Shown here one piece after another: positions 1 through 63,847 of a stretch of 63,847 nucleotides of DNA. How positions within the stretch are numbered: position 1 is the stretch's first letter; the number at the start of each line of letters is the position of its first letter. The translations under genes and the position numbers were made by a program. The notes under the pieces were generated by a model. It was not told the DNA's origin and did not search any database. It saw only the letters and a list, made by a program, of their open reading frames with translations. Source of the DNA: a virus; IMG/VR virus record IMGVR_UViG_3300025131_000031, positions 1 through 63,847 of that record; one strand, written 5' to 3'.

Positions 1-12
1 AGAGGAACAATA

Positions 13-282
13 ATGAACTTAAAATTCAATTCGAGCAAAGATTATATTTTCAAGTACAAAGATGATAGAAAAGCAGCTGTAGCTGCAAAAAAAATCAATG
101 ATGTGCTCAAGAGTGCTAGGTTTGGCAATAAAGCCAGACTAGCACAAACATATGTTATTATTCCTGAAGGTAAAAAATCTTCATCTATAGATTATGATGT
201 AGAAGGGAAAATTCTTGATATATCTACATCACTAGGTGGAGAAGAACTCTACAAAAAAACAATAACGATCAAACTAAGTTAA
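13..282 (+). CDS. Small hypothetical protein upstream of virion genes
   Basis: 89 aa, not recognised. It is lysine-rich, with a basic N-terminal half and a C-terminus ending ITIKLS. That ending loosely resembles the last residues of the two downstream virion proteins that finish with IKLDF and VKIDL. An AGAGGA Shine-Dalgarno sequence precedes the ATG by 6 bases. It stops 13 bases before the next gene and probably belongs to the same late transcript, so a small virion component is possible but not shown. Confidence 0.6.
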   Translation: MNLKFNSSKDYIFKYKDDRKAAVAAKKINDVLKSARFGNKARLAQTYVIIPEGKKSSSIDYDVEGKILDISTSLGGEELYKKTITIKLS

Positions 283-295
283 TTGGATATAATAC

Positions 296-2476
296 ATGTT
301 CAAAGCATTTGAAAATGATAGCGAACTCGTTCCTTTCATGGTCAACAATCGCCATAATGTAACTGTATCTACTGGCAGTCCTTCTGCTGATAGTATTCAT
401 TTCTTTACAGGCATTAGATCAATTGGAAAAATTCAGCTCTTTGATATTACAATTCCAGGAGCTTTTGGTCTAACGCTTACCAAAGAACTGAAATATAGAT
501 TTTTGTTTGACAAAACAGCCGTGCCAGGATCATCAATCACAGCGGAAAGAACTGCTGGCACATTTTTGTCAGACCCAGATCAAGATTATAATAGTTCTTC
601 TAATGTAAACTCCTCTGCTTCACACCAATCGTTGTTCAATTATACTCACGGCTATTTATATAGAAACGAAGCTAACTTTGATGCTACTGTTACTGCATTG
701 TTGAGTACGGCTAGTGCGAGTCATGAAATTTCTACATTTAGAATGATTGCGGCTAGACAAGATCTTTATAGATCTTACATAGAGCCAGGATCGGTTAGAT
801 TAGAGATGAATATTTCAAATACTTCATCTACAGGAATTGCAATTGATGCAGCAACTAGTATGGTGAATGCATTAGATTTACAGAATCCATATGAGGGAAA
901 AGCTGGAGCTCCTGAAAAAGCATTCTTTGGAGTTCCCTGGACAAGAGCAATGAGTGCAAACTTTGATGCTTGTACAAGTGCTATCACAGTTGAAGCTATA
1001 TTAAGGCCTTATGAACAGAATTCGGTAGTATTTTGGAGAAGATTATCAACCAATGGATGGGCAGGCGCAGTGGAGGAAACGCAAAATGCATTCATGAAAT
1101 TGGAATTGGTAAAATCTCCTGATAATACAAAAGATGCATTTAGATTCTACATAAGATCTGTTTCGGCAAATGACACATTCACAGAAGACTTTGCTAAAAA
1201 CAGTGTTCAAGCTTCAGGATTATTTGTACCGACTGATGTTGGTATAGATTTATTCGATGGAAAATTTCATCACATTATAGCTTCTTGGGGAGTGAGTGGA
1301 GTAGATGGAAGTACAACTACTGAATCAGGCGCAGGGGCTATATTTGGTTACATAGATGGGTATAAACTTCTCAATAGAGAACAGGTTGATCCGAGGTTAG
1401 GCGGAGCTGACTCAGCAGGGGGCCCTGTAGTACAAGCTAATATGTACGAACAAAGATTTCCTATAAGACCTGATGCTATGAATATTGTAGACAATCAAGA
1501 TGGAACTTCTGGTAATAATATGTATATAGGAATTTCTAATTTCAATAGAGAATCAACAGATCAAATCGGTGATAAAGGAGCTTTAGCTGCAGCAGGAGAT
1601 AATAGACTAGCAGGAGGATATGATGGCCAGATTCAGCACATAAGATTTTGGAAAGCAAGATTCAACGATGGAAGCACTGGCGTCAAACAAAGTGTATCTC
1701 AAATAGTTTCAAATACATCTACTGCTGGAATAAGTTTTGCTAACTTTAAAGATTCTACTCTAACAGCCGGAGCAAATATTTCAGCCGATCTAGTTGGGTG
1801 GTTCAATTTCAATGAGAGAAATACTCTAACTGCAGTTGATGTTTCACAATGGGCCATAACAGGATCTCATGTTGGTAAAGCTAGTACAAATCTATACGAT
1901 GCTACTGATATGACAATAACTGCTAATGAGTTTTCCGATGCTGGTATATCTGGATTCCATAGAACATTTCTATATACTGATGCTCCTGAAGTTGGTATTA
2001 TAAAAAATGAACTCAGTCAAGGAAGAATAGTTAGAAGATCTGCAGATGGTGGAATAACTAGAGTAGGTTTAATCTATTACGATTTGGGAATTATAGTTCT
2101 AGACACAGATGATCCTAATGCTAAGCTTAATTTTTTATATCCATCATCAGGAACAACAGGTGATTTTGGATTTAATGTTACAGGAAATCTGAATTCGGCT
2201 CTCAATGTTGAAAGATATGTATTCAAATCAATCGACACAAGAGGAAGATTGATGGTCAATGCTGTTGGTGAGGGAGATGAATTTAACTTTACAGAAAATC
2301 CAACAGGAGCAAGTCAAGAGAGTGGTGATTCAATATTAGATGAACCTGCGGGATATATAACATCAGTTGGACTATATAATGATGTGGGTGATCTATTAGC
2401 CATTAGCAAATTATCAGTTCCAGTTAGAAAAGATGCGGCAAGAAAAGTAACTACACAAATAAAGTTGGATTTTTAA
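296..2476 (+). CDS. Large virion protein with LamG-like domain
   Basis: 726 aa. Residues about 228-460 have the pattern of a concanavalin A/LamG-like jelly roll: an ITVEAILRPY opening strand, a central HHIIASWG strand, YIDGYKLL, and a closing QIQHIRFWKARF strand. In phages such domains are common in tail fibres and capsid decorations that bind glycans. The last about 40 residues (ITSVGLYND..LLAISKLS.P.RK) recur at the end of the protein at 3019-3837, so they are probably an assembly or attachment module. No signal peptide or membrane segment is seen. It begins a run of five closely packed genes. The exact position in the virion is unknown. Confidence 0.75.
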   Translation: MFKAFENDSELVPFMVNNRHNVTVSTGSPSADSIHFFTGIRSIGKIQLFDITIPGAFGLTLTKELKYRFLFDKTAVPGSSITAERTAGTFLSDPDQDYNSSSNVNSSASHQSLFNYTHGYLYRNEANFDATVTALLSTASASHEISTFRMIAARQDLYRSYIEPGSVRLEMNISNTSSTGIAIDAATSMVNALDLQNPYEGKAGAPEKAFFGVPWTRAMSANFDACTSAITVEAILRPYEQNSVVFWRRLSTNGWAGAVEETQNAFMKLELVKSPDNTKDAFRFYIRSVSANDTFTEDFAKNSVQASGLFVPTDVGIDLFDGKFHHIIASWGVSGVDGSTTTESGAGAIFGYIDGYKLLNREQVDPRLGGADSAGGPVVQANMYEQRFPIRPDAMNIVDNQDGTSGNNMYIGISNFNRESTDQIGDKGALAAAGDNRLAGGYDGQIQHIRFWKARFNDGSTGVKQSVSQIVSNTSTAGISFANFKDSTLTAGANISADLVGWFNFNERNTLTAVDVSQWAITGSHVGKASTNLYDATDMTITANEFSDAGISGFHRTFLYTDAPEVGIIKNELSQGRIVRRSADGGITRVGLIYYDLGIIVLDTDDPNAKLNFLYPSSGTTGDFGFNVTGNLNSALNVERYVFKSIDTRGRLMVNAVGEGDEFNFTENPTGASQESGDSILDEPAGYITSVGLYNDVGDLLAISKLSVPVRKDAARKVTTQIKLDF

Positions 2477-2477
2477 T

Positions 2478-3029
2478 ATGCGTATTAAAACATTAATGGA
2501 AAAACATGGAGCAACATATTCACACAGTTCTACACAAGTGAATCTACCTCAAAGTTTTGCTCAAGAAGTTATGAGGTGGACTAAAGAAAATATTGATGAA
2601 ATTCATATTTATAATAACGCGAGGGATGAATATGGATTAGAAGATGAGATTCATTGTACAGTTTTGTGGGGAATAAATGAAGAAAAACCTAAGGTCACAA
2701 AAAAAATAGTTGGCAAATTCAAACCATTTTCGGTTTCGCTACATAACATCACAAAGTTTGCTACTGAAGATATGTATGATGTTATTCGAATAGATGTTAT
2801 TGGAAATGAGCTAATAGATTTACATCACACTATAGCTGATAGTGTAGATAATGAACAAGCATTCTCTCACTATATGCCACATATAACATTAGGTTATGTT
2901 GATCCTGGTAGTTGCGATTATCTATTAGGCAATACATATTTCAGAGGAAGAAAATTTAGAGTGAATGCTATAGTATTTTCTTCTAAAACAGGACATAAAA
3001 TTCCGTTGAGATTCAGAAATGGCAATTAA
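2478..3029 (+). CDS. 2H phosphoesterase (2'-5' RNA ligase-like)
   Basis: 183 aa. Two H-x-T motifs, H59-C-T61 and H135-I-T137 (in MPHITLGYV), are the signature of the 2H phosphoesterase superfamily, whose members open 2',5' or cyclic phosphodiesters. Acb1, the T4 anti-CBASS enzyme that cleaves cyclic oligonucleotides, belongs to this superfamily. The N-terminus MRIKTLMEK resembles the short L-x-E capsid-targeting peptides of the genes near 10-11.7 kb, which might mean packaging in the head. The gene starts 1 base after the previous stop and overlaps the next gene by 11 bases, inside a virion operon. The fold is well supported; an anti-defence role is inference, and a tRNA or RNA end-processing role is equally possible. 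Confidence 0.72.
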   Translation: MRIKTLMEKHGATYSHSSTQVNLPQSFAQEVMRWTKENIDEIHIYNNARDEYGLEDEIHCTVLWGINEEKPKVTKKIVGKFKPFSVSLHNITKFATEDMYDVIRIDVIGNELIDLHHTIADSVDNEQAFSHYMPHITLGYVDPGSCDYLLGNTYFRGRKFRVNAIVFSSKTGHKIPLRFRNGN

Positions 3030-3837
3030 TCCACTATTACCCATACGAGTAGATAACAGAGTTCAAGGTGCCTATGTAGCGCTGAATCTTGCAGATATTA
3101 TCTATACGAATTTTGAAACTTCAACTACTCTTACATCAACTACCGGTGATGCTAGAACATTGACTGAATCAATTTGCTCATTGACTGCTAATCTGACAGG
3201 AAGTAATTCGGCTCATTATCATGTTGTCAGAAAAAGAGTTGCAGATTTAGGATTTGAACCTTCGTTCACTGCATTCACAGATGGAATGGGCATATATTCT
3301 TTTCGTAAGAGATACTTTGATGCTCATATTAAGAAAGGAACCTTAACAGCTATAGTAGATGCTGGTGATACAGTAAACGCGGGTGATTATAGAGATTCAG
3401 GATCAGGGGCAATGCTAAATGAATCGGATGAAGCTGTTGGAGTAATGCTAAACGATGATGGAATGTTTGTTATAACATCTTCAGCTTCATCACTAGTAAC
3501 ATCAATAACTTCTGTGAAATATCAAGCATATGTTGAAAATACTGAGTTAAGTGTTTTTTGTACTTGTCAACCTGGAGAGTTAAACTATACATTGAATCCT
3601 TCTGCTTTAAACGTAACAGCTGGAGGAAATTATTTAGATGGTGCTTTAACGGGTAGTACAAAAAATGCTGAATTTTATCCTGAATTAGTATCAAGTGGAA
3701 TAGTTTGGCAACCTCATATAACTCATGTTGGGTTGTATGATGATGATAATAATTTATTAGTAGTTGGAAAACTAACTCGACCATTGAGGAAACCTACAGA
3801 CATTCCTCTGACCATTCGCGTGAAAATTGATCTATAA
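3019..3837 (+). CDS. Virion structural protein sharing the C-terminal VGLY tail module
   Basis: 272 aa. No enzymatic motif is seen. The last about 40 residues (ITHVGLYDDDNNLLVVGKL.RPLRK...VKIDL) match the C-terminus of the 726-aa protein at 296-2476, so both probably dock on the same virion partner through it. The body is rich in Thr, Ser and Gly, as in beta-rich fibre proteins. It overlaps the 2H phosphoesterase gene by 11 bases and is followed after 28 bases by another LamG gene with a strong AAGGAGG ribosome site. Confidence 0.6.
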   Translation: MAINPLLPIRVDNRVQGAYVALNLADIIYTNFETSTTLTSTTGDARTLTESICSLTANLTGSNSAHYHVVRKRVADLGFEPSFTAFTDGMGIYSFRKRYFDAHIKKGTLTAIVDAGDTVNAGDYRDSGSGAMLNESDEAVGVMLNDDGMFVITSSASSLVTSITSVKYQAYVENTELSVFCTCQPGELNYTLNPSALNVTAGGNYLDGALTGSTKNAEFYPELVSSGIVWQPHITHVGLYDDDNNLLVVGKLTRPLRKPTDIPLTIRVKIDL

Positions 3838-3865
3838 CTTTTAATGTACAAAAGGAGGTTGTGTA

Positions 3866-5350
3866 ATGGCTTTTAAGTTTGTCCATTCTGGAGCAACAGG
3901 CGACTATCAAACTATATTCAATAGAATTATTGAAGATCCTGAAACTATCAGTTTAACAAACGATACAGCCGGTCCATTGTCTTCACAATCTATTCCATTC
4001 GATGGAATAGATGATTCAATATCTTTTGATAATATTATAATCACAGAAGGAATTGGAGTTTCGGGAGCTTCGGCTGTGAATGTTTCATTTGATGGATTCA
4101 TAAAACACAATTCAACAACAACAGTTGAACGAGCTACATTCTTTGATGCATCAGTTATGAGAAATCTATCAGCAACAACATCAGCTTTTGATGGATTCTA
4201 TATTGGAAGTGTTATTCTGACTGGTGGAAATCATTACATAGAATTTAGAATGAATCATGATGAAGTGTTCTCTTATGTTCTAACTTCAGAAGCAACTATC
4301 ACAACTACAGCTTGGCATAATGTATTCTGCGAATATGCTTCTGGTGCACAAACTATGAATATTTGGATTGATGGAGCTCTTGATAGTTCTAGCACTCTTG
4401 CAGAAGTTATAACAGGATCCCCGCTTGGTGAAAGAGGAATTTCTTGGGGTGGAAGATTAGATGAATTGAGACTATGGTTAGCCACAGGATCGGCTTCCGC
4501 TATAGGACAACTTGCATCAGCGACAGCTATTGGATCTGCACCTGAAGAATTACCAGCTAATGAATTTTCCCCTTCAGCTGAATATTTGGCCTCTTGGTGG
4601 AGATTTGACACGGTTTCTGCTATTCAATTATTCTCTGCAATCGCTGATTCTATAACCGATAGCAGTGCTAATGGTGATCATACAGGAACTCCATCAGGAT
4701 TCCAAGGATCTGATATTGTTTCGTCTGAACAAACTATTATACAAGGATTATCTGCATCAGGAGATTTAGTAGATCTATTGGGAGGCTCATTAGATCATGG
4801 AGGTTTGACAATATTAGATACGTCTAATAATACTCTCAAATATGAACCAGGTCAGCAAAATATGATGAAAGATGATCTCAATGTTTGGACTGTCTCTGGA
4901 GCAGGAGTGTCTCAAGTTATTGATAACAACAATATTTTCTATGGTGCTTCTGGTATTAGAGTCAACACAACAAACAAGGACACAGGAGTATATCAAGATA
5001 TATCTAACTCAGCACTATTATATACTGGGAATACTTATACAATGAGCTTGAGATATAGATCAATTTCAGGTGCTAATCATGCTAGAATAACTTTGTATCT
5101 AGGTGATACAGTTTCATCTGTCACAGGAGTCACAAATCTTAATACTTGGAAACCAATTTATTTATCTGCTATTCACACAGGATCAACCTTATCGGGTAGA
5201 GTAGAAGTGTTAGGAATAGATGATGGGCAAAGCAGTGCATTATTCCAGATAGATGGAATATCAGTTACTGAAGGAGGAGTACCCTTCTCATTTGTTGCAC
5301 CAGATAGAATAAGAAAAGCAGGACAACTTTATTGGCCAATCGAGGACTAA
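3866..5350 (+). CDS. Virion protein with LamG-like and carbohydrate-binding-like regions
   Basis: 494 aa, preceded by a near-perfect AAAGGAGG Shine-Dalgarno sequence. Residues about 60-215 look LamG-like: a repeated VSFDGFIKHN-type strand, WHNVFCEY, MNIWIDGAL, and a closing RLDELRLW strand. Residues about 330-475 (NVWTVSGAGV, TYTMSLRYRS, then a RITLYLG strand) resemble the beta-sandwich of family 4/9 carbohydrate-binding modules. It ends in YWPIED, one base before the next start codon. It is probably a receptor-binding or decorating protein; assignment to fibre or capsid is inference. Confidence 0.65.
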   Translation: MAFKFVHSGATGDYQTIFNRIIEDPETISLTNDTAGPLSSQSIPFDGIDDSISFDNIIITEGIGVSGASAVNVSFDGFIKHNSTTTVERATFFDASVMRNLSATTSAFDGFYIGSVILTGGNHYIEFRMNHDEVFSYVLTSEATITTTAWHNVFCEYASGAQTMNIWIDGALDSSSTLAEVITGSPLGERGISWGGRLDELRLWLATGSASAIGQLASATAIGSAPEELPANEFSPSAEYLASWWRFDTVSAIQLFSAIADSITDSSANGDHTGTPSGFQGSDIVSSEQTIIQGLSASGDLVDLLGGSLDHGGLTILDTSNNTLKYEPGQQNMMKDDLNVWTVSGAGVSQVIDNNNIFYGASGIRVNTTNKDTGVYQDISNSALLYTGNTYTMSLRYRSISGANHARITLYLGDTVSSVTGVTNLNTWKPIYLSAIHTGSTLSGRVEVLGIDDGQSSALFQIDGISVTEGGVPFSFVAPDRIRKAGQLYWPIED

Positions 5351-6517
5351 ATGAAAACAGTAGATTTTTTAGTAGAAAATGTTGTTAGGTTTGGAGGAAA
5401 CTCTGGAGACTATAATGAGCAGCCAATTTATGTTCTGACAAATAATAGAGCATTAACTGGAAATGATTTCATAGCGCTATATAGAATAAGATCATCTTTC
5501 AATGAAGCTGAATCTGGTTCTTTAGGATTGACTATTGGAACAACAGGAACAATGACTTCAGTTACTGGAGCAAAAGGATTATATCCTGAATCAATAACTG
5601 CAGACACTAATACATCAACAGCAAATGGAAATCAATATACAATCAGTACAGTTATGAATAAAGGAAATAGATTAGATGTAATTGTAAATGATGCAGATCT
5701 TCCTGCAGGAGATTTATCACTAACTGGTCTTCAGTCACTGAATGATTTAAATTATATAGGCACTGGAATTAGACCAGTTCCTGATACACTGGCAACTGAT
5801 GGTTCAACAGGAAAAGCTCAAGTATTATTATACACTTATAATAGAGAAGAACTATCAAGCTCTTTAACTTCTGTTGTAGATAGAAGTGGAAATGAATTGT
5901 TAGGAGAAATAAAAGGTACTGCTTCAGGAGATGCTACTAGTGCAACTGTAACAGGTTGGACTTTTGGTGCCACGGATGGTGGATTTAGATTTGATGGTGC
6001 CAGTTGGATAGAGAGTGCTAGTAGTTCTCTATTTAATGCATCAGGACAATCTAATGGTTATTCATTAATGACACATGCAAAGTTTGCAGCAACTTCTAAT
6101 TCTAGTTTGCTGACAATAGGTGGTAGTGCAACAGAGGTTCTTGCTATCAAAGAAAAAGATGGAGTCATTGAATTGACAATGGGTGCTCAAACTCTAACAG
6201 CTGGTCCTGTAGATCTTGGTAAGTGGTTTCATGTTGGAGTAGTTGTTGAATCTACATCTGCTTCTACTTCTGGTGCTACTATATATCTGAATGGATTTAG
6301 TGCTTCCTTTTCTGCTGCAATGAATTTCTTTCCTGTAGTCAATTCAGATACTAGACTGATAATTGGAAAAGATATAGGATTAGTTGCTTCTGGTTTAACA
6401 GGTAGTATTTCTAATACTAGAATATTCAATAGAACTTTATCAGCTCAAGAGGTTGCTTTAAATTATTTTGCCACAATCCCTTCTTATATAATAGCTGATA
6501 GTTTAAAGATAGGATAG
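5351..6517 (+). CDS. Virion protein with C-terminal LamG-like domain
   Basis: 388 aa. The C-terminal half (about 210-375) is LamG-like: SLMTHAKFA, WFHVGVVVES, ATIYLNGF, RLIIGKDIG and a final SISNTRIFNRTLSAQEV strand, which is the typical last segment of Laminin_G_3 domains. The N-terminal half is beta-rich and not recognised. It begins directly after the previous stop codon and closes the LamG run. A 52-base AT-rich spacer with no evident terminator separates it from the polymerase-like gene. Confidence 0.65.
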   Translation: MKTVDFLVENVVRFGGNSGDYNEQPIYVLTNNRALTGNDFIALYRIRSSFNEAESGSLGLTIGTTGTMTSVTGAKGLYPESITADTNTSTANGNQYTISTVMNKGNRLDVIVNDADLPAGDLSLTGLQSLNDLNYIGTGIRPVPDTLATDGSTGKAQVLLYTYNREELSSSLTSVVDRSGNELLGEIKGTASGDATSATVTGWTFGATDGGFRFDGASWIESASSSLFNASGQSNGYSLMTHAKFAATSNSSLLTIGGSATEVLAIKEKDGVIELTMGAQTLTAGPVDLGKWFHVGVVVESTSASTSGATIYLNGFSASFSAAMNFFPVVNSDTRLIIGKDIGLVASGLTGSISNTRIFNRTLSAQEVALNYFATIPSYIIADSLKIG

Positions 6518-6569
6518 TCTAATTTATTATAACAATATACGGCAGGTAATATAAACTAAAGGTTACAAA

Positions 6570-7994
6570 ATGGTTACGACAACGGAACAAGAAATACTAC
6601 ACAGAGTTAATGAAGCAATAGATGGCAAATTGGTCCTATCTGTCAAAGGTAACAATAACTTAGACAAGATTGAATCGATAGGTGTTGTATCAAATGACAA
6701 GTACTTCATAACCGATACAATACTTGATCAACAAAATTTTATAAATAGTTTACTAAATGCGATTGAGCTTCAGAACTTGAAGCTCTATGTATATGATTTA
6801 AAAGAATTCTTCAAGCTCGCTTTGAATATTCTCGACGATCATGTCAATTTCAATGTAATTAATAACTTTATCGATCTAAAGCTATATTTATATGACAGGT
6901 TTGGCACAAAGGTTTCTCTATTTGATGAATCAATAATGAAGCTCACAGGTCGTGAAATTTCATTCGGACACCTAGAGCATTATAAGTCATTATATTCCTT
7001 TGATTCGTTTCCTTATCAAGTATTGGTTCCTAAAACCCTTACTGATCTAGTTCACTACGAGTTACAAGCATTAGATAAATTAAGAAAAGTATTCAATATA
7101 AAACCAAAGAAGTATTTAACAATGATGCATATGGCATCATATTGTTATGCTCATATAGAAAGAAATGAATTAAAGATATATCTAGATCCTTGCATTGATC
7201 ATTTAGAATATGATGATATAAAGAGATATTTTTCAGACTATAAAGAAGCAGAGGGATATGCTAGATTGAAGTATAATTTAGATCATACCTCTACAACGAG
7301 GTTATCATCATCGTTCCACAGTATAACACCCGATAAATCTCAGATCATAGTTACAGGTAGAGATGATAGAGCATTTTTAAGAATAGATTGGACAGCATTT
7401 GAATTCAAAGTTTTGTGTAATCATTTCGGAATTAAATTTGGAAGTATAAAATATCCAAAAGAAATTCTAACAATGCCAAATGATCCTTACAAATATGTAG
7501 AAAAGGTTATGACATTTAAGCATGTTACAGAAAAATTTACAAGAGATCAAATAAAGAATAATACCATAAAATGGATGTATGGTTCTAAAAACTACAACAG
7601 AAAAATTATAGAGTTATTGAAATCAGCTTTAATAGGTGTAGAAAAAATAGATCAATGGAAGGAAGAGACTATTAAAGCCCTTCAATTCACAAATCGTTTT
7701 GACAAAAAAATTAAATATGAAAGCAAACAAGATTGTGAACGAAGATGTATTAATAATTTAATCCAGAGTGAGGCGGCATATATATCAACAAAACATACAT
7801 GCCAACTCATGTTCCATTTGATACAAGCTAGAGTACCAGCTAAGATTGTTGCAACTAGATATGATGAAATAATTTTAGAGTTTAACATTGACCAAGAGGC
7901 TGAAATGAAAGAGCTTCTAACTAAAGTAATAGGGCAAGAATACAGTTGCAAAATGTCTATAGCTAAGAAATTCTCGGAGCTTAAAGATGATTAA
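6570..7994 (+). CDS. Divergent family-A DNA polymerase-like protein
   Basis: 474 aa. The C-terminal two thirds carry the polymerase A motifs in order. TTRLSSS (242-248) matches the T/S-GRLSS entry motif. Motif A is IDWTAFEFKVL with Asp273. Motif B is R325-DQI-K329-NNTIKWM-Y337-G, which lines up residue for residue with RRAAKTINFGVLYG of Pol I. NNLIQSEAAYIS (about 395-406) matches NxPIQGTAADI, and motif C is YDE (431-433). The N-terminal about 170 residues may be a degenerate exonuclease or a linker. At 474 aa it is shorter than Pol I. It lies between virion genes and the small capsid-peptide genes, not in the replication cluster. Activity is not shown, but all catalytic positions are kept. 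A 28-bp stretch inside it is repeated at 20888. Confidence 0.72.
   Translation: MVTTTEQEILHRVNEAIDGKLVLSVKGNNNLDKIESIGVVSNDKYFITDTILDQQNFINSLLNAIELQNLKLYVYDLKEFFKLALNILDDHVNFNVINNFIDLKLYLYDRFGTKVSLFDESIMKLTGREISFGHLEHYKSLYSFDSFPYQVLVPKTLTDLVHYELQALDKLRKVFNIKPKKYLTMMHMASYCYAHIERNELKIYLDPCIDHLEYDDIKRYFSDYKEAEGYARLKYNLDHTSTTRLSSSFHSITPDKSQIIVTGRDDRAFLRIDWTAFEFKVLCNHFGIKFGSIKYPKEILTMPNDPYKYVEKVMTFKHVTEKFTRDQIKNNTIKWMYGSKNYNRKIIELLKSALIGVEKIDQWKEETIKALQFTNRFDKKIKYESKQDCERRCINNLIQSEAAYISTKHTCQLMFHLIQARVPAKIVATRYDEIILEFNIDQEAEMKELLTKVIGQEYSCKMSIAKKFSELKDD
6918..6945 (+). repeat. 28-bp direct repeat, copy 1 (inside polymerase-like gene)
   Basis: These 28 bases are identical to 20888-20915. Both copies are read in the same frame and encode LFDESIMKL in otherwise unrelated proteins. 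Confidence 0.9.
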
Positions 7995-8565
7995 TACAAA
8001 TTTCAGACTTGATAAGAATGATTTGATTACAAGGTTCAAGAAATACATAATGCAATATCAAGATTCTGATGAATTAGAATTTGAACCTGAACACGGTAAA
8101 GATGTTTCATATTCGAAGTTGAATATATTGAAAAAGGTTCAGAAAATCTATGAGTGGATCTTGAAAGAAGTTCTTCTACAAATAAGACAAAATCATATAC
8201 ATGACGATAATGTTTTTAATCAAGTAAAGGGCGGTATCTCAAATTATATCAGAAACAAAATCAGGTCTGCTTCAGATGGTAGTATATATTTGAAGGTTCC
8301 TGATTTAGTAACATTCAATGGAGACATTGAACAATATCATGAATGGGTAGTAAAGAATAAGAAAAATCAGGAACGACTCTTAAGGAAAATTATAGACGAA
8401 TTGAATAATTTCTTAGAAGGAGAAAAAGATGATGACAATAACAAACCAATTTTAAACGACGAAGATTATCAAGAAATAATTACCTTAGAAGATACGATGG
8501 AGTATCTTACGTCCAAGCTTGATGAAATTATCGATTTGGAGAATGAAAGTGACGAAGAAGAATAA
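7987..8565 (+). CDS. Hypothetical acidic protein
   Basis: 192 aa, not recognised. It is mostly helical in character with a strongly acidic C-terminus (LENESDEEE) and an acidic linker (EGEKDDDN) near residue 145. It overlaps the polymerase-like gene by 8 bases and the next gene by about 17 bases, so translation is probably coupled. No catalytic motif is seen. Context suggests a late, possibly head-associated, protein. Confidence 0.6.
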   Translation: MINTNFRLDKNDLITRFKKYIMQYQDSDELEFEPEHGKDVSYSKLNILKKVQKIYEWILKEVLLQIRQNHIHDDNVFNQVKGGISNYIRNKIRSASDGSIYLKVPDLVTFNGDIEQYHEWVVKNKKNQERLLRKIIDELNNFLEGEKDDDNNKPILNDEDYQEIITLEDTMEYLTSKLDEIIDLENESDEEE

Positions 8566-10363
8566 TCTTAATCTTAAAGATATAGATTCACATGTAAATG
8601 AAAGATCATTCGCATACAAGAAAGCTGAAAGCCTGAAGTTAGAATATATCGGATTTGCATACTTTAAAGATCCTGAAACTAATATCATAAAGGCGGTTTC
8701 TATGAAAGAAGGTACAAGATTAAAGCTTTTTAAGGAAGAAGAGACTAAACAGTCTTTAATAAAAGCCCCACCAACTGAAGCCGGCACTGCCAGATTTTAT
8801 TATATTGATGGCGGAAAGGAATTACATATGGTGACTAAAGGGTATGGTGCCAAACAGAATTGGAACGCCGCTTCAGACCGAGATGTTAGAACAAAAAAGG
8901 CTAAAGAAGAAAAAGGCAAAAAAACTGTAGATTTTACAGATAAAAATAAACAACTTAAGAAAATCGATACGGCTAACTCACAAGTATTCAAGGTAGATAA
9001 TAATCTAGATGATGCAACATTCGCAAAGAAAAATAAAGGAAATGAAAATCCTGAACCTCCTCCACATTTTAGGATGCCAAAATTGCCCAAGGGGAAATAT
9101 CCTGTAAAATATCAAAAGGTCTTAGAAAGAATGTTGAATACAAAATCTAATGATACTACTAAAGCTATATCTCATTTTGTAGAAGGAGACGCAGGTGCAG
9201 GACAAATTTCAGCACAAGCTGGAGAATTACTAACAATGATGTTTTCATCTATGGATGATAAAACGTTTAATGCAGTTAGTCAAAAAATATTAGATCATAC
9301 AGAAGCTATTCGAAAAACGCATTGGGACACTAAAAAGCAAAGTCAAACGGTCAATACAGTTGTTGATTCATCATGGGTTAAGGCTGCTATAGGTAATAGA
9401 AACGCTATACATTCTAGAATTTCAAAACAATTCCCAGGCGCTAAAATAATAGCAACATGCTGGGATACTAAAGAAGAAGTAGAAGCATTGGGATTAGATG
9501 ATTATAAAGTCAATAAAGGATTTTCTACTGATATGTACTTGAAACTTCAAGATAAAGATGGTAAAGATATACTGGACGAAGTTTCATTGAAAAAATCTAC
9601 AAAAGTTAATTTTATTAATAGTGGAATATCTAAATTTAAAGATTGGGATCCTCAACTTGAATCTGAATTGGATGGTAACGCTTTTAGAATAGAACAAAGA
9701 AAACGCCTAGAAGCTGGAGTTAAGAAATTCGCTTCAAGCCACAAGAGAATGATGAATAGTAATGCTAAGTATAAATCAGCTATTGAAAAAATGGAAAAAT
9801 CAAAAAAAATAGATTTAGCAACAGCTGCATCTGGCAAAGGATCACATCGTAATGCAGCTAAAGTTATGATGAATGTTTTGGTCGAATTAAGTAAAGCAGG
9901 TAACAAGGAAACAAAAAAATATTTAGATGAACACATGAAACATACAGATAATTTAGCTAATCTAGCCGTTAAAGCGATTACTAACAATGAGAAACTAAAA
10001 GATGGTTTATTGAAAGAAATAAGTTCAGAATTTCCATTAAAATCTGTTGCTAATGGAGAAGAGAATATGGCAATTGGTCAATATTCATTAGATAAATTTA
10101 CTATGGAAAGTATATTTGGAACATCTGATTATGATAAAATAAAAGAGCATTTAATAGCCGAAAAAGATTCTAAAGGCAAACCTTATGTGGGATATAGAGC
10201 TAAAATAGGCGATAAAACAATTCCTATAGCAGAAATAGCAATAAGAGAAAAGGGTAAGGGATATTCAGGAACACCAGCACTTGAAATGAAATTACACAAC
10301 GAGTTTGCTAAATTTTTAGCAAAAGCACACGAACAAGTTTATTCTAGCGGAGAAACAAAGTGA
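8549..10363 (+). CDS. Large hypothetical protein with possible EVSLKK nuclease-like core
   Basis: About 604 aa from the GTG at 8549, chosen because GGAG at 8538-8541 sits 7 bases upstream; an in-frame ATG at 8543 is the alternative. It is lysine-rich and mostly helical. The region around residues 330-365 (STDMYLKLQDKDG then DEVSLKK) shows an Asp followed by E-x-x-x-K, which faintly resembles a PD-(D/E)xK nuclease core, but flanking elements are not clear enough to assign it. It overlaps the gene before and the gene after (by 4 bases), so it belongs to the same operon as the small capsid-peptide genes. Confidence 0.6.
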   Translation: MTKKNNLNLKDIDSHVNERSFAYKKAESLKLEYIGFAYFKDPETNIIKAVSMKEGTRLKLFKEEETKQSLIKAPPTEAGTARFYYIDGGKELHMVTKGYGAKQNWNAASDRDVRTKKAKEEKGKKTVDFTDKNKQLKKIDTANSQVFKVDNNLDDATFAKKNKGNENPEPPPHFRMPKLPKGKYPVKYQKVLERMLNTKSNDTTKAISHFVEGDAGAGQISAQAGELLTMMFSSMDDKTFNAVSQKILDHTEAIRKTHWDTKKQSQTVNTVVDSSWVKAAIGNRNAIHSRISKQFPGAKIIATCWDTKEEVEALGLDDYKVNKGFSTDMYLKLQDKDGKDILDEVSLKKSTKVNFINSGISKFKDWDPQLESELDGNAFRIEQRKRLEAGVKKFASSHKRMMNSNAKYKSAIEKMEKSKKIDLATAASGKGSHRNAAKVMMNVLVELSKAGNKETKKYLDEHMKHTDNLANLAVKAITNNEKLKDGLLKEISSEFPLKSVANGEENMAIGQYSLDKFTMESIFGTSDYDKIKEHLIAEKDSKGKPYVGYRAKIGDKTIPIAEIAIREKGKGYSGTPALEMKLHNEFAKFLAKAHEQVYSSGETK

Positions 10364-10641
10364 AAATCAAAAGATCTCAATTGAAGGAAATTATAAAAGA
10401 AGTAATACGAGAAGGAGCTACATCTCCAGCTGGATTGAAAGATAAACCTGCTAAAGATTATGAAACGTGGAGAGCAGAACTAGAATATATAGCCGATGAT
10501 GTTCTCTATATCCCTAGTATGAAACAAGTCGGAATATCAGAGAGAGAAATCAAACAAGCTTTTAAGAAAAGACATAAAACATGGACTGATGTATTAGTCG
10601 ATCTTGGTTTAGACCCTGATGAAGATTCAGATAATTTCTAA
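10360..10641 (+). CDS. Small protein with capsid-targeting-like N-terminus
   Basis: 93 aa from a GTG start; GGAG lies 9 bases upstream. The first 19 residues form a basic amphipathic helix (KIKRSQLKEIIKEVIRE) ending I-R-E followed by Gly, which fits the (L/I)-x-E / small residue cleavage rule of the T4 prohead protease gp21. The remainder is acidic at the C-terminus and unrecognised. The next three genes begin in a comparable way, so this looks like a packaged internal head protein. Packaging is inference. Confidence 0.62.
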   Translation: MKIKRSQLKEIIKEVIREGATSPAGLKDKPAKDYETWRAELEYIADDVLYIPSMKQVGISEREIKQAFKKRHKTWTDVLVDLGLDPDEDSDNF

Positions 10642-10661
10642 ACTAACAAGGAGAAAAAATA

Positions 10662-11075
10662 ATGAAGATCAAAAAATCCGACATAGTAGATATTATTAAA
10701 GAAGTAATCAGTGAAAAAGAAGATGATGGAACAGAATTACCTGGAGATCATTTCGATAGTGATAGTGCGAGAGTATTTTTCAATGCCGAAGATGCTCAAT
10801 GGGCTGTAGATTCTTATAAATCAGATGATGCATGGGAAATATCTGTAGTTCCTAGTGTTTTTGGATCTAAGAGGGGTTCACACAAAAGAGCTAATAGAGA
10901 TGCTGTAGTAAAAGCAGCTGCTCCTTATATAAAAAAGCTTTTAAGCAAAATCAAAGCTAAGACGATTATATTAGTTGGTGCAAAAGGTAGTTGGATAGCA
11001 GGAAAATCAAATGTCATACCAGGATATAAAGCTACAGGCAAGAATCGCAAAAACATTATAATGTCAAAGGGATAG
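10662..11075 (+). CDS. Small protein with capsid-targeting-like N-terminus
   Basis: 137 aa with a good AAGGAG Shine-Dalgarno sequence. The N-terminus KIKKSDIVDIIKEVISE is closely related to that of the previous gene and ends I-S-E followed by Lys. The body alternates helix and strand (YIKKLLSKIKAKTIILVGAKGS) and is unrecognised. The related leader on an unrelated body is what is expected for internal proteins targeted to the prohead by a cleavable peptide. Confidence 0.62.
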   Translation: MKIKKSDIVDIIKEVISEKEDDGTELPGDHFDSDSARVFFNAEDAQWAVDSYKSDDAWEISVVPSVFGSKRGSHKRANRDAVVKAAAPYIKKLLSKIKAKTIILVGAKGSWIAGKSNVIPGYKATGKNRKNIIMSKG

Positions 11076-11083
11076 ATAATATT

Positions 11084-11296
11084 ATGAAATTGAGAGAGAC
11101 ACTAACAGAAAGTAAAGTGGCCACAGATATAGTAAAAGCATTCAATAAGAAATATTTCAAAGTAAAATCATCTAAATCTGGTAAAGCAGAAGTCATTAGA
11201 ATAGAATACAATGATGCTGATGGTGATAAGAGTTGGATGAAATGGACTATAACAGATGAGGCTATTAAATTAGATGAAGATTTTGATAGTTTTTAA
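11084..11296 (+). CDS. Small protein with capsid-targeting-like N-terminus
   Basis: 70 aa. It begins MKLRETLTE followed by Ser, a short leader ending L-T-E. The same leader, MKLRDTLTE, starts the next gene. The body (about 60 residues) is alternating charged and hydrophobic and has no recognisable motif. The T4 internal protein I leader MKTYQEFIAE has the same length and ending. Confidence 0.6.
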   Translation: MKLRETLTESKVATDIVKAFNKKYFKVKSSKSGKAEVIRIEYNDADGDKSWMKWTITDEAIKLDEDFDSF

Positions 11297-11321
11297 ACTA
11301 CCAACTTTTGGAGAAAAAGTA

Positions 11322-11693
11322 ATGAAGCTACGCGATACATTAACTGAAGGCAAGATGTCAGGCCTAATGAATAAGGTAAAATCTATTTTCAAAGATAAGA
11401 AATATTATAGAATAGAAAATAGAAAAACTCAAGATGGCATAGAGTTAATAATCACAATGAATATGGATGGCGGCGATTATCAATTCAGATTTGTCTTCAA
11501 TGAAGATATAGATGGAGTATATTACCAAGATGACGATGGCGCTTATGCTTCCGACCTCATTAATAAGACTGCACCTGAAGAGCATAATAGAGATGATTGG
11601 ATGTGGGGAGGCATTTCTTCAGCCTGGTTTTCAAAGAACTTGAAATATTTTCAAGTTCCAGATGCAGAAGAAATGGGATTAGAACCTCTATAA
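11322..11693 (+). CDS. Small protein with capsid-targeting-like N-terminus
   Basis: 123 aa from the ATG at 11322, chosen because GGAG at 11310-11313 is 8 bases upstream and because this start gives the leader MKLRDTLTE|G that pairs with the preceding gene. An upstream in-frame ATG at 11274 would lie inside the previous gene and hide the leader. The body is acidic and aromatic (DQRFVF-like strands, DDGAYASD) and unrecognised. Likely another internal head protein. Confidence 0.62.
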   Translation: MKLRDTLTEGKMSGLMNKVKSIFKDKKYYRIENRKTQDGIELIITMNMDGGDYQFRFVFNEDIDGVYYQDDDGAYASDLINKTAPEEHNRDDWMWGGISSAWFSKNLKYFQVPDAEEMGLEPL

Positions 11694-11754
11694 AGTTTAA
11701 AAATATATACAAGCTTAATTAGAATATATAAAGCACTAGCAAGGAGAGTTTCGT

Positions 11755-12195
11755 ATGATAAATACTGTACTATTAGCTACATTCATCAATAATAGACGGA
11801 ATGTTAGCTCTGTTTTAAAATTAATATCAGACAACTTTGAAGTAAATAACGATAAAGTATTTCTTTTGAAGAACTCAGATGATGAAGATCAGTACGTTCT
11901 AACGTATAATATTATAAGGAAAGATATTAAATTTTCTGACATTGTTAGAAACACTATTTCATTGCATAGAAAGAAAGATACAAATACTTTATACACACTT
12001 AATGCGCTGAATGAAGTCGTGCTGCTACAAAACAATGGACAGCTGGATGAATCTTTTAGCGTTGATTGGAATGAATACAAGAATTGTATATTACTGACAA
12101 AGTATATGGAAGATGATATTTCAGATACTGAATCAGAAACTTTTGAACTACGGAGAATAAATACTGAGTTAGTAAAAGTGTTTACATTAAGATAG
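11755..12195 (+). CDS. Hypothetical protein
   Basis: 146 aa, not recognised. A strong AAGGAGAG ribosome site lies 9 bases before the ATG, after a 60-base AT-rich spacer that contains ATATATAAAG and may hold a promoter. The protein lacks the leader of the preceding genes. It ends 9 bases before the large glycosyltransferase gene. Confidence 0.55.
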   Translation: MINTVLLATFINNRRNVSSVLKLISDNFEVNNDKVFLLKNSDDEDQYVLTYNIIRKDIKFSDIVRNTISLHRKKDTNTLYTLNALNEVVLLQNNGQLDESFSVDWNEYKNCILLTKYMEDDISDTESETFELRRINTELVKVFTLR

Positions 12196-12204
12196 AGGGC
12201 ATAA

Positions 12205-14652
12205 ATGATAAAGTCGAATATTGAAGATGTGTTTGTTTCCATCATCTTGTTAGCCGAAGATACTGGTGTTGAACATACCAAGGCAGCTATAGATAATGTA
12301 TTAGAGCAAACACATAAAAATCTGGAAATAGTTATATCAACACTATTTGATGATGAAGAACTAAGAGCAAAATACGATAATAACTGGAACATAAAATTCA
12401 TTAAAGCTTCCAAGGGAATTGATTTTCTCAAAGAAGCTATTAATGAAACAAAAGGTGACATAATATTCTATAAGACTGTAACAAATGTCTTATGGTTTCC
12501 CCGACACATACAGGCGCATTTAGAGGAATTCAAGCAGCAAAGAAAAGCTAAATGGGCCTTGAGTCATGTTGAGTATAGAGATTTGGCTAATCCAGATCAT
12601 CCCCTCAATACGATTGGATATAGAATAGAGAATCCTCCTGAGACGGTTAAGATTATACTTGATGAGATTGCTCATTACAAGGAAGTTGCAACTAATTGGG
12701 GAGAGTGTGTAGCACAACACGAAGGGGAAAATCTGTTTATGGCAGGTTTAATCCTTAAGCAATGGAATGAAGAAAGATTATCAGGAGTCATTCCATCTGA
12801 ATTAACTGTTGTTCAATGGATTCCGGTTGATGGTGACAATCAAATGTCATATGAAGAAATGGCTAAGCAACTTGGAACCCCAGTCGAAACAGAAATTAAA
12901 GATGAAAATAAATTTATTGATGGTAACATAGAAGTTGTAAGAACATTACCGACAGTTATGGGTAACTCTCATCTCGATGAGGCTTATAATAATCAGATGA
13001 GAGAAGCTATCAAAACAACTGTTGACATTAAAACGATTGGTATCAAGAGAACAATAGGACTGGGTGATGTAATATTAGTGGAGCCAATCATAAAGAAGCT
13101 TAAGGAAAAACATCCAGAAGCTATAATAACTTTATACACAGCTAAGCCTGATATAGTGAAATATTTCAAGAACAAGCCGCATGATGTTCAAACAATAGAA
13201 GAAAATCAATTGCTTCAAGACTTTCTTTCTACAACACAGAATCAATTGAAGTATGATCTTGATCTTTCTTATGAGAGTAGATTAGGAACACCATTCATTG
13301 AAGCGTATACTGCTGTTTGCGGAATAGAATGGAATGATTACAAAGATAAACATCCTCAGTTAGAAGGCGGAGATGGTGGAGGAGTTGCAAAAGATAGACC
13401 ATATGTTGTAGTAGTTGGTGATGGATCTGGTTGGGCTGGTAAATCTTGGGGACAAGAAAACTATAAAGAGGTTGTACAAAACATAATCGATAGAGAATTC
13501 AGAGTAGTTGAGCCTGGATTTGAAATATTTAGTGGATTGACTGATGATCAACATGCAAAATGTGATTTAAATGAGTTGGTTACTATTATAAGAGATTGTT
13601 ATTTCTATATCGGAACTGATAATGGCCCTATGCATATAGCTAGAGCATTCAATAAGCCTTGTATCATTATAGCTGGAGCTGCAATTCCATATTTCTCTAC
13701 TCCAAATAGAGAAAAGATATTTTATGTCCAAGATAATTCATTAGATTGTTTGGGTTGCAAACATAAGCAATTCTTTAGTTCGCAAGGATCTAATAATCTA
13801 ACATTCGTTCCAACATGTACTAATGAAACAGGCGTATTGTGCATGCAAACTATCAAGCCCGAACATGTCATAAGAGCTATAGATAAATTTTTAGATAGAC
13901 CAAGATCAATATTCAGACCTAAAACTCCTACTGATTTCTATTTCAATATCCCAGGGCATTCTTATTACTATGATGAAGGAATAGATCTTATTCAGCGAAG
14001 TGATATTGAAGAACATCCTGATCAAGTAGATGATTTACACGAACAATATTCTAGTAGATGGGAAGAGGTTTATGAAAAATATTCTAAGACTTTTGTAGAG
14101 GAAGTTTTGAAACATAGACATGCTGAATCTCAGTTTAAAGAAGGAGATAAGAGAACATTTCTAGATGTTGGATGTAATATTGGATTAGTTGTTAAGGCCG
14201 CTGAAGAAGCTGGATTCAATGCGATTGGAATAGATTTGAATAGAAGTTCTATACTCAAAGGTAATGAATTATTTTCAAATTTGAAGCTTATTGAAGGTGA
14301 TTTTATGGATAGATCTACTCAACCAAATGTCGATAATGACTGGAAAGAATTAGAGTATGATATTATAGCCTGCAATCAAACTCTAGAACACATTTCAGAT
14401 CCTGTAAGATTCTTAAAAAGATGTAAAGAATATATGAGCGATACAGGCCTCATGTTCATTGGAATTCCATCGATGGATGAAGAAGGTGCTAGAGATAAAA
14501 TGCATAGATTCCAAACATTAGGAACTGGTGAACATACATGGCTGCCAACTAATAAATCATTTGAATACCTGATGAAGAAAGTAAAACTAAACTATGAACA
14601 CTTACAAGATACAAGCAAAGGAATATTTGTCAAAGCATGGAAGAGAACATAG
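12205..14652 (+). CDS. Three-domain GT2 / GT9 heptosyltransferase-like / methyltransferase protein
   Basis: 815 aa. Residues about 1-110 look like a GT2 nucleotide-sugar fold (SIILLAEDTGVEHTKAAIDN, then NETKGDIIFY). Residues about 270-570 are GT9/ADP-heptosyltransferase-like: GLGDVILVEPIIKKLKEKHP is the first Rossmann motif, VVVVGDGSGWAGKSW is the second domain, and YFYIGTDNGPMHIARAF is the signature D-x-G-P-x-H sugar-nucleotide site. Residues about 650-815 are a class I SAM methyltransferase with DVGCNIGLVVKAA (motif I), IGIDLN and NQTLEHI. It probably adds and methylates a sugar on a surface glycan. It opens the glycan island; the methyltransferase at 14653 follows directly. Confidence 0.78.
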   Translation: MIKSNIEDVFVSIILLAEDTGVEHTKAAIDNVLEQTHKNLEIVISTLFDDEELRAKYDNNWNIKFIKASKGIDFLKEAINETKGDIIFYKTVTNVLWFPRHIQAHLEEFKQQRKAKWALSHVEYRDLANPDHPLNTIGYRIENPPETVKIILDEIAHYKEVATNWGECVAQHEGENLFMAGLILKQWNEERLSGVIPSELTVVQWIPVDGDNQMSYEEMAKQLGTPVETEIKDENKFIDGNIEVVRTLPTVMGNSHLDEAYNNQMREAIKTTVDIKTIGIKRTIGLGDVILVEPIIKKLKEKHPEAIITLYTAKPDIVKYFKNKPHDVQTIEENQLLQDFLSTTQNQLKYDLDLSYESRLGTPFIEAYTAVCGIEWNDYKDKHPQLEGGDGGGVAKDRPYVVVVGDGSGWAGKSWGQENYKEVVQNIIDREFRVVEPGFEIFSGLTDDQHAKCDLNELVTIIRDCYFYIGTDNGPMHIARAFNKPCIIIAGAAIPYFSTPNREKIFYVQDNSLDCLGCKHKQFFSSQGSNNLTFVPTCTNETGVLCMQTIKPEHVIRAIDKFLDRPRSIFRPKTPTDFYFNIPGHSYYYDEGIDLIQRSDIEEHPDQVDDLHEQYSSRWEEVYEKYSKTFVEEVLKHRHAESQFKEGDKRTFLDVGCNIGLVVKAAEEAGFNAIGIDLNRSSILKGNELFSNLKLIEGDFMDRSTQPNVDNDWKELEYDIIACNQTLEHISDPVRFLKRCKEYMSDTGLMFIGIPSMDEEGARDKMHRFQTLGTGEHTWLPTNKSFEYLMKKVKLNYEHLQDTSKGIFVKAWKRT

Positions 14653-15345
14653 ATGGTAAATAAAGATATGATTCCTGAAGAGGAAAGAACTTACCAAGAG
14701 TTTGTGAAAGTTATAAACACTGAAGATCATTATGTCGGTGGATGGGATTCAAGATCTGTCCAGGGCCCATTATCTCCTGGAAATGAAATAGTATCATTGA
14801 GAGAAATTGTAATGGAAGTTATGCCAGCTGGAAACGTAATAGAGATAGGTTGTTGGATGGGATTATCTACTACAACAATAGCTCTATCACTAAAAGAAAG
14901 ATGGACAGATAGATATAAGCTTTATGCAATTGATCCTCATGATTCAGAACATTCTATGAAAACTGATAGCACAAAAGAATACTTTGGCAATACGCCTGGT
15001 GGTTGGGACATGCATGAAGTATTTTGGAGAAATTTACAGAAGTGGGGAATAGCTGATTTGGTGGATTTCACAAGAGCTAAATCTCATGATGTGAAGAATC
15101 TCAAACAGTTTAAAGATGTTGGATTCTTATGGATAGATGGTGATCATAGAGCTGAATCTGTAGAAATGGATTTATCTAGATTTGCTCCATTGGTTATTCC
15201 AAATGGTATTATAGCTCTTCATGATAAGAATCTAGCTGGTGTTAGAGATTCTATTGAAAACTTTATGGAAGCAAATGAAGAATATGTTGTGCATGAAGAC
15301 ATGTTAGAGAGTGATTTAATCTACTTCTTGAAGAAAAAATTATGA
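14653..15345 (+). CDS. Class I SAM-dependent methyltransferase
   Basis: 230 aa. VIEIGCWMGLSTTTIAL is motif I, YAIDPHDSEHS the second strand, FLWIDGDHRAESVEMDLSRF the acidic motif of the Methyltransf_24 family, and NGIIALHDKN follows. Members often methylate sugars or glycosides. It starts directly after the GT2/GT9/MTase gene and is probably co-translated with it. The substrate is unknown. Confidence 0.72.
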   Translation: MVNKDMIPEEERTYQEFVKVINTEDHYVGGWDSRSVQGPLSPGNEIVSLREIVMEVMPAGNVIEIGCWMGLSTTTIALSLKERWTDRYKLYAIDPHDSEHSMKTDSTKEYFGNTPGGWDMHEVFWRNLQKWGIADLVDFTRAKSHDVKNLKQFKDVGFLWIDGDHRAESVEMDLSRFAPLVIPNGIIALHDKNLAGVRDSIENFMEANEEYVVHEDMLESDLIYFLKKKL

Positions 15346-15508
15346 AGAGATAACCTTTAAATTAAGTAATACAACCTATACACCAGATTTTTTCATTTAC
15401 GATGAGAAGGGAGAGTTAATGAGAATAGAGGAATTTAAAAACAAATATAGAGAGCACAAACATAAATTTCATATATTATATAAAGATGATTTAGAAAGGG
15501 GTGATTAA
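15346..15508 (+). pseudogene. Fragment of a PD-(D/E)xK-type endonuclease
   Basis: An open frame without its own start reads EEITFKLSNTTYTPDFFIYD and then MRIEEFK. The YTPDFF...E-x-F-K pattern is the core of small phage PD-(D/E)xK nucleases of the kind found next to homing endonucleases. It fills the gap between two sugar genes and ends at the start of the next gene, as the Vsr-like remnants in this window do. Probably a decayed mobile nuclease. Confidence 0.4.
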
Positions 15509-15968
15509 AACGGAAACAGTAGGAGACTTATTTGATAAGCTTTGCATTTTAGAAAAAAGGCAACAAGTATTTAAAAATGAGAGTGAAAGACCAACAGATG
15601 TGCAAAAACATCTTAAAGAGCAGAAGAGAGTGCTACTAAGATATCTCTCCGAGATTATGTTCGATGTATGCAATGGCGATAGATTAGCTGAATTCAAGAA
15701 ATATAAAATATATGATAAGAAAGTAGCGACGGCTATGGAAGATAGTTTTGTTCATTCTATAGTGCAGTTAAATACAATAACACATGAGCTCTGGGATTTA
15801 GAAGATCAGAGAAGAGATAGATCATTATCTGATAATGAAAGACTAGGTGCAGCAGATAAAATCTCAATGTTCAATAAAAGAAGAAATGATGTTATAGATC
15901 ATATCAATGAAATATTTTCAATAGTCCAAGAGGAGGAGTCCGCCGATGGAAGAGGAGGAGTAGGATGA
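15501..15968 (+). CDS. Conserved-looking hypothetical protein of glycan island
   Basis: 155 aa, helical. It begins with a motif of the type T-V-G-D-L-F-D-K-L-x-I-L-E, which I associate with small helical proteins found beside glycosyltransferases, without known function. The GTG at 15501 has AAAGGGG directly against it, so the true start is uncertain. It overlaps the RmlD gene by 4 bases (ATGA). Confidence 0.5.
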   Translation: MIKTETVGDLFDKLCILEKRQQVFKNESERPTDVQKHLKEQKRVLLRYLSEIMFDVCNGDRLAEFKKYKIYDKKVATAMEDSFVHSIVQLNTITHELWDLEDQRRDRSLSDNERLGAADKISMFNKRRNDVIDHINEIFSIVQEEESADGRGGVG

Positions 15969-16945
15969 AAAAAGTTTTAATATCAGGTGCTAATGGTCAA
16001 TTGATGCTAGATGTAAAAGATGCTCTAAACAAATATGAAGATATATTTTCAGTAAAGGGATACTCTGGTAGAGATATGTGGGATGTTACTGACTCTGAAG
16101 AATCGGAAAGAAGATTTCACGTTCATTCACCAGACATTTATATCCACGGAGCTTCTTATCACGTTGTAGATCAAATAGAAAAAGATCCTGTGAAAGCTCT
16201 AGATGTGAATGTAGCTTCTTTGCATAGAATAGCAAAGCTTTGTAATGACTACAATACTATGCTAATTAACTTCTCAACTGATTATGTATTTTCAGGGAAC
16301 GATGTAGGCCCGAAAAATCCAGGAGAACTAAGTACATTGACATCATTATCAGTACCAACAATGATTGCTAGAATGGAATCTACTGGCCCTAAAGTTAATT
16401 TCGCTAAAGGTTACCCAGAAAACTGGACTCCTGATCCTGTGAATTTTTATGGATTGACAAAATATGCTGGTGAAAAGGCTGTGAGTAATAGTGCTGAGTT
16501 ATATTTAAATATAAGGGTATGTGGTTTGTTTGGTAATAGAGGTAGTAAATCGAAAGGCTGTGTTAATTTTCCTTTATTGGTGTTAGACAAGTTAGATGCT
16601 AATGAACAAATGAAAGTGGTTAATGACCAGTATACGACCATTGGCTATACGAGAGATATAGCTGAAAACTTAGTTAATCAATTACGTACTATAGGTGAAA
16701 ACGGAGATTACTTTTATAAATCTACTATTCATTTAATGAACGAAGGAATATTAACTTGGTATGAACTTGCACTATTCATTGCTCAAATAAAAGGTAAAGA
16801 ACATTTGATAACACCTGTAAGCAGTGATGAAAATTACAGCGATGTTAAACGTGCAAAATATACAGCATTGAAAAACTCTTATACGAAACTGCCGCCCTGG
16901 CAATCAGCAATAGTTCGATACTTACAGGAAATACGGAGATTATAA
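15965..16945 (+). CDS. rmlD: dTDP-4-dehydrorhamnose reductase-like SDR (RmlD family)
   Basis: 326 aa. KKVLISGANGQLM is the N-terminal nucleotide-binding glycine motif in the RmlD form (GxxGQ). YIHGASYHVVDQIEKDP and NFSTDYVFSG match the RmlD signature stretches, and the catalytic Y-x-x-x-K appears as YGLTK. The length fits (about 300 aa in bacteria). RmlD makes dTDP-L-rhamnose from the 4-keto sugar. A cupin epimerase-like gene follows at 17203, but no RmlA or RmlB is evident here, so the host pathway may be tapped, or the substrate may be another NDP-4-keto sugar. Confidence 0.75.
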   Translation: MKKVLISGANGQLMLDVKDALNKYEDIFSVKGYSGRDMWDVTDSEESERRFHVHSPDIYIHGASYHVVDQIEKDPVKALDVNVASLHRIAKLCNDYNTMLINFSTDYVFSGNDVGPKNPGELSTLTSLSVPTMIARMESTGPKVNFAKGYPENWTPDPVNFYGLTKYAGEKAVSNSAELYLNIRVCGLFGNRGSKSKGCVNFPLLVLDKLDANEQMKVVNDQYTTIGYTRDIAENLVNQLRTIGENGDYFYKSTIHLMNEGILTWYELALFIAQIKGKEHLITPVSSDENYSDVKRAKYTALKNSYTKLPPWQSAIVRYLQEIRRL

Positions 16946-17167
16946 ATGACAGTTGAAGAAGCTAGCAAACTCAGGTTTGTGAGTGGAACGGAAAACTGTT
17001 TTTTAAGAGAAGGTGAAAAATATTTATCAGGTGAGAATTTGAAGTTTGAAAATCAAATGAAGAACATAAAAGAAACAGGAGATAACACATTTTATTTCTT
17101 TGAAGTTATAAGAAGTGATCCTCTTTTATTAAAATATAATAAGGACAAATTGGAAAAGATAAGATAA
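16946..17167 (+). CDS. Small hypothetical protein
   Basis: 73 aa, not recognised. It starts one base after the RmlD stop codon. Charged, with an aromatic NTFYFFEVIR strand; no cysteine pair or membrane segment is seen. Confidence 0.45.
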   Translation: MTVEEASKLRFVSGTENCFLREGEKYLSGENLKFENQMKNIKETGDNTFYFFEVIRSDPLLLKYNKDKLEKIR

Positions 17168-17202
17168 ACAATTCGAAATAATATTAGAAGAGAGGTTAAA
17201 AT

Positions 17203-17748
17203 ATGAGTTTTAGATTTCATCAGGATGATCGCGGGATTAGGTATTGTGATATTTTTCCTGAAATAGGCAAGGGCGATATAAATGTGACTGTGATTGAAAG
17301 TGGAGCTGTAGCACTCTGGCACCGACATGAACATCAAAGCGATTACCAATTGGTCGTTAAAGGATCATTGAAGATTGGTATGTGTAATATGCCATTATAT
17401 AAAATGATGGATGATGTAGATTATAAAAAATCCGATCTAGAAAAAGAGTGGAAAGAGAAGTATTTCAAGATATATTGTAACATAGTATATTCTGATGAAC
17501 CTGAAAACTTTTTGTTTCCCAATGTTTTCTCCAAAAATGAATCTAAAGTATATTGGCATTACTTATCAGAAAAATCAGCCAACCGAGGACCATTATTCAT
17601 TCCGGCTGGTTTATGGCACGGATGCTACAATTATACAGATGAACAAGCAATTCTAATTTACCACATCACAAATAAATGGGATGGTAAAGATGAAGACAGA
17701 TGTGATCCTGAAATGATGGGTTGGGATTATACTCGTCAAATTAAATAG
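17203..17748 (+). CDS. Cupin-type sugar epimerase/isomerase-like protein
   Basis: 181 aa with an AGAGAGG ribosome site. ALWHRHEHQSDYQLVVKGSL is a cupin first motif, and LFIPAGLWHGCYNYTDEQA is the second, as in RmlC-type NDP-4-keto-sugar 3,5-epimerases (P-x-G-x-x-H-G). The end ITNKWDGKDEDR also recalls the RmlC C-terminus (Y-x-x-x-x-E-R). It is likely to act on the same nucleotide sugar as the RmlD-like reductase 1.2 kb upstream. It could instead be a related WxcM/FdtA isomerase. Confidence 0.62.
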   Translation: MSFRFHQDDRGIRYCDIFPEIGKGDINVTVIESGAVALWHRHEHQSDYQLVVKGSLKIGMCNMPLYKMMDDVDYKKSDLEKEWKEKYFKIYCNIVYSDEPENFLFPNVFSKNESKVYWHYLSEKSANRGPLFIPAGLWHGCYNYTDEQAILIYHITNKWDGKDEDRCDPEMMGWDYTRQIK

Positions 17749-17752
17749 TTAT

Positions 17753-17863
17753 ATGGTTTTATCAAAGATAGCAAAAGGAGATAATATTTTTCATTCTGGC
17801 AGAGGTATACCAAAAAAGTATAACAGGCTTGATGGCTATAAGATAATAAGAGAAGCTAAATGA
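17753..17863 (+). CDS. Very small ORF, 36 aa
   Basis: A 36-codon ORF (MVLSKIAKGDNIFHSG and so on, ending IIREAK) that overlaps the next start codon as ATGA. The overlap supports translation. Basic; no function. It may be the end of a decayed gene. Confidence 0.35.
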   Translation: MVLSKIAKGDNIFHSGRGIPKKYNRLDGYKIIREAK

Positions 17864-18123
17864 ATCAATGGTACCCGAAGTGGGATTCGAACTGTTGTAA
17901 TCCTCAACCTCCTGCAGGATATAGATGGGATTTTTGTACTCAAACAATGGAGCCAGATCCTGATTACATTATAGTTCCAAAGAATGAAGTAGAAATAAAA
18001 GATCCAGATAAATGTACTTGTAACACTAGAAACCTAATGACTTATGGATGTGATTGCGGAGCATTCAAGAATGAACAAGTTCAAATAAGAAAGAAACGTA
18101 AAAGGTATAGGAAATACACATGA
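17860..18123 (+). CDS. Small protein with CxCx9CxCG tag
   Basis: 87 aa. Near the C-terminus it carries the tag CTCNTRNLMTYGCDCG, four cysteines spaced CxCx9CxC, likely one metal site. The tag recurs in the proteins ending at 18518 and 29719 and in a fragment ending at 20132. Here a basic tail (RKKRKRYRKY) follows the tag. The N-terminal codons lie on a 25-bp stretch that is the exact inverse of the tRNA-Leu 3' end at 56142-56166, so this start was built from tRNA-derived sequence. Function unknown. Confidence 0.6.
   Translation: MNQWYPKWDSNCCNPQPPAGYRWDFCTQTMEPDPDYIIVPKNEVEIKDPDKCTCNTRNLMTYGCDCGAFKNEQVQIRKKRKRYRKYT
17868..17892 (-). repeat. 25-bp antisense match to the tRNA-Leu(TAG) 3' end
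   Basis: These 25 bases are the exact reverse complement of 56142-56166, which covers part of the T-arm, the acceptor strand and the encoded CCA of tRNA-Leu(TAG). The match ends inside the T-loop and includes the base after CCA. It may be a captured tRNA end, an old attachment or recombination site, or an antisense element. Confidence 0.85.
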
Positions 18124-18518
18124 GTTTTCATATGGCTATTCCAGATTTTATATCAAGGGTTGTTAAAGATAATCCAAGTGTAGAGGAAAAAACTCTATTC
18201 GATTTGATTATAGATATAGCTAAAAGAATGAAGATAGATGGTTGTCAATTGAATTTTATGGTCGACCGGGATGGATACGTTGCAGCTTGGAATCACAACA
18301 TTTTTCCTAATGTTACCATATATTCATTTAACGTGTTTACAGAAAATTTTATGAAAGAGAATATCTATGATCATCTCAGTCAAGAAGACTTTGGTAGAAT
18401 ATCTATTTCATTCAAACAACATGATAATAAAGATACACTTGTTCCGAGAACCAAGCCTAGTTGTACTTGCAGTACTAAACAATTGATGAGGGAAGGATGT
18501 ATTTGTGGGGCAATCTAA
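18120..18518 (+). CDS. Hypothetical protein with C-terminal CxCx9CxCG tag
   Basis: 132 aa. The body (about 110 residues) is an alpha/beta protein without a recognised motif. The last residues are the tag CTCSTKQLMREGCICGAI. The DNA that encodes REG of the tag also supplies the purine-rich ribosome site (AGGGAAGGA) for the epimerase gene, which begins 14 bases before this stop codon. It overlaps the preceding tag gene by 4 bases. Confidence 0.6.
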   Translation: MSFHMAIPDFISRVVKDNPSVEEKTLFDLIIDIAKRMKIDGCQLNFMVDRDGYVAAWNHNIFPNVTIYSFNVFTENFMKENIYDHLSQEDFGRISISFKQHDNKDTLVPRTKPSCTCSTKQLMREGCICGAI

Positions 18519-19644
18519 AAGTTTAAAAAATGATTCAGAAAAATTAATATTAAATGACTCATTCAAATTAGTTCCTAAAAATGAGAAGGAAACACATCTA
18601 ATAACAGGTGGTTTGGGTCATATTGGTTCATACATAGTAGAGCATCTTGCAGAAACTAGAAAAAAATGCAGGATTGTAGTAGTTGATAATCTATACAATG
18701 GTAAGATAGAGAATATAAAAGAAGCTAAGAAGAAGGCATCAAAAAGATCGAATGAAATAACTCACATAAATGAAGATATAGCAGACTACGACTATATAGA
18801 TGATATTTTTGAAGAATATAAACCTCAATTCGTATATCATCAAGCTTCAATGCTTACACAAGATACAAGAGAATTTAGACTAAAAGGATTTCAAGTTAAT
18901 ACTTCAGGCTTTACAAATGTTATAGAATTATGCAAGAGATATTCTGTTCACAAACTAGTATATGCTTCTTCTGCATCTGTTTATGGTAATCCAGAAATAG
19001 TTCCTACTAAGGAAGATCATCATTTCAATAATTGCAAATTGCTCTATGGAGCTACAAAAATTGCAAATGAATTTATAGCAAGATCATATGCAGATCAAGT
19101 CGGATTAAGAGTTATTGGCTTAAGATATTTCAATGTATATGGATCAAGACAATCAACAGCTAATGTTTATACTCAAATAGTTCCAAAGTGGATCAATGAA
19201 ATGCTATCAGGTAATGTTCCTCCGATTATAGAAATTTATGGAGATGGTAGTCAAACAATGGATATGATCCACGGAAAAGATGTTGGTAGATTAAATGTTT
19301 TGGCAATGAGAAAAGATTTACAAGCGGGAACAATGTTTCAAGATAAGCATCCAGGTCTGCATACTACAACTTATGAAAGAGAATTTGATGGCTTTCTGAA
19401 TATAGGATCTGGCATACAAACTAGTGTATTAGAATTGTATGCCGTTATTAAAGAAGAATTAGAGTTGCAAACAGATATGGAAATTAATGCATTACAATTA
19501 TTTCAAAAACATGACCCTGCACTAGTAAAAGAAAGACAAGCTGATACTCACTTAATGCACAAACTCCTTGGAAAACATTCGATTGATGTTAGAAAAGGAA
19601 TATCAATGACAATTAAAGATATACTGAAAACTCGGAGAAAGTAG
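18505..19644 (+). CDS. NAD-dependent epimerase/dehydratase (UDP-glucose 4-epimerase-like)
   Basis: 379 aa from a GTG start placed 7 bases after GGAAGGA. After a 30-residue extension comes the Rossmann motif ITGGLGHIGSYIVEHL, then VVDNLYNGK, VYHQASMLT, YASSASVYG with the catalytic Ser/Thr region, and the Y-x-x-x-K as YGATK. RYFNVYGSRQ is typical of extended SDR sugar epimerases/dehydratases. It probably acts on a UDP- or GDP-sugar for the glycan made by the island. The N-terminal extension is unusual. Confidence 0.78.
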   Translation: MGQSKSLKNDSEKLILNDSFKLVPKNEKETHLITGGLGHIGSYIVEHLAETRKKCRIVVVDNLYNGKIENIKEAKKKASKRSNEITHINEDIADYDYIDDIFEEYKPQFVYHQASMLTQDTREFRLKGFQVNTSGFTNVIELCKRYSVHKLVYASSASVYGNPEIVPTKEDHHFNNCKLLYGATKIANEFIARSYADQVGLRVIGLRYFNVYGSRQSTANVYTQIVPKWINEMLSGNVPPIIEIYGDGSQTMDMIHGKDVGRLNVLAMRKDLQAGTMFQDKHPGLHTTTYEREFDGFLNIGSGIQTSVLELYAVIKEELELQTDMEINALQLFQKHDPALVKERQADTHLMHKLLGKHSIDVRKGISMTIKDILKTRRK

Positions 19645-19974
19645 ATGGAAGTATTATTTTCAACAACAAGGATTGAAAATCCTGCTAACAATTTAGACTA
19701 TTTGCAAGTCGATGCAGAAGTTACTGAATTCAATGAAAAAGCTCAAGTGAATATTCAGTGGAGTGAAATCCCAGTAAATTCTAAAATAGCTACTTCAAAA
19801 TTCTTTAAAGATCTTAAGGTAGCATTTGAAAACATTTTGGCAAATAGACTAGTCATAAAGAAGGACACAAAAATAAATTCATTACATCAAATAGTAAATA
19901 ATGGAATAAATACTGATCTGCCAGGTACTATTGATCCTGTTAGAATTAATGCGTTTGAACAAAGAATAGTTTAG
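19645..19974 (+). CDS. Hypothetical protein
   Basis: 109 aa, not recognised. It follows the epimerase stop codon directly. The N-terminal half is beta-like (LQVDAEVTEF, AQVNIQW), the C-terminal half helical. A GGAGG shortly after its stop codon leads into the degraded region before the Nudix gene. Confidence 0.5.
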   Translation: MEVLFSTTRIENPANNLDYLQVDAEVTEFNEKAQVNIQWSEIPVNSKIATSKFFKDLKVAFENILANRLVIKKDTKINSLHQIVNNGINTDLPGTIDPVRINAFEQRIV

Positions 19975-20021
19975 GAGGTTTTATGTTAAAAAAGATTTTT
20001 TTCTCATAGGAAAATGGATAA

Positions 20022-20132
20022 TCTGATCTTCTCTTTGAAGATAGTAAATTTAATAAGGAGTTGAATTCTTGTGATTGTGAAATCAATCACCTAATGGCCA
20101 ACGGCTGTACTTGTGGAGCAATGGAGGATTAA
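20022..20132 (+). pseudogene. C-terminal fragment carrying a CxCx9CxCG tag
   Basis: A start-less open frame ends in CDCEINHLMANGCTCGAMED, the fourth copy of the cysteine tag. Upstream, a short ORF from an ATG with GGAGG (19983) stops after eight codons, so the gene has lost its 5' part or is frame-disrupted. Its last codons contain ATGGAGGA, which serves as the ribosome site for the Nudix gene at 20133. Confidence 0.5.
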
Positions 20133-20648
20133 ATGTTAAAAACGTTATGTGAAAACGATTGGGTTTCACTATTAGATTTAAATGGTTATGTATACAGTCA
20201 TGAAACAAGATGCAACGGAGTTATTGTAGCCATTTTACCTTATAGAAGAAATGAAAAAGGTCGGCTACAATTTTTGTTAAGAAGAGAGATTACACCTTGT
20301 TGGTCTATGGAATTTGAAGATTCAGCTATAACAGGTGGATTAGAAAAGAATGATTCTATATTTACAGTTCTTAAAGAGCTTCACGAAGAGGCTGGTTATA
20401 AAGCAGAACAAAATGAATTGAAGATTTTAGGAAAATGTAGAGCTTCAAAATCTACTGATACTGAGTATCATTTATATGCGATCAATGTTCAGAATAAAGA
20501 GCAAGGAGCATTAGAAGGTGATGAACTCGATGATGATGCAATAAACAAAGATGCAAGTGTAGTCTGGTCCGATGATGCAGATTCTGTTGACCCATTGGTA
20601 TCTGTAATGTATGTTAGATTAATGAGAATATTGGGAGAAGAACTATGA
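20133..20648 (+). CDS. Nudix hydrolase
   Basis: 171 aa. The Nudix box runs from GGLEKND to KELHEEAGY, keeping the EE pair that binds metal; Arg of the REuxEE core is replaced by Lys, and the Glu after the first Gly run is not well kept. The substrate could be an NDP-sugar, dinucleotide or damaged nucleotide. GGAGG lies 7 bases upstream. It overlaps the next gene by 4 bases. Confidence 0.7.
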   Translation: MLKTLCENDWVSLLDLNGYVYSHETRCNGVIVAILPYRRNEKGRLQFLLRREITPCWSMEFEDSAITGGLEKNDSIFTVLKELHEEAGYKAEQNELKILGKCRASKSTDTEYHLYAINVQNKEQGALEGDELDDDAINKDASVVWSDDADSVDPLVSVMYVRLMRILGEEL

Positions 20649-20932
20649 GTGATCTATATGAATTAGTTAGATTAGAAAATCAAAGGAAACATGCAGTAAA
20701 AATAGAACTGATGCAAAAACATGGGTATAAATATAATTTCAGCACCGATGTTTGGGAAAATGATAGCCCTGAAGCTGTTAGCAGAAGAGATAAGCGAGTA
20801 ACAGGATCATTAATAGAAGCATGTTCTCTAGCTGACTTAAAAAAGATACTCCCAGCATTGAACGATCCATTGAAATATAGTCTTATGCTATTTGATGAAT
20901 CAATAATGAAGCTCATACGAGTTTCAAAATAG
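20645..20932 (+). CDS. Hypothetical protein whose C-terminus is a copied segment
   Basis: 95 aa. Residues 1-80 are unrecognised. The last residues LFDESIMKL are encoded by a 28-bp sequence identical to one in the polymerase-like gene at 6918-6945. This suggests that recombination replaced the original C-terminus. The ATG overlaps the Nudix stop codon. Confidence 0.5.
   Translation: MSDLYELVRLENQRKHAVKIELMQKHGYKYNFSTDVWENDSPEAVSRRDKRVTGSLIEACSLADLKKILPALNDPLKYSLMLFDESIMKLIRVSK
20888..20915 (+). repeat. 28-bp direct repeat, copy 2
   Basis: Identical to 6918-6945 and in the same reading frame. The flanks diverge at once on both sides. Confidence 0.9.
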
Positions 20933-20996
20933 CGAATGAACACATTCTTTGCTTGCTTGATATTTATTATAAATCCAAGTAGATGGAGCATATGAA

Positions 20997-21674
20997 ATGA
21001 ATTGTGAAGAATGCGGAAAATCAATAACAGGCAGAGGTAAATCTAATTATTGTCAAAGATGCTTCATGAGAATAGTCAAGCCTGGCAAAAAAGGAGGAGG
21101 TTGGAGCAAAGGATTAACAAAAGATACTGATGATAGAATTAAAAAAATGTCCATAAAAGTATCCGCTGCACTTAAAGGAAAGCCCAAGACAGAAAAGCAT
21201 GCAACAAAATTATCAAAAATTTTCAGGAAAAAATACGCAGGAAAAGGTAATCCTTTTTATGGTAAAAAACATTCAGATGATACTAAAAAAATATTATCTG
21301 AAAAGGCTATACATAGATCAAAAAAAATTAATCCTATATTCAATATTTTAAACAATATTTCGAATTCAGATACTAGTATTGAAGTTGCTGTAGAAAATTT
21401 TTTACAATCGGAAAAAATCGAATACAAGAAACAATATAGAATATATTATAATAAAATAAATTTTAAGATATATGATTTCTATCTACTAAAAGAGAATATT
21501 CTGATAGAAGTTGATGGTGATTTTTGGCATTGTAAATTAGAGAAAAAACCCAAGAATTATAAAGATATAATTGTGAATGATAAATTAAAAAATGATTTAG
21601 CTACAGAGAATGGATATAGATTAGTTAGAATATCTCAAAGCGAGTTAGATAGCGTTTGGAGGATTATAGTATGA
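20997..21674 (+). CDS. Homing-type endonuclease: zinc finger, NUMOD3, Vsr/DUF559-like nuclease
   Basis: 225 aa, the only intact member of a family whose decayed copies lie at 26836, 28092, 30472 and 61440. It has an N-terminal Cys4 finger (CEECGK, then CQRCFMR), a NUMOD3 segment around residue 85 (GKKHSDDTKKILSEKA), and a nuclease core with FKIYDFYLL, IEVDGDFWHC and GYRLVRISQSEL, as in Vsr-like PD-(D/E)xK enzymes. It probably cuts a site in the phage lacking the insertion. Its last codons (TGG AGG) provide GGAGG for the downstream glycosyltransferase. A TATTTATTATAAAT stretch upstream may be its promoter. Confidence 0.78.
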   Translation: MNCEECGKSITGRGKSNYCQRCFMRIVKPGKKGGGWSKGLTKDTDDRIKKMSIKVSAALKGKPKTEKHATKLSKIFRKKYAGKGNPFYGKKHSDDTKKILSEKAIHRSKKINPIFNILNNISNSDTSIEVAVENFLQSEKIEYKKQYRIYYNKINFKIYDFYLLKENILIEVDGDFWHCKLEKKPKNYKDIIVNDKLKNDLATENGYRLVRISQSELDSVWRIIV

Positions 21675-23218
21675 ATACTTTTCATATCCTCTGCTTAGCT
21701 GGAATCGGTGATATTCTATCACACATCACTAGACTGTCAGCAGTAGTTGCAATGAACAACCATAAGATAAAATTTTGGTTGGGAGGTTTTGGGAAGAGCC
21801 CTGAGTTCATGAAAGAAATTTTAGAAGCTGAGGGTGTTGAAGTTTCTCTAATTAAAAATCTTACATACCACAGTCAACTACCTGAAATGAGAGAATTTAT
21901 TAAGAGCAATGCTGTAAAAGAGGGAGATGTGTTTCAAGATTGGAGCTTTTGTGAGGAGATATTTCAAAACAAGGCTCCTATTTTTATGCAGTATCCGATG
22001 AGAGATCGATTCGATTATAAGTATGGACAAGATCTTCATAACTCAGAAAGACACAAGTATATTCAACACGGCCGATGTGTAGCTATACAGCCATTAACAA
22101 AAACAGGCAATGCTGAAGGTTTTGAATCTGATCTAGAGAGAGGTAGATTTTGGAGTAGAGATTGTTGGACATATATAATAGATAATCTGATTGAAGATGG
22201 ATTTACTCCTCTATTCACAGGATTAGAAGGTGAAGATTGGGGATTAGCTGATTATTGTAATGAAAAAAATTATCATTATGTCAATACATTAGGAACACCA
22301 ATAGATGAAACATTTGAAATACTAAGGTCATGCCACGGAAATATAGCTTGCAACTCATGGACATGGGAAATTACCTCTCGATGTGGAATTCCTACAGTAT
22401 GCTTCTATACAAAAAATCATTTCTTTATTCAGAATCATATTCCAGATGGCCCTTCAGATTTCTTTGACAATTGTATCATAGAAACTAATCAAGAAGCTGA
22501 TCCAGAACAATTATATCAAGCCTGGAAATATATGTATGATCATGATAAGAAACCAGATGTAAGTTACTCTGTATGCATGATCACCTATAACGATGAAGAG
22601 TGTATAGAGAAAACTATAGATAATGTTGTAGATACGGCTATTGATTCTTCAGAATTTATAGCTATAGATGGTGGTTCGACAGATAAAACTGTAGATATAC
22701 TAGAAAACAATGATTTGATAAGTGTGTTTACTAAAAAATGGGATGATGATTTTGAAGTACAGAAAAACTGTGCACTAAATAAAGCAACTAATAAATGGAG
22801 AGTATGGATTGACGCTGATGAAACCTACGAACCGATCTTCTGGAACCAACTGCCGTGGTATATTTGGCAAGCTGAAAACAATGGTGTTGACTGTATTTCG
22901 GTTCCAAGAATCAACATCATCGAAGGACTTACTGATGAAGAACTCCAAAAATATGCAGAAAGCAATGGGTGGCATCTCCAAGGATTCAGATGGGTTAACT
23001 ACCCAGATCACCAACAGAGAATATTCACAGACTCTTGCAAGTTTGTCGGCAGAACCCACGAGAGAATTACTGGTTACAAAAAAGATGCACTTCTTGTCGG
23101 AGTACACTGCTTACACCCAAAAACTAAGGAAAGACAAGAGAGAGGCTTCGAAAGAGAAAACAAACAATACAAAATAGAAGCAGATAAAATTTATGAAAGG
23201 GTTATGAAAGGAGAATAG
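21671..23218 (+). CDS. Two-domain glycosyltransferase (GT9-like plus GT2)
   Basis: 515 aa from ATG 21671, with GGAGG 8 bases upstream inside the end of the endonuclease gene. Residues about 1-290 resemble GT9 heptosyltransferases (an LAGIGDILSHITRL opening, VAIQPLTKTGNAEG, ACNSWTWEITSRCGIPTV). Residues about 300-515 are a GT2 domain: YSVCMITYNDEECIEKTIDN, FIAIDGGSTDKTVDIL and the DxD-type metal site as WIDADETYE. It probably elongates a glycan in the cytoplasm with NDP-sugars. An out-of-frame ORF at 22809-23177 is a shadow. Confidence 0.75.
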   Translation: MNTFHILCLAGIGDILSHITRLSAVVAMNNHKIKFWLGGFGKSPEFMKEILEAEGVEVSLIKNLTYHSQLPEMREFIKSNAVKEGDVFQDWSFCEEIFQNKAPIFMQYPMRDRFDYKYGQDLHNSERHKYIQHGRCVAIQPLTKTGNAEGFESDLERGRFWSRDCWTYIIDNLIEDGFTPLFTGLEGEDWGLADYCNEKNYHYVNTLGTPIDETFEILRSCHGNIACNSWTWEITSRCGIPTVCFYTKNHFFIQNHIPDGPSDFFDNCIIETNQEADPEQLYQAWKYMYDHDKKPDVSYSVCMITYNDEECIEKTIDNVVDTAIDSSEFIAIDGGSTDKTVDILENNDLISVFTKKWDDDFEVQKNCALNKATNKWRVWIDADETYEPIFWNQLPWYIWQAENNGVDCISVPRINIIEGLTDEELQKYAESNGWHLQGFRWVNYPDHQQRIFTDSCKFVGRTHERITGYKKDALLVGVHCLHPKTKERQERGFERENKQYKIEADKIYERVMKGE

Positions 23219-23219
23219 A

Positions 23220-23573
23220 ATGTTAAGTTTGAGCAATCATAGAGAAAAAAATGAATATGATTATAAACTAGAAGAAGCCGATCTAGATTTAACTGAAGAT
23301 GAAATAAGTAAGATTAAAAACCATGTTATAATAAAATCAGCCGATACTGTAGAATTCGGCGTTAAGGCTGGATATAATAGCAAAAAAATTATAGTACAAA
23401 AAATAGAGTATTATAAGACAGCTTTAGATCCTAGCTGTATACCGTACTATGAAAAAAATCCTTGGTTTACTCCTTGGATTAAAACTGGATATGTCGTAGA
23501 AAAAAATGAGAGTGGTTTAAGTTTGATCAAGCCCGGAGGCTGTAGTTCAGATAATACAGTGTATGAAGTATGA
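23220..23573 (+). CDS. Hypothetical protein
   Basis: 117 aa, not recognised; AAAGGAGA ribosome site at the end of the preceding gene. It contains a proline/tryptophan patch (YYEKNPWFTPWIKTGY). It overlaps the next small gene as ATGA. Confidence 0.5.
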   Translation: MLSLSNHREKNEYDYKLEEADLDLTEDEISKIKNHVIIKSADTVEFGVKAGYNSKKIIVQKIEYYKTALDPSCIPYYEKNPWFTPWIKTGYVVEKNESGLSLIKPGGCSSDNTVYEV

Positions 23574-23743
23574 AAATAACTAAATTAGAAAATGGAAATT
23601 ATGAATTTGCAGTTGATAAATCTGCTTTTTCAGAAGAGCAGCAAAAAGAAATAGATAGACTAATAACTTTACCAAAAGAAGAATTTAAGAAATTAGATCT
23701 TGATATTGAAATTGTATTGAGGAAAAAATGCCAAGACCAATAG
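23570..23743 (+). CDS. Small hypothetical protein, 57 aa
   Basis: 57 aa, starting at the ATGA overlap with the previous stop codon and running 16 bases into the next glycosyltransferase gene. It is charged and helical (SEEQQKEIDRLITLPKEEF). Both overlaps support translation. It resembles small antitoxin-like or accessory proteins only in size. Confidence 0.5.
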   Translation: MKITKLENGNYEFAVDKSAFSEEQQKEIDRLITLPKEEFKKLDLDIEIVLRKKCQDQ

Positions 23744-24753
23744 TAATACATCACCTCAATGCTTTGACATTAGGTGGAACAGAAAAAATGGTGCAAATCA
23801 TGATGAAGTGGTTCGTAAAAGATCCGACTTTCAATCATGTGTTAGCGTATCAATCACAGCAAGACAGAAGTAGAGAGAAATATTTTAGAGAGATTATGAG
23901 TGAATACAAGCTCATTCCTTATGCAAGCTATCCAGAATTCATTGCAATTGTTAGAAAACTTAGACCATTTATTATCCATAGGTATTCCGCTGGAATACCA
24001 GAATTCCCATTTGTTCAACCCGTTAAGGAAAATACAAAACACTTTGTTAGCACATCCGTCTTTGGCAACCAAGATGATACAATCGACATCAGCAGAGTAA
24101 TATTCGTTAGTAAACATGTGCAACATTTAGCTAATAGATTTGGTGATAAATACAGAGTAGTTAGAAACGCTATTGAAGATCCTTATACTGAGCATTGCCA
24201 TTCGTTAGGATTAGATCATGATGTATTTGTATTCGGTCATATTGGTAGACCTGATGAAAACACCTTCGATGATATAAACCTTAGAGCTTATAAAGAGATA
24301 GAGAATGACAAAACATTCTTCTTATGGCTGCCTGTCAATGGAATGGCTCAAGTAGCAGCACAAGATCTTGGATTGAAAAACTTCGATATGCTACCAAGAA
24401 CTACGGATGAAACTGAAATTAGTAAATTTTATAATTCAATCGATGTACTAGCTCATAGTAGAAGAGATGGTGAATGTAATCCTGCAGTGATGTTTGAAGC
24501 TTTTGCTCATAGAATCCCTGTTATAAGTCACTACGGAGTTCCTTTTAATGGACATATTGAGTGCGTGGGTAATGCTGGGTTTGTAGTTCCCCCTGGAGAT
24601 GTAGAAGAATATGCTAGAATAATGCAAGCCTTTATTGACAAAAAAGTAAATTATTATGCTCTGCAAGACAATGCTTATCAAAGATTTTACGAATGGGGAA
24701 GAGCAGAGAAATGGGCTGTTGAACAATTAAATATATATAAAGAATTATTTTAG
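23728..24753 (+). CDS. GT4-family glycosyltransferase
   Basis: 341 aa. IVIHHLNALTLGGTEKMVQI is the N-terminal GGxE acceptor loop of GT-B GT4 enzymes, VIFVSKHVQHLANRF the domain border, and RDGECNPAVMFEAFAHRIPV the C-terminal E-x7-E donor motif. VVPPGDVEEYA is the usual following strand. It transfers a sugar from an NDP donor. A tandem C-terminal remnant of a paralogue lies at 24803-24877, so this gene was once duplicated. Confidence 0.78.
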   Translation: MPRPIVIHHLNALTLGGTEKMVQIMMKWFVKDPTFNHVLAYQSQQDRSREKYFREIMSEYKLIPYASYPEFIAIVRKLRPFIIHRYSAGIPEFPFVQPVKENTKHFVSTSVFGNQDDTIDISRVIFVSKHVQHLANRFGDKYRVVRNAIEDPYTEHCHSLGLDHDVFVFGHIGRPDENTFDDINLRAYKEIENDKTFFLWLPVNGMAQVAAQDLGLKNFDMLPRTTDETEISKFYNSIDVLAHSRRDGECNPAVMFEAFAHRIPVISHYGVPFNGHIECVGNAGFVVPPGDVEEYARIMQAFIDKKVNYYALQDNAYQRFYEWGRAEKWAVEQLNIYKELF

Positions 24754-24802
24754 AAAGTTTATAAACCAGGAAGTAAATTATTATAAACTACAGGATAGGT
24801 GT

Positions 24803-24877
24803 TTGAATAATTTTAAGAATACTTGTCGAGCAGAAGATATGGCTAATAAACAGTTGTCGATATATAAGGAATTGTAA
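24803..24877 (+). pseudogene. C-terminal remnant of a duplicated GT4 gene
   Basis: A short open frame reads CRAEDMANKQLSIYKEL and stop. It lines up with the GRAEKWAVEQLNIYKELF terminus of the GT4 protein just upstream. Only this tail remains, 50 bases after the intact copy. Confidence 0.55.
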
Positions 24878-24893
24878 TGAGGAAGAAAAGGTT

Positions 24894-25442
24894 ATGAAAG
24901 GAAAAGCGGAGACTCTAAGAAAGACTAGAAATCCTAAAGACTATTTAGATGCTAATGGTAATAAGCTAAACATAGGTGATTCAGTTAGATTAGTGGAAGG
25001 TCCCGATGCTTTTGATGGTCATCTTGGTGGCGCTGAAGGAAAAATAGAAGGCTTCAATGATGATTCTAAATTCAAAATTGCAATTAGATGGGGAAATAAC
25101 AAAGAAACAGCTGGACATCACTCAAAATACTTAAGCAAATCTGATGTAGCTTTAGCTGATGGAGATTATGATATCGATGAAGATGACTCATTTCCAGAAG
25201 CAGAAGAAGAATTGTTAGATGATCATGATGGCGAAAGAGTTGATCATCCTGATCACTATAATTCTCACCCAAGTGGTATAGAAGCTATTGAAGTAGTAAG
25301 ACATTATAATTTTAATGTAGGGAATGCTCTTAAGTATCTATGGAGAGCAGGATTGAAAGATGAAAATACTGAAGTAGAAGATTTACGAAAAGCTATATGG
25401 TATATAAATGATGAAATTATGAGGTTAGAAGATGGATCTTGA
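24894..25442 (+). CDS. DUF3310-family protein
   Basis: 182 aa. Residues about 115-180 match DUF3310: VDHPDHYNS, IEAIEVVRHYNFNVGNALKY, LWRAGLKDE and VEDLRKAIWYINDE. The family is common in phages near nucleotide and DNA metabolism genes and has no confirmed activity. Residues 18-85 look like a small SH3/KOW-type barrel (GDSVRLVEG, GKIEGFNDD, KFKIAIRWGN). The domain pair is joined by an acidic linker. It overlaps the next small gene by 11 bases. Confidence 0.68.
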   Translation: MKGKAETLRKTRNPKDYLDANGNKLNIGDSVRLVEGPDAFDGHLGGAEGKIEGFNDDSKFKIAIRWGNNKETAGHHSKYLSKSDVALADGDYDIDEDDSFPEAEEELLDDHDGERVDHPDHYNSHPSGIEAIEVVRHYNFNVGNALKYLWRAGLKDENTEVEDLRKAIWYINDEIMRLEDGS

Positions 25443-25569
25443 AAAGATTGAAGAAATAGACACATTGACATGTATTTTAAATGTTGTATATAAGTTTGCT
25501 GAAACTAATGATGAAGATGATGCAGAAATTAAAGGTAGTGAATTAGTTAATTGGGCAAAAGATATATGA
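25432..25569 (+). CDS. Small hypothetical protein, 45 aa
   Basis: 45 aa, acidic and helical, overlapping the DUF3310 gene by 11 bases and the next start codon by 4 (ATGA). The tight overlaps support it; function unknown. Confidence 0.45.
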   Translation: MDLEKIEEIDTLTCILNVVYKFAETNDEDDAEIKGSELVNWAKDI

Positions 25570-26591
25570 ATGTTCTCGTAACAGGATGTGCAGGATTTCT
25601 TGGTAGTGAATTGTGTAAGAAGCTTCTTGAAGCTGGGCATATGGTCTATGGGATAGATGATTTGTCCTGTGGTTTCAAAGAAAATTTACATGATTTTTGG
25701 GATGATGTTGATCATTTTGTATGGTTGGAAAAAGATATTAGAAATGATGATTGTTATAGATTTATAGATCATGCCTTAAGAGGTAGAAAATTAGACGTCA
25801 TATACCACTTTGCTGCTAGAGGTGAAGTATATTGGTGTCAAGATAATCCAACAAATGCTGTTGATGTAAATGTAAATGGTACTTTAAAAGTGCTCGAATA
25901 TGCAGCACAGAAGAAAGTCAAGCATTTTATATTTACAGACACTAGTGCAGAATATGATAACATAGATTTATTTCCAACTGAAGAACTTGATGCTCCTAAT
26001 GCTGAAACACCTAGAGGAATCTATTCAATTACAAAGATGACTGCAGCTCAATTCGTAAGAGCATTTAGTGAAGAGCATGGATTTGGAGCTACTATATTCA
26101 GACCATTCAATGTCTATGGACCAACTATGAATTTAGAGAGAGATATTCCTCCTGTTATTGGTAGTTTCACAAAGAGAATGTTAGAAGGCCACTCACCAAT
26201 AATTTATGGTGATGGTTCTAAGAGAAGAGATTTCATTTATGTAGATGATATTACCGAGTTGTTCATGCGAGTGCTGAGTTACAGAGAACAGGGTACGGTC
26301 AGAGCTAGCGATTATTATAGATTATTCAAAAACAATAGTCGAACTTTCAATGCTGGTACTGGAGAAAACTATAGTATCTATGAAATATATGAATTAGTAT
26401 CGAGAGAAATATTTGGAGGAAAAGACAATTGGTTAGTTCCAATGTTTAAGCAGGATCAATCAGGAGAAGCAGAAATAACATTAGCATATATGAGAAATAC
26501 TACAAGTTTTTTCGAATGGAAACCTACAACATCAATCGAAGATGGAATCAAACTAACTGTGAGATCTATTCATGAAAAAATGCAAGCATAA
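25566..26591 (+). CDS. NAD-dependent sugar epimerase/dehydratase (extended SDR)
   Basis: 341 aa from ATG 25566, the first start in the overlap. VLVTGCAGFLGSELCKKLL is the TGxxGxxG cofactor motif, VIYHFAARGEV and FIFTDTSAEY the core strands, YSITK the catalytic Y-x-x-x-K, and FRPFNVYGP plus DFIYVDDITELF the C-terminal signatures of UDP-glucose 4-epimerase/UDP-glucuronate decarboxylase-like enzymes. The substrate is not defined. With the genes at 15965 and 18505 it is the third sugar SDR in the island. Confidence 0.78.
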   Translation: MNVLVTGCAGFLGSELCKKLLEAGHMVYGIDDLSCGFKENLHDFWDDVDHFVWLEKDIRNDDCYRFIDHALRGRKLDVIYHFAARGEVYWCQDNPTNAVDVNVNGTLKVLEYAAQKKVKHFIFTDTSAEYDNIDLFPTEELDAPNAETPRGIYSITKMTAAQFVRAFSEEHGFGATIFRPFNVYGPTMNLERDIPPVIGSFTKRMLEGHSPIIYGDGSKRRDFIYVDDITELFMRVLSYREQGTVRASDYYRLFKNNSRTFNAGTGENYSIYEIYELVSREIFGGKDNWLVPMFKQDQSGEAEITLAYMRNTTSFFEWKPTTSIEDGIKLTVRSIHEKMQA

Positions 26592-26802
26592 ACTATGGAA
26601 GATAAGCTGCAAAATAGAAGAAGACCGAGTATATGAAGTGTGGATCTGCCAACATGCAGATTGTAGACAGAAATTTGCATCCGTTAGAACTGATGATCAT
26701 AAAGACATAAGAAAAGTTGAACAGGATTTTAGATTGAAAACAGAACTATTTCAAGTTGATTTAGAAAAATGGGACAGTGAAGGAGATATTGATTTTAAAT
26801 GA
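26572..26802 (+). CDS. Small zinc-ribbon-like protein
   Basis: 76 aa. CKHK, a Cys at 13 and C-x4-C (CQHADC) around residues 27-32 suggest a treble-cleft or ribbon metal site. It overlaps the epimerase gene by 20 bases. No further match. Confidence 0.5.
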   Translation: MKKCKHKLWKISCKIEEDRVYEVWICQHADCRQKFASVRTDDHKDIRKVEQDFRLKTELFQVDLEKWDSEGDIDFK

Positions 26803-26835
26803 TAGTAATCATGTTGATTTTATTATATATATTTA

Positions 26836-27051
26836 TACTACTGCGATATAGAAGTTAGCAGAGGAAAAAGATGTAGAAGTTGTGCCAATAAAGGAAATAG
26901 AAATGGTAAGAATGAAAATAACAGGCCGAGGGACTGGAAGGAAAGAATGGAAATTGATAACTTAAAAAATACTTTAGCTATTTCAAGCGGATATAGAATT
27001 ATTAGAATATGGTCAGATGAAATAGATTTAAAGTGGAGGGTAATGTCATAA
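26836..27051 (+). pseudogene. Internally deleted Vsr/NUMOD endonuclease remnant
   Basis: A start-less frame begins with a cysteine-finger remnant (YYCDIEVSRGKRCRSCANKG) and then jumps to the nuclease C-terminus (MEIDNLKNTLAISSGYRIIR, then IWSDEIDLKWRVM). The IEVDG nuclease core is deleted. Its terminal TGG AGG GTA codons place GGAGGG just before the HddA coding region. Confidence 0.6.
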
Positions 27052-28061
27052 TTATTACAAAAACGCCACTTCGAATAGGATTTGCAGGTGGAGGCTCAGA
27101 TTTGCCAGAATTTTGCAAAAACTATCCAGGATCATGCGTCAATGCTACTATTGACAAGTATGTATATGTTCTCGTAAAGAAAAGATATGACAATAAAATT
27201 TACCTCAAATATTCAGAAAATGAAATAGTAGAAGATATAAAATACATAAAACATGATTTCATTAGAGAAACTCTTGACTTCATGGGAATTAACTATGGCC
27301 TTGAAATTATAAACTGGGCTGATATTCCAACTAGAGGCACAGGACTAGGATCATCATCTAGTTTTCTAGTAGGGCTATTGAATGCTCTGTATACATTAGA
27401 AGGAAAGCCTCAAGAAGCAAGAGTATTAGCCGAACAAGCATGTCATATAGAAATTGATAGATGCAAAAAACCCATTGGCTATCAAGACCAATTTGCTGCA
27501 GCTTATGGTGGATTGAATTATATGCAATTCAAGGATGATGAAGCGTATACATCCGTTACGTCTATAGGCTATAATGATAAGCAATTGTTTGAATTATCAG
27601 AAAATATTCAAATGTTCTATACAGGAATAACAAGAGATTCATCATCAATATTGAGCGAGCAATCAAAAGATTTCAAAAACTCCGATGAAGAGAAAATAGA
27701 TCAGATGTCAAAGAATGTCGACCTGGCTAATATGCTATATGGAAGAGCTATTGACAGAAACTATGATGCATTTGGTGCAGCTATGTTAGAAAACTGGGCT
27801 ATAAAGAAAACATTCAACAGAGGAATTTCAAATGCTTTTATAGATAGAATCTATGAAGTAGCAGAAAGTGCTGGTATGTATGGCGGAAAGATTACTGGAG
27901 CTGGCGGCGGAGGTTTTTTTATTGCTTATAGCCCTGTGGCTTCGAAGTCCAAAGTGATTAAAAAAGTATGTGAAGTATCTGATAGTGTGAGATATATGCC
28001 TGTTAGATTTGATCCTTATGGTAGTAGAGTGTTATTGAATTGTGAGGAATATCGCTGGTAA
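27033..28061 (+). CDS. hddA: D-glycero-D-manno-heptose 7-phosphate kinase-like GHMP kinase
   Basis: 342 aa if read from GTG 27033. IITKTPLRIGFAGGGSDLPE is the N-terminal signature of HddA-type GHMP kinases, and RGTGLGSSSSFLVGLLNAL is the GHMP ATP-binding loop. GGKITGAGGGGFFIAYSP is GHMP motif 3. It phosphorylates heptose 7-phosphate at C1 on the GDP-heptose route; GmhA, which makes its substrate, follows at 28400. Family members normally start right at the MIITKTP position. Here that codon is ATA (27048), 7 bases after GGAGGG, and the only ATG nearby is out of frame. Start may be GTG 27033 or the ATA. Confidence 0.75.
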   Translation: MEGNVIIITKTPLRIGFAGGGSDLPEFCKNYPGSCVNATIDKYVYVLVKKRYDNKIYLKYSENEIVEDIKYIKHDFIRETLDFMGINYGLEIINWADIPTRGTGLGSSSSFLVGLLNALYTLEGKPQEARVLAEQACHIEIDRCKKPIGYQDQFAAAYGGLNYMQFKDDEAYTSVTSIGYNDKQLFELSENIQMFYTGITRDSSSILSEQSKDFKNSDEEKIDQMSKNVDLANMLYGRAIDRNYDAFGAAMLENWAIKKTFNRGISNAFIDRIYEVAESAGMYGGKITGAGGGGFFIAYSPVASKSKVIKKVCEVSDSVRYMPVRFDPYGSRVLLNCEEYRW

Positions 28062-28091
28062 TTTTAAATTATAAGAACAATATCAGATAAT

Positions 28092-28406
28092 ATGATTAAA
28101 AAACATAGGAATGGTTCTTTTAATTCAATGAAAATTCATAATACAAAACCTGAGTTGGCTGTTGAGAGTCAACTTAAGCAAATGAGTGTTAGATTTGAAA
28201 AATAAAAAAGAATTAAGAGTAAGCAATTCGATTTCTATTTGCCAGATTATGATATGTTGATAGAAGTAGATGGTGAATATTGGCATTCTTTACCTAAGGC
28301 TGTGAAGAATGATAAATTTAAAAACAATTTAGCAAAAAATGAGGGATATAAATTGACTAGAATATGGGCTGAAGACGTATATAAAAACTGGCGGATAATA
28401 TGGTAA
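28092..28406 (+). pseudogene. Vsr/DUF559-like endonuclease with one nonsense codon
   Basis: From ATG 28092 the frame reads an N-terminal NTKPELAVESQL motif typical of Vsr/DUF559 proteins, then meets TAA at 28203-28205. After the stop the same frame continues with FDFYLPDYDMLIEVDGEYWH and ends GYKLTRIWAEDVYKNWRIIW. One in-frame stop separates two halves of a nearly complete nuclease, so inactivation looks recent. Its end overlaps the GmhA start, and its TGG CGG codons lie in the ribosome-site position. Confidence 0.7.
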
Positions 28407-28960
28407 AAGAAGAATATATTCCAGAAAATCTTTTGCAATTCTATGCTCATATAAGCACTACTTTCCAAGAAGTATATAATGACAAGCTTGGCAACCAAAT
28501 GCTAAAAGATCTATATATCTTAATGAAGGATTCTAAAAGAATATTTCTCATAGGCAATGGAGGATCTGCAGCTATATGTGATCATATAGCTAATGACTTA
28601 ACTAAGAGATGTTTTAGAAATGCTGAAGTATTGACATCGTATCCTCTCATAACTTGCTTAGCTAATGATTTTGGTTTTGAAGAGATGTATTTGAGATGGT
28701 TACAGATTAAATGTGCAGGAAATGATGATGATTTGTTGATAGCAATATCATCAAGCGGAGAATCTCCTGATATAACACTGCCAGCTGAATACTACACGAA
28801 CACAGATATGACTGTTTTTGGAATATCTGGATTCAATGGATTTAAAACAAATGAGGTTGATAAGCATATTCATTTCAAGTCAAGAAACTATGGCCAAATA
28901 GAAATGGTAACGGAAATGATGTTGCATGGAATTATAGAGGAGATGGTAAATGCCAGATAA
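28400..28960 (+). CDS. gmhA: Sedoheptulose 7-phosphate isomerase-like SIS protein
   Basis: 186 aa, the usual GmhA length (about 190). IFLIGNGGSAAICDHIANDL is the SIS sugar-phosphate loop with the GmhA-type GNGGSA core, and LLIAISSSGESPDI is the second SIS loop. GmhA converts sedoheptulose 7-phosphate to heptose 7-phosphate, the substrate of the HddA kinase encoded just upstream. The pair gives the phage the first two steps of heptose activation. No GmhB phosphatase or HddC is evident nearby. Confidence 0.78.
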   Translation: MVKEEYIPENLLQFYAHISTTFQEVYNDKLGNQMLKDLYILMKDSKRIFLIGNGGSAAICDHIANDLTKRCFRNAEVLTSYPLITCLANDFGFEEMYLRWLQIKCAGNDDDLLIAISSSGESPDITLPAEYYTNTDMTVFGISGFNGFKTNEVDKHIHFKSRNYGQIEMVTEMMLHGIIEEMVNAR

Positions 28961-29198
28961 AATAACTGAGCCAGAAGTAAAATGGGAATGTTCGGCTTGT
29001 GGATATGAATTAGTAGATGATCTAGATTCCAAACCTATTGGCTTGACATTTCCAATAACAAATAGCCAGGGTCAAATGATAGGAATACCTATAGAAGTTT
29101 GCCCTCATTGTAGAAGTTTGTTATTGAGTGAAATTACAATGAGAGATTTACAGATTCAATTGACAAGTAGAATTATAACTACAAACCCGGGAATATAA
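28950..29198 (+). CDS. Small zinc-ribbon protein
   Basis: 82 aa. Two C-x2-C knuckles, CSACGYE and CPHCRS, flank about 35 residues and form a zinc ribbon. It overlaps GmhA by 11 bases and shares one base with the next start codon. Role unknown; such ribbons often mediate protein or nucleic acid contacts. Confidence 0.55.
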   Translation: MPDKITEPEVKWECSACGYELVDDLDSKPIGLTFPITNSQGQMIGIPIEVCPHCRSLLLSEITMRDLQIQLTSRIITTNPGI

Positions 29199-29719
29199 TG
29201 TATCTAGAATATTCAGGAAGACAAAGTGGTAAGACATATAGAATGTGTCAGCAAATTGTAAATGATTGGCGCTACAAAAATGATGATCAACAGATATTGG
29301 TATGTTTGCCTCATAGAAATATGAAGTATGACATACTTTCAACAATTTCTAAAGTATTAGAAGATCTGGGAATAGATTTCCTCGCTCACTTTGAAGATGT
29401 AAAAGAATCTCTATTATTTTCATATGGCAAGGATTACTGGAGCACTGCTAATAGTAGAGATATATATAGAACTTATTATGATGAATTTGAATCAATGGAT
29501 GAGATTCAATATTTGGAAGATGGTTACTACGTATCATCGATAAGAGAAGATTCTATTCATTCTAAATATTTCAAAAAGCTTAAAGCAATGAATGGTGGGC
29601 AGTGTGCTGACTATACGAAACAGATTGCTCCTCATATAGAACTAAGTGTTCGAACAATCTGCGATTGTACAATTCAAGCTCTAATGCGAGAAGGTTGTCA
29701 ATGTGGAACAATGGATTAA
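29198..29719 (+). CDS. Small P-loop protein with C-terminal CxCx9CxCG tag
   Basis: 173 aa. It starts with a Walker A-like SGRQSGKT (residues 6-13), close to the terminase-type SRQ-x-GKT, followed by ILVCLPHR and a possible acidic Walker B/DE pair in TYYDEFE (about 91-97). No nuclease domain follows, so it is too short for a terminase. The last residues are the tag CDCTIQALMREGCQCG. It may be a nucleotide-dependent switch attached through the tag. It sits between the zinc ribbon and a glycosyltransferase-like gene. Confidence 0.55.
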   Translation: MYLEYSGRQSGKTYRMCQQIVNDWRYKNDDQQILVCLPHRNMKYDILSTISKVLEDLGIDFLAHFEDVKESLLFSYGKDYWSTANSRDIYRTYYDEFESMDEIQYLEDGYYVSSIREDSIHSKYFKKLKAMNGGQCADYTKQIAPHIELSVRTICDCTIQALMREGCQCGTMD

Positions 29720-30462
29720 TGTTTAATCCAGATGATATACACATCGTTTTGATAGGGAATGATAGACAATTAGATTATAGAATCAACCTTGAGATCTTGA
29801 GGTATAATTTTGTATATGGGGACCAGTTGTGGATTACTACTGTTTACAATGGAGATGAAGATAAACTTCCTTCTGGCATTGGCGAGAATTCTTTCATACA
29901 TATCAAAGAGAACAGAGGGTATGGCCTGGGTGCTCTTGATGCTTTCAATGAAGGATTAGGATATGCTTCAATAGGATATAGACCAATCGTCGTCTTATTC
30001 AATTTTGATGTTTGGTTTTTTACAGATGGTGGATTTAAACTTTGGGTAGAGGACTTCCAAAAGAGCAGAAAATCATTTGGGGCCGGACTGTTGCCTGATC
30101 ATGAACTTCCAATGACTGATTGTATGATATTCAAGAAAGATATGCTCAATAAGATTCTTCCAATAGAAGACAAAGTTTTAAAATACAGGCAAGAAGATAA
30201 AAGGTTAGTAGAAATGTATGAAGATACTCAATTAGGGTTCTATAATATGGAAGAATTTATGCTTTATTCGATACAACGATCATCTGCTGATGTTGAAATT
30301 AATGACATGTGGTGGCAATACCAAAGAGATGGTGCTCCAAGATATAGGTGGACAGAGAAATACACATTAGCACATTCTCACGACTACGAAGAACGCAAGC
30401 AACTGTTAAAGAAGTATGAAATCACAAAGGGAAGAATGATTCCTGAATTCTTAAATCAATAG
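29719..30462 (+). CDS. Glycosyltransferase-like protein
   Basis: 247 aa from ATG 29719, directly after the tag gene. IHIVLIGNDR, HIKENRGYGLGALDAFNEGL and VVLFNFDVWFF match the order of GT2-type strands: a nucleotide-binding strand, the N-x-G helix and an acidic strand in the DxD place. LPDHELPMTDCMIFKKDML resembles the acceptor region. Divergent, so the family is not certain. Confidence 0.5.
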   Translation: MFNPDDIHIVLIGNDRQLDYRINLEILRYNFVYGDQLWITTVYNGDEDKLPSGIGENSFIHIKENRGYGLGALDAFNEGLGYASIGYRPIVVLFNFDVWFFTDGGFKLWVEDFQKSRKSFGAGLLPDHELPMTDCMIFKKDMLNKILPIEDKVLKYRQEDKRLVEMYEDTQLGFYNMEEFMLYSIQRSSADVEINDMWWQYQRDGAPRYRWTEKYTLAHSHDYEERKQLLKKYEITKGRMIPEFLNQ

Positions 30463-30471
30463 TGATAATGT

Positions 30472-30660
30472 GTGTTTCTCTGTCTTGCTTGTCTATATTG
30501 GCATTGTAAATTAGAAAATAAACCTCATGATCATAAACTACGTATGAAAAATGATCAATACAAAAATACTCTTGCAAGAAATAATGGATTTAATCTAATT
30601 AGAATAACTGAAAAAGAAGAAAATAAACTTATAAAAAAATTGGAATTTTTAAATGGCTGA
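30472..30660 (+). pseudogene. C-terminal fragment of a Vsr-like endonuclease
   Basis: The frame keeps YWHCKLENKPHDH and NTLARNNGFNLIRITEKEEN, matching the catalytic-to-C-terminal part of the intact enzyme at 20997 (FWHCKLEKKPKNY). The first two thirds are gone. It ends inside the start of the next gene. Confidence 0.6.
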
Positions 30661-30973
30661 AAGAGAAACACTAATACCCACACAAATCGATCCAACTATG
30701 ATCGAATTTAAAAAAGATGATAAACCAAAGAAAAAGGTGAGACCAATAGTTCCATCAATCAGGTCTATTGAAGAATACAGAAGACTTTATTCTGAGTTTA
30801 TAGGAATGAATTCAGATGATATGCTTTATGAAAGCTATAGAATTTCATTAGACAAAGGAATAAGAAAGTCTAACATCACTAAACTTAAAGCTAAGCACGC
30901 AAATAGAGTAAAGATGCAAAAGGCTTCACGAAAAAGAAACAGCGGAACAAAAAAGAATTCAAGAAAAAGATAA
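30653..30973 (+). CDS. Small basic hypothetical protein
   Basis: 106 aa with a very basic C-terminus (KASRKRNSGTKKNSRKR) that suggests RNA or DNA binding. It lies just before the gene-free region encoding the putative large RNA, so an RNA partner is possible but unproven. It overlaps the endonuclease fragment by 8 bases. Confidence 0.55.
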   Translation: MAERETLIPTQIDPTMIEFKKDDKPKKKVRPIVPSIRSIEEYRRLYSEFIGMNSDDMLYESYRISLDKGIRKSNITKLKAKHANRVKMQKASRKRNSGTKKNSRKR

Positions 30974-31026
30974 ATAGTTTATATCCTGCGATTTTTTGAT
31001 TATATTTATTTATATATTCCTATGAA

Positions 31027-31047
31027 AGCAAGGTCATGAGTTACTTC
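31027..31047 (+). repeat. 21-nt RNA motif AGCAAG-N5-GRGWTACTTC, copy 1
   Basis: First of four copies with identical spacing. The others are 31132-31152, 31212-31232 and 31586-31606. A variant with a one-base longer spacer is at 52548-52569. Confidence 0.8.
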
Positions 31048-31131
31048 TAATGGAAATAGACACTCTAGCCACTAATTCTTCATCGGCCGGTTTAAAAAAT
31101 GGAACAATTGGATTAATAAATAATATTGGAT

Positions 31132-31152
31132 AGCAAGACAATGGGTTACTTC
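31132..31152 (+). repeat. 21-nt RNA motif, copy 2
   Basis: AGCAAG, a 5-base spacer (ACAAT) and GGGTTACTTC. The flanks differ from copy 1. Confidence 0.8.
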
Positions 31153-31211
31153 AAACAGATAAAAGAGATACCCGTCGTCAATTAAACTTCCAATTCTTAC
31201 AAATATTAGAA

Positions 31212-31232
31212 AGCAAGGAACAGAGATACTTC
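31212..31232 (+). repeat. 21-nt RNA motif, copy 3
   Basis: AGCAAG, a 5-base spacer (GAACA) and GAGATACTTC; one substitution from the consensus TTACTTC. Confidence 0.75.
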
Positions 31233-31585
31233 AAAAAGCGAACAATTAAAATAATCTTTCCGTTTAGATAGTGGAGTTTGATGAAGCTAAGCTAAACATT
31301 GAGAAATTATTGAACTCCTTTTTCCGCCGGTTCGGGAGTTAATGTGGTTAAACCGGAGCCTGATTTACTGGACAGTTTGCAGGTGAACAAAGTTAAACTG
31401 TAATTCATTCTTCTCAGTGGATGAATATACCAAGTTACTGAAAATCCTCTGACCGATCATCTTCTAATAAGAAAATTAAAATAAATCTTCTCGATAGAGA
31501 GAAGAGGTAGATTGCCTCTAAACAAGCTATAATATTATGGTGGACTCCGGACTGGACCAATGCAATCTTGAAATTTTTATGCTGT

Positions 31586-31606
31586 AGCAAGATGTAGAGT
31601 TACTTC
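31586..31606 (+). repeat. 21-nt RNA motif, copy 4
   Basis: AGCAAG, a 5-base spacer (ATGTA) and GAGTTACTTC. It lies just 5' of the ACTGGC/GCCAGT hairpin, near the 3' end of the putative RNA. Confidence 0.8.
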
Positions 31607-31699
31607 ATATAACTGGCACACGCCAGTACCAAACAGCACTCTCATCACCAATACTCAGCAGACTAAGCAAATTATATCATTCCTATAGGAGTGACGTAG

Positions 31700-31731
31700 C
31701 TGGCTGTCTCATTGAGATGGCCAGTTTTTTT
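31700..31731 (+). terminator. Intrinsic terminator of the putative large RNA
   Basis: An 11-pair stem CTGGCTGTCTC / GAGATGGCCAG (two G-T pairs) with loop ATT is followed by seven T. It separates the RNA region from the small gene at 31745. Confidence 0.85.
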
Positions 31732-31744
31732 ATTGAAAGGTTTT

Positions 31745-31948
31745 ATGATGAAAATATATTTCGTAACAGCTCACTGGAGGCATTATGGTATGTGTGCAGG
31801 AGTTGTAAGAGCATGGAGTAAAACTAATGCTAAGCATATAATGCATCAGAAATATAAGCGCGACTTTGAATTAAAGAATTTTTCAGCTTTAGAAATAGAG
31901 CCTGAAGGAAAAGAAGAATTGATAGATGATGTTGATTACATGGAATAA
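31745..31948 (+). CDS. Small hypothetical protein
   Basis: 67 aa from ATG 31745 (GAAAGG upstream); starting further 5' would put the start inside the terminator hairpin. Begins MMKIYFVTAHWRHYG; unrecognised. It overlaps the next gene by one base and belongs to the TROVE gene cluster. Confidence 0.5.
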   Translation: MMKIYFVTAHWRHYGMCAGVVRAWSKTNAKHIMHQKYKRDFELKNFSALEIEPEGKEELIDDVDYME

Positions 31949-32187
31949 TGGATAATAAAACTAAACAATTACATTTGAATGCTGCAAGGAAAGCAGGTAT
32001 AGCAAACTCTTGTACTGAAAAAATAGACTACAAGAACTTTGAAACTGCTTTAAAAAGTAGCATATTAATGTCAGGAAAATATAAGAAACCTCTTGAACCA
32101 TATCCCTGTCCTTTTTGTGAAGGATGGCATATTGGTAGAGAGATGTCAAGAAAAGAATTAGAATCACACAACATAACCCCCCTATAA
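31948..32187 (+). CDS. Small protein with CPFCxxWHIG motif
   Basis: 79 aa. The C-terminal half contains YPCPFCEGWHIGR, a C-x2-C with a nearby His that could bind zinc. The start codon shares its first base with the previous stop codon. It ends 15 bases before the TROVE gene, with GGAGG in between. A role with the TROVE protein or the adjacent RNA is possible from position only. Confidence 0.5.
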   Translation: MDNKTKQLHLNAARKAGIANSCTEKIDYKNFETALKSSILMSGKYKKPLEPYPCPFCEGWHIGREMSRKELESHNITPL

Positions 32188-32202
32188 AAAGGAGGCAACA
32201 AA

Positions 32203-33807
32203 ATGGCAAAATTTGCCAAGGTATCACCAAAGAAGTCAGAACAGAAGACATTCACATCTGACGATATCACAGAAACACTCAACGAAGAAGGTGGAAAAGC
32301 TTATACACTTCCATACAAGGAACGACTTGCAACTAGAGTTATGAGCTCCTTGATCAATGAAAAGAAGTTCTATGGAGATAATACAGCTGCATTATTGGCT
32401 GATATTAAGGAATGTGGAGAAAAGGATCCTGAATTCTTGATGAAGCTTGCCGCATATACTCGAAATGTAATGTATTTCAGATCTTCACCAGTATTTGTTT
32501 TAGGACATGCTTCATTGATTAACGAAGTAAAGCCTTTCGTAAGAAAGTGGACACCTCGAATTGTACAGAGAGCTGATGAACCAGCAGAAATTCTTGCATT
32601 GATTGGAACATATTTCACAGAAAAAGGTGAAAAGGCAGTTGTTCCTAACTCAATCAAGAAGGGTTTGGCAGATACTCTCAAAAAGTTTGACGCTTATGCT
32701 CTTATGAAGTACAAGGGAGTTGGTAAGTCGGTTAACTTGTATGATGTATTCAACGTTTGTCACCCAAAGCCAGATGATCAGAAACAAGCCGATCTTTGGA
32801 AGAAGTTTATGAATGGTGAGCTTGAATCCGCTAACACATGGGAAAGAAACCTTTCAGCTGGTGGCAAAAAGACAGAAGGAGAAAAGGCTGAAATTTGGGA
32901 AGAAACAATTCCAGTAATGGGATATATGGCATTGCTTAGAAACCTTAGAAACTTTGCGGAAGCAAATATTTCTAATGAAGCTATTGATTTGGTAGTTGAA
33001 AAGCTAACAAATGAAAAGGCAGTTTTGAATAGCAAGCAGTTCCCATTTAGATTCTTCTCTGCTTGGAGAGAATTGTCTAAGGTAGCAACAGGCCGTGAAG
33101 ATAGAGGTATGTATTACGATGGCCATCCACCAGCCTCTGAACTTGCAAGAGTACTTAAGGCACCTGATAAATCTAATCTTAGAAAGTTGATTGGAGCTAT
33201 TGAAGATGCATTTGAAATTTCGATTAAGAATGTTACTCAATTGCCAGGTACTACAGTTATTATGTCGGATCACTCAGGTTCAATGACTGCACCAATTTCT
33301 GATAGATCTTCAGTTACAAATATGGACATAGCTTTAGTTCTTCACTCAATCGCTGATAAGCTTTCAAAGAAGAATGCCGGTATAATCTTTGGAGAAAGAG
33401 TAGCGACAGTTTCTTCAGAAGGTATTTCGGCAATGAAGTTTATTGATGAAATGAGAAAGAAAGATGTTGGTCATTCAACAAATGCATACAAAGCATTTGA
33501 AGCATTGATCAGATCAGGAGTATCGGTTGATCGTGTAATTCTTCTTTCTGATATGCAATGCTACAGTACAGGATTCTATTTCAGATCTTCATTGTCAGTG
33601 AACGATTCTTGGAAGAAATACAAGAAGATTGCTCCAAATGCTTATCTCCACACAGTGGATCTTTCAGGCTATGGAACATCTCAAGTTGCAATTAACGACC
33701 ATAATGTAGCACTCTATTCTGGTTGGAACACAAAGTTTCTTGATTTGATAGCACAAGTAGAAAGAGGAATTGGATCGCTAATTCAGGACATCGAAAACTA
33801 TAGATAA
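32203..33807 (+). CDS. Ro60-like TROVE / von Willebrand A protein
   Basis: 534 aa, the usual Ro60 length (about 530). The N-terminal about 340 residues are the helical TROVE ring: TLPYKERLATRVMSSLINEK, PEFLMKLAAYTRNVMYFRSS, ALMKYKGVGKSVNLYDVFNV and AWRELSKVATGRED. The C-terminal vWA domain has a complete MIDAS: D356-H-S358-G-S360, the Thr in GHSTN and the Asp in VILLSDMQ. Ro60 proteins bind misfolded RNA ends and Y RNAs; bacterial forms assist RNA decay and stress survival. A strong AAAAGGAGG site precedes the ATG, and a terminator follows at 33831. The putative large RNA lies about 470 bases upstream. Confidence 0.88.
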   Translation: MAKFAKVSPKKSEQKTFTSDDITETLNEEGGKAYTLPYKERLATRVMSSLINEKKFYGDNTAALLADIKECGEKDPEFLMKLAAYTRNVMYFRSSPVFVLGHASLINEVKPFVRKWTPRIVQRADEPAEILALIGTYFTEKGEKAVVPNSIKKGLADTLKKFDAYALMKYKGVGKSVNLYDVFNVCHPKPDDQKQADLWKKFMNGELESANTWERNLSAGGKKTEGEKAEIWEETIPVMGYMALLRNLRNFAEANISNEAIDLVVEKLTNEKAVLNSKQFPFRFFSAWRELSKVATGREDRGMYYDGHPPASELARVLKAPDKSNLRKLIGAIEDAFEISIKNVTQLPGTTVIMSDHSGSMTAPISDRSSVTNMDIALVLHSIADKLSKKNAGIIFGERVATVSSEGISAMKFIDEMRKKDVGHSTNAYKAFEALIRSGVSVDRVILLSDMQCYSTGFYFRSSLSVNDSWKKYKKIAPNAYLHTVDLSGYGTSQVAINDHNVALYSGWNTKFLDLIAQVERGIGSLIQDIENYR

Positions 33808-33830
33808 GTAGTTATTATCATTAACAATTA

Positions 33831-33862
33831 TGCATCAGTATTTTATACTGGTGCATTTTTTT
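33831..33862 (+). terminator. Intrinsic terminator after the TROVE gene
   Basis: An 11-pair stem TGCATCAGTAT / ATACTGGTGCA with loop TTT, followed by seven T. Confidence 0.88.
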
Positions 33863-33885
33863 GTTATGATATTGAAGGAGGTTTC

Positions 33886-34857
33886 ATGAGTGAAAGACTA
33901 GAAGCTTACAGATATTGGCAAGAACTTAGAGCCGAAGCCAGGCATATGAATAAATTAAGTGGCTACGGTTTTTCTGTGTGTTCTATGCATGATCAAGATG
34001 GAATGCTCGATGAAATATTCAGAAGAATTGAAACAAAGAGTAAGAGATTCATTGAATTTGGATGTGGTGAAGGTATGCAGAATAATACTCTGTATCGCCT
34101 ATCCTATTTGGGATGGAAAGGTTTGTGGATAGATGGAGATGCTGAAGTAATTGAAGGAGCAGCAAAGAGATCTGAATATTATAACAATAGAGATGATCTT
34201 GACATTATGCACGAATTGGTCGATAGAGATAATATAGATAAAATCATCAGTGATTATTCTAAAGATGATCTAGATTATGATTTACTAGTAATAGATGTAG
34301 ATTGGAATGACAGTTATATATGGGAAGCTATAGAATGTATAGAGCCAAGAGTAATTTGCATAGAATATAATTCGGCCATTCCATATGATGTAGATCTTAG
34401 AGTTCCTTATAACAAAGATACTCAGTACTCATGTTGGAATGGAGCATCATTCTATGGATCAAGTTTACTATCATTAAATGAGATAGCTACAAAAAAGGGA
34501 TATTCTCTCGTGGGTTGTTCATTAGCAGGATCAGATGCTTTCTTTGTTAGAGATGGTTATGTCAAATCAATAGTAGAAAAATCTGGTAACACAATGTATG
34601 TAAAACCAATGTGGTTTGGTGTTGGTAGAATTTCTCATTTATTTGAACCTTCAAGATTTGATCTATGCTTCAATCTTGGACATCAATCTCATCCCTGGTC
34701 TAATGTAGCTTTGATGGATCATTCGAAAAGGACATTGAAAAAAAATGAAGAAGAGAGATTAGCTAAAGAGAAATTTGATCTATGCTTCAATAAAGAGAAA
34801 GAGAAAAAGACTAAAATACTACCAGCGACAATTGATACAAAAGGACCAAAGATATGA
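33886..34857 (+). CDS. SAM-dependent methyltransferase-like protein
   Basis: 323 aa with AAGGAGG upstream. RFIEFGCGEGMQNNTLYRL is motif I, GLWIDGDAEV the second strand and LLVIDVDWNDSYIWEAIE the acidic third motif; PRVICIEYNS follows, as in FkbM/Methyltransf_24 types. An 18-bp sequence encoding FDLCFN occurs twice in the gene (34657-34674 and 34774-34791), hinting at a small C-terminal duplication. The likely substrate is a sugar of the glycan. Confidence 0.65.
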   Translation: MSERLEAYRYWQELRAEARHMNKLSGYGFSVCSMHDQDGMLDEIFRRIETKSKRFIEFGCGEGMQNNTLYRLSYLGWKGLWIDGDAEVIEGAAKRSEYYNNRDDLDIMHELVDRDNIDKIISDYSKDDLDYDLLVIDVDWNDSYIWEAIECIEPRVICIEYNSAIPYDVDLRVPYNKDTQYSCWNGASFYGSSLLSLNEIATKKGYSLVGCSLAGSDAFFVRDGYVKSIVEKSGNTMYVKPMWFGVGRISHLFEPSRFDLCFNLGHQSHPWSNVALMDHSKRTLKKNEEERLAKEKFDLCFNKEKEKKTKILPATIDTKGPKI

Positions 34858-34870
34858 AAGGAATGGGAAA

Positions 34871-35617
34871 ATGAGTGAAAAATCCCGCGTGCACATTGAA
34901 CTAGGATGTGGGAATAACAGAAGAGATATGGATGGGTATGAGAATATTGGTGTAGATATTATGAGATCTAATTGTACTGATCTCATAATAAATTTAGGAT
35001 TTGAAAATCTACCATTTGGAGATAAATCTGTTGATATAGTGCAAGCTTACGATGTTCTAGAACATATTCCAAAATGTATTTGGAAGCCTGATATAAATTC
35101 ATACAATATACCCCCAGTAGCAGGAGCAGATAAATCTACAATCATAACAAACCCAATGCGAATGATTAGAGAAAATCCATTAATAAATCTAATGAATGAA
35201 ATATTCAGAGTCCTTAGAGATGGCGGCAGATTTGTAGCTGAAATGCCTTTCTCAAATGAAGCTTATGATAGAGATCCAACACATGTAACTAAATTATCAG
35301 AAGATTGGTTCCACTATTTCAAGAAAGATGATAATCTTTACTATGATCAGGGTTTAGTAAAATGTGATTTTAAGCTAGACACGAATAGATTTAGAGAATA
35401 TAAATGGACCAAGAAAGATATTATGCATACTGAATTGATAGCAGTTAAGTCGAGAGGGAAAGAACCTTCACCAGCTTATAAGATGCTCAATACAACAAGC
35501 AATGATGGTCTGCCTATAGTAATTCCAGAAGATGTTGCAAATGAAGGAGAGAAGAATCGAGCTTCTTCATCGTATGAACGAGACAGTGCTCTTATAACAA
35601 GGCAACCGTTGATATGA
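34871..35617 (+). CDS. SAM-dependent methyltransferase
   Basis: 248 aa from ATG 34871; the longer upstream frame only overlaps the preceding gene. HIELGCGNNRRDMDGYENIG and AYDVLEHIPK are motif I and the post-motif of class I methyltransferases, with MNEIFRVLRDGGRFVAEMPF as motif III. It resembles small sugar or bacteriophage-type methyltransferases in glycan clusters. Substrate unknown. Confidence 0.7.
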   Translation: MSEKSRVHIELGCGNNRRDMDGYENIGVDIMRSNCTDLIINLGFENLPFGDKSVDIVQAYDVLEHIPKCIWKPDINSYNIPPVAGADKSTIITNPMRMIRENPLINLMNEIFRVLRDGGRFVAEMPFSNEAYDRDPTHVTKLSEDWFHYFKKDDNLYYDQGLVKCDFKLDTNRFREYKWTKKDIMHTELIAVKSRGKEPSPAYKMLNTTSNDGLPIVIPEDVANEGEKNRASSSYERDSALITRQPLI

Positions 35618-35730
35618 AATCGAAATACACTTATTCATTGAGTAAGAAAAAACTAGACATGTTTATAGACGAATACCCTAATGTTAAATTGAATATTTTA
35701 TTTGAGGATCAGTTAAATGAAGGTTATTAA
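35614..35730 (+). CDS. Small hypothetical protein, 38 aa
   Basis: 38 aa, overlapping the preceding stop codon (ATGA) and the next start by 14 bases. Basic N-terminus (KSKYTYSLSKKKL). Overlaps suggest a translated linker gene. Confidence 0.4.
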   Translation: MKSKYTYSLSKKKLDMFIDEYPNVKLNILFEDQLNEGY

Positions 35731-36679
35731 AATTTTAATCATACAGAGTCCACACTATGATTTTTCAGGTGCTACTCTAATAGAAGGTCTTCATATTCTA
35801 CAAGCAAAAGGTGAAGTAGAAGTTTTTACTGCAGAATCGTCTAACTATGCCTCCGGGTTAGATTATTCACATCAATTGGCTAACGACGCAGATATCTTGC
35901 AGTACGGCCGTGAAACGGCCGATCTAGTAGTAAAAACGTCCAATCAAGCCGTTAGATCGGACCTTGTAGAAAGTATAGATAGACCAGAGAAGACAGTTTT
36001 TATAGATGGAGAGGATACTCACCCATATATAGAAGATCCTAAAAAATATCCATTGTATTTCAAAAGAGAAATGCGGTTAGATGTAGATCATCCTAAGAAT
36101 GTTAAGCCATTTCCATTCGCTATCGAAAATAGATATATTCATAATCCCAATGAATGGGAAGATAGAAAATTTGACGTAGCTTGTATGTTTGGGCCTCATG
36201 ATAGTACAAAGCCCTGGCGTAGAGAAATAGAAGATAAACTGAATGATATGGATTTAGAAAATTCAGTGATTGGTCAGTTATATGGAGGAGTTCCAGATAG
36301 ACAAGATATCGATACGGGTAACAGAGATCATCCTGATTATTATAATGTTTTAGCATTGTCGAAAATAGCAGTTGATGCACATGGTGCACATGAATGTAAT
36401 TCGGCTAGATTTTGGGAATCGCTAGCATGTGGATGTCTATTGGTAACTAGAAGAAATCTGATTCACATGCCACATCCCTTTGAAAATGGTATACATATGT
36501 TTGAGTTCCAAGATCCTTTGTCATTGGGATATATCATACCAAATCTTTTAAAGGACGATACAACTATGCAGAAAATAGCAAATGAAGCTCTAGTTCATGC
36601 TATGAATTTCCATACAACTGAAGCTAGAGTCAATCAGTTTTTGAGCGAATGTTATAGAGAAGGATTAATTAACAAATAG
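35717..36679 (+). CDS. CgeB-like glycosyltransferase
   Basis: 320 aa. VKTSNQAVRSDLVESIDRPE, then FIDGEDTHPYI, then KFDVACMFGPHDSTKPWR and VDAHGAHECNSARFWESLACGCLLVTR reproduce the GT-B organisation of CgeB/spore-type glycosyltransferases, including the E-S-x-A-C-G donor motif. The N-terminal domain is short. It acts in the glycan island; sugar unknown. CGGCCGT/ACGGCCG near 35903-35920 is a GC-rich inverted repeat in the coding sequence. Confidence 0.65.
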   Translation: MKVIKILIIQSPHYDFSGATLIEGLHILQAKGEVEVFTAESSNYASGLDYSHQLANDADILQYGRETADLVVKTSNQAVRSDLVESIDRPEKTVFIDGEDTHPYIEDPKKYPLYFKREMRLDVDHPKNVKPFPFAIENRYIHNPNEWEDRKFDVACMFGPHDSTKPWRREIEDKLNDMDLENSVIGQLYGGVPDRQDIDTGNRDHPDYYNVLALSKIAVDAHGAHECNSARFWESLACGCLLVTRRNLIHMPHPFENGIHMFEFQDPLSLGYIIPNLLKDDTTMQKIANEALVHAMNFHTTEARVNQFLSECYREGLINK

Positions 36680-36680
36680 G

Positions 36681-36703
36681 ATGATATTTATTAAAAATAT
36701 CAT
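36681..36703 (+). promoter_or_regulatory. Hairpin just before the ligase-NMNAT gene
   Basis: Perfect 9-bp inverted repeat ATGATATTT / AAATATCAT with loop ATTAA. It ends directly at the AGGAGAA ribosome site of the next gene and lacks a T-run, so it looks more like a translation-control or RNA-stability element than a terminator. Confidence 0.5.
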
Positions 36704-36715
36704 AGGAGAAGTTCT

Positions 36716-38749
36716 TTGATACTAGAAGGAATTCAGCATATAAACGACCTTAAAATTGACAAGTTTCTAGATCTTGTCAGAAGGTTGAATAATAAAGACA
36801 AATCATTAGAGCTGAGTGTAAAGTTTGATGGATCTGCAAACTTAGGATTTGGCTTAGATGATAAAGGAAAACTATATTTTTCTAGGGATGTGAAGGGTCA
36901 ACCAGATCATAAACATTCTACGAAAGATTGGCCTGGGAAGCCAATGTATAATCCTATTAGGAGTGCTGTCGCTGCATTGCTCAGTGTCAAAGACGTACTT
37001 GAAAAGCAGTTGAAGCCTGGTGATTATGTGGGTTGTGAAGTGCTATTCGAAACTATACCCAATGCTATAGAATATGGAGATAATTATATTATCGTTCATG
37101 ATGCAGCATTCAATTCATTGATTAAAAAGCTTAGACCTACTAAGGCTAAAATAGATTTATACTACTATAATCCTGAATCAAAGAAAATAGATAAGAGCAT
37201 TGAGACTGTTACTTATAGCTTCTCAGGAAAGGAAGTAGTTAGAAGTAACAAGTATAAGCTCTCCATTGGAAATGATATTAATCAATTAGAAGACTTAATG
37301 AAACAAAAAAATAAAACTTTTAAGGATTCTTCTAATTATGATGTGTTAACTTTCAGGGCTGTTGGAAAAGATAAGGATAAAATAAAAAGAGAAAAGGAAA
37401 GTTTAACTAAACAAATATCTAATTTACAACTGGATATAAAGGATAAACTAATAGATTCTATCCTAAATAAGCTATCAGCAGGAGCGATGGCACAACCACC
37501 AGTATTTGATGATAAAGGAAATAATGTAGGAGGAAGTTGGCCAGAGGGTGTAGTAATAAAAGATCTGAAAACAGGAGAGCTATCTAAGATAGTATCGGTC
37601 TTCCCTATTATTAATAAATTCCTTTGGTACTACAGAGAAATGGCAATGTCAGGTGCAGGACCAGCAGGAAGTTTTGTTCCTGGAGTAATGAGAACATTTC
37701 AACATTCAGTTGCCGAAAAAGTATTTGGTATCAAGGGTTTGAAGTCCGTTGGTATAGTAAAAATTATCAACAACAAATATAAATCAGCTACTGCGAATGA
37801 GAAGATTCTCAGGTACTTGAAAGATAATGGATTCAAATTCACTAAAGCTAATTCAGCAAGAAACAGTTTCGTCAATGAAATAAAGAAAGCTATCAAGAGT
37901 CTGAATAAGCTCAAAAGAGAATTTGACAAAACAGGAAAGGAAAAAGTACTCAAGGTTAAGAGAGGCTCATTCAAGAGAGATGTAAAACATGATCCAGTTC
38001 ATATTCGAAAGACTTATGAAACTTTCTTAGACATAGAAACAGAGCTCAATGACTATCTCAAATTAGTTCAGAGAGTAAGTGAAAATACTCCAGAAGGTAC
38101 AGCGGTTCAGCTGTTGAGGATATTCTTTGGTCAAAGAAATTTGAATAAGCTGAATGAGGATTATAATCTTCAAAAATTTGTTATTGAAAAGTTAAATGAA
38201 ATAGGAGTATTGCACGAAGGAGGAACTAATGTAAAAATTGGAGTGTTAGTAGGTAGATTCCAGCCTCCTCAAAGATTGCATATTGAATTAATCAGAAAAG
38301 CTCTAATGAAGAATAATAAAGTGTATGTGTTTGTAGCAGGACAAAAATTAGACAAGAACAGAAATCCTTTCCCACATCAGATCAGAGCTAATGTACTAGC
38401 TAAATTTGTCAAAAGCAATAAGGTCATGATTCATTCAGCTAAATCAGGATTTATTCCAGGCTTAATAGATGAATTTGTAGACTTGAATAATGTCGGTGAA
38501 GTAAATGTTTATGCTGGTACCGATAGAATTGGTGGATATAAGGGAATGTTCAAGAACTATTGGGATCATGATAATGTAAAAGTTAAGGTGAATGAATTGA
38601 AGAGAGATCCTGATTCGGTCAGTGCTACAAAAGTTAGAGAATCTATCAAAAACAATGATTTCAAATCGTTTGTAGACTATATGCCTGAGGGATTATCATT
38701 GACATACTTAACAGGGCTGTTCAAAAAATATAGAAAGTATTTGACATGA
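36716..38749 (+). CDS. Fusion of ligase-type nucleotidyltransferase and NMNAT-like domain
   Basis: 677 aa from a TTG start 6 bases after AGGAGAAG. The N-terminal part has the covalent nucleotidyltransferase motif K36-F-D-G39 (KxDG of RNA/DNA ligases), then CEVLFETIPNA near residue 110 and WPEGVVIKDLKTGELSKIVS near 275-295, in the places of motifs III, IV and V. After a helical middle, residues 507-677 form a HIGH-type nucleotidyltransferase: VLVGRFQPPQRLHIELI and SATKVRESI (ISSTxxR-like), as in NadM/NadR NMN adenylyltransferases. It could repair RNA ends or make or use an NAD-type adenylate. The pairing is unusual; substrate unknown. Confidence 0.72.
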   Translation: MILEGIQHINDLKIDKFLDLVRRLNNKDKSLELSVKFDGSANLGFGLDDKGKLYFSRDVKGQPDHKHSTKDWPGKPMYNPIRSAVAALLSVKDVLEKQLKPGDYVGCEVLFETIPNAIEYGDNYIIVHDAAFNSLIKKLRPTKAKIDLYYYNPESKKIDKSIETVTYSFSGKEVVRSNKYKLSIGNDINQLEDLMKQKNKTFKDSSNYDVLTFRAVGKDKDKIKREKESLTKQISNLQLDIKDKLIDSILNKLSAGAMAQPPVFDDKGNNVGGSWPEGVVIKDLKTGELSKIVSVFPIINKFLWYYREMAMSGAGPAGSFVPGVMRTFQHSVAEKVFGIKGLKSVGIVKIINNKYKSATANEKILRYLKDNGFKFTKANSARNSFVNEIKKAIKSLNKLKREFDKTGKEKVLKVKRGSFKRDVKHDPVHIRKTYETFLDIETELNDYLKLVQRVSENTPEGTAVQLLRIFFGQRNLNKLNEDYNLQKFVIEKLNEIGVLHEGGTNVKIGVLVGRFQPPQRLHIELIRKALMKNNKVYVFVAGQKLDKNRNPFPHQIRANVLAKFVKSNKVMIHSAKSGFIPGLIDEFVDLNNVGEVNVYAGTDRIGGYKGMFKNYWDHDNVKVKVNELKRDPDSVSATKVRESIKNNDFKSFVDYMPEGLSLTYLTGLFKKYRKYLT

Positions 38750-38872
38750 TAGGTGATAAAGCACCAAGAGGAAAATTGTTAGACAACTGTTCAGATAAAT
38801 TTCAGTTGATGCTGGTGACCCAGATACTTATAATTATAAGGCGCTGGAATAGAAGAAATTGGAGGGCGATAG

Positions 38873-40147
38873 ATGAAAATATTTGCACCTCAGGATAAAG
38901 TAATCGCTAATGTCGACAGGGCTATTGAACATCTTGAAACCGGTAGCACATCCCCCGTGTTAGTTGAATTCGATCCATCTAATTCATGCAATCATTCATG
39001 CCACTTCTGTTTGAGTGGTCACATACATCTACCTGAATCGAAAGGTTTTCCAACTTTCAATCGAAATATGTTGTCAAGAGATTTGATGATGAGAACCTGT
39101 GAAGAACTTATTGATATGAAAGTTAGAGCAGTGAATTGGACAGGAGGAGGAGAACCAACAGCAAACCCAGCTTTAAAAGAATGCATTGAATATCTTGGCA
39201 AGAATGGAGTCAAGATGGGAATGTTTACTAATGGGACTTTGTTACATACATTTGATTTGTTTGATACGCTATTAGAATATATGACTTGGGTTAGAATTTC
39301 AATTGATGCAGGAGACCCTGATACGTATAATTCTATAAGAAGAACTGTAAAGGGTAAAAATGATTGGAATAGAGCTCTTGAAAATCTTCTTATATTATTG
39401 AATAAGAGATCGAATAAGAGAACAAATTGGTGGAGTACACATGATGAGCTAGCAGTATATCCTATGGGTAGAGGTACTAAAGAAAAATCTTGGCACCCAA
39501 ATCAAATGGATATTGGAGTTGGTTTCGTTATAACTCCCGATACATATAATGGAATAGTTGATTTTGCTGAATGGTTTAGAGATTCAGATGTAGACTATTG
39601 CCAATACAAACCTGAAATTGTTAATGTTGAAAGAGAAGGTGGGATTCAAAGACAAGCTAAATTCTGGAAGGAGAAAGTAAATCCTCTGTTAGATGAAGCA
39701 AGAGATATTCTAGGTGATAAATTTCAGATGAATGGTTACCATTTTGAAGACTTAGAAAATGACCCAAAGCTACTTGGTAGAACATATGAGAAATGTTTAG
39801 GCTCTCAAATATCTCCTTGTATAGGAGCAGATGGTGAAGTCTATGTTTGTCCAAATCATCGAGGACATGAAAGATATTCTTATGGATCATTGCACAAACA
39901 GACTTTCAAACAAATATGGAATGACATAAACAAAAGAAAGAAAGTTATGTCAATCATAGAAGATGAAGAACAGTTCTCAAAATGTACTCAGTTGTGCAAA
40001 CCTCACGAAAGTAATAAAATGTGTTGGACCATACATCAGGCTTTAATAGCTGCAGATTCAGCATCAAAAAAGAAATCATTGAAACAATCATTCTTGGCTT
40101 TGCAAGATAAGAAAAGAGAAAAGATTGATCATTGGGAGTTTATATAG
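38873..40147 (+). CDS. Radical SAM / SPASM-like protein
   Basis: 424 aa with GGAGGGCGAT before the ATG. CNHSCHFC (about residues 42-49) is the CxxxCxxC cluster motif; NWTGGGEPTANPAL is the SAM-binding GGEP motif. The C-terminal cysteines C-x..-CIGADGEVYVC, CTQLC and CW have SPASM-like spacing for extra Fe-S clusters. Such enzymes modify peptides, sugars or nucleosides. It follows glycan and nucleotide genes and precedes a terminator. Substrate unknown. Confidence 0.75.
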   Translation: MKIFAPQDKVIANVDRAIEHLETGSTSPVLVEFDPSNSCNHSCHFCLSGHIHLPESKGFPTFNRNMLSRDLMMRTCEELIDMKVRAVNWTGGGEPTANPALKECIEYLGKNGVKMGMFTNGTLLHTFDLFDTLLEYMTWVRISIDAGDPDTYNSIRRTVKGKNDWNRALENLLILLNKRSNKRTNWWSTHDELAVYPMGRGTKEKSWHPNQMDIGVGFVITPDTYNGIVDFAEWFRDSDVDYCQYKPEIVNVEREGGIQRQAKFWKEKVNPLLDEARDILGDKFQMNGYHFEDLENDPKLLGRTYEKCLGSQISPCIGADGEVYVCPNHRGHERYSYGSLHKQTFKQIWNDINKRKKVMSIIEDEEQFSKCTQLCKPHESNKMCWTIHQALIAADSASKKKSLKQSFLALQDKKREKIDHWEFI

Positions 40148-40185
40148 AGCGCTAAATTGATTATATATAAAGGAATAAAATTAAT

Positions 40186-40219
40186 GGGGGATGGTGTATT
40201 GTATACTAGACCCCTTTTT
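40186..40219 (+). terminator. Intrinsic terminator after the radical SAM gene
   Basis: GGGG pairs with CCCC and TGGTGTA with TATACTA around loop TTG, separated by a tandem A-G/G-A internal loop; five T follow. Confidence 0.7.
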
Positions 40220-40235
40220 CTATAAGGAACTCTAA

Positions 40236-40763
40236 ATGGAGACGGTAATAAGATTAAAAAAGATCAATAATAAAGAAATAATGAATGCTTATGATGAACT
40301 AGAGCATTTTCGAAGCGGAACGGCAGGTATAAGTTTAGAAAAATTAACTATTGAACTAGAATCTGAAGGTGGTGATCTTTACTTATCATTGTTTTTTCAT
40401 GATTATCTAGTAAGCTTGATAAGAGATGGAATTACTGTTGTTACTAAAGCATTGAGTTTTTGTGGTTCCTCGGCAGTAAATATATTTTGTGCAGGACAGA
40501 ATAGAAAATGTTATACAAACACAGTATTTTTAATTCATGAAGCTTCATTTCCGCGGGGATACGCGCGGGAAGACGATACAACTAAATCAATGTTGGCGAA
40601 TGCAGAATTTGTCAAAACAGCTGAAGATATATGCTATAATATATATGAAAATGTCTCAAACAAAAGTGCATATGAATGGAAAGAATTAGTAAAAGAACAG
40701 GGAGAAGTACTGCTTAGAGGAGGAAATGCATACGAATGCGGGTTAGCAACTGAACTTCTATGA
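40236..40763 (+). CDS. ClpP-like serine protease
   Basis: 175 aa. LTIELESEGGDLYLSLFFHDYL is the ClpP strand and GG helix, LSFCGSSAVNIFCAGQNRKC contains the nucleophile Ser region, and VFLIHEASF holds the catalytic His. The last motif NAYECGLATEL sits where ClpP has the Asp-type A-x-E-Y-G-L-x-D, with Glu in place of Asp. It is slightly shorter than E. coli ClpP. It may mature virion proteins or degrade host proteins; no dedicated ATPase partner is next to it. Confidence 0.68.
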   Translation: METVIRLKKINNKEIMNAYDELEHFRSGTAGISLEKLTIELESEGGDLYLSLFFHDYLVSLIRDGITVVTKALSFCGSSAVNIFCAGQNRKCYTNTVFLIHEASFPRGYAREDDTTKSMLANAEFVKTAEDICYNIYENVSNKSAYEWKELVKEQGEVLLRGGNAYECGLATELL

Positions 40764-40775
40764 TGGAGTGGTTTA

Positions 40776-41423
40776 ATGATGAACGCTAGAAAGGTTTTAC
40801 TGCACAATGTACTAGTGCTAAACAGAAGCTGGATTCCAATACATATAACAACTGTTAGAGATGCAATAGGATTGGTTTTCGTAGGAGCTGCAAATGTAAT
40901 AGTTCCCGATGAAATGAAATCAATATCTGGCAAAACAGTTGCTTATGAATTCGAAGCAATGGATTATTCAATATGGACATCTAAATCTTGTGAATTGGAT
41001 AAAAATCAGTATGAAATTCTAAGTTCAGCTAAGAACATCCATTTCAAGCCTTCAGTTGTTGCGCTTACAAGATACAATGGAATACCAAGATATGAAATCA
41101 GATTCTGCAGAGCTTCACTCTATGAAAGAGATAGTGGAAAGTGTCAGTATTGTGGAAAGAGAATTTCAAGGGGCGATGCTACAATTGATCACGTTCAACC
41201 AAGGTCTAAGGGTGGAAAAAACTCTTGGAGCAATGCAGTACTAGCATGCAAGTCCTGCAACTCAGTTAAGTCAGACTTTACCCTTGATCAATCGGGAATG
41301 AAGTTGTTGAGCAAACCAAAGAAGCCTAACTGGATTTCAGTTAGATTTGGTAAGACAAGAAGTGTGAAGGAAAGAGCTGAATGGCGCAAATTTACAGAAT
41401 ACGTAGAAAGTGAGGTTTCATAA
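40776..41423 (+). CDS. HNH endonuclease
   Basis: 215 aa. The C-terminal part has CQYCGKR, IDHVQPRSKGGKNSWSNAVL and CKSCN, a complete HNH motif with two zinc knuckles. The N-terminal half (HNVLVLNRSWIPIHITTVRD) is typical of the phage HNH family often annotated near replication genes. It could be a repair or restriction-like nuclease rather than a homing one. Confidence 0.78.
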   Translation: MMNARKVLLHNVLVLNRSWIPIHITTVRDAIGLVFVGAANVIVPDEMKSISGKTVAYEFEAMDYSIWTSKSCELDKNQYEILSSAKNIHFKPSVVALTRYNGIPRYEIRFCRASLYERDSGKCQYCGKRISRGDATIDHVQPRSKGGKNSWSNAVLACKSCNSVKSDFTLDQSGMKLLSKPKKPNWISVRFGKTRSVKERAEWRKFTEYVESEVS

Positions 41424-41685
41424 TGGATTGGGCAATACATTTTTTGTTAGGTTTTGCAGAGCAGCAAGATTTTGCTGGCAATTAATATTGAAATCCAAAG
41501 GATATGTCATCCTAGAAGATGTTATATGCAGCGCTGTAGTTGGAATAGTTTTCCCTCTTGGATAGATCTTTGGACTGATAGTATTATGTTGTTATTTTTG
41601 TGGATTTGATGATGTCGATGATTGGGAACATCTAGGGCGATTGATTAAAGACAAGAAGTTTTTGATGAAAGAGAAGGAGAAAAAG
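41423..41685 (+). pseudogene. Frameshifted small membrane-protein gene
   Basis: ATG 41423 overlaps the HNH stop codon and gives MDWAIHFLLGFA, but stops after 20 codons. In the -1 frame the sequence continues ARFCWQLILKSKGYVILEDV, then AVVGIVFPLG, an amber codon at 41563-41565, then IFGLIVLCCYFCGFDD, and merges into the frame of the next gene. One frameshift plus one stop have broken a protein with at least one membrane helix. Confidence 0.5.
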
Positions 41686-42108
41686 ATGATTAATAGAACA
41701 GAAAAGCTTAAGATATTTTGTGAAATGAATAATAGAATCACTGATGTAGCTAGATTCATTAGGCGAACTATAAGTCCTATTGGCAAGAATTTTAGATTTA
41801 ATCCTGAAGGTGTTACAATTGAAGACTTTGGGAAACGACCTTTCACAAATGACACAATAATTTCAGTTGAAGGGCACGAGACCTACTATTCTGAAGCTAG
41901 CTATATCACTGTTGATTTTCCAGCTTGGTTCTTAGAAGCTTCAGATGAACAGATCTCTGCTATAGTTATTGAAAGTCAGAGAGAGAAGAATGAAAGAGCT
42001 AAGAAGATCTTTGAAGATAGAGAAAAAGAAAAGATAACTTTGGCTAAAGCAAGTAGATTCAAGACATACAAGATTCTTAGGAAAGAGTTCAATTCAGGAA
42101 AGGGATAG
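41686..42108 (+). CDS. Hypothetical protein
   Basis: 140 aa from ATG 41686 (GGAG 7 bases upstream); the frame is open further 5' as part of the broken gene above. The C-terminal third is a charged helix (QREKNERAKKIFEDREKEK). Unrecognised. Confidence 0.5.
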   Translation: MINRTEKLKIFCEMNNRITDVARFIRRTISPIGKNFRFNPEGVTIEDFGKRPFTNDTIISVEGHETYYSEASYITVDFPAWFLEASDEQISAIVIESQREKNERAKKIFEDREKEKITLAKASRFKTYKILRKEFNSGKG

Positions 42109-42113
42109 AAATA

Positions 42114-42185
42114 ATGGGAAAAAATCTTATAGCTATCTTCGAGAGTCATAGATATTTATTGGAAAGTACAATGGGGAGATATTAA
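42114..42185 (+). CDS. Very small ORF, 23 aa
   Basis: A 23-codon ORF ending in TAATG overlap with the next start codon; GGGGAGA inside it is the ribosome site of the next gene. The protein itself may be only a leader peptide for coupling. Confidence 0.3.
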   Translation: MGKNLIAIFESHRYLLESTMGRY

Positions 42186-42388
42186 TGATAAAACTAAAAC
42201 TAAAAATGAAGGGATATAGAGCTATTGTGAGAAAATTCCCTCATATAAAATTGATCAGAGAGTCTAGAAATCAATTCAAAATTGACAGCAATGATTACGA
42301 TGTATTCATACAAATAGGACCATTCGCTGAAGAATCTGAATTTGAAGAAGACCCTGAGCCGGAGAGGATGTATGCTATGGCTGCTTAA
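42185..42388 (+). CDS. Small hypothetical protein
   Basis: 67 aa with a basic N-terminal half and acidic C-terminus (EESEFEEDPEPE). GGGGAGA precedes the ATG. It overlaps the following membrane-protein gene by 17 bases. Confidence 0.5.
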   Translation: MIKLKLKMKGYRAIVRKFPHIKLIRESRNQFKIDSNDYDVFIQIGPFAEESEFEEDPEPERMYAMAA

Positions 42389-42749
42389 CTTTGCAACATT
42401 TAGTTGGTGCATATCTATATTTGCAGTGCTGATTTTGTATTGGTCATGGTTTTGGGATGGAGCCAGAGATTCTACAGTAAATGGAATGCCTGACTTTCAT
42501 AAACCAGATTATTATCCAGGGAGATGGAAGTATGTTAAATGGTTTGCTGAAGATTTGTGGCACGCATGTAAAAGAATGTCTGTTTATCCTTTGCACACTA
42601 CTTTTGCTATTTTACTTATTCATCCGTATCTTTGGATATTTTTAGCAGCACTAATTCCAGCTTTTCATCTTGGAGTTAGAAAAATCAGTGGTAAGAAATG
42701 GCCAAGTTTTTGGCTTGATAAAATAGGAGCTTTATGGACGAAAAAGTAA
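42372..42749 (+). CDS. Small membrane protein
   Basis: 125 aa from ATG 42372 (GGAGAGG upstream). One hydrophobic segment near residues 3-25 (WLLNFATFSWCISIFAVLIL) and a second near 75-100 (FAILLIHPYLWIFLAALIPA) predict two membrane helices with a loop of about 50 residues. No holin or antiholin family is recognised. It overlaps the HAD gene by 16 bases. Confidence 0.55.
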   Translation: MLWLLNFATFSWCISIFAVLILYWSWFWDGARDSTVNGMPDFHKPDYYPGRWKYVKWFAEDLWHACKRMSVYPLHTTFAILLIHPYLWIFLAALIPAFHLGVRKISGKKWPSFWLDKIGALWTKK

Positions 42750-43051
42750 TAGCAGTAGATTTTGATGGTACTCTATGTGAAGCAAATTTCCCTTGGATAG
42801 GAAGACCAAGATGGGAAATCATAGATGCTCTCAAAAAAGAAATCGATGAAGGTGCAAGAGTGATTCTATGGACTTGTAGATCTGATGAAGAAGGTGGTCA
42901 TGATTATCTAACTCAGGCTGTAGAATGGTGTGCAAAAGAATTAGATCTGACATTCGATGCAGTTAATGAAGATATTCCTGGAAGAAAATTCGGAACTTCT
43001 CGTAAAGTGAATGCTGATGAATTTTGGGATGATAAGGCAAAAGAGGTATAG
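42734..43051 (+). CDS. Small HAD-like hydrolase
   Basis: 105 aa. VIAVDFDGTLCEANFP is the DxDGT nucleophile motif and ILWTCRSDEEG the conserved T-motif. Lacking a cap, it resembles small HAD phosphatases that are common in phages. It is not an evident GmhB. It probably acts on a nucleotide or sugar phosphate. Confidence 0.65.
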   Translation: MDEKVIAVDFDGTLCEANFPWIGRPRWEIIDALKKEIDEGARVILWTCRSDEEGGHDYLTQAVEWCAKELDLTFDAVNEDIPGRKFGTSRKVNADEFWDDKAKEV

Positions 43052-43053
43052 AA

Positions 43054-43185
43054 ATGTGGTGGATTGTATTAATATGTATTGGTATTGTTTATAGTTTAAT
43101 TAGGGAAGTGATAAAGACTTCGATGGTAGATATGTATCCGTTGTGTAAGATAGATCCTCACACGGGGAAAGTAGATTGGTATTAA
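43054..43185 (+). CDS. Small single-span membrane protein, 43 aa
   Basis: 43 aa with an N-terminal membrane helix (WWIVLICIGIVYSLI) followed by a short hydrophilic tail. It ends directly at the next start codon. Confidence 0.45.
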   Translation: MWWIVLICIGIVYSLIREVIKTSMVDMYPLCKIDPHTGKVDWY

Positions 43186-43551
43186 ATGTTCAAAGTTTAT
43201 TTAGCAGCACCGTTATCAGTAGGCGATACAGCAATAAACGTTCACAAAGCAATGATTGCAGCAGATCAATGTATCGATGCAGGAATTAATTACTTTTGTC
43301 CACATTATTCTCATTTTCAGAATATTCATAAAGCTAAGGAATATGAAGTTTGGATGGAAATGGATTTTGATTGGATAAGAGTGTGTGATATACTCTGGAG
43401 ATTGCCAGGTGACTCACCTGGTGGAGATAGAGAAGTTAAGTTCGCTTTAAGCCTGGGAATTCCTGTTGTTTATAGTTTTGAGGAATTGTTGGACACTTTA
43501 AAAATGATGAGAGCTCATGAAACTAAAAGAGACATACCAAGAAGAAGATGA
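43186..43551 (+). CDS. Nucleoside 2-deoxyribosyltransferase-like protein (DUF4406 type)
   Basis: 121 aa. VYLAAPLSVGD and the later NYFCPHYSHFQN match the nucleotide-binding strand and the PH motif of nucleoside 2-deoxyribosyltransferase-like phage proteins; CDILWRLPGDSPGGDREVKF gives the acidic E of the active site. It could recycle deoxynucleosides alongside ThyA. It overlaps the Nudix gene by 35 bases. Confidence 0.6.
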   Translation: MFKVYLAAPLSVGDTAINVHKAMIAADQCIDAGINYFCPHYSHFQNIHKAKEYEVWMEMDFDWIRVCDILWRLPGDSPGGDREVKFALSLGIPVVYSFEELLDTLKMMRAHETKRDIPRRR

Positions 43552-43984
43552 AAAAATTGTAAGAGCAGCAATGATTCCATTTTACATAAAAGATGGAAAG
43601 ATTTTCATGATGTTTATGCAACCCTCTAATCCTAAGTTTGGTGGAACAAGATGGCAATTATGCAAAGGTGGAATTGATAAGGGTGAAACTCCATCAACCG
43701 CTGCCGTTAGAGAGGCTAAAGAAGAGCTTGGTTTGAGAATGTCTAATACAAAAAAGCTATTCGCATTAGGAAATTTCTGGTCGGGCAAGTTACATCTATT
43801 TGTAGTAGAAGTGAAAGATCCAAAAGCATTCGATAAGCCTGGATTTGAAACTAAAGCTACAAAATGGATGAATTGGGGAGATTGGTTTAAAGAAGGAAGA
43901 AGAGAACAAACTAAAATAGTTTCAGCTGGTTATAAAGTAATGAATTTGAACATCGCTATGACAAAGGAGAAAGAGACCAAGTGA
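43517..43984 (+). CDS. Nudix hydrolase
   Basis: 155 aa. The Nudix box is complete: [20 protein letters not shown] followed by LGL, fitting GX5EX7REUXEEXGU. The neighbourhood (NDT-like, ThyA) suggests a nucleotide substrate, but NADH or Ap4A are possible. It overlaps the ThyA start by 4 bases. Confidence 0.75.
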
Positions 43985-44925
43985 AGCAATACGAAAAGAT
44001 GGTAAAAGATATTTTAGAAACGGGTGTTCAAAAGAGAGACAGAACCGGTACAGGTACTATCTCTCTTTTTGCATATCAAGCAAGATTCAATCTTCAAGAT
44101 GGTTTCCCTTGTTTAACTACAAAGAAAATGCATTTGAGATCTATAATATATGAACTGCTATGGTTTCTGAAAGGTGATACGAATATCAAATATTTGAATG
44201 ATAATGGAGTTACTATTTGGGACGAATGGGCATCCGCGGATGGAGATCTAGGGCCAATCTATGGCAAGCAATGGAGAAGATGGAAGCATGTTTTTATAGA
44301 TAAAATAGTAAGAAGAAAGAATAGAAAATCTTACAAGCATACTATAGAAACTATAGATCAGATAGCACAAGTCATAGAAGCATTGAAAACAAATCCAAAT
44401 GATAGAAGAATGATAGTTTCAGCTTGGAATCCAGGCGAAGCAAAAGACATGAAATTACCCCCTTGTCATTTGTTGTTTCAGTTTTGGAGTAGAGAATTGA
44501 GTAAGCAAGAAAAATATGATTTAATATACGAAAGATTTCCAAAATTTATAAATAATGGAATAGGTAGAACTACAAACTTAATGAAGAAAGGGCCACAAAG
44601 AGCTCTATCATGTCAGCTATACCAAAGAAGCTGTGATGTAGGATTAGGCGTTCCATTCAATATAGCTAGCTATGCTCTATTAACTATGATGGTAGCTCAA
44701 GTCGTAAATATGGTTCCTGAAGAATTCATTTGGGTAGGCGGGGATATACACATCTATAATAACCACATTGATAAGTTAAAAAAACAGATTAAGAGGAAAC
44801 CGTTTGCGTTGCCGAAAATGATAATTAATAATAGGGGTCAAAGCATAGACGATTTTGTTTATGAAGACTTTGAATTGAGAGATTATGAATGTCATCCGGG
44901 AATAAAATTGGATGTATCTGTTTAG
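43981..44925 (+). CDS. thyA: Thymidylate synthase
   Basis: 314 aa from a GTG start. [16 protein letters not shown] and [20 protein letters not shown] are the N-terminal signature, [11 protein letters not shown] holds the nucleophile Cys162, [20 protein letters not shown] is the dUMP-binding stretch, and [10 protein letters not shown] the folate region. It converts dUMP to dTMP with methylenetetrahydrofolate. The loop after LPPCH is longer than in E. coli ThyA (264 aa). Together with dUTPase at 54757 it supplies thymine nucleotides. Confidence 0.93.
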
Positions 44926-45326
44926 TAACTCTGCTTGCTTTTGTTTCTTGTGGGCAGATTCCAGATACTTTAGTAGGACCACAAGAAACAAAAGAAGAAA
45001 TTAGTGAGTACCACGCACAGCTGATAGGCGATTGGGTATATGAATTCCAAGAAGGATTTGAAAAATTATCACTTGTAGATGCTAGTTATTTTGAAAGATT
45101 CGTAAATACAGGTGATCCGAATGATATTATATATTATGGATTCTGGAATGTTGATGCAACTGAATTACAATTCAGAGTAAGAGGATATGCCAATATAAGT
45201 AGAACTGTTATTCAGCAATATGAACCACATAATACTTTTATTTGGGATATGACATATGAGCTGAAAGATGAGATTACATTGATCATATATGGAGATGATA
45301 AAAGTTACGTTTATCAGAGGAGATAG
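44889..45326 (+). CDS. Putative lipoprotein
   Basis: 145 aa starting 37 bases inside the thyA end in another frame. The N-terminus has a hydrophobic signal ([13 protein letters not shown]) with a lipobox ending in Cys, followed by a hydrophilic body with beta strands. A membrane-anchored phage lipoprotein could affect superinfection; no family match. The protein at 56211 has the same layout. Confidence 0.55.
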
Positions 45327-45400
45327 TTTACAAAGTCAATAAAAAATGATTATAAGTATAGGAAGCAAAAAGGAGTATACACACTTAAGGAGGTAGAAGG

Positions 45401-46258
45401 ATGAATTTAGATTTAATCAAAGCAGCATTGCAAGAGAAGGATAATCCAGATCAAAGAAGAGGTGGAGGAAGCGATAAGCTATGGCGTTTGGATGCAGGCG
45501 ATTCAGAAGCTGAAGCTCTTGCAAGAATTGTTCCGTATAAGTTTGATGAAGACAATCCGTTTTTGGAAATGTGGTTCCATTATGGAGTTGCAGGACGAAA
45601 TTATCTCTGTCCAAGAAAACATGGAGATGGTGAATGTGTCATCTGCAAATTTGGATATGAAGTATTAGAAGAGTATAAGAGAACTAAGAATGAAGAAACA
45701 AGATTAACTCTTAGTGTGTTACTACCAAAGTTGAGAGTATATTCTCCAGTAGTAATTAGAGGAGAAGAGGAGGCAGGTGTTAGATTTTGGGGATATAGTC
45801 CAACACTTCATCACGAATTATTGAAAATTGCAGTTCAGTTTGGTGAACAAGATATTGATATTACAGATCCTGAAAGAGGAGTAGATATTAAAGTTCATGT
45901 AGTTTCACCAGATCAATCTGGCAAGCTTTATCCGATAACTGATGTTGCTTTTGCAATGGACGGAGTATCGGCAAAGATTGATGCTTTGGTAGAGACAGAA
46001 AAAGGTGCGCCCTCGAAGAGTAAGATTAGTAAGCTCTTAGATACATGCCCAGACATTAGTGAAATTTATAACCTTAAGCCTGAAAGTGAACTGATTGAGT
46101 CTCTTGAAAAATATGCTCAACCACAGGGTCAAAAGGAAAATCCAGGAACTGGAACTGAAAAGTTTGGTGGTTCTTCCGAAAAAGAAGAAGAAAAGCCAGC
46201 AGCAGATATGGACCAGATAGGACAGGATTTTGAGAAAATGTTGGAGAATGACGAATAA
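45401..46258 (+). CDS. gp32: gp32-like single-stranded DNA-binding protein
   Basis: 285 aa with AAGGAGG upstream. The zinc site reads CPRKHGDGECVICKFG (C70, H74, C79, C82), close to the His/Cys zinc site of T4 gp32, and lies in the OB-fold core with YSPTLHHELL and VVSPDQSGKLYPITDV. The C-terminus is acidic (DQIGQDFEKMLENDE), as needed for partner contacts. It abuts uvsX, as in a T4 recombination module. Confidence 0.85.
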   Translation: MNLDLIKAALQEKDNPDQRRGGGSDKLWRLDAGDSEAEALARIVPYKFDEDNPFLEMWFHYGVAGRNYLCPRKHGDGECVICKFGYEVLEEYKRTKNEETRLTLSVLLPKLRVYSPVVIRGEEEAGVRFWGYSPTLHHELLKIAVQFGEQDIDITDPERGVDIKVHVVSPDQSGKLYPITDVAFAMDGVSAKIDALVETEKGAPSKSKISKLLDTCPDISEIYNLKPESELIESLEKYAQPQGQKENPGTGTEKFGGSSEKEEEKPAADMDQIGQDFEKMLENDE

Positions 46259-47419
46259 ATGGCAAAGAGAAAAACAGTGATTTCGGAAGAGTTTGATGAT
46301 ACTTCTTCCAATTCATCACCAAATACTCTCAATGACATATTAATAGACGAATTAAAATCTGAAATAGGGGGCTCAGCCTATGTCTTAGGCGAAGATGATA
46401 CTCCAGCTGATGTAACGGAGTGGCTCTCAACAGGAAGTACTATTTTAGATATGGTAATTTCGAATAATCCAACTGGAAATGGAGGTATTCCGGTTGGTCG
46501 GTTAACAGAAATTCATGGAGATCCAAGTACAGGAAAATCATTATTAGCTTATATGATCCTAAAAGATTGTGCAGCTAAAGGCGGAATATCAGTATTGATT
46601 GATACTGAAAATGCTGCCAATATAGAATTTTTGAATATGTTAGGTTTAGATCCAAGAAAAAATCTTACATATGTGCAGGTTGATACTGTTGAGGATGTAT
46701 TTGCAACAATAGAAACCGTAATCAGATCAGTTCGAAAGAATGATAGAAAGAAACTTGTAACAATAGTTTGGGATTCAATAGCTGGAACATCCACTCGTAA
46801 GGAAATGGAAGAAGAGGTGGGCAACCAGCAAGTAGCTATGGTTCCAAGATTATTAGGACAAGGATGTAGAAAAGTATCAAGGCTAATAGGTGATCAAAGA
46901 ATAGCTCTAGTATTTTTGAATCAGTTAAGAGCAAAAATCGGAGTAGTATTTGGTGATCCTATGACAACTCCAGGTGGAAATGCAGTTCCTTTCTTTGCTG
47001 ATGTTAGAGTAAGATTGAGAACGGCTGGTAAGATAAAAGCTGGAGCAAAGGATATTATTGGAGTAAGTTCAAAAGCACAGATCATTAAGAATAGATTTGG
47101 CCCTCCATATAGAGAAGCTATACTGAATATCTACTTTGATAAGGGATTAATTGATGAAGATTCTTGGTTTGATTTCCTAAAGGCTAAAAAGCTGATTAAG
47201 AAACTAACTGTTCAGAAATCACAATTAACATTAGATGGAGAAACATTTGAATTCAAGAACAAAGAGTTCATGAAATTAATGAGAAGTCAAACTGAAGAGT
47301 TCAGGAATAAGATCAAGCAAATGATAAAAGATGATCTTTATATAGAACAGGATCCAGATAAGAGAGAGGATGAAATTACGATCGAAGAAGTACCAGAAGA
47401 AGAATTACTAGGAACGTAA
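46259..47419 (+). CDS. uvsX: UvsX/RecA-like recombinase
   Basis: 386 aa (T4 UvsX 391). Walker A is GDPSTGKS (87-94), the Glu/Walker B region includes VSVLIDTENA and TIVWDSIAGT, and MTTPGGNAVPFFADVRVRL is the characteristic UvsX/RecA segment. Its C-terminus is acidic. It catalyses strand exchange in recombination-dependent replication with gp32. It starts immediately after the SSB stop codon. Confidence 0.93.
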   Translation: MAKRKTVISEEFDDTSSNSSPNTLNDILIDELKSEIGGSAYVLGEDDTPADVTEWLSTGSTILDMVISNNPTGNGGIPVGRLTEIHGDPSTGKSLLAYMILKDCAAKGGISVLIDTENAANIEFLNMLGLDPRKNLTYVQVDTVEDVFATIETVIRSVRKNDRKKLVTIVWDSIAGTSTRKEMEEEVGNQQVAMVPRLLGQGCRKVSRLIGDQRIALVFLNQLRAKIGVVFGDPMTTPGGNAVPFFADVRVRLRTAGKIKAGAKDIIGVSSKAQIIKNRFGPPYREAILNIYFDKGLIDEDSWFDFLKAKKLIKKLTVQKSQLTLDGETFEFKNKEFMKLMRSQTEEFRNKIKQMIKDDLYIEQDPDKREDEITIEEVPEEELLGT

Positions 47420-47462
47420 CAGATTTTTTTTAGGGCTATATTTAATATAGGAGAAAAATAGT

Positions 47463-47702
47463 ATGCCAGCACCACGATTTACAAATGATGTCGACGATGC
47501 ATTAGAGACCTTAAGGTCATTTATTGACCAACAGAAGTCCGGAAAGCGTAGAGCCAGAAAACCGATATGGTCGGATTCTGAATACGCAGCTCAGGATAGA
47601 GTCAAATATTATGATAACAATTTGACAGCATTGAGACAAGTTGTTACAGGACATACAATTGACCTCGCAGAAGGTAATTATCAGGAGGGGCTGGATCTTT
47701 AA
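47463..47702 (+). CDS. Small hypothetical protein
   Basis: 79 aa, helical; AGGAG upstream. Last gene before the strong terminator at 47730. Position next to uvsX suggests a recombination accessory but no motif supports it. Confidence 0.55.
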   Translation: MPAPRFTNDVDDALETLRSFIDQQKSGKRRARKPIWSDSEYAAQDRVKYYDNNLTALRQVVTGHTIDLAEGNYQEGLDL

Positions 47703-47729
47703 GATTCACACATAGTTTACGCTAACTAT

Positions 47730-47768
47730 AGGCCCTTCAACAACTTAAGTTGATGGGCCTTATTTTTT
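47730..47768 (+). terminator. Strong intrinsic terminator of the uvsX operon
   Basis: AGGCCC pairs with GGGCCT and TCAAC with GTTGA across one T-T mismatch, loop about 7 bases; then TATTTTTT. It ends the replication operon before the tRNA island. Confidence 0.9.
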
Positions 47769-47794
47769 GATCTTCGACAATCGATTACAGTAGA

Positions 47795-47945
47795 ACAAGT
47801 TATAGCTAAAATCGTCTGTGCTGCGTTCCTCAGCATAAAGCTGGGTGGTACATCACACAATACGCTGCAGAACGTTTTAGCTATGCTTATACTAACTTAT
47901 TAGTAAGCAACAAGTTATGCATATGCATAAGTTATTGTTAATTAA
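47795..47945. other. Palindrome-rich AT-rich spacer (candidate origin or structured RNA)
   Basis: No ORF. ATAGCTAAAA (47802-47811) pairs with TTTTAGCTAT (47875-47884) with further pairing inside, giving a long imperfect hairpin. TTATGCATATGCATAA at 47915-47930 is a perfect 16-bp palindrome. GCTTA..CTAA / TTAGTAAGC near 47885-47908 is another inverted repeat. AAGTTAT occurs three times. It sits between the strong terminator and the first tRNA-island promoter. Confidence 0.55.
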
Positions 47946-47969
47946 TAGCATAAAAAGTTTATTTTTTTT

Positions 47970-48007
47970 GGTTTTATGTTTCATATCGCCTCTAGATTTG
48001 TTATATT
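47970..48007 (+). promoter_or_regulatory. Promoter repeat P1
   Basis: GGTTTTA, then TTTCAT (47979-47984), 17 bases and TATATT (48002-48007). One of four copies with identical internal spacing (P2 50521, P3 52791, P4 56618). It reads like a host sigma-70 early promoter; it drives the gene at 48057 and the first tRNAs. Confidence 0.7.
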
Positions 48008-48056
48008 ATACATGTTACAAAGGTTATGCGTTGTTAATCAAATCAGGGAGAAAAGA

Positions 48057-48443
48057 ATGGCTTTTACCAAATCAAACATCAAGCAGGCTCGGACAGAATT
48101 GGAAACAGCTTTAGAAAAATGGGCTAAGGATTGGGACGTTGATGTCAAGATTGGAACCATTAGTTATAGTGAAAAGGATTTACGATGTAAATTCACAGCG
48201 GTTCAAGTCGAAGAAGGAAAGACCAGACACGAAACTGAAATTGAGAGAGATTTTGCTCGATACGCTTTCCGATACGATCTGGATCCTGAAGATTTGGGAA
48301 AAGAAGTTAATTTGTTTGATGGTGAGGTTTGCACAATCGCTGGAATTAAGCCTCGGAATCACAAATTCCCCATTATCTTGAAAAAGAAAACTGGGGGATT
48401 CTACAAAGTTGGTAAGAAGGCTTTCACATTCAAGAGCGATTAG
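48057..48443 (+). CDS. Hypothetical protein
   Basis: 128 aa from ATG 48057 (GGGAGAA upstream); the frame extends 5' but through the promoter. Contains an acidic-to-basic alternation and a C-terminal beta-like segment (KFPIILKKKTGGFYKVGKKA). First gene of the tRNA island, 50 bases after P1. Unrecognised. Confidence 0.6.
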   Translation: MAFTKSNIKQARTELETALEKWAKDWDVDVKIGTISYSEKDLRCKFTAVQVEEGKTRHETEIERDFARYAFRYDLDPEDLGKEVNLFDGEVCTIAGIKPRNHKFPIILKKKTGGFYKVGKKAFTFKSD

Positions 48444-48483
48444 GCCCACATTAGAAATCTGTATCAACATCAAAAGGGATAGA

Positions 48484-48669
48484 ATGACAAGAATTCATTT
48501 TCAAAACTTAGCCGACATCGTAAAACTTGAACTAGATTTTTTAACTGAGGTTGAACGGTCACAAATTGCTCTTTTACTTGCCAGCTTCTGCAATCGCCAC
48601 AATACTGGATTTGATGAAGAAAGATTCTTGACAGCTTGCGAGGTCGATAATCTGAAGAAAGATTCTTGA
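48484..48669 (+). CDS. Small protein truncated by a 38-bp tandem duplication
   Basis: 61 aa. A 25-bp sequence occurs at 48615-48639 and again at 48653-48677, so a 38-bp unit is duplicated. 38 is not a multiple of 3, so the frame shifts and stops at 48669. Without the extra unit the reading frame would continue past ...FLTAC into NLNGFNKVRKQSI and end at 48719. The N-terminal 55 residues are unaffected and unrecognised. Confidence 0.55.
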   Translation: MTRIHFQNLADIVKLELDFLTEVERSQIALLLASFCNRHNTGFDEERFLTACEVDNLKKDS

Positions 48670-48677
48670 CAGCTTGC
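48615..48677 (+). repeat. 25-bp direct repeat within a 38-bp tandem duplication
   Basis: Copies at 48615-48639 and 48653-48677 are identical. Inserted unit length 38. Confidence 0.9.
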
Positions 48678-48734
48678 AACCTCAATGGGTTCAATAAGGT
48701 CAGAAAACAATCTATATGAACAGAAGGAAATAAG

Positions 48735-48869
48735 ATGAAGATCAAATTAGACAAAGTAAGAGTTCCACTTTCAAAGAAAGCTGGAATGGTGATTGCACCA
48801 AAGAAAGGGAAAGGTGCAAAGTACAATCGATCAAAGGAAAAAGTAGCAATTAGAAATATGGGGCGTTAA
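48735..48869 (+). CDS. Small basic protein, 44 aa, overlapping tRNA-Ala
   Basis: 44 aa, lysine-rich (KIKLDKVRVPLSKK, KKGKGAKYNRSKEK). AAGGAAA lies upstream. Its last codons and stop run 10 bases into the acceptor stem of tRNA-Ala at 48860. Confidence 0.5.
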   Translation: MKIKLDKVRVPLSKKAGMVIAPKKGKGAKYNRSKEKVAIRNMGR

Positions 48870-48934
48870 CTCAACGGGAGAGTATTTCCCTTGCACGGAA
48901 AAGGTTAAGAGTTCAAATCTCTTACGCTCCACCA
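48860..48934 (+). tRNA. tRNA-Ala (TGC)
   Basis: Acceptor GGGGCGT/ACGCTCC with the Ala identity pair G3-T70, anticodon loop CTTGCAC, T-loop TTCAAAT, A73, CCA encoded. The 5' end overlaps the stop codon of the small gene at 48735. Confidence 0.88.
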
Positions 48935-48939
48935 TTTAT

Positions 48940-49009
48940 GGGCCGGTATCTCAACGGAGAGCACTTGTTTTGCACTCAGGTAGATAGGGTTCAAGTCTCT
49001 CCCCGACCA
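48940..49009 (+). tRNA. Degenerate tRNA-Ala-like (TGC)
   Basis: D-stem TCTC, anticodon loop TTTGCAC and T-loop TTCAAGT are present. The acceptor has two mismatches in either register and lacks the G3-T70 pair, the anticodon stem has a T-T mismatch, and CCA is not clearly encoded. Possibly a decaying duplicate of the preceding tRNA. Confidence 0.5.
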
Positions 49010-49025
49010 TATTAGAAAGAATAGA

Positions 49026-49172
49026 ATGACTCGAGAAAGATACCAAGTTCTCAAAGAAACAAAGAATTTCAAGAACGATACAGAAAAGATTGAATTTGAG
49101 ATTCAGCAAAGAATGTTGTTCGACGGAGTTCCATTCGTAGAAGAAATAATGAAAGGTTTCGAGAATGCCTAA
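49026..49172 (+). CDS. Small hypothetical protein, 48 aa
   Basis: 48 aa, charged and helical, starting after AGAAAGAAT and overlapping the next start by 8 bases. Unrecognised. Confidence 0.45.
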   Translation: MTRERYQVLKETKNFKNDTEKIEFEIQQRMLFDGVPFVEEIMKGFENA

Positions 49173-49434
49173 GTATGTAAGTTGTATAGAAGGTGGATTA
49201 GGAACAATAATCAGGCCCGGAGATAAGATTGCTTATATGGGAATTACTCCAATGGGAAAAACCTTAAAGGCAGGAACAGTGGTAGCAATTGTAGAACAAC
49301 CACGATATCCTGGAGCTACTTACGACAACTTAGTAACAAAGTTGAAGGTTGAAAATGTGAATGGAAGAATCGTAACGATTGAGAATCATAAGTTTTGTGT
49401 ACCAATCAACGGAGTAAGAAGGGAATTGGCATGA
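49165..49434 (+). CDS. Hypothetical protein
   Basis: 89 aa, mostly beta in character (GTIIRPGDKIAYMG, GTVVAIVEQPRY), resembling a small barrel. Overlaps genes on both sides. Unrecognised. Confidence 0.55.
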   Translation: MPKYVSCIEGGLGTIIRPGDKIAYMGITPMGKTLKAGTVVAIVEQPRYPGATYDNLVTKLKVENVNGRIVTIENHKFCVPINGVRRELA

Positions 49435-49721
49435 GTAAAACAGGTTATCAATTAGTCTTAGATTTATCAGGACCAGATGGAAATGCTTTTGCAGTAATGG
49501 GAGCAGTAAGAGGAGTTTTAAATCAGATTGATCCTGGTCTGACCAAGAAATATCTCGAAAAGTCAATGGCAGGTGATTATGATGATTTACTCAGAGCTTC
49601 TTGCGAATATGTAGACTTAGTAGATTCGTCAAATACTTATCCAGATATTTTGGGTGAAGTGGAAGTTGTCACTACAGTAGAAAGAATTTCAACTCCAGCA
49701 GAGGATGTAACGATAAACTGA
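49431..49721 (+). CDS. Hypothetical protein
   Basis: 96 aa from the ATGA overlap at 49431. Begins with a strand (TGYQLVLDLSGPDGNAFAVM) followed by helices. Unrecognised; typical small early phage protein. Confidence 0.55.
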   Translation: MSKTGYQLVLDLSGPDGNAFAVMGAVRGVLNQIDPGLTKKYLEKSMAGDYDDLLRASCEYVDLVDSSNTYPDILGEVEVVTTVERISTPAEDVTIN

Positions 49722-49740
49722 GAATTGGGGAAACAAAAAT

Positions 49741-49817
49741 GGTGTCGTAGCATAATCGGAAAATGCTCCAGGCTGTCAACCTGAGGATAGCGAGTTCAAA
49801 TCTCGTCGACACCGCCA
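49741..49817 (+). tRNA. tRNA-Asp (GTC)
   Basis: Perfect acceptor GGTGTCG/CGACACC, anticodon loop CTGTCAA, T-loop TTCAAAT, G73 as expected for Asp, CCA encoded. Confidence 0.9.
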
Positions 49818-49823
49818 ATTTGT

Positions 49824-49900
49824 CTGGGGGTAGCAAGAAGGAATATGCACTTGGTTGTCTACCAAGCGAATCGGGGGTTCGATTCCCCTCCCCTGGGCCA
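49824..49900 (+). tRNA. tRNA, probably Asp (GTC), with unusual loop
   Basis: Acceptor CTGGGGG/CCCCTGG (C1-G72, two G-T pairs), anticodon stem CTTGG/CCAAG with loop TTGTCTA, T-loop TTCGATT, G73, CCA encoded. Position 37 is a pyrimidine (T), which is rare, so decoding may be altered. Confidence 0.75.
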
Positions 49901-49918
49901 AAACTTAGAAAGGTTGTA

Positions 49919-50170
49919 ATGAAACACAATACTGCGGTATATAAATACTTATGTGAAGATAGTGATGGTGAATTTTTCACTACATCTGAATGGTATCAAA
50001 ATATTGAACTAGTAAGAGATGAATATGAATATGATATTATAGTTCATAGAAGAATACCAGAATCAGTAATATCAGGCAAAAAGTTAATGGACAAAATGAA
50101 GACAGATTCATGCTACATAGTCCTTACAGAATATACTCAGAAAGTATACGACAATAAAAAGATTATATGA
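49919..50170 (+). CDS. Hypothetical protein
   Basis: 83 aa from ATG 49919, just after the tRNA; the longer frame reads through tRNA sequence and is ignored. Acidic, with a short YEYDIIVHRR strand. Its stop overlaps tRNA-Glu by 2 bases. Confidence 0.5.
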   Translation: MKHNTAVYKYLCEDSDGEFFTTSEWYQNIELVRDEYEYDIIVHRRIPESVISGKKLMDKMKTDSCYIVLTEYTQKVYDNKKII

Positions 50171-50243
50171 CGGTGTAGGGAAAGTACACCCGACCTGGCT
50201 TTCAACCAAGTAACTGCGAGTTCAAATCTCGTCACCGTCACCA
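50169..50243 (+). tRNA. tRNA-Glu (TTC)
   Basis: Acceptor GACGGTG/CACCGTC perfect, anticodon loop CTTTCAA, T-loop TTCAAAT, A73, CCA encoded. One mismatch in the anticodon stem. Confidence 0.85.
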
Positions 50244-50250
50244 AATTTAT

Positions 50251-50325
50251 GACCCGGTCGTTCAATGGTTAGGACATTAGGCTTTCAACTTAATGACGAG
50301 GGTTCAATTCCCTTCCGGGTTACCA
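50251..50325 (+). tRNA. tRNA-Glu (TTC), second copy
   Basis: Acceptor GACCCGG/CCGGGTT, anticodon loop CTTTCAA, T-loop TTCAATT, A73, CCA encoded. It differs widely from the first Glu tRNA, so it is not a recent duplicate. Confidence 0.85.
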
Positions 50326-50345
50326 CATTAACACAGGAGTACAAA

Positions 50346-50516
50346 GTGAACCGCAGCAAAAGTCGTGATATGGAAGAAGAAGATTTCAAGTTAACTCGTT
50401 CGGAAAGAAAGAATGAAAACAGAAGAGATCGAAGATCGTCGAAAAACATCGAATTCGAGGATGATGAAGATGATAAGGAATATCACGAAATAATGAGGCA
50501 AAAAAGATTGAAATAA
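50346..50516 (+). CDS. Small highly charged protein, 56 aa
   Basis: 56 aa from a GTG with CAGGAG upstream. Strongly basic and acidic blocks (RSERKNENRRDRRSS, EFEDDEDDKEY). Unrecognised. Confidence 0.5.
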   Translation: MNRSKSRDMEEEDFKLTRSERKNENRRDRRSSKNIEFEDDEDDKEYHEIMRQKRLK

Positions 50517-50520
50517 AATT

Positions 50521-50558
50521 GGTTTTATGTTTACTATCGGTCTCAGATTTGTTATATT
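50521..50558 (+). promoter_or_regulatory. Promoter repeat P2
   Basis: GGTTTTA, TTTACT (50530-50535), 17 bases, TATATT (50553-50558). It lies 28 bases upstream of tRNA-Tyr. Confidence 0.72.
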
Positions 50559-50586
50559 ATATACACAATCATTAATAGGAACATAT

Positions 50587-50671
50587 GGGTAGTTATGCAA
50601 ACGGTAAAGCTGAGAGTCTGTAAAACTCTTGTCTTCGGACTTTGGGGGTTCAAATCCCTCACTGCCCACCA
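50587..50671 (+). tRNA. tRNA-Tyr (GTA)
   Basis: Acceptor GGGTAGT/ACTGCCC, anticodon loop CTGTAAA, long variable arm of class II as in bacterial Tyr tRNA, T-loop TTCAAAT, A73, CCA encoded. Confidence 0.88.
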
Positions 50672-50690
50672 AAAAATAGTCAATGAAATT

Positions 50691-50738
50691 TTACATATAG
50701 TGTAATGGATTGCACACCGGTTCAAAACTCCCTGGCCA
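50691..50738 (+). other. Truncated tRNA-like fragment
   Basis: A D-arm-like GTGTAATGGATTGCAC is followed by an anticodon-arm-like CCGG-TTCAAAA-CTCC, but T-arm and acceptor 3' strand are missing. Possibly a tRNA remnant between tRNA-Tyr and the next gene. Confidence 0.25.
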
Positions 50739-50762
50739 AATAAACTCTAAGAAAGGTTTCAA

Positions 50763-51164
50763 ATGTCTACACGAAGTGTTATAGCAGCTCAATTATCTGA
50801 TGGAAAAGTAAAAGCAATTTATTGTCATTATGACGGTTATCCAGATCATGTTGGCAGGATTCTTCAAGAACACTATACTGATCAAGAAAAAATTGATGCT
50901 TTAATTGCACTTGGAGATTTAAGTTCGCTCGATGTAGAAATTACAAAACCAGAAGGACACACCTGGAAAGATCCTGTAGAAGGATATACGGTAGCCTATC
51001 ATAGAGATAGAGGAGAAGAATTAAGCATAACAGATTTGACAGTAGATAAATATTGTGTAGAAAGTTTTAAACTAGCAATCAATGATACATTTGGTTCAGT
51101 TGATTATCTTTATATCTGGACTGCAAAAGAAGAAAAGTGGTGTTGTGTAAAAGGCCACGGCTAG
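50763..51164 (+). CDS. Conserved phage protein of the MSTRS / YCHYDGYP type
   Basis: 133 aa. The start MSTRSVIAAQ and the motif IYCHYDGY are familiar from a widespread phage family of unknown function (YCHWDGYPxHVG type), followed by LIALGDLSSL. AAAGG precedes the ATG. It probably acts early; mechanism unknown. Confidence 0.65.
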   Translation: MSTRSVIAAQLSDGKVKAIYCHYDGYPDHVGRILQEHYTDQEKIDALIALGDLSSLDVEITKPEGHTWKDPVEGYTVAYHRDRGEELSITDLTVDKYCVESFKLAINDTFGSVDYLYIWTAKEEKWCCVKGHG

Positions 51165-51199
51165 CCGAGGGAAGATACGTTCGGATATTTTGAAATTAT

Positions 51200-51274
51200 G
51201 GGAGGGTAGTTCAACGGAAAGAACACGGGTCTTCTAAACCCAAAACCAGGGTTCGATTCCCTGTCCTCCTACCA
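51200..51274 (+). tRNA. tRNA-Arg (TCT)
   Basis: Acceptor GGGAGGG/TCCTCCT with G-T pairs at the ends, anticodon loop CTTCTAA, T-arm CAGGG-TTCGATT-CCCTG, A73, CCA encoded. Reads AGA, the favoured Arg codon in this AT-rich genome. Confidence 0.9.
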
Positions 51275-51331
51275 TACACAAAATGTTGTAAAATAATGTA
51301 AAAAAAGGATTCAAATATATTTATGAAGTGT

Positions 51332-51418
51332 TTCGGAGTAGCTCAATTGGCAGAGCGCTTGGCTGTTAACCAAGAGGCCCTTATAAGGTTTAACCAGGTT
51401 CGATCCCTGGCTCCGGAG
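51332..51418 (+). tRNA. tRNA-Asn (GTT) with enlarged variable loop
   Basis: Acceptor TTCGGAG/CTCCGGA, anticodon stem CTTGG/CCAAG with loop CTGTTAA, T-arm CCAGG-TTCGATC-CCTGG. The variable region is about 19 bases and contains CCTTATAAGG, whereas Asn tRNAs have a 5-base one. G73; CCA not encoded. Confidence 0.82.
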
Positions 51419-51432
51419 CTTAATTAAGATAT

Positions 51433-51510
51433 TGTCCCGTAGCGTCTAATGGTCATGACACCAGACTTTGACTCTGGAGCTTGTCAGTTCGAATCTGACC
51501 GGGACTTCCA
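51433..51510 (+). tRNA. tRNA-Gln (TTG)
   Basis: Acceptor TGTCCCG/CGGGACT with T1-T72 mismatch, in line with the weak 1-72 pair preferred by GlnRS; anticodon loop CTTTGAC, T-arm GTCAG-TTCGAAT-CTGAC, CCA encoded. Confidence 0.85.
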
Positions 51511-51529
51511 AACATAGGAGGGTAATACG

Positions 51530-51703
51530 ATGAAAGTTGATTACGTCACATCTCCAGATTTTTCAAGAGGAGTTATCACAGTCGAAAGATTGGTTCCAAA
51601 GAAAAATAAGAACAGAGTAATGAAAGTCGTGGGTGTTCACAGCACTCCTGTTTTGACGAGAAATAGCAGACAAATAAATAGATTGATTAAGTTGTATGGA
51701 TAA
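51530..51703 (+). CDS. Small hypothetical protein, 57 aa
   Basis: 57 aa with AGGAGGG 8 bases upstream. Basic, beta-then-helix (VITVERLVPKKNKNRVMKVV). Unrecognised. Confidence 0.55.
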   Translation: MKVDYVTSPDFSRGVITVERLVPKKNKNRVMKVVGVHSTPVLTRNSRQINRLIKLYG

Positions 51704-51723
51704 TATGTGTGAGTAAATTTTTA

Positions 51724-51797
51724 CAGTGAATAGCCAAGTGGTAAGGCGCACGGTTGTGGCCCGTGTTTCTAAGGTTCGATTCCTTATTCACTGACCA
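51724..51797 (+). tRNA. tRNA-His (GTG)
   Basis: Acceptor CAGTGAA/TTCACTG perfect with C1-G72, anticodon loop TTGTGGC, T-arm TAAGG-TTCGATT-CCTTA, A73, CCA encoded. There is no G at position -1 and no C73, unlike most bacterial His tRNAs. Confidence 0.85.
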
Positions 51798-51813
51798 ATA
51801 AAAGGATAATCTG

Positions 51814-52044
51814 ATGGGAATGAGTGTTTTAATAAAGAATAAGAAACAATTGATGCAATCGAAAAAGTGGTTAGAAAACTTCTCGTTGTGGAAGAGAGAA
51901 TTAAAGAAAGAGAAAGTCAAAGATAATCCATTTAAGAATATTCAGATTGCAGCAGTCACTTCAGTTATAGATGAAATAAAAGGTCAAATAAAGTTGTATG
52001 AAGACAAAGAATCTGAACACGAAAAGAGTGTAAAAAAAAATTGA
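51814..52044 (+). CDS. Hypothetical protein ending at an A9 tract
   Basis: 76 aa, basic and helical, AAAAGGAT upstream. It stops just after nine A (52032-52040). Reading past the tract in the +1 frame extends the helix with IDRLRLRISHLETQVKKQ and ends at a later stop near 52112. Either the tract has changed length or a frameshift makes the longer form. Confidence 0.5.
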   Translation: MGMSVLIKNKKQLMQSKKWLENFSLWKRELKKEKVKDNPFKNIQIAAVTSVIDEIKGQIKLYEDKESEHEKSVKKN

Positions 52045-52121
52045 TCGATTACGACTTAGAATCAGTCATTTAGAAACCCAGGTGAAGAAACAAGGACCTT
52101 CAAGGATTAGATAAAAACATA

Positions 52122-52292
52122 ATGAGCAATACACGAAAAGATCAACCAGATATTAGAAAGTCAGTATTGTCAGTTCCTTCAGATTTTAAACGATCAAGAA
52201 GAAGAGAAGAAAGATCGAGAGCAAAATTAGCAGTTAGAATGGGCAAAGACCCAGAAAGAATACGACATAGCGACTGGCGAGATTACACATAG
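52122..52292 (+). CDS. Small basic protein, 56 aa
   Basis: 56 aa, arginine-rich (DFKRSRRREERSRAKLAVRM). Stop codon lies 6 bases before tRNA-Lys. No strong ribosome site is seen. Possibly nucleic acid-binding. Confidence 0.42.
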   Translation: MSNTRKDQPDIRKSVLSVPSDFKRSRRREERSRAKLAVRMGKDPERIRHSDWRDYT

Positions 52293-52298
52293 AAATAT

Positions 52299-52376
52299 GG
52301 ATCGGTAGCAAAAACTGGCTTTAGGATTCGCCTTTTAAGCGAGAGTATGGGGGTTCAATTCCCTCCCGGTCCACCA
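52299..52376 (+). tRNA. tRNA-Lys (TTT)
   Basis: Acceptor GGATCGG/CCGGTCC, anticodon loop CTTTTAA, T-loop TTCAATT, A73, CCA encoded. The D-arm is poorly paired. Confidence 0.8.
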
Positions 52377-52383
52377 AAAATTT

Positions 52384-52458
52384 GGGGGTATAACTTAGTG
52401 GAGAAAGTACCGGTCTTTTAAATCGGTAACCAGAGTTCGATTCTCTGTGCCCCTACCA
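52384..52458 (+). tRNA. tRNA-Lys (TTT), second copy
   Basis: Acceptor GGGGGTA/TGCCCCT, D-stem ACTT/AAGT, anticodon loop CTTTTAA, T-loop TTCGATT, A73, CCA encoded. Confidence 0.87.
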
Positions 52459-52460
52459 CA

Positions 52461-52620
52461 TTTGAGGACGATGTCTGTGAATAACCAATAGCAGAGGATC
52501 ACGCCTAGATACCAAACTCGTCTAGCTCGCCCCGGAAAAAATTAGATAGCAATAGACAAGAGTTACTTCCGGTTCAATTCCGATGTTCCCCACCATATGA
52601 GGGGAATGCCTTTAGGGGCT
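52461..52620 (+). ncRNA. tRNA-like structured element with the 21-nt motif
   Basis: No ORF. CTAGA (52505-52509) pairs with TCTAG (52521-52525). The motif AGCAAT-N6-GAGTTACTTC at 52548-52569 runs into a T-loop TTCAATT (52573-52579), a 7-base acceptor-like strand GTTCCCC (52585-52591), A and CCA (52592-52595), exactly as in a tRNA 3' half. The matching GGGGAAT is not upstream but 5 bases downstream (52601-52607). So this is a permuted tRNA-like arrangement or a hairpin formed by chance next to a broken tRNA. Confidence 0.35.
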
Positions 52621-52655
52621 TTTACTCTACTAGATTTTCTTTTGATTCATTATAA

Positions 52656-52731
52656 CCCTTCGTAGTTTAATGAACAAAACGCTTGAATACGAATCAAGTA
52701 GATGTGAGTTTGAATCTCGCCGAAGGGTCCA
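52656..52731 (+). tRNA. tRNA-Arg (ACG)
   Basis: Acceptor CCCTTCG/CGAAGGG perfect with C1-G72, anticodon loop ATACGAA, T-loop TTTGAAT (T at position 56 in place of the usual C), T73, CCA encoded. A34 would need conversion to inosine. Confidence 0.82.
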
Positions 52732-52790
52732 CTTTAATGAACTACACAATATAAAGATTGAAAAACTTTGGGTCACCCTAGTTTTATTTT

Positions 52791-52828
52791 GGTTTTAGGT
52801 TTACAATCGCCTCTAGATTGATTATATT
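52791..52828 (+). promoter_or_regulatory. Promoter repeat P3
   Basis: GGTTTTA, TTTACA (52800-52805), 17 bases, TATATT (52823-52828). It drives the gene at 52873. Confidence 0.75.
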
Positions 52829-52872
52829 TATATACAGAATATAATTAAATGGTTTTAGACTAAGGAGATAGA

Positions 52873-53262
52873 ATGCCAGTAAATAATGATGAAAAATGGA
52901 AACGCTTGTTTATGAATGGTTATGATGAAGGCTTCAAAGCTGCCAGGGCACACACACCACAGCCCATGACCGTTCTGACAACCGTAGGAAGCTTCTGTGA
53001 TAAGAATCCAAAGGGAAATGAGTATGTCGTCCCAGACGGGCTCTGTGGGTTTGCATCTGTAATCGTCAAACCGGGCAATTCTTCGTTCGCTAAGTGGTTA
53101 AAAAATGAAGGTTTAGCCGAGAAACATTACTATGGTGGCGTATATATCTGGATTTCGGATCACAATCAAAGCTATGAGAGGAAGAAAGTTCACGCCAATA
53201 AAATGGCAGAGATTTTCCAGCTGGCAGGGATTGCAGCACACGCAGAAAGTAGATTAGATTGA
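52873..53262 (+). CDS. Hypothetical protein
   Basis: 129 aa, AAGGAGAT upstream and 45 bases after P3. KWKRLFMNGYDEGFKAAR at the start is a helical segment seen in small phage proteins. GC content looks higher than in neighbouring genes in the middle part. Overlaps the next start codon (TGATG). Confidence 0.58.
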   Translation: MPVNNDEKWKRLFMNGYDEGFKAARAHTPQPMTVLTTVGSFCDKNPKGNEYVVPDGLCGFASVIVKPGNSSFAKWLKNEGLAEKHYYGGVYIWISDHNQSYERKKVHANKMAEIFQLAGIAAHAESRLD

Positions 53263-53420
53263 TGATTTATTGTGGATTAGAAGTTGCATTGGTTATAGCA
53301 TTGGTGGCGGGGTTCAAATATTGTCGAGATTGTGGAAGACGAATTTGTGATTGCATAAAAGAACTGAAAAAGAAGAAGAGGCAAGAGAGTTTCATAAAGA
53401 AATATGCTTATAAAAACTAA
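53262..53420 (+). CDS. Small membrane protein with cysteine pairs, 52 aa
   Basis: 52 aa. A short hydrophobic helix (LEVALVIALVAGF) is followed by YCRDCGRRICDC and a lysine-rich tail. The cysteines could bind zinc. Overlaps the preceding stop codon. Confidence 0.45.
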   Translation: MIYCGLEVALVIALVAGFKYCRDCGRRICDCIKELKKKKRQESFIKKYAYKN

Positions 53421-53421
53421 T

Positions 53422-53510
53422 GGCCAAGTGGCGAAACGGCAAACGCGGTAGGCTTAAACCCTGCTGGACGATTAATCTCCTTAAGGGTTCGAATCCCTTC
53501 TTGGCTACCA
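53422..53510 (+). tRNA. tRNA-Leu (TAA)
   Basis: Acceptor GGCCAAG/CTTGGCT, anticodon loop CTTAAAC, long class II variable arm, T-arm AAGGG-TTCGAAT-CCCTT, A73, CCA encoded. Confidence 0.9.
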
Positions 53511-53527
53511 TACACGAAAGGAAGAAT

Positions 53528-54205
53528 ATGTATAAGAATTTGTCAGTAAAATGTATGAGATCTGAATCTGATAATGGAGCAACTAAAATATTCAACTATA
53601 GAGCTCTTAAGTCCGGTGAATTTCTCAATTGTAGAATAGATAGATTGGCAACAGGTTATAGAAATATTCGATCAAAAACAGAATACATTCGTAGTAAGAG
53701 AACTTATATGATTCAGAATGATGCATCAAGATATATTATTCCTAAGGGATTATTTGATGAAGCTTTAGAATTATCATATCAGACAAAAAAATCCGATGAT
53801 CAGAACATCTTAGGTCCCTGGCCTGAGCCATATGAACACGAAATATTTTTATTCAGACCAGCAGGAATTGCGTGTGACACGCAAGCAGCAAAAAATCAAG
53901 CTTTATTTCTTAGATCATATGAAGATTGTAATCTTTATAATACTACAGTACAGAATATGATTACGACGCATGATTTAACTGATTGCTTTAGATCACCTGA
54001 TTATGTAAGACCAGAAGTTAATGAGGTTTCAGAAAGTCCATTCGATCATGATGATGAAGGACAGATTGAAAGAGTAAGAGTTGATGATCCTTGGGATCAT
54101 GAAGAAATTGCACAGCAATGCAGAGTTGGAAGTCCAGAAGAAAAAGCTGATCCGGTAGTTGATTTTTTCAATAATCCAAATCCGGATGAAGATATACCAT
54201 TTTAA
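53528..54205 (+). CDS. Hypothetical protein with acidic C-terminus
   Basis: 225 aa from ATG 53528 (AAAGGAAG upstream); the upstream extension reads through tRNA-Leu and is ignored. The C-terminal 70 residues are very acidic and end NPNPDEDIPF, a tail reminiscent of SSB-type partner-binding tails that end DIPF. The body is unrecognised and cysteine-poor. A single-strand DNA binding or SSB-mimic role is a suggestion from the tail only. Its last base overlaps tRNA-Ser. Confidence 0.55.
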   Translation: MYKNLSVKCMRSESDNGATKIFNYRALKSGEFLNCRIDRLATGYRNIRSKTEYIRSKRTYMIQNDASRYIIPKGLFDEALELSYQTKKSDDQNILGPWPEPYEHEIFLFRPAGIACDTQAAKNQALFLRSYEDCNLYNTTVQNMITTHDLTDCFRSPDYVRPEVNEVSESPFDHDDEGQIERVRVDDPWDHEEIAQQCRVGSPEEKADPVVDFFNNPNPDEDIPF

Positions 54206-54293
54206 GGTAGGTACTGCGGAAAGGTCTGCAATCCGGTTTGAACCCGGAGGGGGTGTCAAAAGCCAGGGGTTCGATTCCTCTACCTACCTTCCA
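54205..54293 (+). tRNA. tRNA-Ser (TGA)
   Basis: Acceptor strands AGGTAGGT/ACCTACCT can form 8 pairs, anticodon loop TTTGAAC in stem TCCGG/CCGGA, long variable arm, T-loop TTCGATT, CCA encoded after T. Ser tRNAs normally have G73; here it is T. Confidence 0.8.
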
Positions 54294-54311
54294 TTAACTA
54301 AAGGTTATTAA

Positions 54312-54569
54312 ATGCTTGCTAAAAAAGATGTTAATTTCCGACATCACAGAGAATCTTGTAACACTTGCAAATATGCAGAGTTCTTAAGCGAAGGAAGATT
54401 CTGGGAATTTAGATGTCCCTTGTTAGAAGATGGGCAAGTTATAATTTCTATAGATATTGGAAAAATTTTAGATGCATCAAGACAATACGTTTGTGATAAT
54501 TTCGATCCAGATCAGTCAATGACAGTTGCTGATAAATTGGATGTTGAAATTAGTAAATTTGATAATTAA
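54312..54569 (+). CDS. Small cysteine-containing protein
   Basis: 85 aa. HRESCNTCKYAEF, then FRCPL and YVCDNF, give four cysteines in a C-x2-C...C...C array, as in small phage zinc-binding proteins of the CxxCK type. Stop codon abuts tRNA-Thr. Confidence 0.55.
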   Translation: MLAKKDVNFRHHRESCNTCKYAEFLSEGRFWEFRCPLLEDGQVIISIDIGKILDASRQYVCDNFDPDQSMTVADKLDVEISKFDN

Positions 54570-54655
54570 GCTAGGTTGGCTCAGCGGCGACAGTACCGCC
54601 CTTGTAAGGCGACGAGTAAATCTCCACCACGGTTCGAGTCCGTGACCTAGCTCCA
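54570..54655 (+). tRNA. tRNA-Thr (TGT)
   Basis: Perfect acceptor GCTAGGT/ACCTAGC, anticodon loop CTTGTAA, T-arm CACGG-TTCGAGT-CCGTG, CCA encoded after T73. Variable region is longer than usual (about 12 bases). Confidence 0.85.
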
Positions 54656-54665
54656 TATTTATAAT

Positions 54666-54741
54666 GGTGCGGTAGCCAAGAGGCTTAAGGCACGAGGTTG
54701 CAACCCTCAGATCGTGAGTTCGATCCTCACCCGTACCTCCA
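54666..54741 (+). tRNA. tRNA-Cys (GCA)
   Basis: Acceptor GGTGCGG/CCGTACC, anticodon loop TTGCAAC, T-loop TTCGATC, T73 as expected for Cys, CCA encoded. Confidence 0.9.
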
Positions 54742-54756
54742 AATTAGAAAGACAAG

Positions 54757-55260
54757 ATGAAATTCAATTGGAATTTTGGTCGCTCATATGGTTATAAGAC
54801 AATAAAGATAGTGAATAATTCCCGCAACAATGATCCAGCCTACGAGACAGAGAATAGTTCGGGAATTGATTTAAGAGCTGATGTATTGACACCACACCAT
54901 GCAGAAGAATTAGATGCATTCAAATTAGCAATTCCTTGCGGCGAAAGAAGAATAATATCAACAGGAATTCATGTTGAAATTCCAAAAGGTTATGAAGGAC
55001 AAGTAAGAAGTAGATCAGGATTAGCAGCTAAGCAAGGAGTATTTGTTTTGAATTCTCCGGGAACTATTGATTCTGATTATAGAGGTGAAATCAAAGTTAT
55101 ACTGCAGAATTTAGGAGTTGAAGCTTTCTTCATAGAGCAAGGTGATAGAATTGCACAATTAGTTTTCTCACCAGTAGAACAATTCAATTTCGAAAAGGTT
55201 TTTAAACTCAAAGAAACAGAAAGAGGATCCGGCGGATTTGGATCTACAGGAAAAAATTAA
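54757..55260 (+). CDS. dut: dUTPase (trimeric)
   Basis: 167 aa. All five motifs are present in order: [47 protein letters not shown] and the C-terminal GSGGFGSTG. It hydrolyses dUTP to dUMP, feeding ThyA and keeping uracil out of DNA. It sits among tRNA genes, far from thyA. Confidence 0.93.
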
Positions 55261-55340
55261 GATGCGGGCATCTTGTGGCTTCATTTACTTCATACAAAAT
55301 ATAAGTTTTTGTCCAAAATGTAACTATACGGGAGTTTCAG

Positions 55341-55517
55341 ATGCCAAAGTCAAATAAGAGAGTAAAAGCTGATCAAAATTATAGAACTCATAATGGAGCT
55401 ATAGTGAAAAATGTTTTGCTCATTAGATATGGCAAGAAGAAGGCTTGGGTGGGTGAAGTGAATGATAAATTTGTTTTTGATAAGAATGGTGAACCAAAGA
55501 GATTTAACACATTTTAA
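55341..55517 (+). CDS. Small basic protein, 58 aa
   Basis: 58 aa with GGGAG upstream. Basic beta-like stretch (IVKNVLLIRYGKKKAWVGEV). It ends one base before tRNA-Gly. Unrecognised. Confidence 0.5.
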   Translation: MPKSNKRVKADQNYRTHNGAIVKNVLLIRYGKKKAWVGEVNDKFVFDKNGEPKRFNTF

Positions 55518-55518
55518 T

Positions 55519-55591
55519 GCATCACTAGTTCAATCGGTAGAACACCTCGCTGCCAACGAGGAGGTAATGGGATCGTAGCCCATGTGATGCT
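55519..55591 (+). tRNA. tRNA-Gly (GCC) with aberrant T-loop
   Basis: Perfect acceptor GCATCAC/GTGATGC, anticodon stem CCTCG/CGAGG with loop CTGCCAA, T73. The T-loop is ATCGTAG, lacking T54 and A58. CCA is not encoded. Confidence 0.8.
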
Positions 55592-55691
55592 CTCTCAAAT
55601 AATTGTTATTTATCAGAAGAAATAGTTAAAATAGCCGAAGCACATTCGAGAAGATTAAGAACTTATTGGACAAATTGAAAAGGCCGTAAAA

Positions 55692-56090
55692 ATGGATGAT
55701 TATTATTATGTAACATTCAGAGAAACAAAAGATAAATCTAAAAGAATGAAAGCAATTAGCACTATTTGGGTTTATATGGAAACACCAGATAGATTAGTTC
55801 CAGACAATGAGCCTGAAAGTTTCAAAAATAGAGTAATCAGAGAATTAGAAGATTGGGGCTATGAGGAACCAGAAGTTATTCAATGCAAGAGTGTAATAAG
55901 CGTTGATGATCCTGAAGCTCTTTGCGAATTAATCGATGATGAATTAGAAAATGGAAATCAACATAGATTGGTAGGATCAGCAAATCAATTTTTAGATGCT
56001 GCAAGAAAATGTCATGTTGATGAAAATCACTTACCAATATTTATGAGAACAGTTAGAGATATTTTGACACCAAATATTATGCCCGAGTAG
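55692..56090 (+). CDS. Hypothetical protein overlapping tRNA-Leu
   Basis: 132 aa, alpha/beta with an acidic middle. Unrecognised. Its last codons and stop (ATG CCC GAG TAG) run 10 bases into tRNA-Leu(TAG). Confidence 0.55.
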   Translation: MDDYYYVTFRETKDKSKRMKAISTIWVYMETPDRLVPDNEPESFKNRVIRELEDWGYEEPEVIQCKSVISVDDPEALCELIDDELENGNQHRLVGSANQFLDAARKCHVDENHLPIFMRTVRDILTPNIMPE

Positions 56091-56165
56091 GCGAACGGCT
56101 TAGCCGACGGTCTTAGACACCGTGTCCTTTGGACAATGTGGGTTCGAATCCCACTTCGGGTACCA
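56081..56165 (+). tRNA. tRNA-Leu (TAG)
   Basis: Acceptor GCCCGAG/TTCGGGT, anticodon loop CTTAGAC, class II variable arm, T-arm GTGGG-TTCGAAT-CCCAC, A73, CCA encoded. Its last 24 bases plus one recur in inverse at 17868-17892. Confidence 0.9.
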
Positions 56166-56210
56166 TTTTTCCTTGAATTATATTTATTATAAACAAGGAG
56201 AGCTATAAGG

Positions 56211-56612
56211 ATGAACACAGAGTTTAAGTGGTTTTATTCAATACTTACAATTACAACAGTTTGGTTGATAATCACTTTAACGCAATGTGCAGCACCAAAA
56301 CTAAATTCTAATTTTCAAGGAACTTGGTTTCATGAAGGTCTTATAACAAATGATCAGTTTGAAATCAAGAATCGTAGTCGTTTCGAAAGAATATCTGAAA
56401 TAAGATCATCGGGTGAATTTACGCGATGGTTTGGAAAATACGAATTAGATGAAGATGAACGAAGTGTTATATTTTCCAAGCACGGAGTGATTTTCAAGAA
56501 TCGAGTGATCAACTTTCTAAAGACACAGAAGATTGCGATTCCAATGTTATTCTATCAAATTAGTGAAGATTCAGTAATGCTTGATAATATTTTATACATT
56601 AGAACAGATTAA
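56211..56612 (+). CDS. Putative lipoprotein
   Basis: 133 aa. A signal sequence (FKWFYSILTITTVWLIITL) ends in a lipobox-like LTQC at about residue 26. The rest is a small beta-rich domain (FQGTWFHEG..., EISEIRSSGEF). Same plan as the lipoprotein at 44889, where a GDW..EF start also follows the lipobox; both may be envelope proteins that alter superinfection. Confidence 0.52.
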   Translation: MNTEFKWFYSILTITTVWLIITLTQCAAPKLNSNFQGTWFHEGLITNDQFEIKNRSRFERISEIRSSGEFTRWFGKYELDEDERSVIFSKHGVIFKNRVINFLKTQKIAIPMLFYQISEDSVMLDNILYIRTD

Positions 56613-56617
56613 TTTTG

Positions 56618-56655
56618 GTTTTAGGTCTACAATCGTCACTAGATTTGTTATATTA
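56618..56655 (+). promoter_or_regulatory. Promoter repeat P4
   Basis: GGTTTTA, TCTACA (56627-56632), 17 bases, TATATT (56650-56655). It drives the gene at 56686 and tRNA-Pro. Confidence 0.72.
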
Positions 56656-56685
56656 TAACAGTACAATAACTTAAGAGGTTTTAAT

Positions 56686-56889
56686 ATGATGTTACTAATG
56701 GTCACAATCTGTTTCGTTGGAACATTCTTTAAAGTATTCAGAATGCTCGATAGATTAAATGATCTTTCTAAAGAATCTATAATTCAAAGAGAATTGATTA
56801 GAATACATGCTGAACGTGAAAGAAAAGAGCTTAAAAGACAGATAGATGAATTGAGAAATGATATTCATATCGGGGAATGGTCTAGTTAG
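56686..56889 (+). CDS. Small membrane coiled-coil protein overlapping tRNA-Pro
   Basis: 67 aa with an N-terminal membrane helix (MLLMVTICFVGTFFKVF) and a long charged helix (RIHAERERKELKRQIDEL). AGAGG upstream. The last 19 bases lie inside the tRNA-Pro gene. Confidence 0.52.
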   Translation: MMLLMVTICFVGTFFKVFRMLDRLNDLSKESIIQRELIRIHAERERKELKRQIDELRNDIHIGEWSS

Positions 56890-56951
56890 GTTTAGGACGC
56901 CTGCTTTGGGAGCAGGAAACTTCGCAGGTTCAAATCCTGCTTCCCCGACCA
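56871..56951 (+). tRNA. tRNA-Pro (TGG)
   Basis: Perfect acceptor CGGGGAA/TTCCCCG with C1-G72 typical of bacterial Pro tRNA, anticodon stem CCTGC/GCAGG with loop TTTGGGA, A73, CCA encoded. Confidence 0.92.
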
Positions 56952-56970
56952 TAAACTAAAAGGTTATAGA

Positions 56971-57588
56971 ATGATAGAAACATGGTTTACATCTGACACA
57001 CATTTCAATCATGCTAATATAATCAAATATTGCAATCGGCCGTTTGTTAATATAGACGAAATGGATGCGGTTCTAATTGATAATTGGAATGAGAGAGTTA
57101 AGCCGAATGATATTGTGTGGCATTTAGGAGATTTTATATTTAGCAGAAATTGGAAAGAGATTGCTAAACTTGCTAATAGACTGAATGGTAAGATAAGTCT
57201 ATTGAAAGGAAATCATGATAAATATCTCTATAAGAATAGGCACTCTCTAATAAATAATAAAGGATGGGGAACAAATTCTTTTGACACAATATCCGATTCG
57301 TACAAAGAAGTAAATATAAATGGTCAGAGAATGACTCTCTGTCATTATGGAATGAGAGTTTGGAATGCATCGCATTGGGGAAATTGGCATTTGTATGGTC
57401 ATTCACACGATACACTTCCTAGTCTTGGCAGAAGTTTTGATGTTGGTGTAGATGCTAATGATTACAAACCACTTCACTTCGATGAAGTAAAAGCAAAAAT
57501 GGACAAGATGGATTTTGTTCCAGTAGATGGACATAAACCAGAGTATGAACAAGTTAAAGAGGTTTTTAAGGAGAACAGGAAATTGTAG
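56971..57588 (+). CDS. Metallophosphoesterase (calcineurin-like)
   Basis: 205 aa. All metal motifs are present: TSDTHFNH (DxH), WHLGDFIF (GD), LLKGNHD (GNHD), a CHYG His and YGHSHD (GHxH). Such phage enzymes hydrolyse phosphoesters, possibly nucleotides or RNA ends. Not related to the 2H enzyme at 2478. Stop codon overlaps tRNA-Ile by 2 bases. Confidence 0.82.
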   Translation: MIETWFTSDTHFNHANIIKYCNRPFVNIDEMDAVLIDNWNERVKPNDIVWHLGDFIFSRNWKEIAKLANRLNGKISLLKGNHDKYLYKNRHSLINNKGWGTNSFDTISDSYKEVNINGQRMTLCHYGMRVWNASHWGNWHLYGHSHDTLPSLGRSFDVGVDANDYKPLHFDEVKAKMDKMDFVPVDGHKPEYEQVKEVFKENRKL

Positions 57589-57663
57589 GGAGAAAGCATA
57601 ACAGGTATATGCCGCACTCTTATAAAGTGCAGATAGTGGGTTCAAGTCCCATTCTCCCCACCA
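57587..57663 (+). tRNA. tRNA-Ile (TAT)
   Basis: Acceptor AGGGAGA/TCTCCCC with A1-C72 mismatch, D-stem GCAT/ATGC, anticodon loop CTTATAA, T-loop TTCAAGT, A73, CCA encoded. Position 8 is A. It would read AUA, which many bacteria read with a modified CAU anticodon instead. Confidence 0.8.
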
Positions 57664-57665
57664 CT

Positions 57666-57739
57666 TTGAGGATACAACGAGGGCTTGACGTGCAAGAGAC
57701 GTGCAAGATGTGATTGGTTCAAATCCTGTATCGCCTACC
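57666..57739 (+). pseudogene. Decayed tRNA with internal tandem repeat
   Basis: The 3' half (T-loop TTCAAAT, CCTACCA) and a partial acceptor match AGGATAC/GTAT..CCT are visible, but the middle consists of GACGTGCAAGA twice in tandem and no standard anticodon arm forms. Confidence 0.4.
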
Positions 57740-57749
57740 AAAAAATTAT

Positions 57750-57825
57750 GCCTGGGTTGCTTAGCGGCTAAAGCGTCTGTCCTACAAACAGATTATCGTG
57801 GGTTCGAGTCCCACCCTAGGTACCA
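57750..57825 (+). tRNA. tRNA-Val (TAC)
   Basis: Acceptor GCCTGGG/CCTAGGT, anticodon stem TCTGT/ACAGA with loop CCTACAA, T-arm GTGGG-TTCGAGT-CCCAC, A73, CCA encoded. Confidence 0.9.
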
Positions 57826-57844
57826 AATATTCAGGAGAATTACT

Positions 57845-58072
57845 GTGAAACTAAGAGAAGCAGCAAAACAAGGTGACATTGGATTTTCCGAATTCGATGA
57901 AACAGATATGAAGGGTAAGAAATGTTTACGAAAAAGCTGCAGAGGGAAATATGGTGAAACAGGAATTCAAGATGATATGCATGGTGAACTTCATTGTTTA
58001 AAATGTGGTCATGGAATTACTAGTAGTATGACAAAATCACAGATTGCTAAAGCAAAGAAAGCTGCAAATTAG
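57845..58072 (+). CDS. Small zinc-binding protein
   Basis: 75 aa from a GTG with CAGGAGA upstream. Two cysteine pairs (CLRKSC, CLKCG) frame a ribbon of about 30 residues. The longer frame upstream reads through tRNA-Val. Role unknown. Confidence 0.55.
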   Translation: MKLREAAKQGDIGFSEFDETDMKGKKCLRKSCRGKYGETGIQDDMHGELHCLKCGHGITSSMTKSQIAKAKKAAN

Positions 58073-58084
58073 AAAGGTTACAAA

Positions 58085-58279
58085 ATGAAAATCGGATTAT
58101 TGAATTTTTTGACAGTTGTTTTCGTGATACTGAAATTAACAGGAAGTATAGCCTGGTCATGGTTTTGGGTGTTATTTCCATCAATAATCTCTTTAGGGAT
58201 TGCAATTGTACTTGGAATAATTGCACTTGGAATATTCATCTTAGCAGCATTTTTCGTTGATGAAATTGAAGTTGATTAA
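58085..58279 (+). CDS. Small membrane protein of the LKLTGSIAWSW type
   Basis: 64 aa with two hydrophobic segments. The motif VILKLTGSIAWSWFWVLFPS is familiar from many small phage membrane proteins of unknown function. A short AAAGG precedes the ATG. Confidence 0.6.
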   Translation: MKIGLLNFLTVVFVILKLTGSIAWSWFWVLFPSIISLGIAIVLGIIALGIFILAAFFVDEIEVD

Positions 58280-58286
58280 AAAATAT

Positions 58287-58362
58287 GCATCCCAATGTTC
58301 CAAGGCAGGCGACTGACGCTCCAAACGTTCGTGGCGGAGTTCGATTCTCCGGGGGTGTGCCA
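58287..58362 (+). tRNA. tRNA-Trp (CCA)
   Basis: Acceptor GCATCCC/GGGGTGT, anticodon loop CTCCAAA, T-arm CGGAG-TTCGATT-CTCCG, G73 as expected for Trp, CCA encoded. The D-arm is irregular and the anticodon stem has one mismatch. Confidence 0.78.
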
Positions 58363-58376
58363 CATTTTAAAATAAT

Positions 58377-58455
58377 GGACCGGAAGCCTAAACTTGGTAT
58401 AGACGCCATCCCGATAAGGTGGAGACAGTAGGTTCAAATCCTACCCGGTCTACCA
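58377..58455 (+). tRNA. tRNA-Ile (GAT)
   Basis: Acceptor GGACCGG/CCGGTCT, anticodon stem CCATC/GGTGG with loop CCGATAA, T-loop TTCAAAT, A73, CCA encoded. Positions 8-9 are AA. Confidence 0.82.
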
Positions 58456-58462
58456 TACTATT

Positions 58463-58624
58463 ATGTTAAGACAGAAACAAAGCATAGAAGAAACACAGAG
58501 AAAGTTCAAAGAAATTGGACTAGCAATCTGCGACATAATGGATCATGATTACAGATCAGAAGTTGTGGAGCTATCTAAAAACCATTATACAGTCAGAACC
58601 ATAAAGACTAGGAGGGTACTATGA
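58463..58624 (+). CDS. Small hypothetical protein, 53 aa
   Basis: 53 aa, charged; starts 7 bases after tRNA-Ile with no clear ribosome site. Unrecognised. Confidence 0.4.
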   Translation: MLRQKQSIEETQRKFKEIGLAICDIMDHDYRSEVVELSKNHYTVRTIKTRRVL

Positions 58625-58653
58625 CGTAATAAACTTACACAAGGAGATTTATT

Positions 58654-59229
58654 ATGTCTGAGAAAAGAGAAGTCACTGTATTATACGATGCTAAGAATCC
58701 TGTAAAGCTCAAATGGTGGGAACATATCTACTATTGGCTTTGGAGAGAAGTTTGGGATAGAAAAGATCTTCATCGTCGAATCATGTGGTTTTGGCAAAGA
58801 AGAACAAGAGGTTTCGATAACACAGAACTATGGAATTTATACGTTCCTCTTTCCGAACACATTCTTCCAAGATTGATAGCATTCAGAAATAATCATCATA
58901 GCTGTCCTGGTGGTTTACTTCCTGAATCATATGAATTAAAAACCACAGATGATACATGGAAATTACAGTTTGTAATATGGAATGAAATACTTGATAAAAT
59001 GATTGAAGCTTTCAAATATCTCTCAACAGAAGAATGCGATGAAGATGGTGGAAAATATTCTTATAATGATGAAATATTAGAAAAAATGTGGATCGATGAA
59101 GACGGTTATTTACAAAGCATTCATGCTGCTAATTATTCAGATTATGAAGAATATATGAAGGTAAGAAAAGAAGCAATAGAAGAAGGACTAAAACTATTCG
59201 CAGAGTATTTTGAACATCTCTGGGATTAA
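58654..59229 (+). CDS. Conserved-looking hypothetical protein, Trp-rich
   Basis: 191 aa, AAGGAGAT upstream. Rich in Trp (KLKWWEHIYYWLWREVWDRK). It looks like a globular all-helical protein without membrane segment. Seen by memory as a typical phage hypothetical; no function known. Confidence 0.6.
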   Translation: MSEKREVTVLYDAKNPVKLKWWEHIYYWLWREVWDRKDLHRRIMWFWQRRTRGFDNTELWNLYVPLSEHILPRLIAFRNNHHSCPGGLLPESYELKTTDDTWKLQFVIWNEILDKMIEAFKYLSTEECDEDGGKYSYNDEILEKMWIDEDGYLQSIHAANYSDYEEYMKVRKEAIEEGLKLFAEYFEHLWD

Positions 59230-59238
59230 GGGGGTTTC

Positions 59239-59499
59239 ATGTTTGTTGCATTTGATTTTATGGAAGATTTGCTAGGCAAAGCAGAAGATGCTGAAATCGC
59301 TGTTTTGCAAATGGAAGCATTCGCCAGGTTGGTTGAGCAGCTTCAAGATTTAGTATTATTCGCAGCCTTTTCGAAGTATATGTTTATCGGCTTGAGTGCA
59401 TTTGTTGTTATACTATTATTGTATGTTATTATGCTTCACAATAAGGTTAGTTGGTTAGAATCAACACTTGAAATTCACGTGAAATTGGAAGGCGATTAG
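59239..59499 (+). CDS. Small membrane protein
   Basis: 86 aa: an amphipathic helix of about 45 residues, a membrane helix (FIGLSAFVVILLLYVIML) and a short charged tail. GGGGG upstream. Abuts the next gene. Confidence 0.55.
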   Translation: MFVAFDFMEDLLGKAEDAEIAVLQMEAFARLVEQLQDLVLFAAFSKYMFIGLSAFVVILLLYVIMLHNKVSWLESTLEIHVKLEGD

Positions 59500-59835
59500 A
59501 TGTTGTTAGAAACTTTTAACATGTCAGCACACGATTTACAAAATGAAGCAAATAATATAAAAGAAGTCATATTAGATACTTTGTACGCTGAAGAAGATAT
59601 AAGTGAAGAAAAATATATCGAACTCAAGCGAACATTGGTAATTACAGTTTCTAAGATAAGTCATTTTGGAGCATTTTGGAAAGCACTCAAGAATAAATGG
59701 AGCAAAGAAAAAAGAAATAAAGAAGAGAGTGAAGGCTGGCGTTATGTAGCATTGAAGGCTTGCAATAAAAATAGTATATCAGGCCAAGAAATTCTATTAA
59801 GACTCAAAAAGGAAGAAGATGATCAATCACACTGA
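59500..59835 (+). CDS. Hypothetical protein
   Basis: 111 aa, helical and charged. Starts directly after the previous stop codon and overlaps the next gene by 17 bases. Unrecognised. Confidence 0.5.
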   Translation: MLLETFNMSAHDLQNEANNIKEVILDTLYAEEDISEEKYIELKRTLVITVSKISHFGAFWKALKNKWSKEKRNKEESEGWRYVALKACNKNSISGQEILLRLKKEEDDQSH

Positions 59836-60130
59836 ATCAGATTCAGTTCGTAGAGCTGAAAATGCTTGGAGAAGAAAGCATGAATCTGATAGGCCTGACC
59901 GCGGTCCTAGAGGTGATAGGCCTGAAGAATATTTCGATATAAGAGAGCCTGAAGAATATTTCGATATAAGAGATCCTAATGATACAATAGATCATAATCT
60001 TGCTGAAAATAAAAGATACATAGAATTGACAAAAAGAGTAGTAAACAGAACTATTAAGCCAGAACTATTATCAATTGGCTTAACAGATGAAGAAGTTGAT
60101 TGGTTAATGGAGTATATTAGAACACATTAA
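59819..60130 (+). CDS. Hypothetical protein with tandem PEEYFDIR repeat
   Basis: 103 aa. A 27-bp unit is repeated in tandem (near 59922-59975), giving PEEYFDIRE and PEEYFDIRD. The N-terminal part is Arg/Asp-rich (ESDRPDRGPRGDRP), the rest helical. The stop codon is followed directly by tRNA-Met. Confidence 0.52.
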   Translation: MINHTESDSVRRAENAWRRKHESDRPDRGPRGDRPEEYFDIREPEEYFDIRDPNDTIDHNLAENKRYIELTKRVVNRTIKPELLSIGLTDEEVDWLMEYIRTH

Positions 60131-60204
60131 TGCGGAGTGTTAGCAGCGGTCAGCTTACTAGGTTCATAACCTAGAGGTCGGGGGTTCGAATCCCTCCTCC
60201 GCTA
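60131..60204 (+). tRNA. tRNA-Met (CAT)
   Basis: Acceptor TGCGGAG/CTCCGCT with T1-T72 mismatch, anticodon stem CTAGG/CCTAG with loop TTCATAA, T-loop TTCGAAT, A73; CCA not encoded. The open 1-72 pair is initiator-like, but the three G-C pairs of initiators are absent. Could also be an Ile tRNA with modified CAT. A perfect CTATTTTT/AAAAATAG hairpin follows at 60202-60220. Confidence 0.8.
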
Positions 60205-60229
60205 TTTTTATTAAAAATAGAAAACATGA

Positions 60230-60305
60230 TGCTCGGTAGCACAATCGGCGGTGCACCTGGCTCTGGTCCAGGATGTTGTGAGTTCGATCCTCACCCGAGT
60301 ATCCA
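60230..60305 (+). tRNA. tRNA-Gln (CTG)
   Basis: Acceptor TGCTCGG/CCGAGTA with T1-A72, D-stem GCAC/GTGC, anticodon stem CCTGG/CCAGG with loop CTCTGGT, T-loop TTCGATC, T73, CCA encoded. Confidence 0.9.
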
Positions 60306-60338
60306 AATTCGAGTTTAAAAATGGCAAGAATTATATTA

Positions 60339-60369
60339 ATATATCCTGTAAGCTAGGGTATATTTTTTT
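60339..60369 (+). terminator. Intrinsic terminator after the last tRNA
   Basis: ATATATCCTG pairs with CTAGGGTATAT (one wobble or two), loop TAAG, followed by a T-run. It ends the tRNA transcript. Confidence 0.75.
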
Positions 60370-60686
60370 GTTTACACCGGAGAATGAAGATGGAATATTC
60401 TATTTTGTTAGGATGCATTTTTGGTCTACTTATAAGCGAATTACAATTCGCTTCAAATCAGGAGAGCAAGTAGCTGAGTGGGCTTGGCTATTGATAGTAT
60501 GTTCTCTAGAAGTTTATTCACATTTTTAGGAACAATTTCTCAAGGCTTGAAGATGATATTTTAAAGAAAATCCCGTTCCATAGAGTTTAATTATGGATGT
60601 AGTTAGAGTATTACATGAAGCAATCTTTGTGGAGGAAAGATAACTTAAATCATAGATGACATCAATAGTGTAACAGGAGATTTAGC
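60370..60686 (+). other. Low-information stretch with only tiny ORFs
   Basis: Holds a 27-codon ORF at 60390-60473 (hydrophobic, GGAG upstream) and a 21-codon one at 60500-60565. Neither is convincing, and nothing else is seen. Confidence 0.4.
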
Positions 60687-60848
60687 ATGTCTAAATATAT
60701 TTTATATGGACAGGTGAGTCATCAAGACCGAAAGATGGAAAAAATTGGTACAGTAAATTCGTATGATGTAATGAAAGTAGTAGAAGGATTTTATAAGTCT
60801 CAGTGGTTAGATTTTAATCATAATGAGATTAAGGATAAGGAGGATTAG
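60687..60848 (+). CDS. Small hypothetical protein, 53 aa
   Basis: 53 aa with a good AGGAGAT ribosome site; ends 20 bases before a terminator. Unrecognised. Confidence 0.52.
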   Translation: MSKYILYGQVSHQDRKMEKIGTVNSYDVMKVVEGFYKSQWLDFNHNEIKDKED

Positions 60849-60867
60849 TCAACGTATTGATTAATCG

Positions 60868-60898
60868 GGCTCAGTGGTTTATTCACTGAGCTTTTTTT
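60868..60898 (+). terminator. Intrinsic terminator
   Basis: Perfect 8-bp stem GCTCAGTG/CACTGAGC with loop GTTTATT and seven T. Confidence 0.92.
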
Positions 60899-60933
60899 AT
60901 TAAAAATATATACGATAAAAATTAGGAGACCTT

Positions 60934-61419
60934 ATGAAAGCATGCTTTACAGGAACTCGAAAATATAAGATGAATCAAGAGAATACTGATGTCATGAATT
61001 TGATAGCGGGTTTGCTTGTATCAAGAAATCTATATCAAACATTATATTTTGGAGGAGCATTGGGAGTAGACACTGCAATGCTCATGAATTGTGCTAAGAT
61101 TAATTCTTTCCCAGCTACTGCGTACGTTAAAAAATTAATAGTAGTAGTTCCTGATTCAATAAAACATCAACCTTCATTTTCTAGAAGAATTATAGAAGAG
61201 AATGCAGATGAAATTATAGAACTAGGAAATAAAATTACTAGAAACGACGGATACAAATCTTATCAAATTAGAAATGAGTATATGGTAGATAATTCAGATA
61301 TAGTGTATGCTTTTCCAAATAAGAATCCTCTCAAAGGAGAAAAAAAAGGTGGAACTTGGAATACTATAAACTATGCTCGCAAGGAAAATGTAGAAGTAGT
61401 CATAAACACACTGGAGTAG
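60934..61419 (+). CDS. SLOG-like nucleotide-binding protein
   Basis: 161 aa, AGGAG upstream. KACFTGTRKYK, LYFGGALGVDTAMLM and RNEYMVDNSDIVYAF with GGTWNTINYA match the LOG/DprA-like Rossmann fold (GGA-x-G-x-D, then R-N-x-x-M). SLOG proteins bind nucleotide-derived signals and some act in CBASS/Thoeris-like systems. Here it may sense or destroy such a signal; only the fold is supported. Confidence 0.6.
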   Translation: MKACFTGTRKYKMNQENTDVMNLIAGLLVSRNLYQTLYFGGALGVDTAMLMNCAKINSFPATAYVKKLIVVVPDSIKHQPSFSRRIIEENADEIIELGNKITRNDGYKSYQIRNEYMVDNSDIVYAFPNKNPLKGEKKGGTWNTINYARKENVEVVINTLE

Positions 61420-61439
61420 TATGAAGTTGTTTATTTGAA

Positions 61440-61608
61440 TTTAAATTTCCTATAGATATATTCTTATAGAAGTTGATGGAAGATATTGGCATTCTAGAAA
61501 AGATCATATTGAAAATGATGTATACAAAAATGAATTGGCAAATAGAAAAGGCTACAGATTAATTAGAATTTGGGAAGATGAAATAGATAAAGAATGGAGA
61601 ATAATGTG
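61440..61608 (+). pseudogene. C-terminal fragment of a Vsr-like endonuclease
   Basis: Frame keeps ILIEVDGRYWHSRKDHI and GYRLIRIWEDEIDKEWRIM. The 5' two thirds are missing. Its TGG AGA ATA ATG codons supply GGAG for the exonuclease gene, whose GTG overlaps the fragment's stop codon. Confidence 0.62.
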
Positions 61609-62616
61609 AAAAAGAAAACCACTGTATTGTATATCGACCAGCTAAATATGTTTATAAGAAACTTTGCTGCATTAAATCTGACCAATGACAAGGGTGACAA
61701 TGTAAGTGGTATCTATGGATGCCTACAAAGTTATACCTCTGTCATAAACAAATTCAATCCTGACGTAGTTCTGGTCGCCTGGGAAGGACGAGGCTCATCC
61801 AAAAGGCGCAAAGCTATAATGGAAAGCTATAAACAGGATAGAACATTCACGGGATTCAATAGAAGCTATGAAGGAAATCCGGAAGAAGAAAAGAAAGCTT
61901 TCTGGGGTCAGATAGATCGAGTTAGAGAGTATATCAAAGACCTTCCATTCTACCAAGCTTCAATAGAATATTTAGAAGCTGATGATCTCATTGCTTATTG
62001 TGTTGAGAATATATTTGATGATGAGGAATTTGAAAATGTCATTGTATCAACAGATAGAGATTATTTTCAATTAGTCTCAGACAGAACGAAAGTCTTTCGA
62101 CCTGTAAAGACTAAGGCAGCACCAACCGGGCAAATCGTAGACTCAGATTTTGTCAAATTTGAAACAGGATGCCACCCTGGTAACTATATACTTTATAAGT
62201 GTTTATGTGGTGACAAATCTGATGGGATTATAGGAATTAGTGGTGTTGGCCAAAAAACTTTTACAAAAGACTTTCCTTTTGTCGTCGATCTGAAAGAGTC
62301 AGGTGATATTTATAACATCCAGGATCTACTGGATTATTCTTCAGTTAAGTTAGCTGAAGGAGTCAAAAGGTACAAAAAATATATATCAAATAAAGCGCTC
62401 ATCGAGAAGAATTATAAGGTAATGCAACTTCTCACCCCTGATATGAGCAACGCAGCTATCCAAAACATTGAACGTACCTTTACGAACTTTACTCCAAAGT
62501 TTAAATCAACTCAATTTAGAATTAAATTAATAACAGATAGTATGTCGCCACGCAATATAACTCGTTGGGTGGATGGCTTTACTAATATTAGACCTAGAAA
62601 AATATCTTTCGAATAG
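61606..62616 (+). CDS. rnh: FEN/RNase H-type 5'-3' exonuclease (T4 rnh-like)
   Basis: 336 aa from GTG 61606 with GGAG 7 bases upstream; an in-frame ATG at 61594 lies before this site. VLYIDQLNMFIRNF, LEADDLIAYCVENI and VIVSTDRDYFQLVSD carry the acidic clusters of 5' nucleases, and GCHPGNYILYKCLCGDKSDG is the H3TH-type region. It removes RNA primers on the lagging strand. T4 rnh is 305 aa. It precedes the helicase gene. Confidence 0.8.
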   Translation: MKKKTTVLYIDQLNMFIRNFAALNLTNDKGDNVSGIYGCLQSYTSVINKFNPDVVLVAWEGRGSSKRRKAIMESYKQDRTFTGFNRSYEGNPEEEKKAFWGQIDRVREYIKDLPFYQASIEYLEADDLIAYCVENIFDDEEFENVIVSTDRDYFQLVSDRTKVFRPVKTKAAPTGQIVDSDFVKFETGCHPGNYILYKCLCGDKSDGIIGISGVGQKTFTKDFPFVVDLKESGDIYNIQDLLDYSSVKLAEGVKRYKKYISNKALIEKNYKVMQLLTPDMSNAAIQNIERTFTNFTPKFKSTQFRIKLITDSMSPRNITRWVDGFTNIRPRKISFE

Positions 62617-62627
62617 GAGAAGTAACG

Positions 62628-63847
62628 ATGAGGGATGATTCATTTGAGAAGTTTGGAAGAAGTTTCCAAAATAGAGTTATACAAGCAGCATTGATCGACT
62701 ATAAGTTTTTTCAACAGATTATTCTTATATGTAAGCCTGTTTATTTCAATTCAGAAACACATAGAGTATTGTGGAATATCATAGTAGATTATTTTGTCAA
62801 GTATAATTCAACACCAACATATGAAGTAATTAGAATAGAATTAGGAAACGAAACAAATGCAGATATAGTTGAGTCAGTTAAGGTCTTGTTAAAGGAAATA
62901 GAAACAAATGTAAATCAAATCGAATTGAATCATACCAAAGATATAGCAGCACAATTTTGCACTAATAAAGAAATGGAACAAGCAATTTTAGATTCCGTTG
63001 AGCTATTAAAATCAGACAAGAGTGATGCAATAAAAGGTAGAATAGAAGAAGCAATGAAACATGTCCATGTCATAGATACTGGGCATGAATACTTTGATGC
63101 GCTAGAAGAAAGAACAAAGCTTAATCCAAGAAAAACTATCCCAACAGGATTCAAATTGTTGGATCACATAGATTATTTGGAGGGTGGATTAGCTGGTGGA
63201 GAATTGGGGGTCATAATGGCTCCAACAGGGGGAGGAAAGAGTTTTTGGCTGACCGCTATTGGTAAGGGAGCTCTTGATGCTGGCAAGAATGTTGTTCATT
63301 ATACATTCGAATTATCAGAAATCAATATTGGTAAGAGATATGATTCAGCAATCACAGGAATTCCTACAAAGAATCTGAAAGAAAATTATGATGACGTAGA
63401 AAAGATGCTGGCTAACTACAAGGGCGGGAAACTCATCATCAAAGAATTCCCTACAAGATCAGCTAACATTCATAAGATTAAATTTCATATAGACAGATTA
63501 ATTTCATCTGGCTTTGTTCCAGATCTCATAATTTTAGATTATGCAGATCTTATGAGAAGTACAAGAGCTTATGAACAGAGAACTTGGGAATTAGAAGCAA
63601 TTTATGAAGAGCTTAGAGGCTATGGAATGGAAACAAAAACTCCAATCTGGACAGCTTCTCAAACTAATAGAGGTGGGTTGGATGAAGACATAATTGGATT
63701 AGACAAAATAGCCGATGCGTATTCAAAAGCTATGGTTACTGATTTCATTATGACATTTTCTAGAAACTTAGTGGAAAAGGGAACCAACAAAGGCAAGCTC
63801 TATATAGCCAAGAACAGAATTGGATTAGATGGTAAGGTGTTTAATGT
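62628..63847 (+). CDS. gp41: DnaB-like replicative helicase (gp41-type), 3' end cut by window
   Basis: At least 406 aa from ATG 62628 (GGAGAAG upstream), running off the window end. The N-terminal domain resembles DnaB/gp41; the RecA-like motor has Walker A APTGGGKS (198-205), Walker B DLIILDYADL, and the SQTNRGG motif of DnaB helicases with a nearby switch residue. It unwinds at the replication fork and would load with a gp59/gp61-type partner outside the window. Confidence 0.9.
   Translation, partial: MRDDSFEKFGRSFQNRVIQAALIDYKFFQQIILICKPVYFNSETHRVLWNIIVDYFVKYNSTPTYEVIRIELGNETNADIVESVKVLLKEIETNVNQIELNHTKDIAAQFCTNKEMEQAILDSVELLKSDKSDAIKGRIEEAMKHVHVIDTGHEYFDALEERTKLNPRKTIPTGFKLLDHIDYLEGGLAGGELGVIMAPTGGGKSFWLTAIGKGALDAGKNVVHYTFELSEINIGKRYDSAITGIPTKNLKENYDDVEKMLANYKGGKLIIKEFPTRSANIHKIKFHIDRLISSGFVPDLIILDYADLMRSTRAYEQRTWELEAIYEELRGYGMETKTPIWTASQTNRGGLDEDIIGLDKIADAYSKAMVTDFIMTFSRNLVEKGTNKGKLYIAKNRIGLDGKVFN

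Follow-up and report, generated by a model that had tools for sequence, protein, structure and literature searches.

Analysis of a stretch of viral DNA of 63,847 nucleotides (IMG/VR record IMGVR_UViG_3300025131_000031, here referred to as the window) revealed that 26 bp from the 3' end of a tRNA-Leu(UAG) gene are present a second time, in inverted orientation and without a single mismatch, near the start of a small gene located 38 kb away. This inverted copy is real, well-defined and unusual. We consider it probable that a fairly recent event of short-patch ectopic copying has placed these 26 bp, taken from the tRNA-Leu gene of the phage itself, into the start of the small gene. The features discussed are compiled in Table 1.

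Table 1. Position of the tRNA-derived copy, its donor and further features within the window
Feature	Position	Strand	Remarks
Antisense copy of the tRNA-Leu(UAG) 3' end, 26 bp	17867..17892	+	end of codon 3 and WYPKWDSN (codons 4-11)
Donor of the copy, from the T-loop to two bases beyond the CCA (GTTCGAATCCCACTTCGGGTACCATT)	56142..56167	+	exact match
tRNA-Leu, anticodon TAG, CCA encoded, intact	56081..56165	+	ARAGORN, Rfam; cloverleaf fold with all arms
ORF receiving the copy (87 aa), with the Cys motif CxC(n)LMxxGCxCG at the C-terminus	17860..18123	+	ATGA-type overlaps with both neighbouring ORFs
36-aa ORF upstream	17753..17863	+	TGA overlaps the ATG at 17860
28-bp patch near the 3' end of ORF 20645-20932	20888..20915	+	exact direct repeat
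Other copy of the 28-bp repeat, in frame in ORF 6570-7994	6918..6945	+	exact direct repeat
UvsX-like recombinase	46259..47419	+	phrog_97, E 2e-67

The copy, with the sequence AATGGTACCCGAAGTGGGATTCGAAC, showed exact inverse identity (100%) to the donor stretch over the whole length of 26 bp. An earlier note on this DNA had described positions 17868-17892 as the exact reverse complement of positions 56142-56166 (25 bp); our analysis confirmed this match and found its length slightly understated. The matched part of the tRNA begins at the final base of the 5' strand of the T-stem, continues through the T-loop, the 3' strand of the T-stem, the 3' strand of the acceptor stem and the CCA and ends two bases beyond it. 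The copy had also been placed at a gene start. It is indeed located near the start of ORF 17860-18123, but it covers codons 3-11 inside the gene and does not lie on the ATG.

This 26-mer is expected approximately 1e-11 to 1e-12 times per strand, calculated from the base or the dinucleotide composition. When the window was shuffled 100 times with a first-order Markov model, inverted repeats reached at most 21 bp (26 bp observed) and direct repeats at most 19 bp (28 bp observed). Both flanks of the copy were unlike the surroundings of the tRNA. Flank alignments were no better than shuffled ones, and the identity ended abruptly. Sister contigs of the same phage species, approximately 99.8-99.9% identical to the window, carried the copy (3300022227_000014) and the tRNA (3300022227_000034 and 3300025112_000054; L005 and L006) in the same context. 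Since each half was found in independent assemblies of this species, an assembly artefact or a chimeric contig is very unlikely.

The product of the recipient ORF starts with MNQWYPKWDSN. The ATGA-type overlaps with the 36-aa ORF before it and with the next ORF, starting at position 18120, support position 17860 as the start codon. Codon adaptation of the patch was 0.33 in comparison to 0.76 for the remainder of the ORF, where codon usage is ordinary for this phage, and values as low as that of the patch occurred in only 0.4% of the 8-codon windows. Given the encoded amino acids, the codon choice of the patch had a probability of P = 6.5e-5, with the rare codons CCG and TCG being used. These data bear directly on the reading that the patch is ordinary coding sequence which resembles an antisense tRNA by chance or due to constraint at the protein level. 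The stretch is in frame within a plausible gene, and DSN-like peptides are a frequent reading of antisense T-arms. Nevertheless, the minute expected count given above and the improbable codon choice for these eight residues leave this reading with next to no weight. Because the tRNA folds into an intact cloverleaf and the patch is an outlier within its gene by codon usage and composition, the tRNA is regarded as the donor and the ORF as the recipient. The direction of copying from the tRNA to the gene is well supported.

Searches with peptide patterns, tblastn and two degenerate core patterns found no homologues of the 87-aa protein outside the species. Three candidates (L009, L137 and L138) turned out to be chance pattern matches in unrelated proteins. 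For the neighbouring epimerase gene, the homologues in viral contigs came from the same species only. A relative lacking the patch was not found, and the comparison covered near-identical genomes of one species. The Cys-rich C-terminal motif of the recipient ORF was present in a total of four small ORF ends (18015-18071, 18459-18515, 20055-20129 and 29624-29713), and a similar tail occurs in the huge phage LR756511. This tail looks like a movable and zinc-binding element.

To which genome the donor belongs can be narrowed down by the occurrence of the tRNA 3' end elsewhere. The 24-mer including the CCA had 0 matches in 84,980 bacterial and archaeal species genomes, a search that would miss unsampled hosts or hosts not encoding the CCA, and the 23-mer was absent from every other IMG/VR contig. 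Based on both results the phage's own tRNA is most likely the source of the patch. Three Pseudomonas phages possess a tRNA-Leu with a 3' end matching at 23/24 positions. A match to an ORF of Atu_ph07 (84% at E = 4) was not tRNA-like and was discarded.

The structure shows what characterizes an ectopic copy: an exact match that is longer than expected by chance, ends abruptly and is flanked by unrelated sequence, an identifiable donor (the intact tRNA) and an identifiable recipient (the gene with the outlier patch). The copying would have proceeded by a template switch of the polymerase or by capture of a short single-stranded fragment, either during recombination-dependent replication or in the course of break repair. 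The copied 26 bp, whether inserted or replacing older sequence, would have supplied codons 4-11 (WYPKWDSN) of the present N-terminus, and the patch would have persisted because the reading frame stayed open. Its length is not a multiple of three. A gene for SSB is present in the window besides the UvsX-like recombinase, which suggests that the phage uses recombination-dependent replication and could make such copies. The match extends 2 bp past the CCA, and this weakly favours DNA over mature tRNA as the donor; the chance of both bases matching is approximately 0.14 according to the base composition.

It is established that multi-base changes in coding DNA can arise when a template switch occurs between inverted sequences, and that several adjacent amino acids can thereby be altered at once (PMC8604942). 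The template-switch mutations described there, by which the arms of inverted repeats are homogenised, share with our case the short, exact and inverted copy, made in one step in coding DNA, and the change of adjacent amino acids. They differ in that here the arms are not neighbours but lie 38 kb apart, the donor is a tRNA gene, the tract comprises 26 bp and the sequence before the event is not seen. This distance on one molecule is far and speaks against the copying, but the template could have come from a concatemer or from another phage genome. Known template switches are mostly short-range. We infer the mechanism, the age and the near-neutrality of the event from the features described. The patch is probably close to neutral, and most likely it represents a neutral scar of a known mutation class and not a system. 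It would be a clean directional case of a phage N-terminus rewritten in one step by a non-coding fragment from the same genome. Should such patches be general, their share in the origin of new protein ends of phages would be under-counted.

Besides the 26-bp pair, only one dispersed exact repeat of at least 24 bp was found in the window, the direct repeat of 28 bp listed in Table 1. It encodes LFDESIMKL in frame in both ORFs, whereas the flanks are unrelated. The copy at position 20888 is located approximately five codons before the end of its small ORF. No phage homologue that would point to the donor was found for either protein. Each patch involves a small ORF located between 17.8 and 21 kb, where the two are 3 kb apart. 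As this second patch is not derived from a tRNA, short ectopic copying is not confined to tRNAs here. In the same part of the window, 12 of the 16 differences to the sister contig 3300022227_000014 (L003/L004; here L004) clustered at positions 20450-20570, all but one being synonymous. This cluster was likely imported by local recombination, and the gene is likely under constraint at the protein level.

For comparison, we analyzed seven tRNA-rich phages (T5, KVP40, Aeh1, S-CRM01, CcrColossus, Milchi and Atu_ph07) with 198 tRNAs in 1.72 Mb. The longest tRNA-derived match outside the called tRNAs was 20 nt, and most of the longest stray matches were motifs of D- or T-arms such as missed tRNAs would give. 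An antisense match in CcrColossus corresponded to an annotated tRNA-Gln. None of the seven carried a long antisense tRNA 3' end reaching the CCA. Additional viral loci (0.2 Mb, 158 tRNAs) contained just T-arm motifs on the same strand and one local 16-bp repeat. With nothing comparable in either set, the copy is rare among such phages.

The earlier note had taken the patch as a possible record of a mobile element or of reverse transcription. Part of this interpretation stands, as the codon choice supports a genuine tRNA-derived copy and no gene family sharing the match was found, while the reading as a mobile element gained no support. As tRNA 3' ends commonly serve as att sites, an integrase recognising this 3' end might have inserted or excised an element and left the copy behind. 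The integrase search proposed earlier gave no result: neither a tyrosine recombinase domain (Phage_integrase, PF00589) nor a serine recombinase domain (Resolvase, PF00239) was present in the window or the three sister contigs, all of which are incomplete genomes. Additionally, the copy is isolated within an ORF that is joined to both neighbours by ATGA-type overlaps, the genes and the tRNA cluster are all collinear on one strand, and the missing 24-mer in the species genomes leaves no host tRNA known as a target. As at the att sites of tyrosine integrases, a tRNA gene has its 3' end duplicated, but here the copy is inverted and lies within an operon-like run of genes, no integrase and no element in between were found and the identity ends sharply 2 bp beyond the CCA. 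We therefore regard an attachment-site relic as highly improbable. An inversion of 38 kb via the inverted repeat was rejected, since the orientation of genes and tRNAs is uniform and the sister contigs are collinear; a replication origin at the site was rejected as well, with the GC skew being unchanged there. Reverse transcription of the tRNA-Leu, or of a 3' fragment of it, followed by insertion of the cDNA is a very unlikely but somewhat better candidate. The span from the T-loop to the CCA corresponds in size to a 3' tRNA fragment, the copy begins with TGG like a primer-binding site and host retrons could supply the reverse transcriptase. On the other hand, the window contains no RVT_1 domain according to a domain search, the site is without long flanking repeats and the two matched bases beyond the CCA, which are absent from the mature tRNA, weakly disfavour this route. 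Retroviral and LTR primer-binding sites likewise are complementary to a tRNA 3' end and start with TGG; in view of the phage context without LTRs and without a reverse transcriptase in the window this is a resemblance only.

The copy may also have been kept for a function. The mRNA of ORF 17860-18123 could base-pair through its start region with the tRNA-Leu(UAG) or its precursor. Either the tRNA would then block translation, or the tRNA itself would be removed or shielded by the mRNA. The complementarity is perfect over 26 nt across the translation start region, and the copy is unmutated. The predicted energy of the co-fold was -77.1 kcal/mol compared to -31.6 plus -14.5 kcal/mol for the parts, a predicted net gain of approximately 31 kcal/mol even after opening both partners, so that antisense control, be it of the tRNA or of the mRNA, is thermodynamically possible. 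However, the tRNA must unfold to pair, exactness is equally expected of a recent copy and the near-identical genomes of one species include no diverged relative in which the pairing could be seen as conserved. Furthermore, the second ectopic patch has no such role, and the seven tRNA-rich phages contain nothing similar. Taken together, a functional antisense is unlikely, even if it is the least unlikely of the alternatives considered here. If the pairing were functional, this would be a case of a tRNA acting as trans riboregulator. In its specific form, with the tRNA-Leu(UAG) or its unprocessed precursor pairing 26 nt with the 17860 mRNA start and translation of the operon segment being switched during infection according to how the tRNA is supplied, damaged or processed, this model is very unlikely. 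Given the existence of the second, non-tRNA patch, a mutational origin by short-patch ectopic copying is sufficient to explain the match.

Further features were noted in the window. Two more tRNA-like genes above the Rfam threshold, at positions 58377-58452 and 48940-49009, were missed by ARAGORN. The gene at 58377-58452 appears to have a C at position 33 and the anticodon GAT. No tRNA-Phe was called in the window. Within the tRNA region an intergenic element (GGTTTTAGGTTTACAATCG...AGATTTGTTATATTATA) was repeated at positions 47961-48038, 50514-50561, 52782-52859 and 56608-56685, perhaps representing a family of phage promoters. Related endonuclease-like C-terminal pieces (ILIEVDGDFWHCK...LVRI) were present at positions 21496-21563, 28252-28297, 30485-30537 and 61458-61503, some of them with stops. 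These are putative remnants of a homing-type endonuclease family that has spread.
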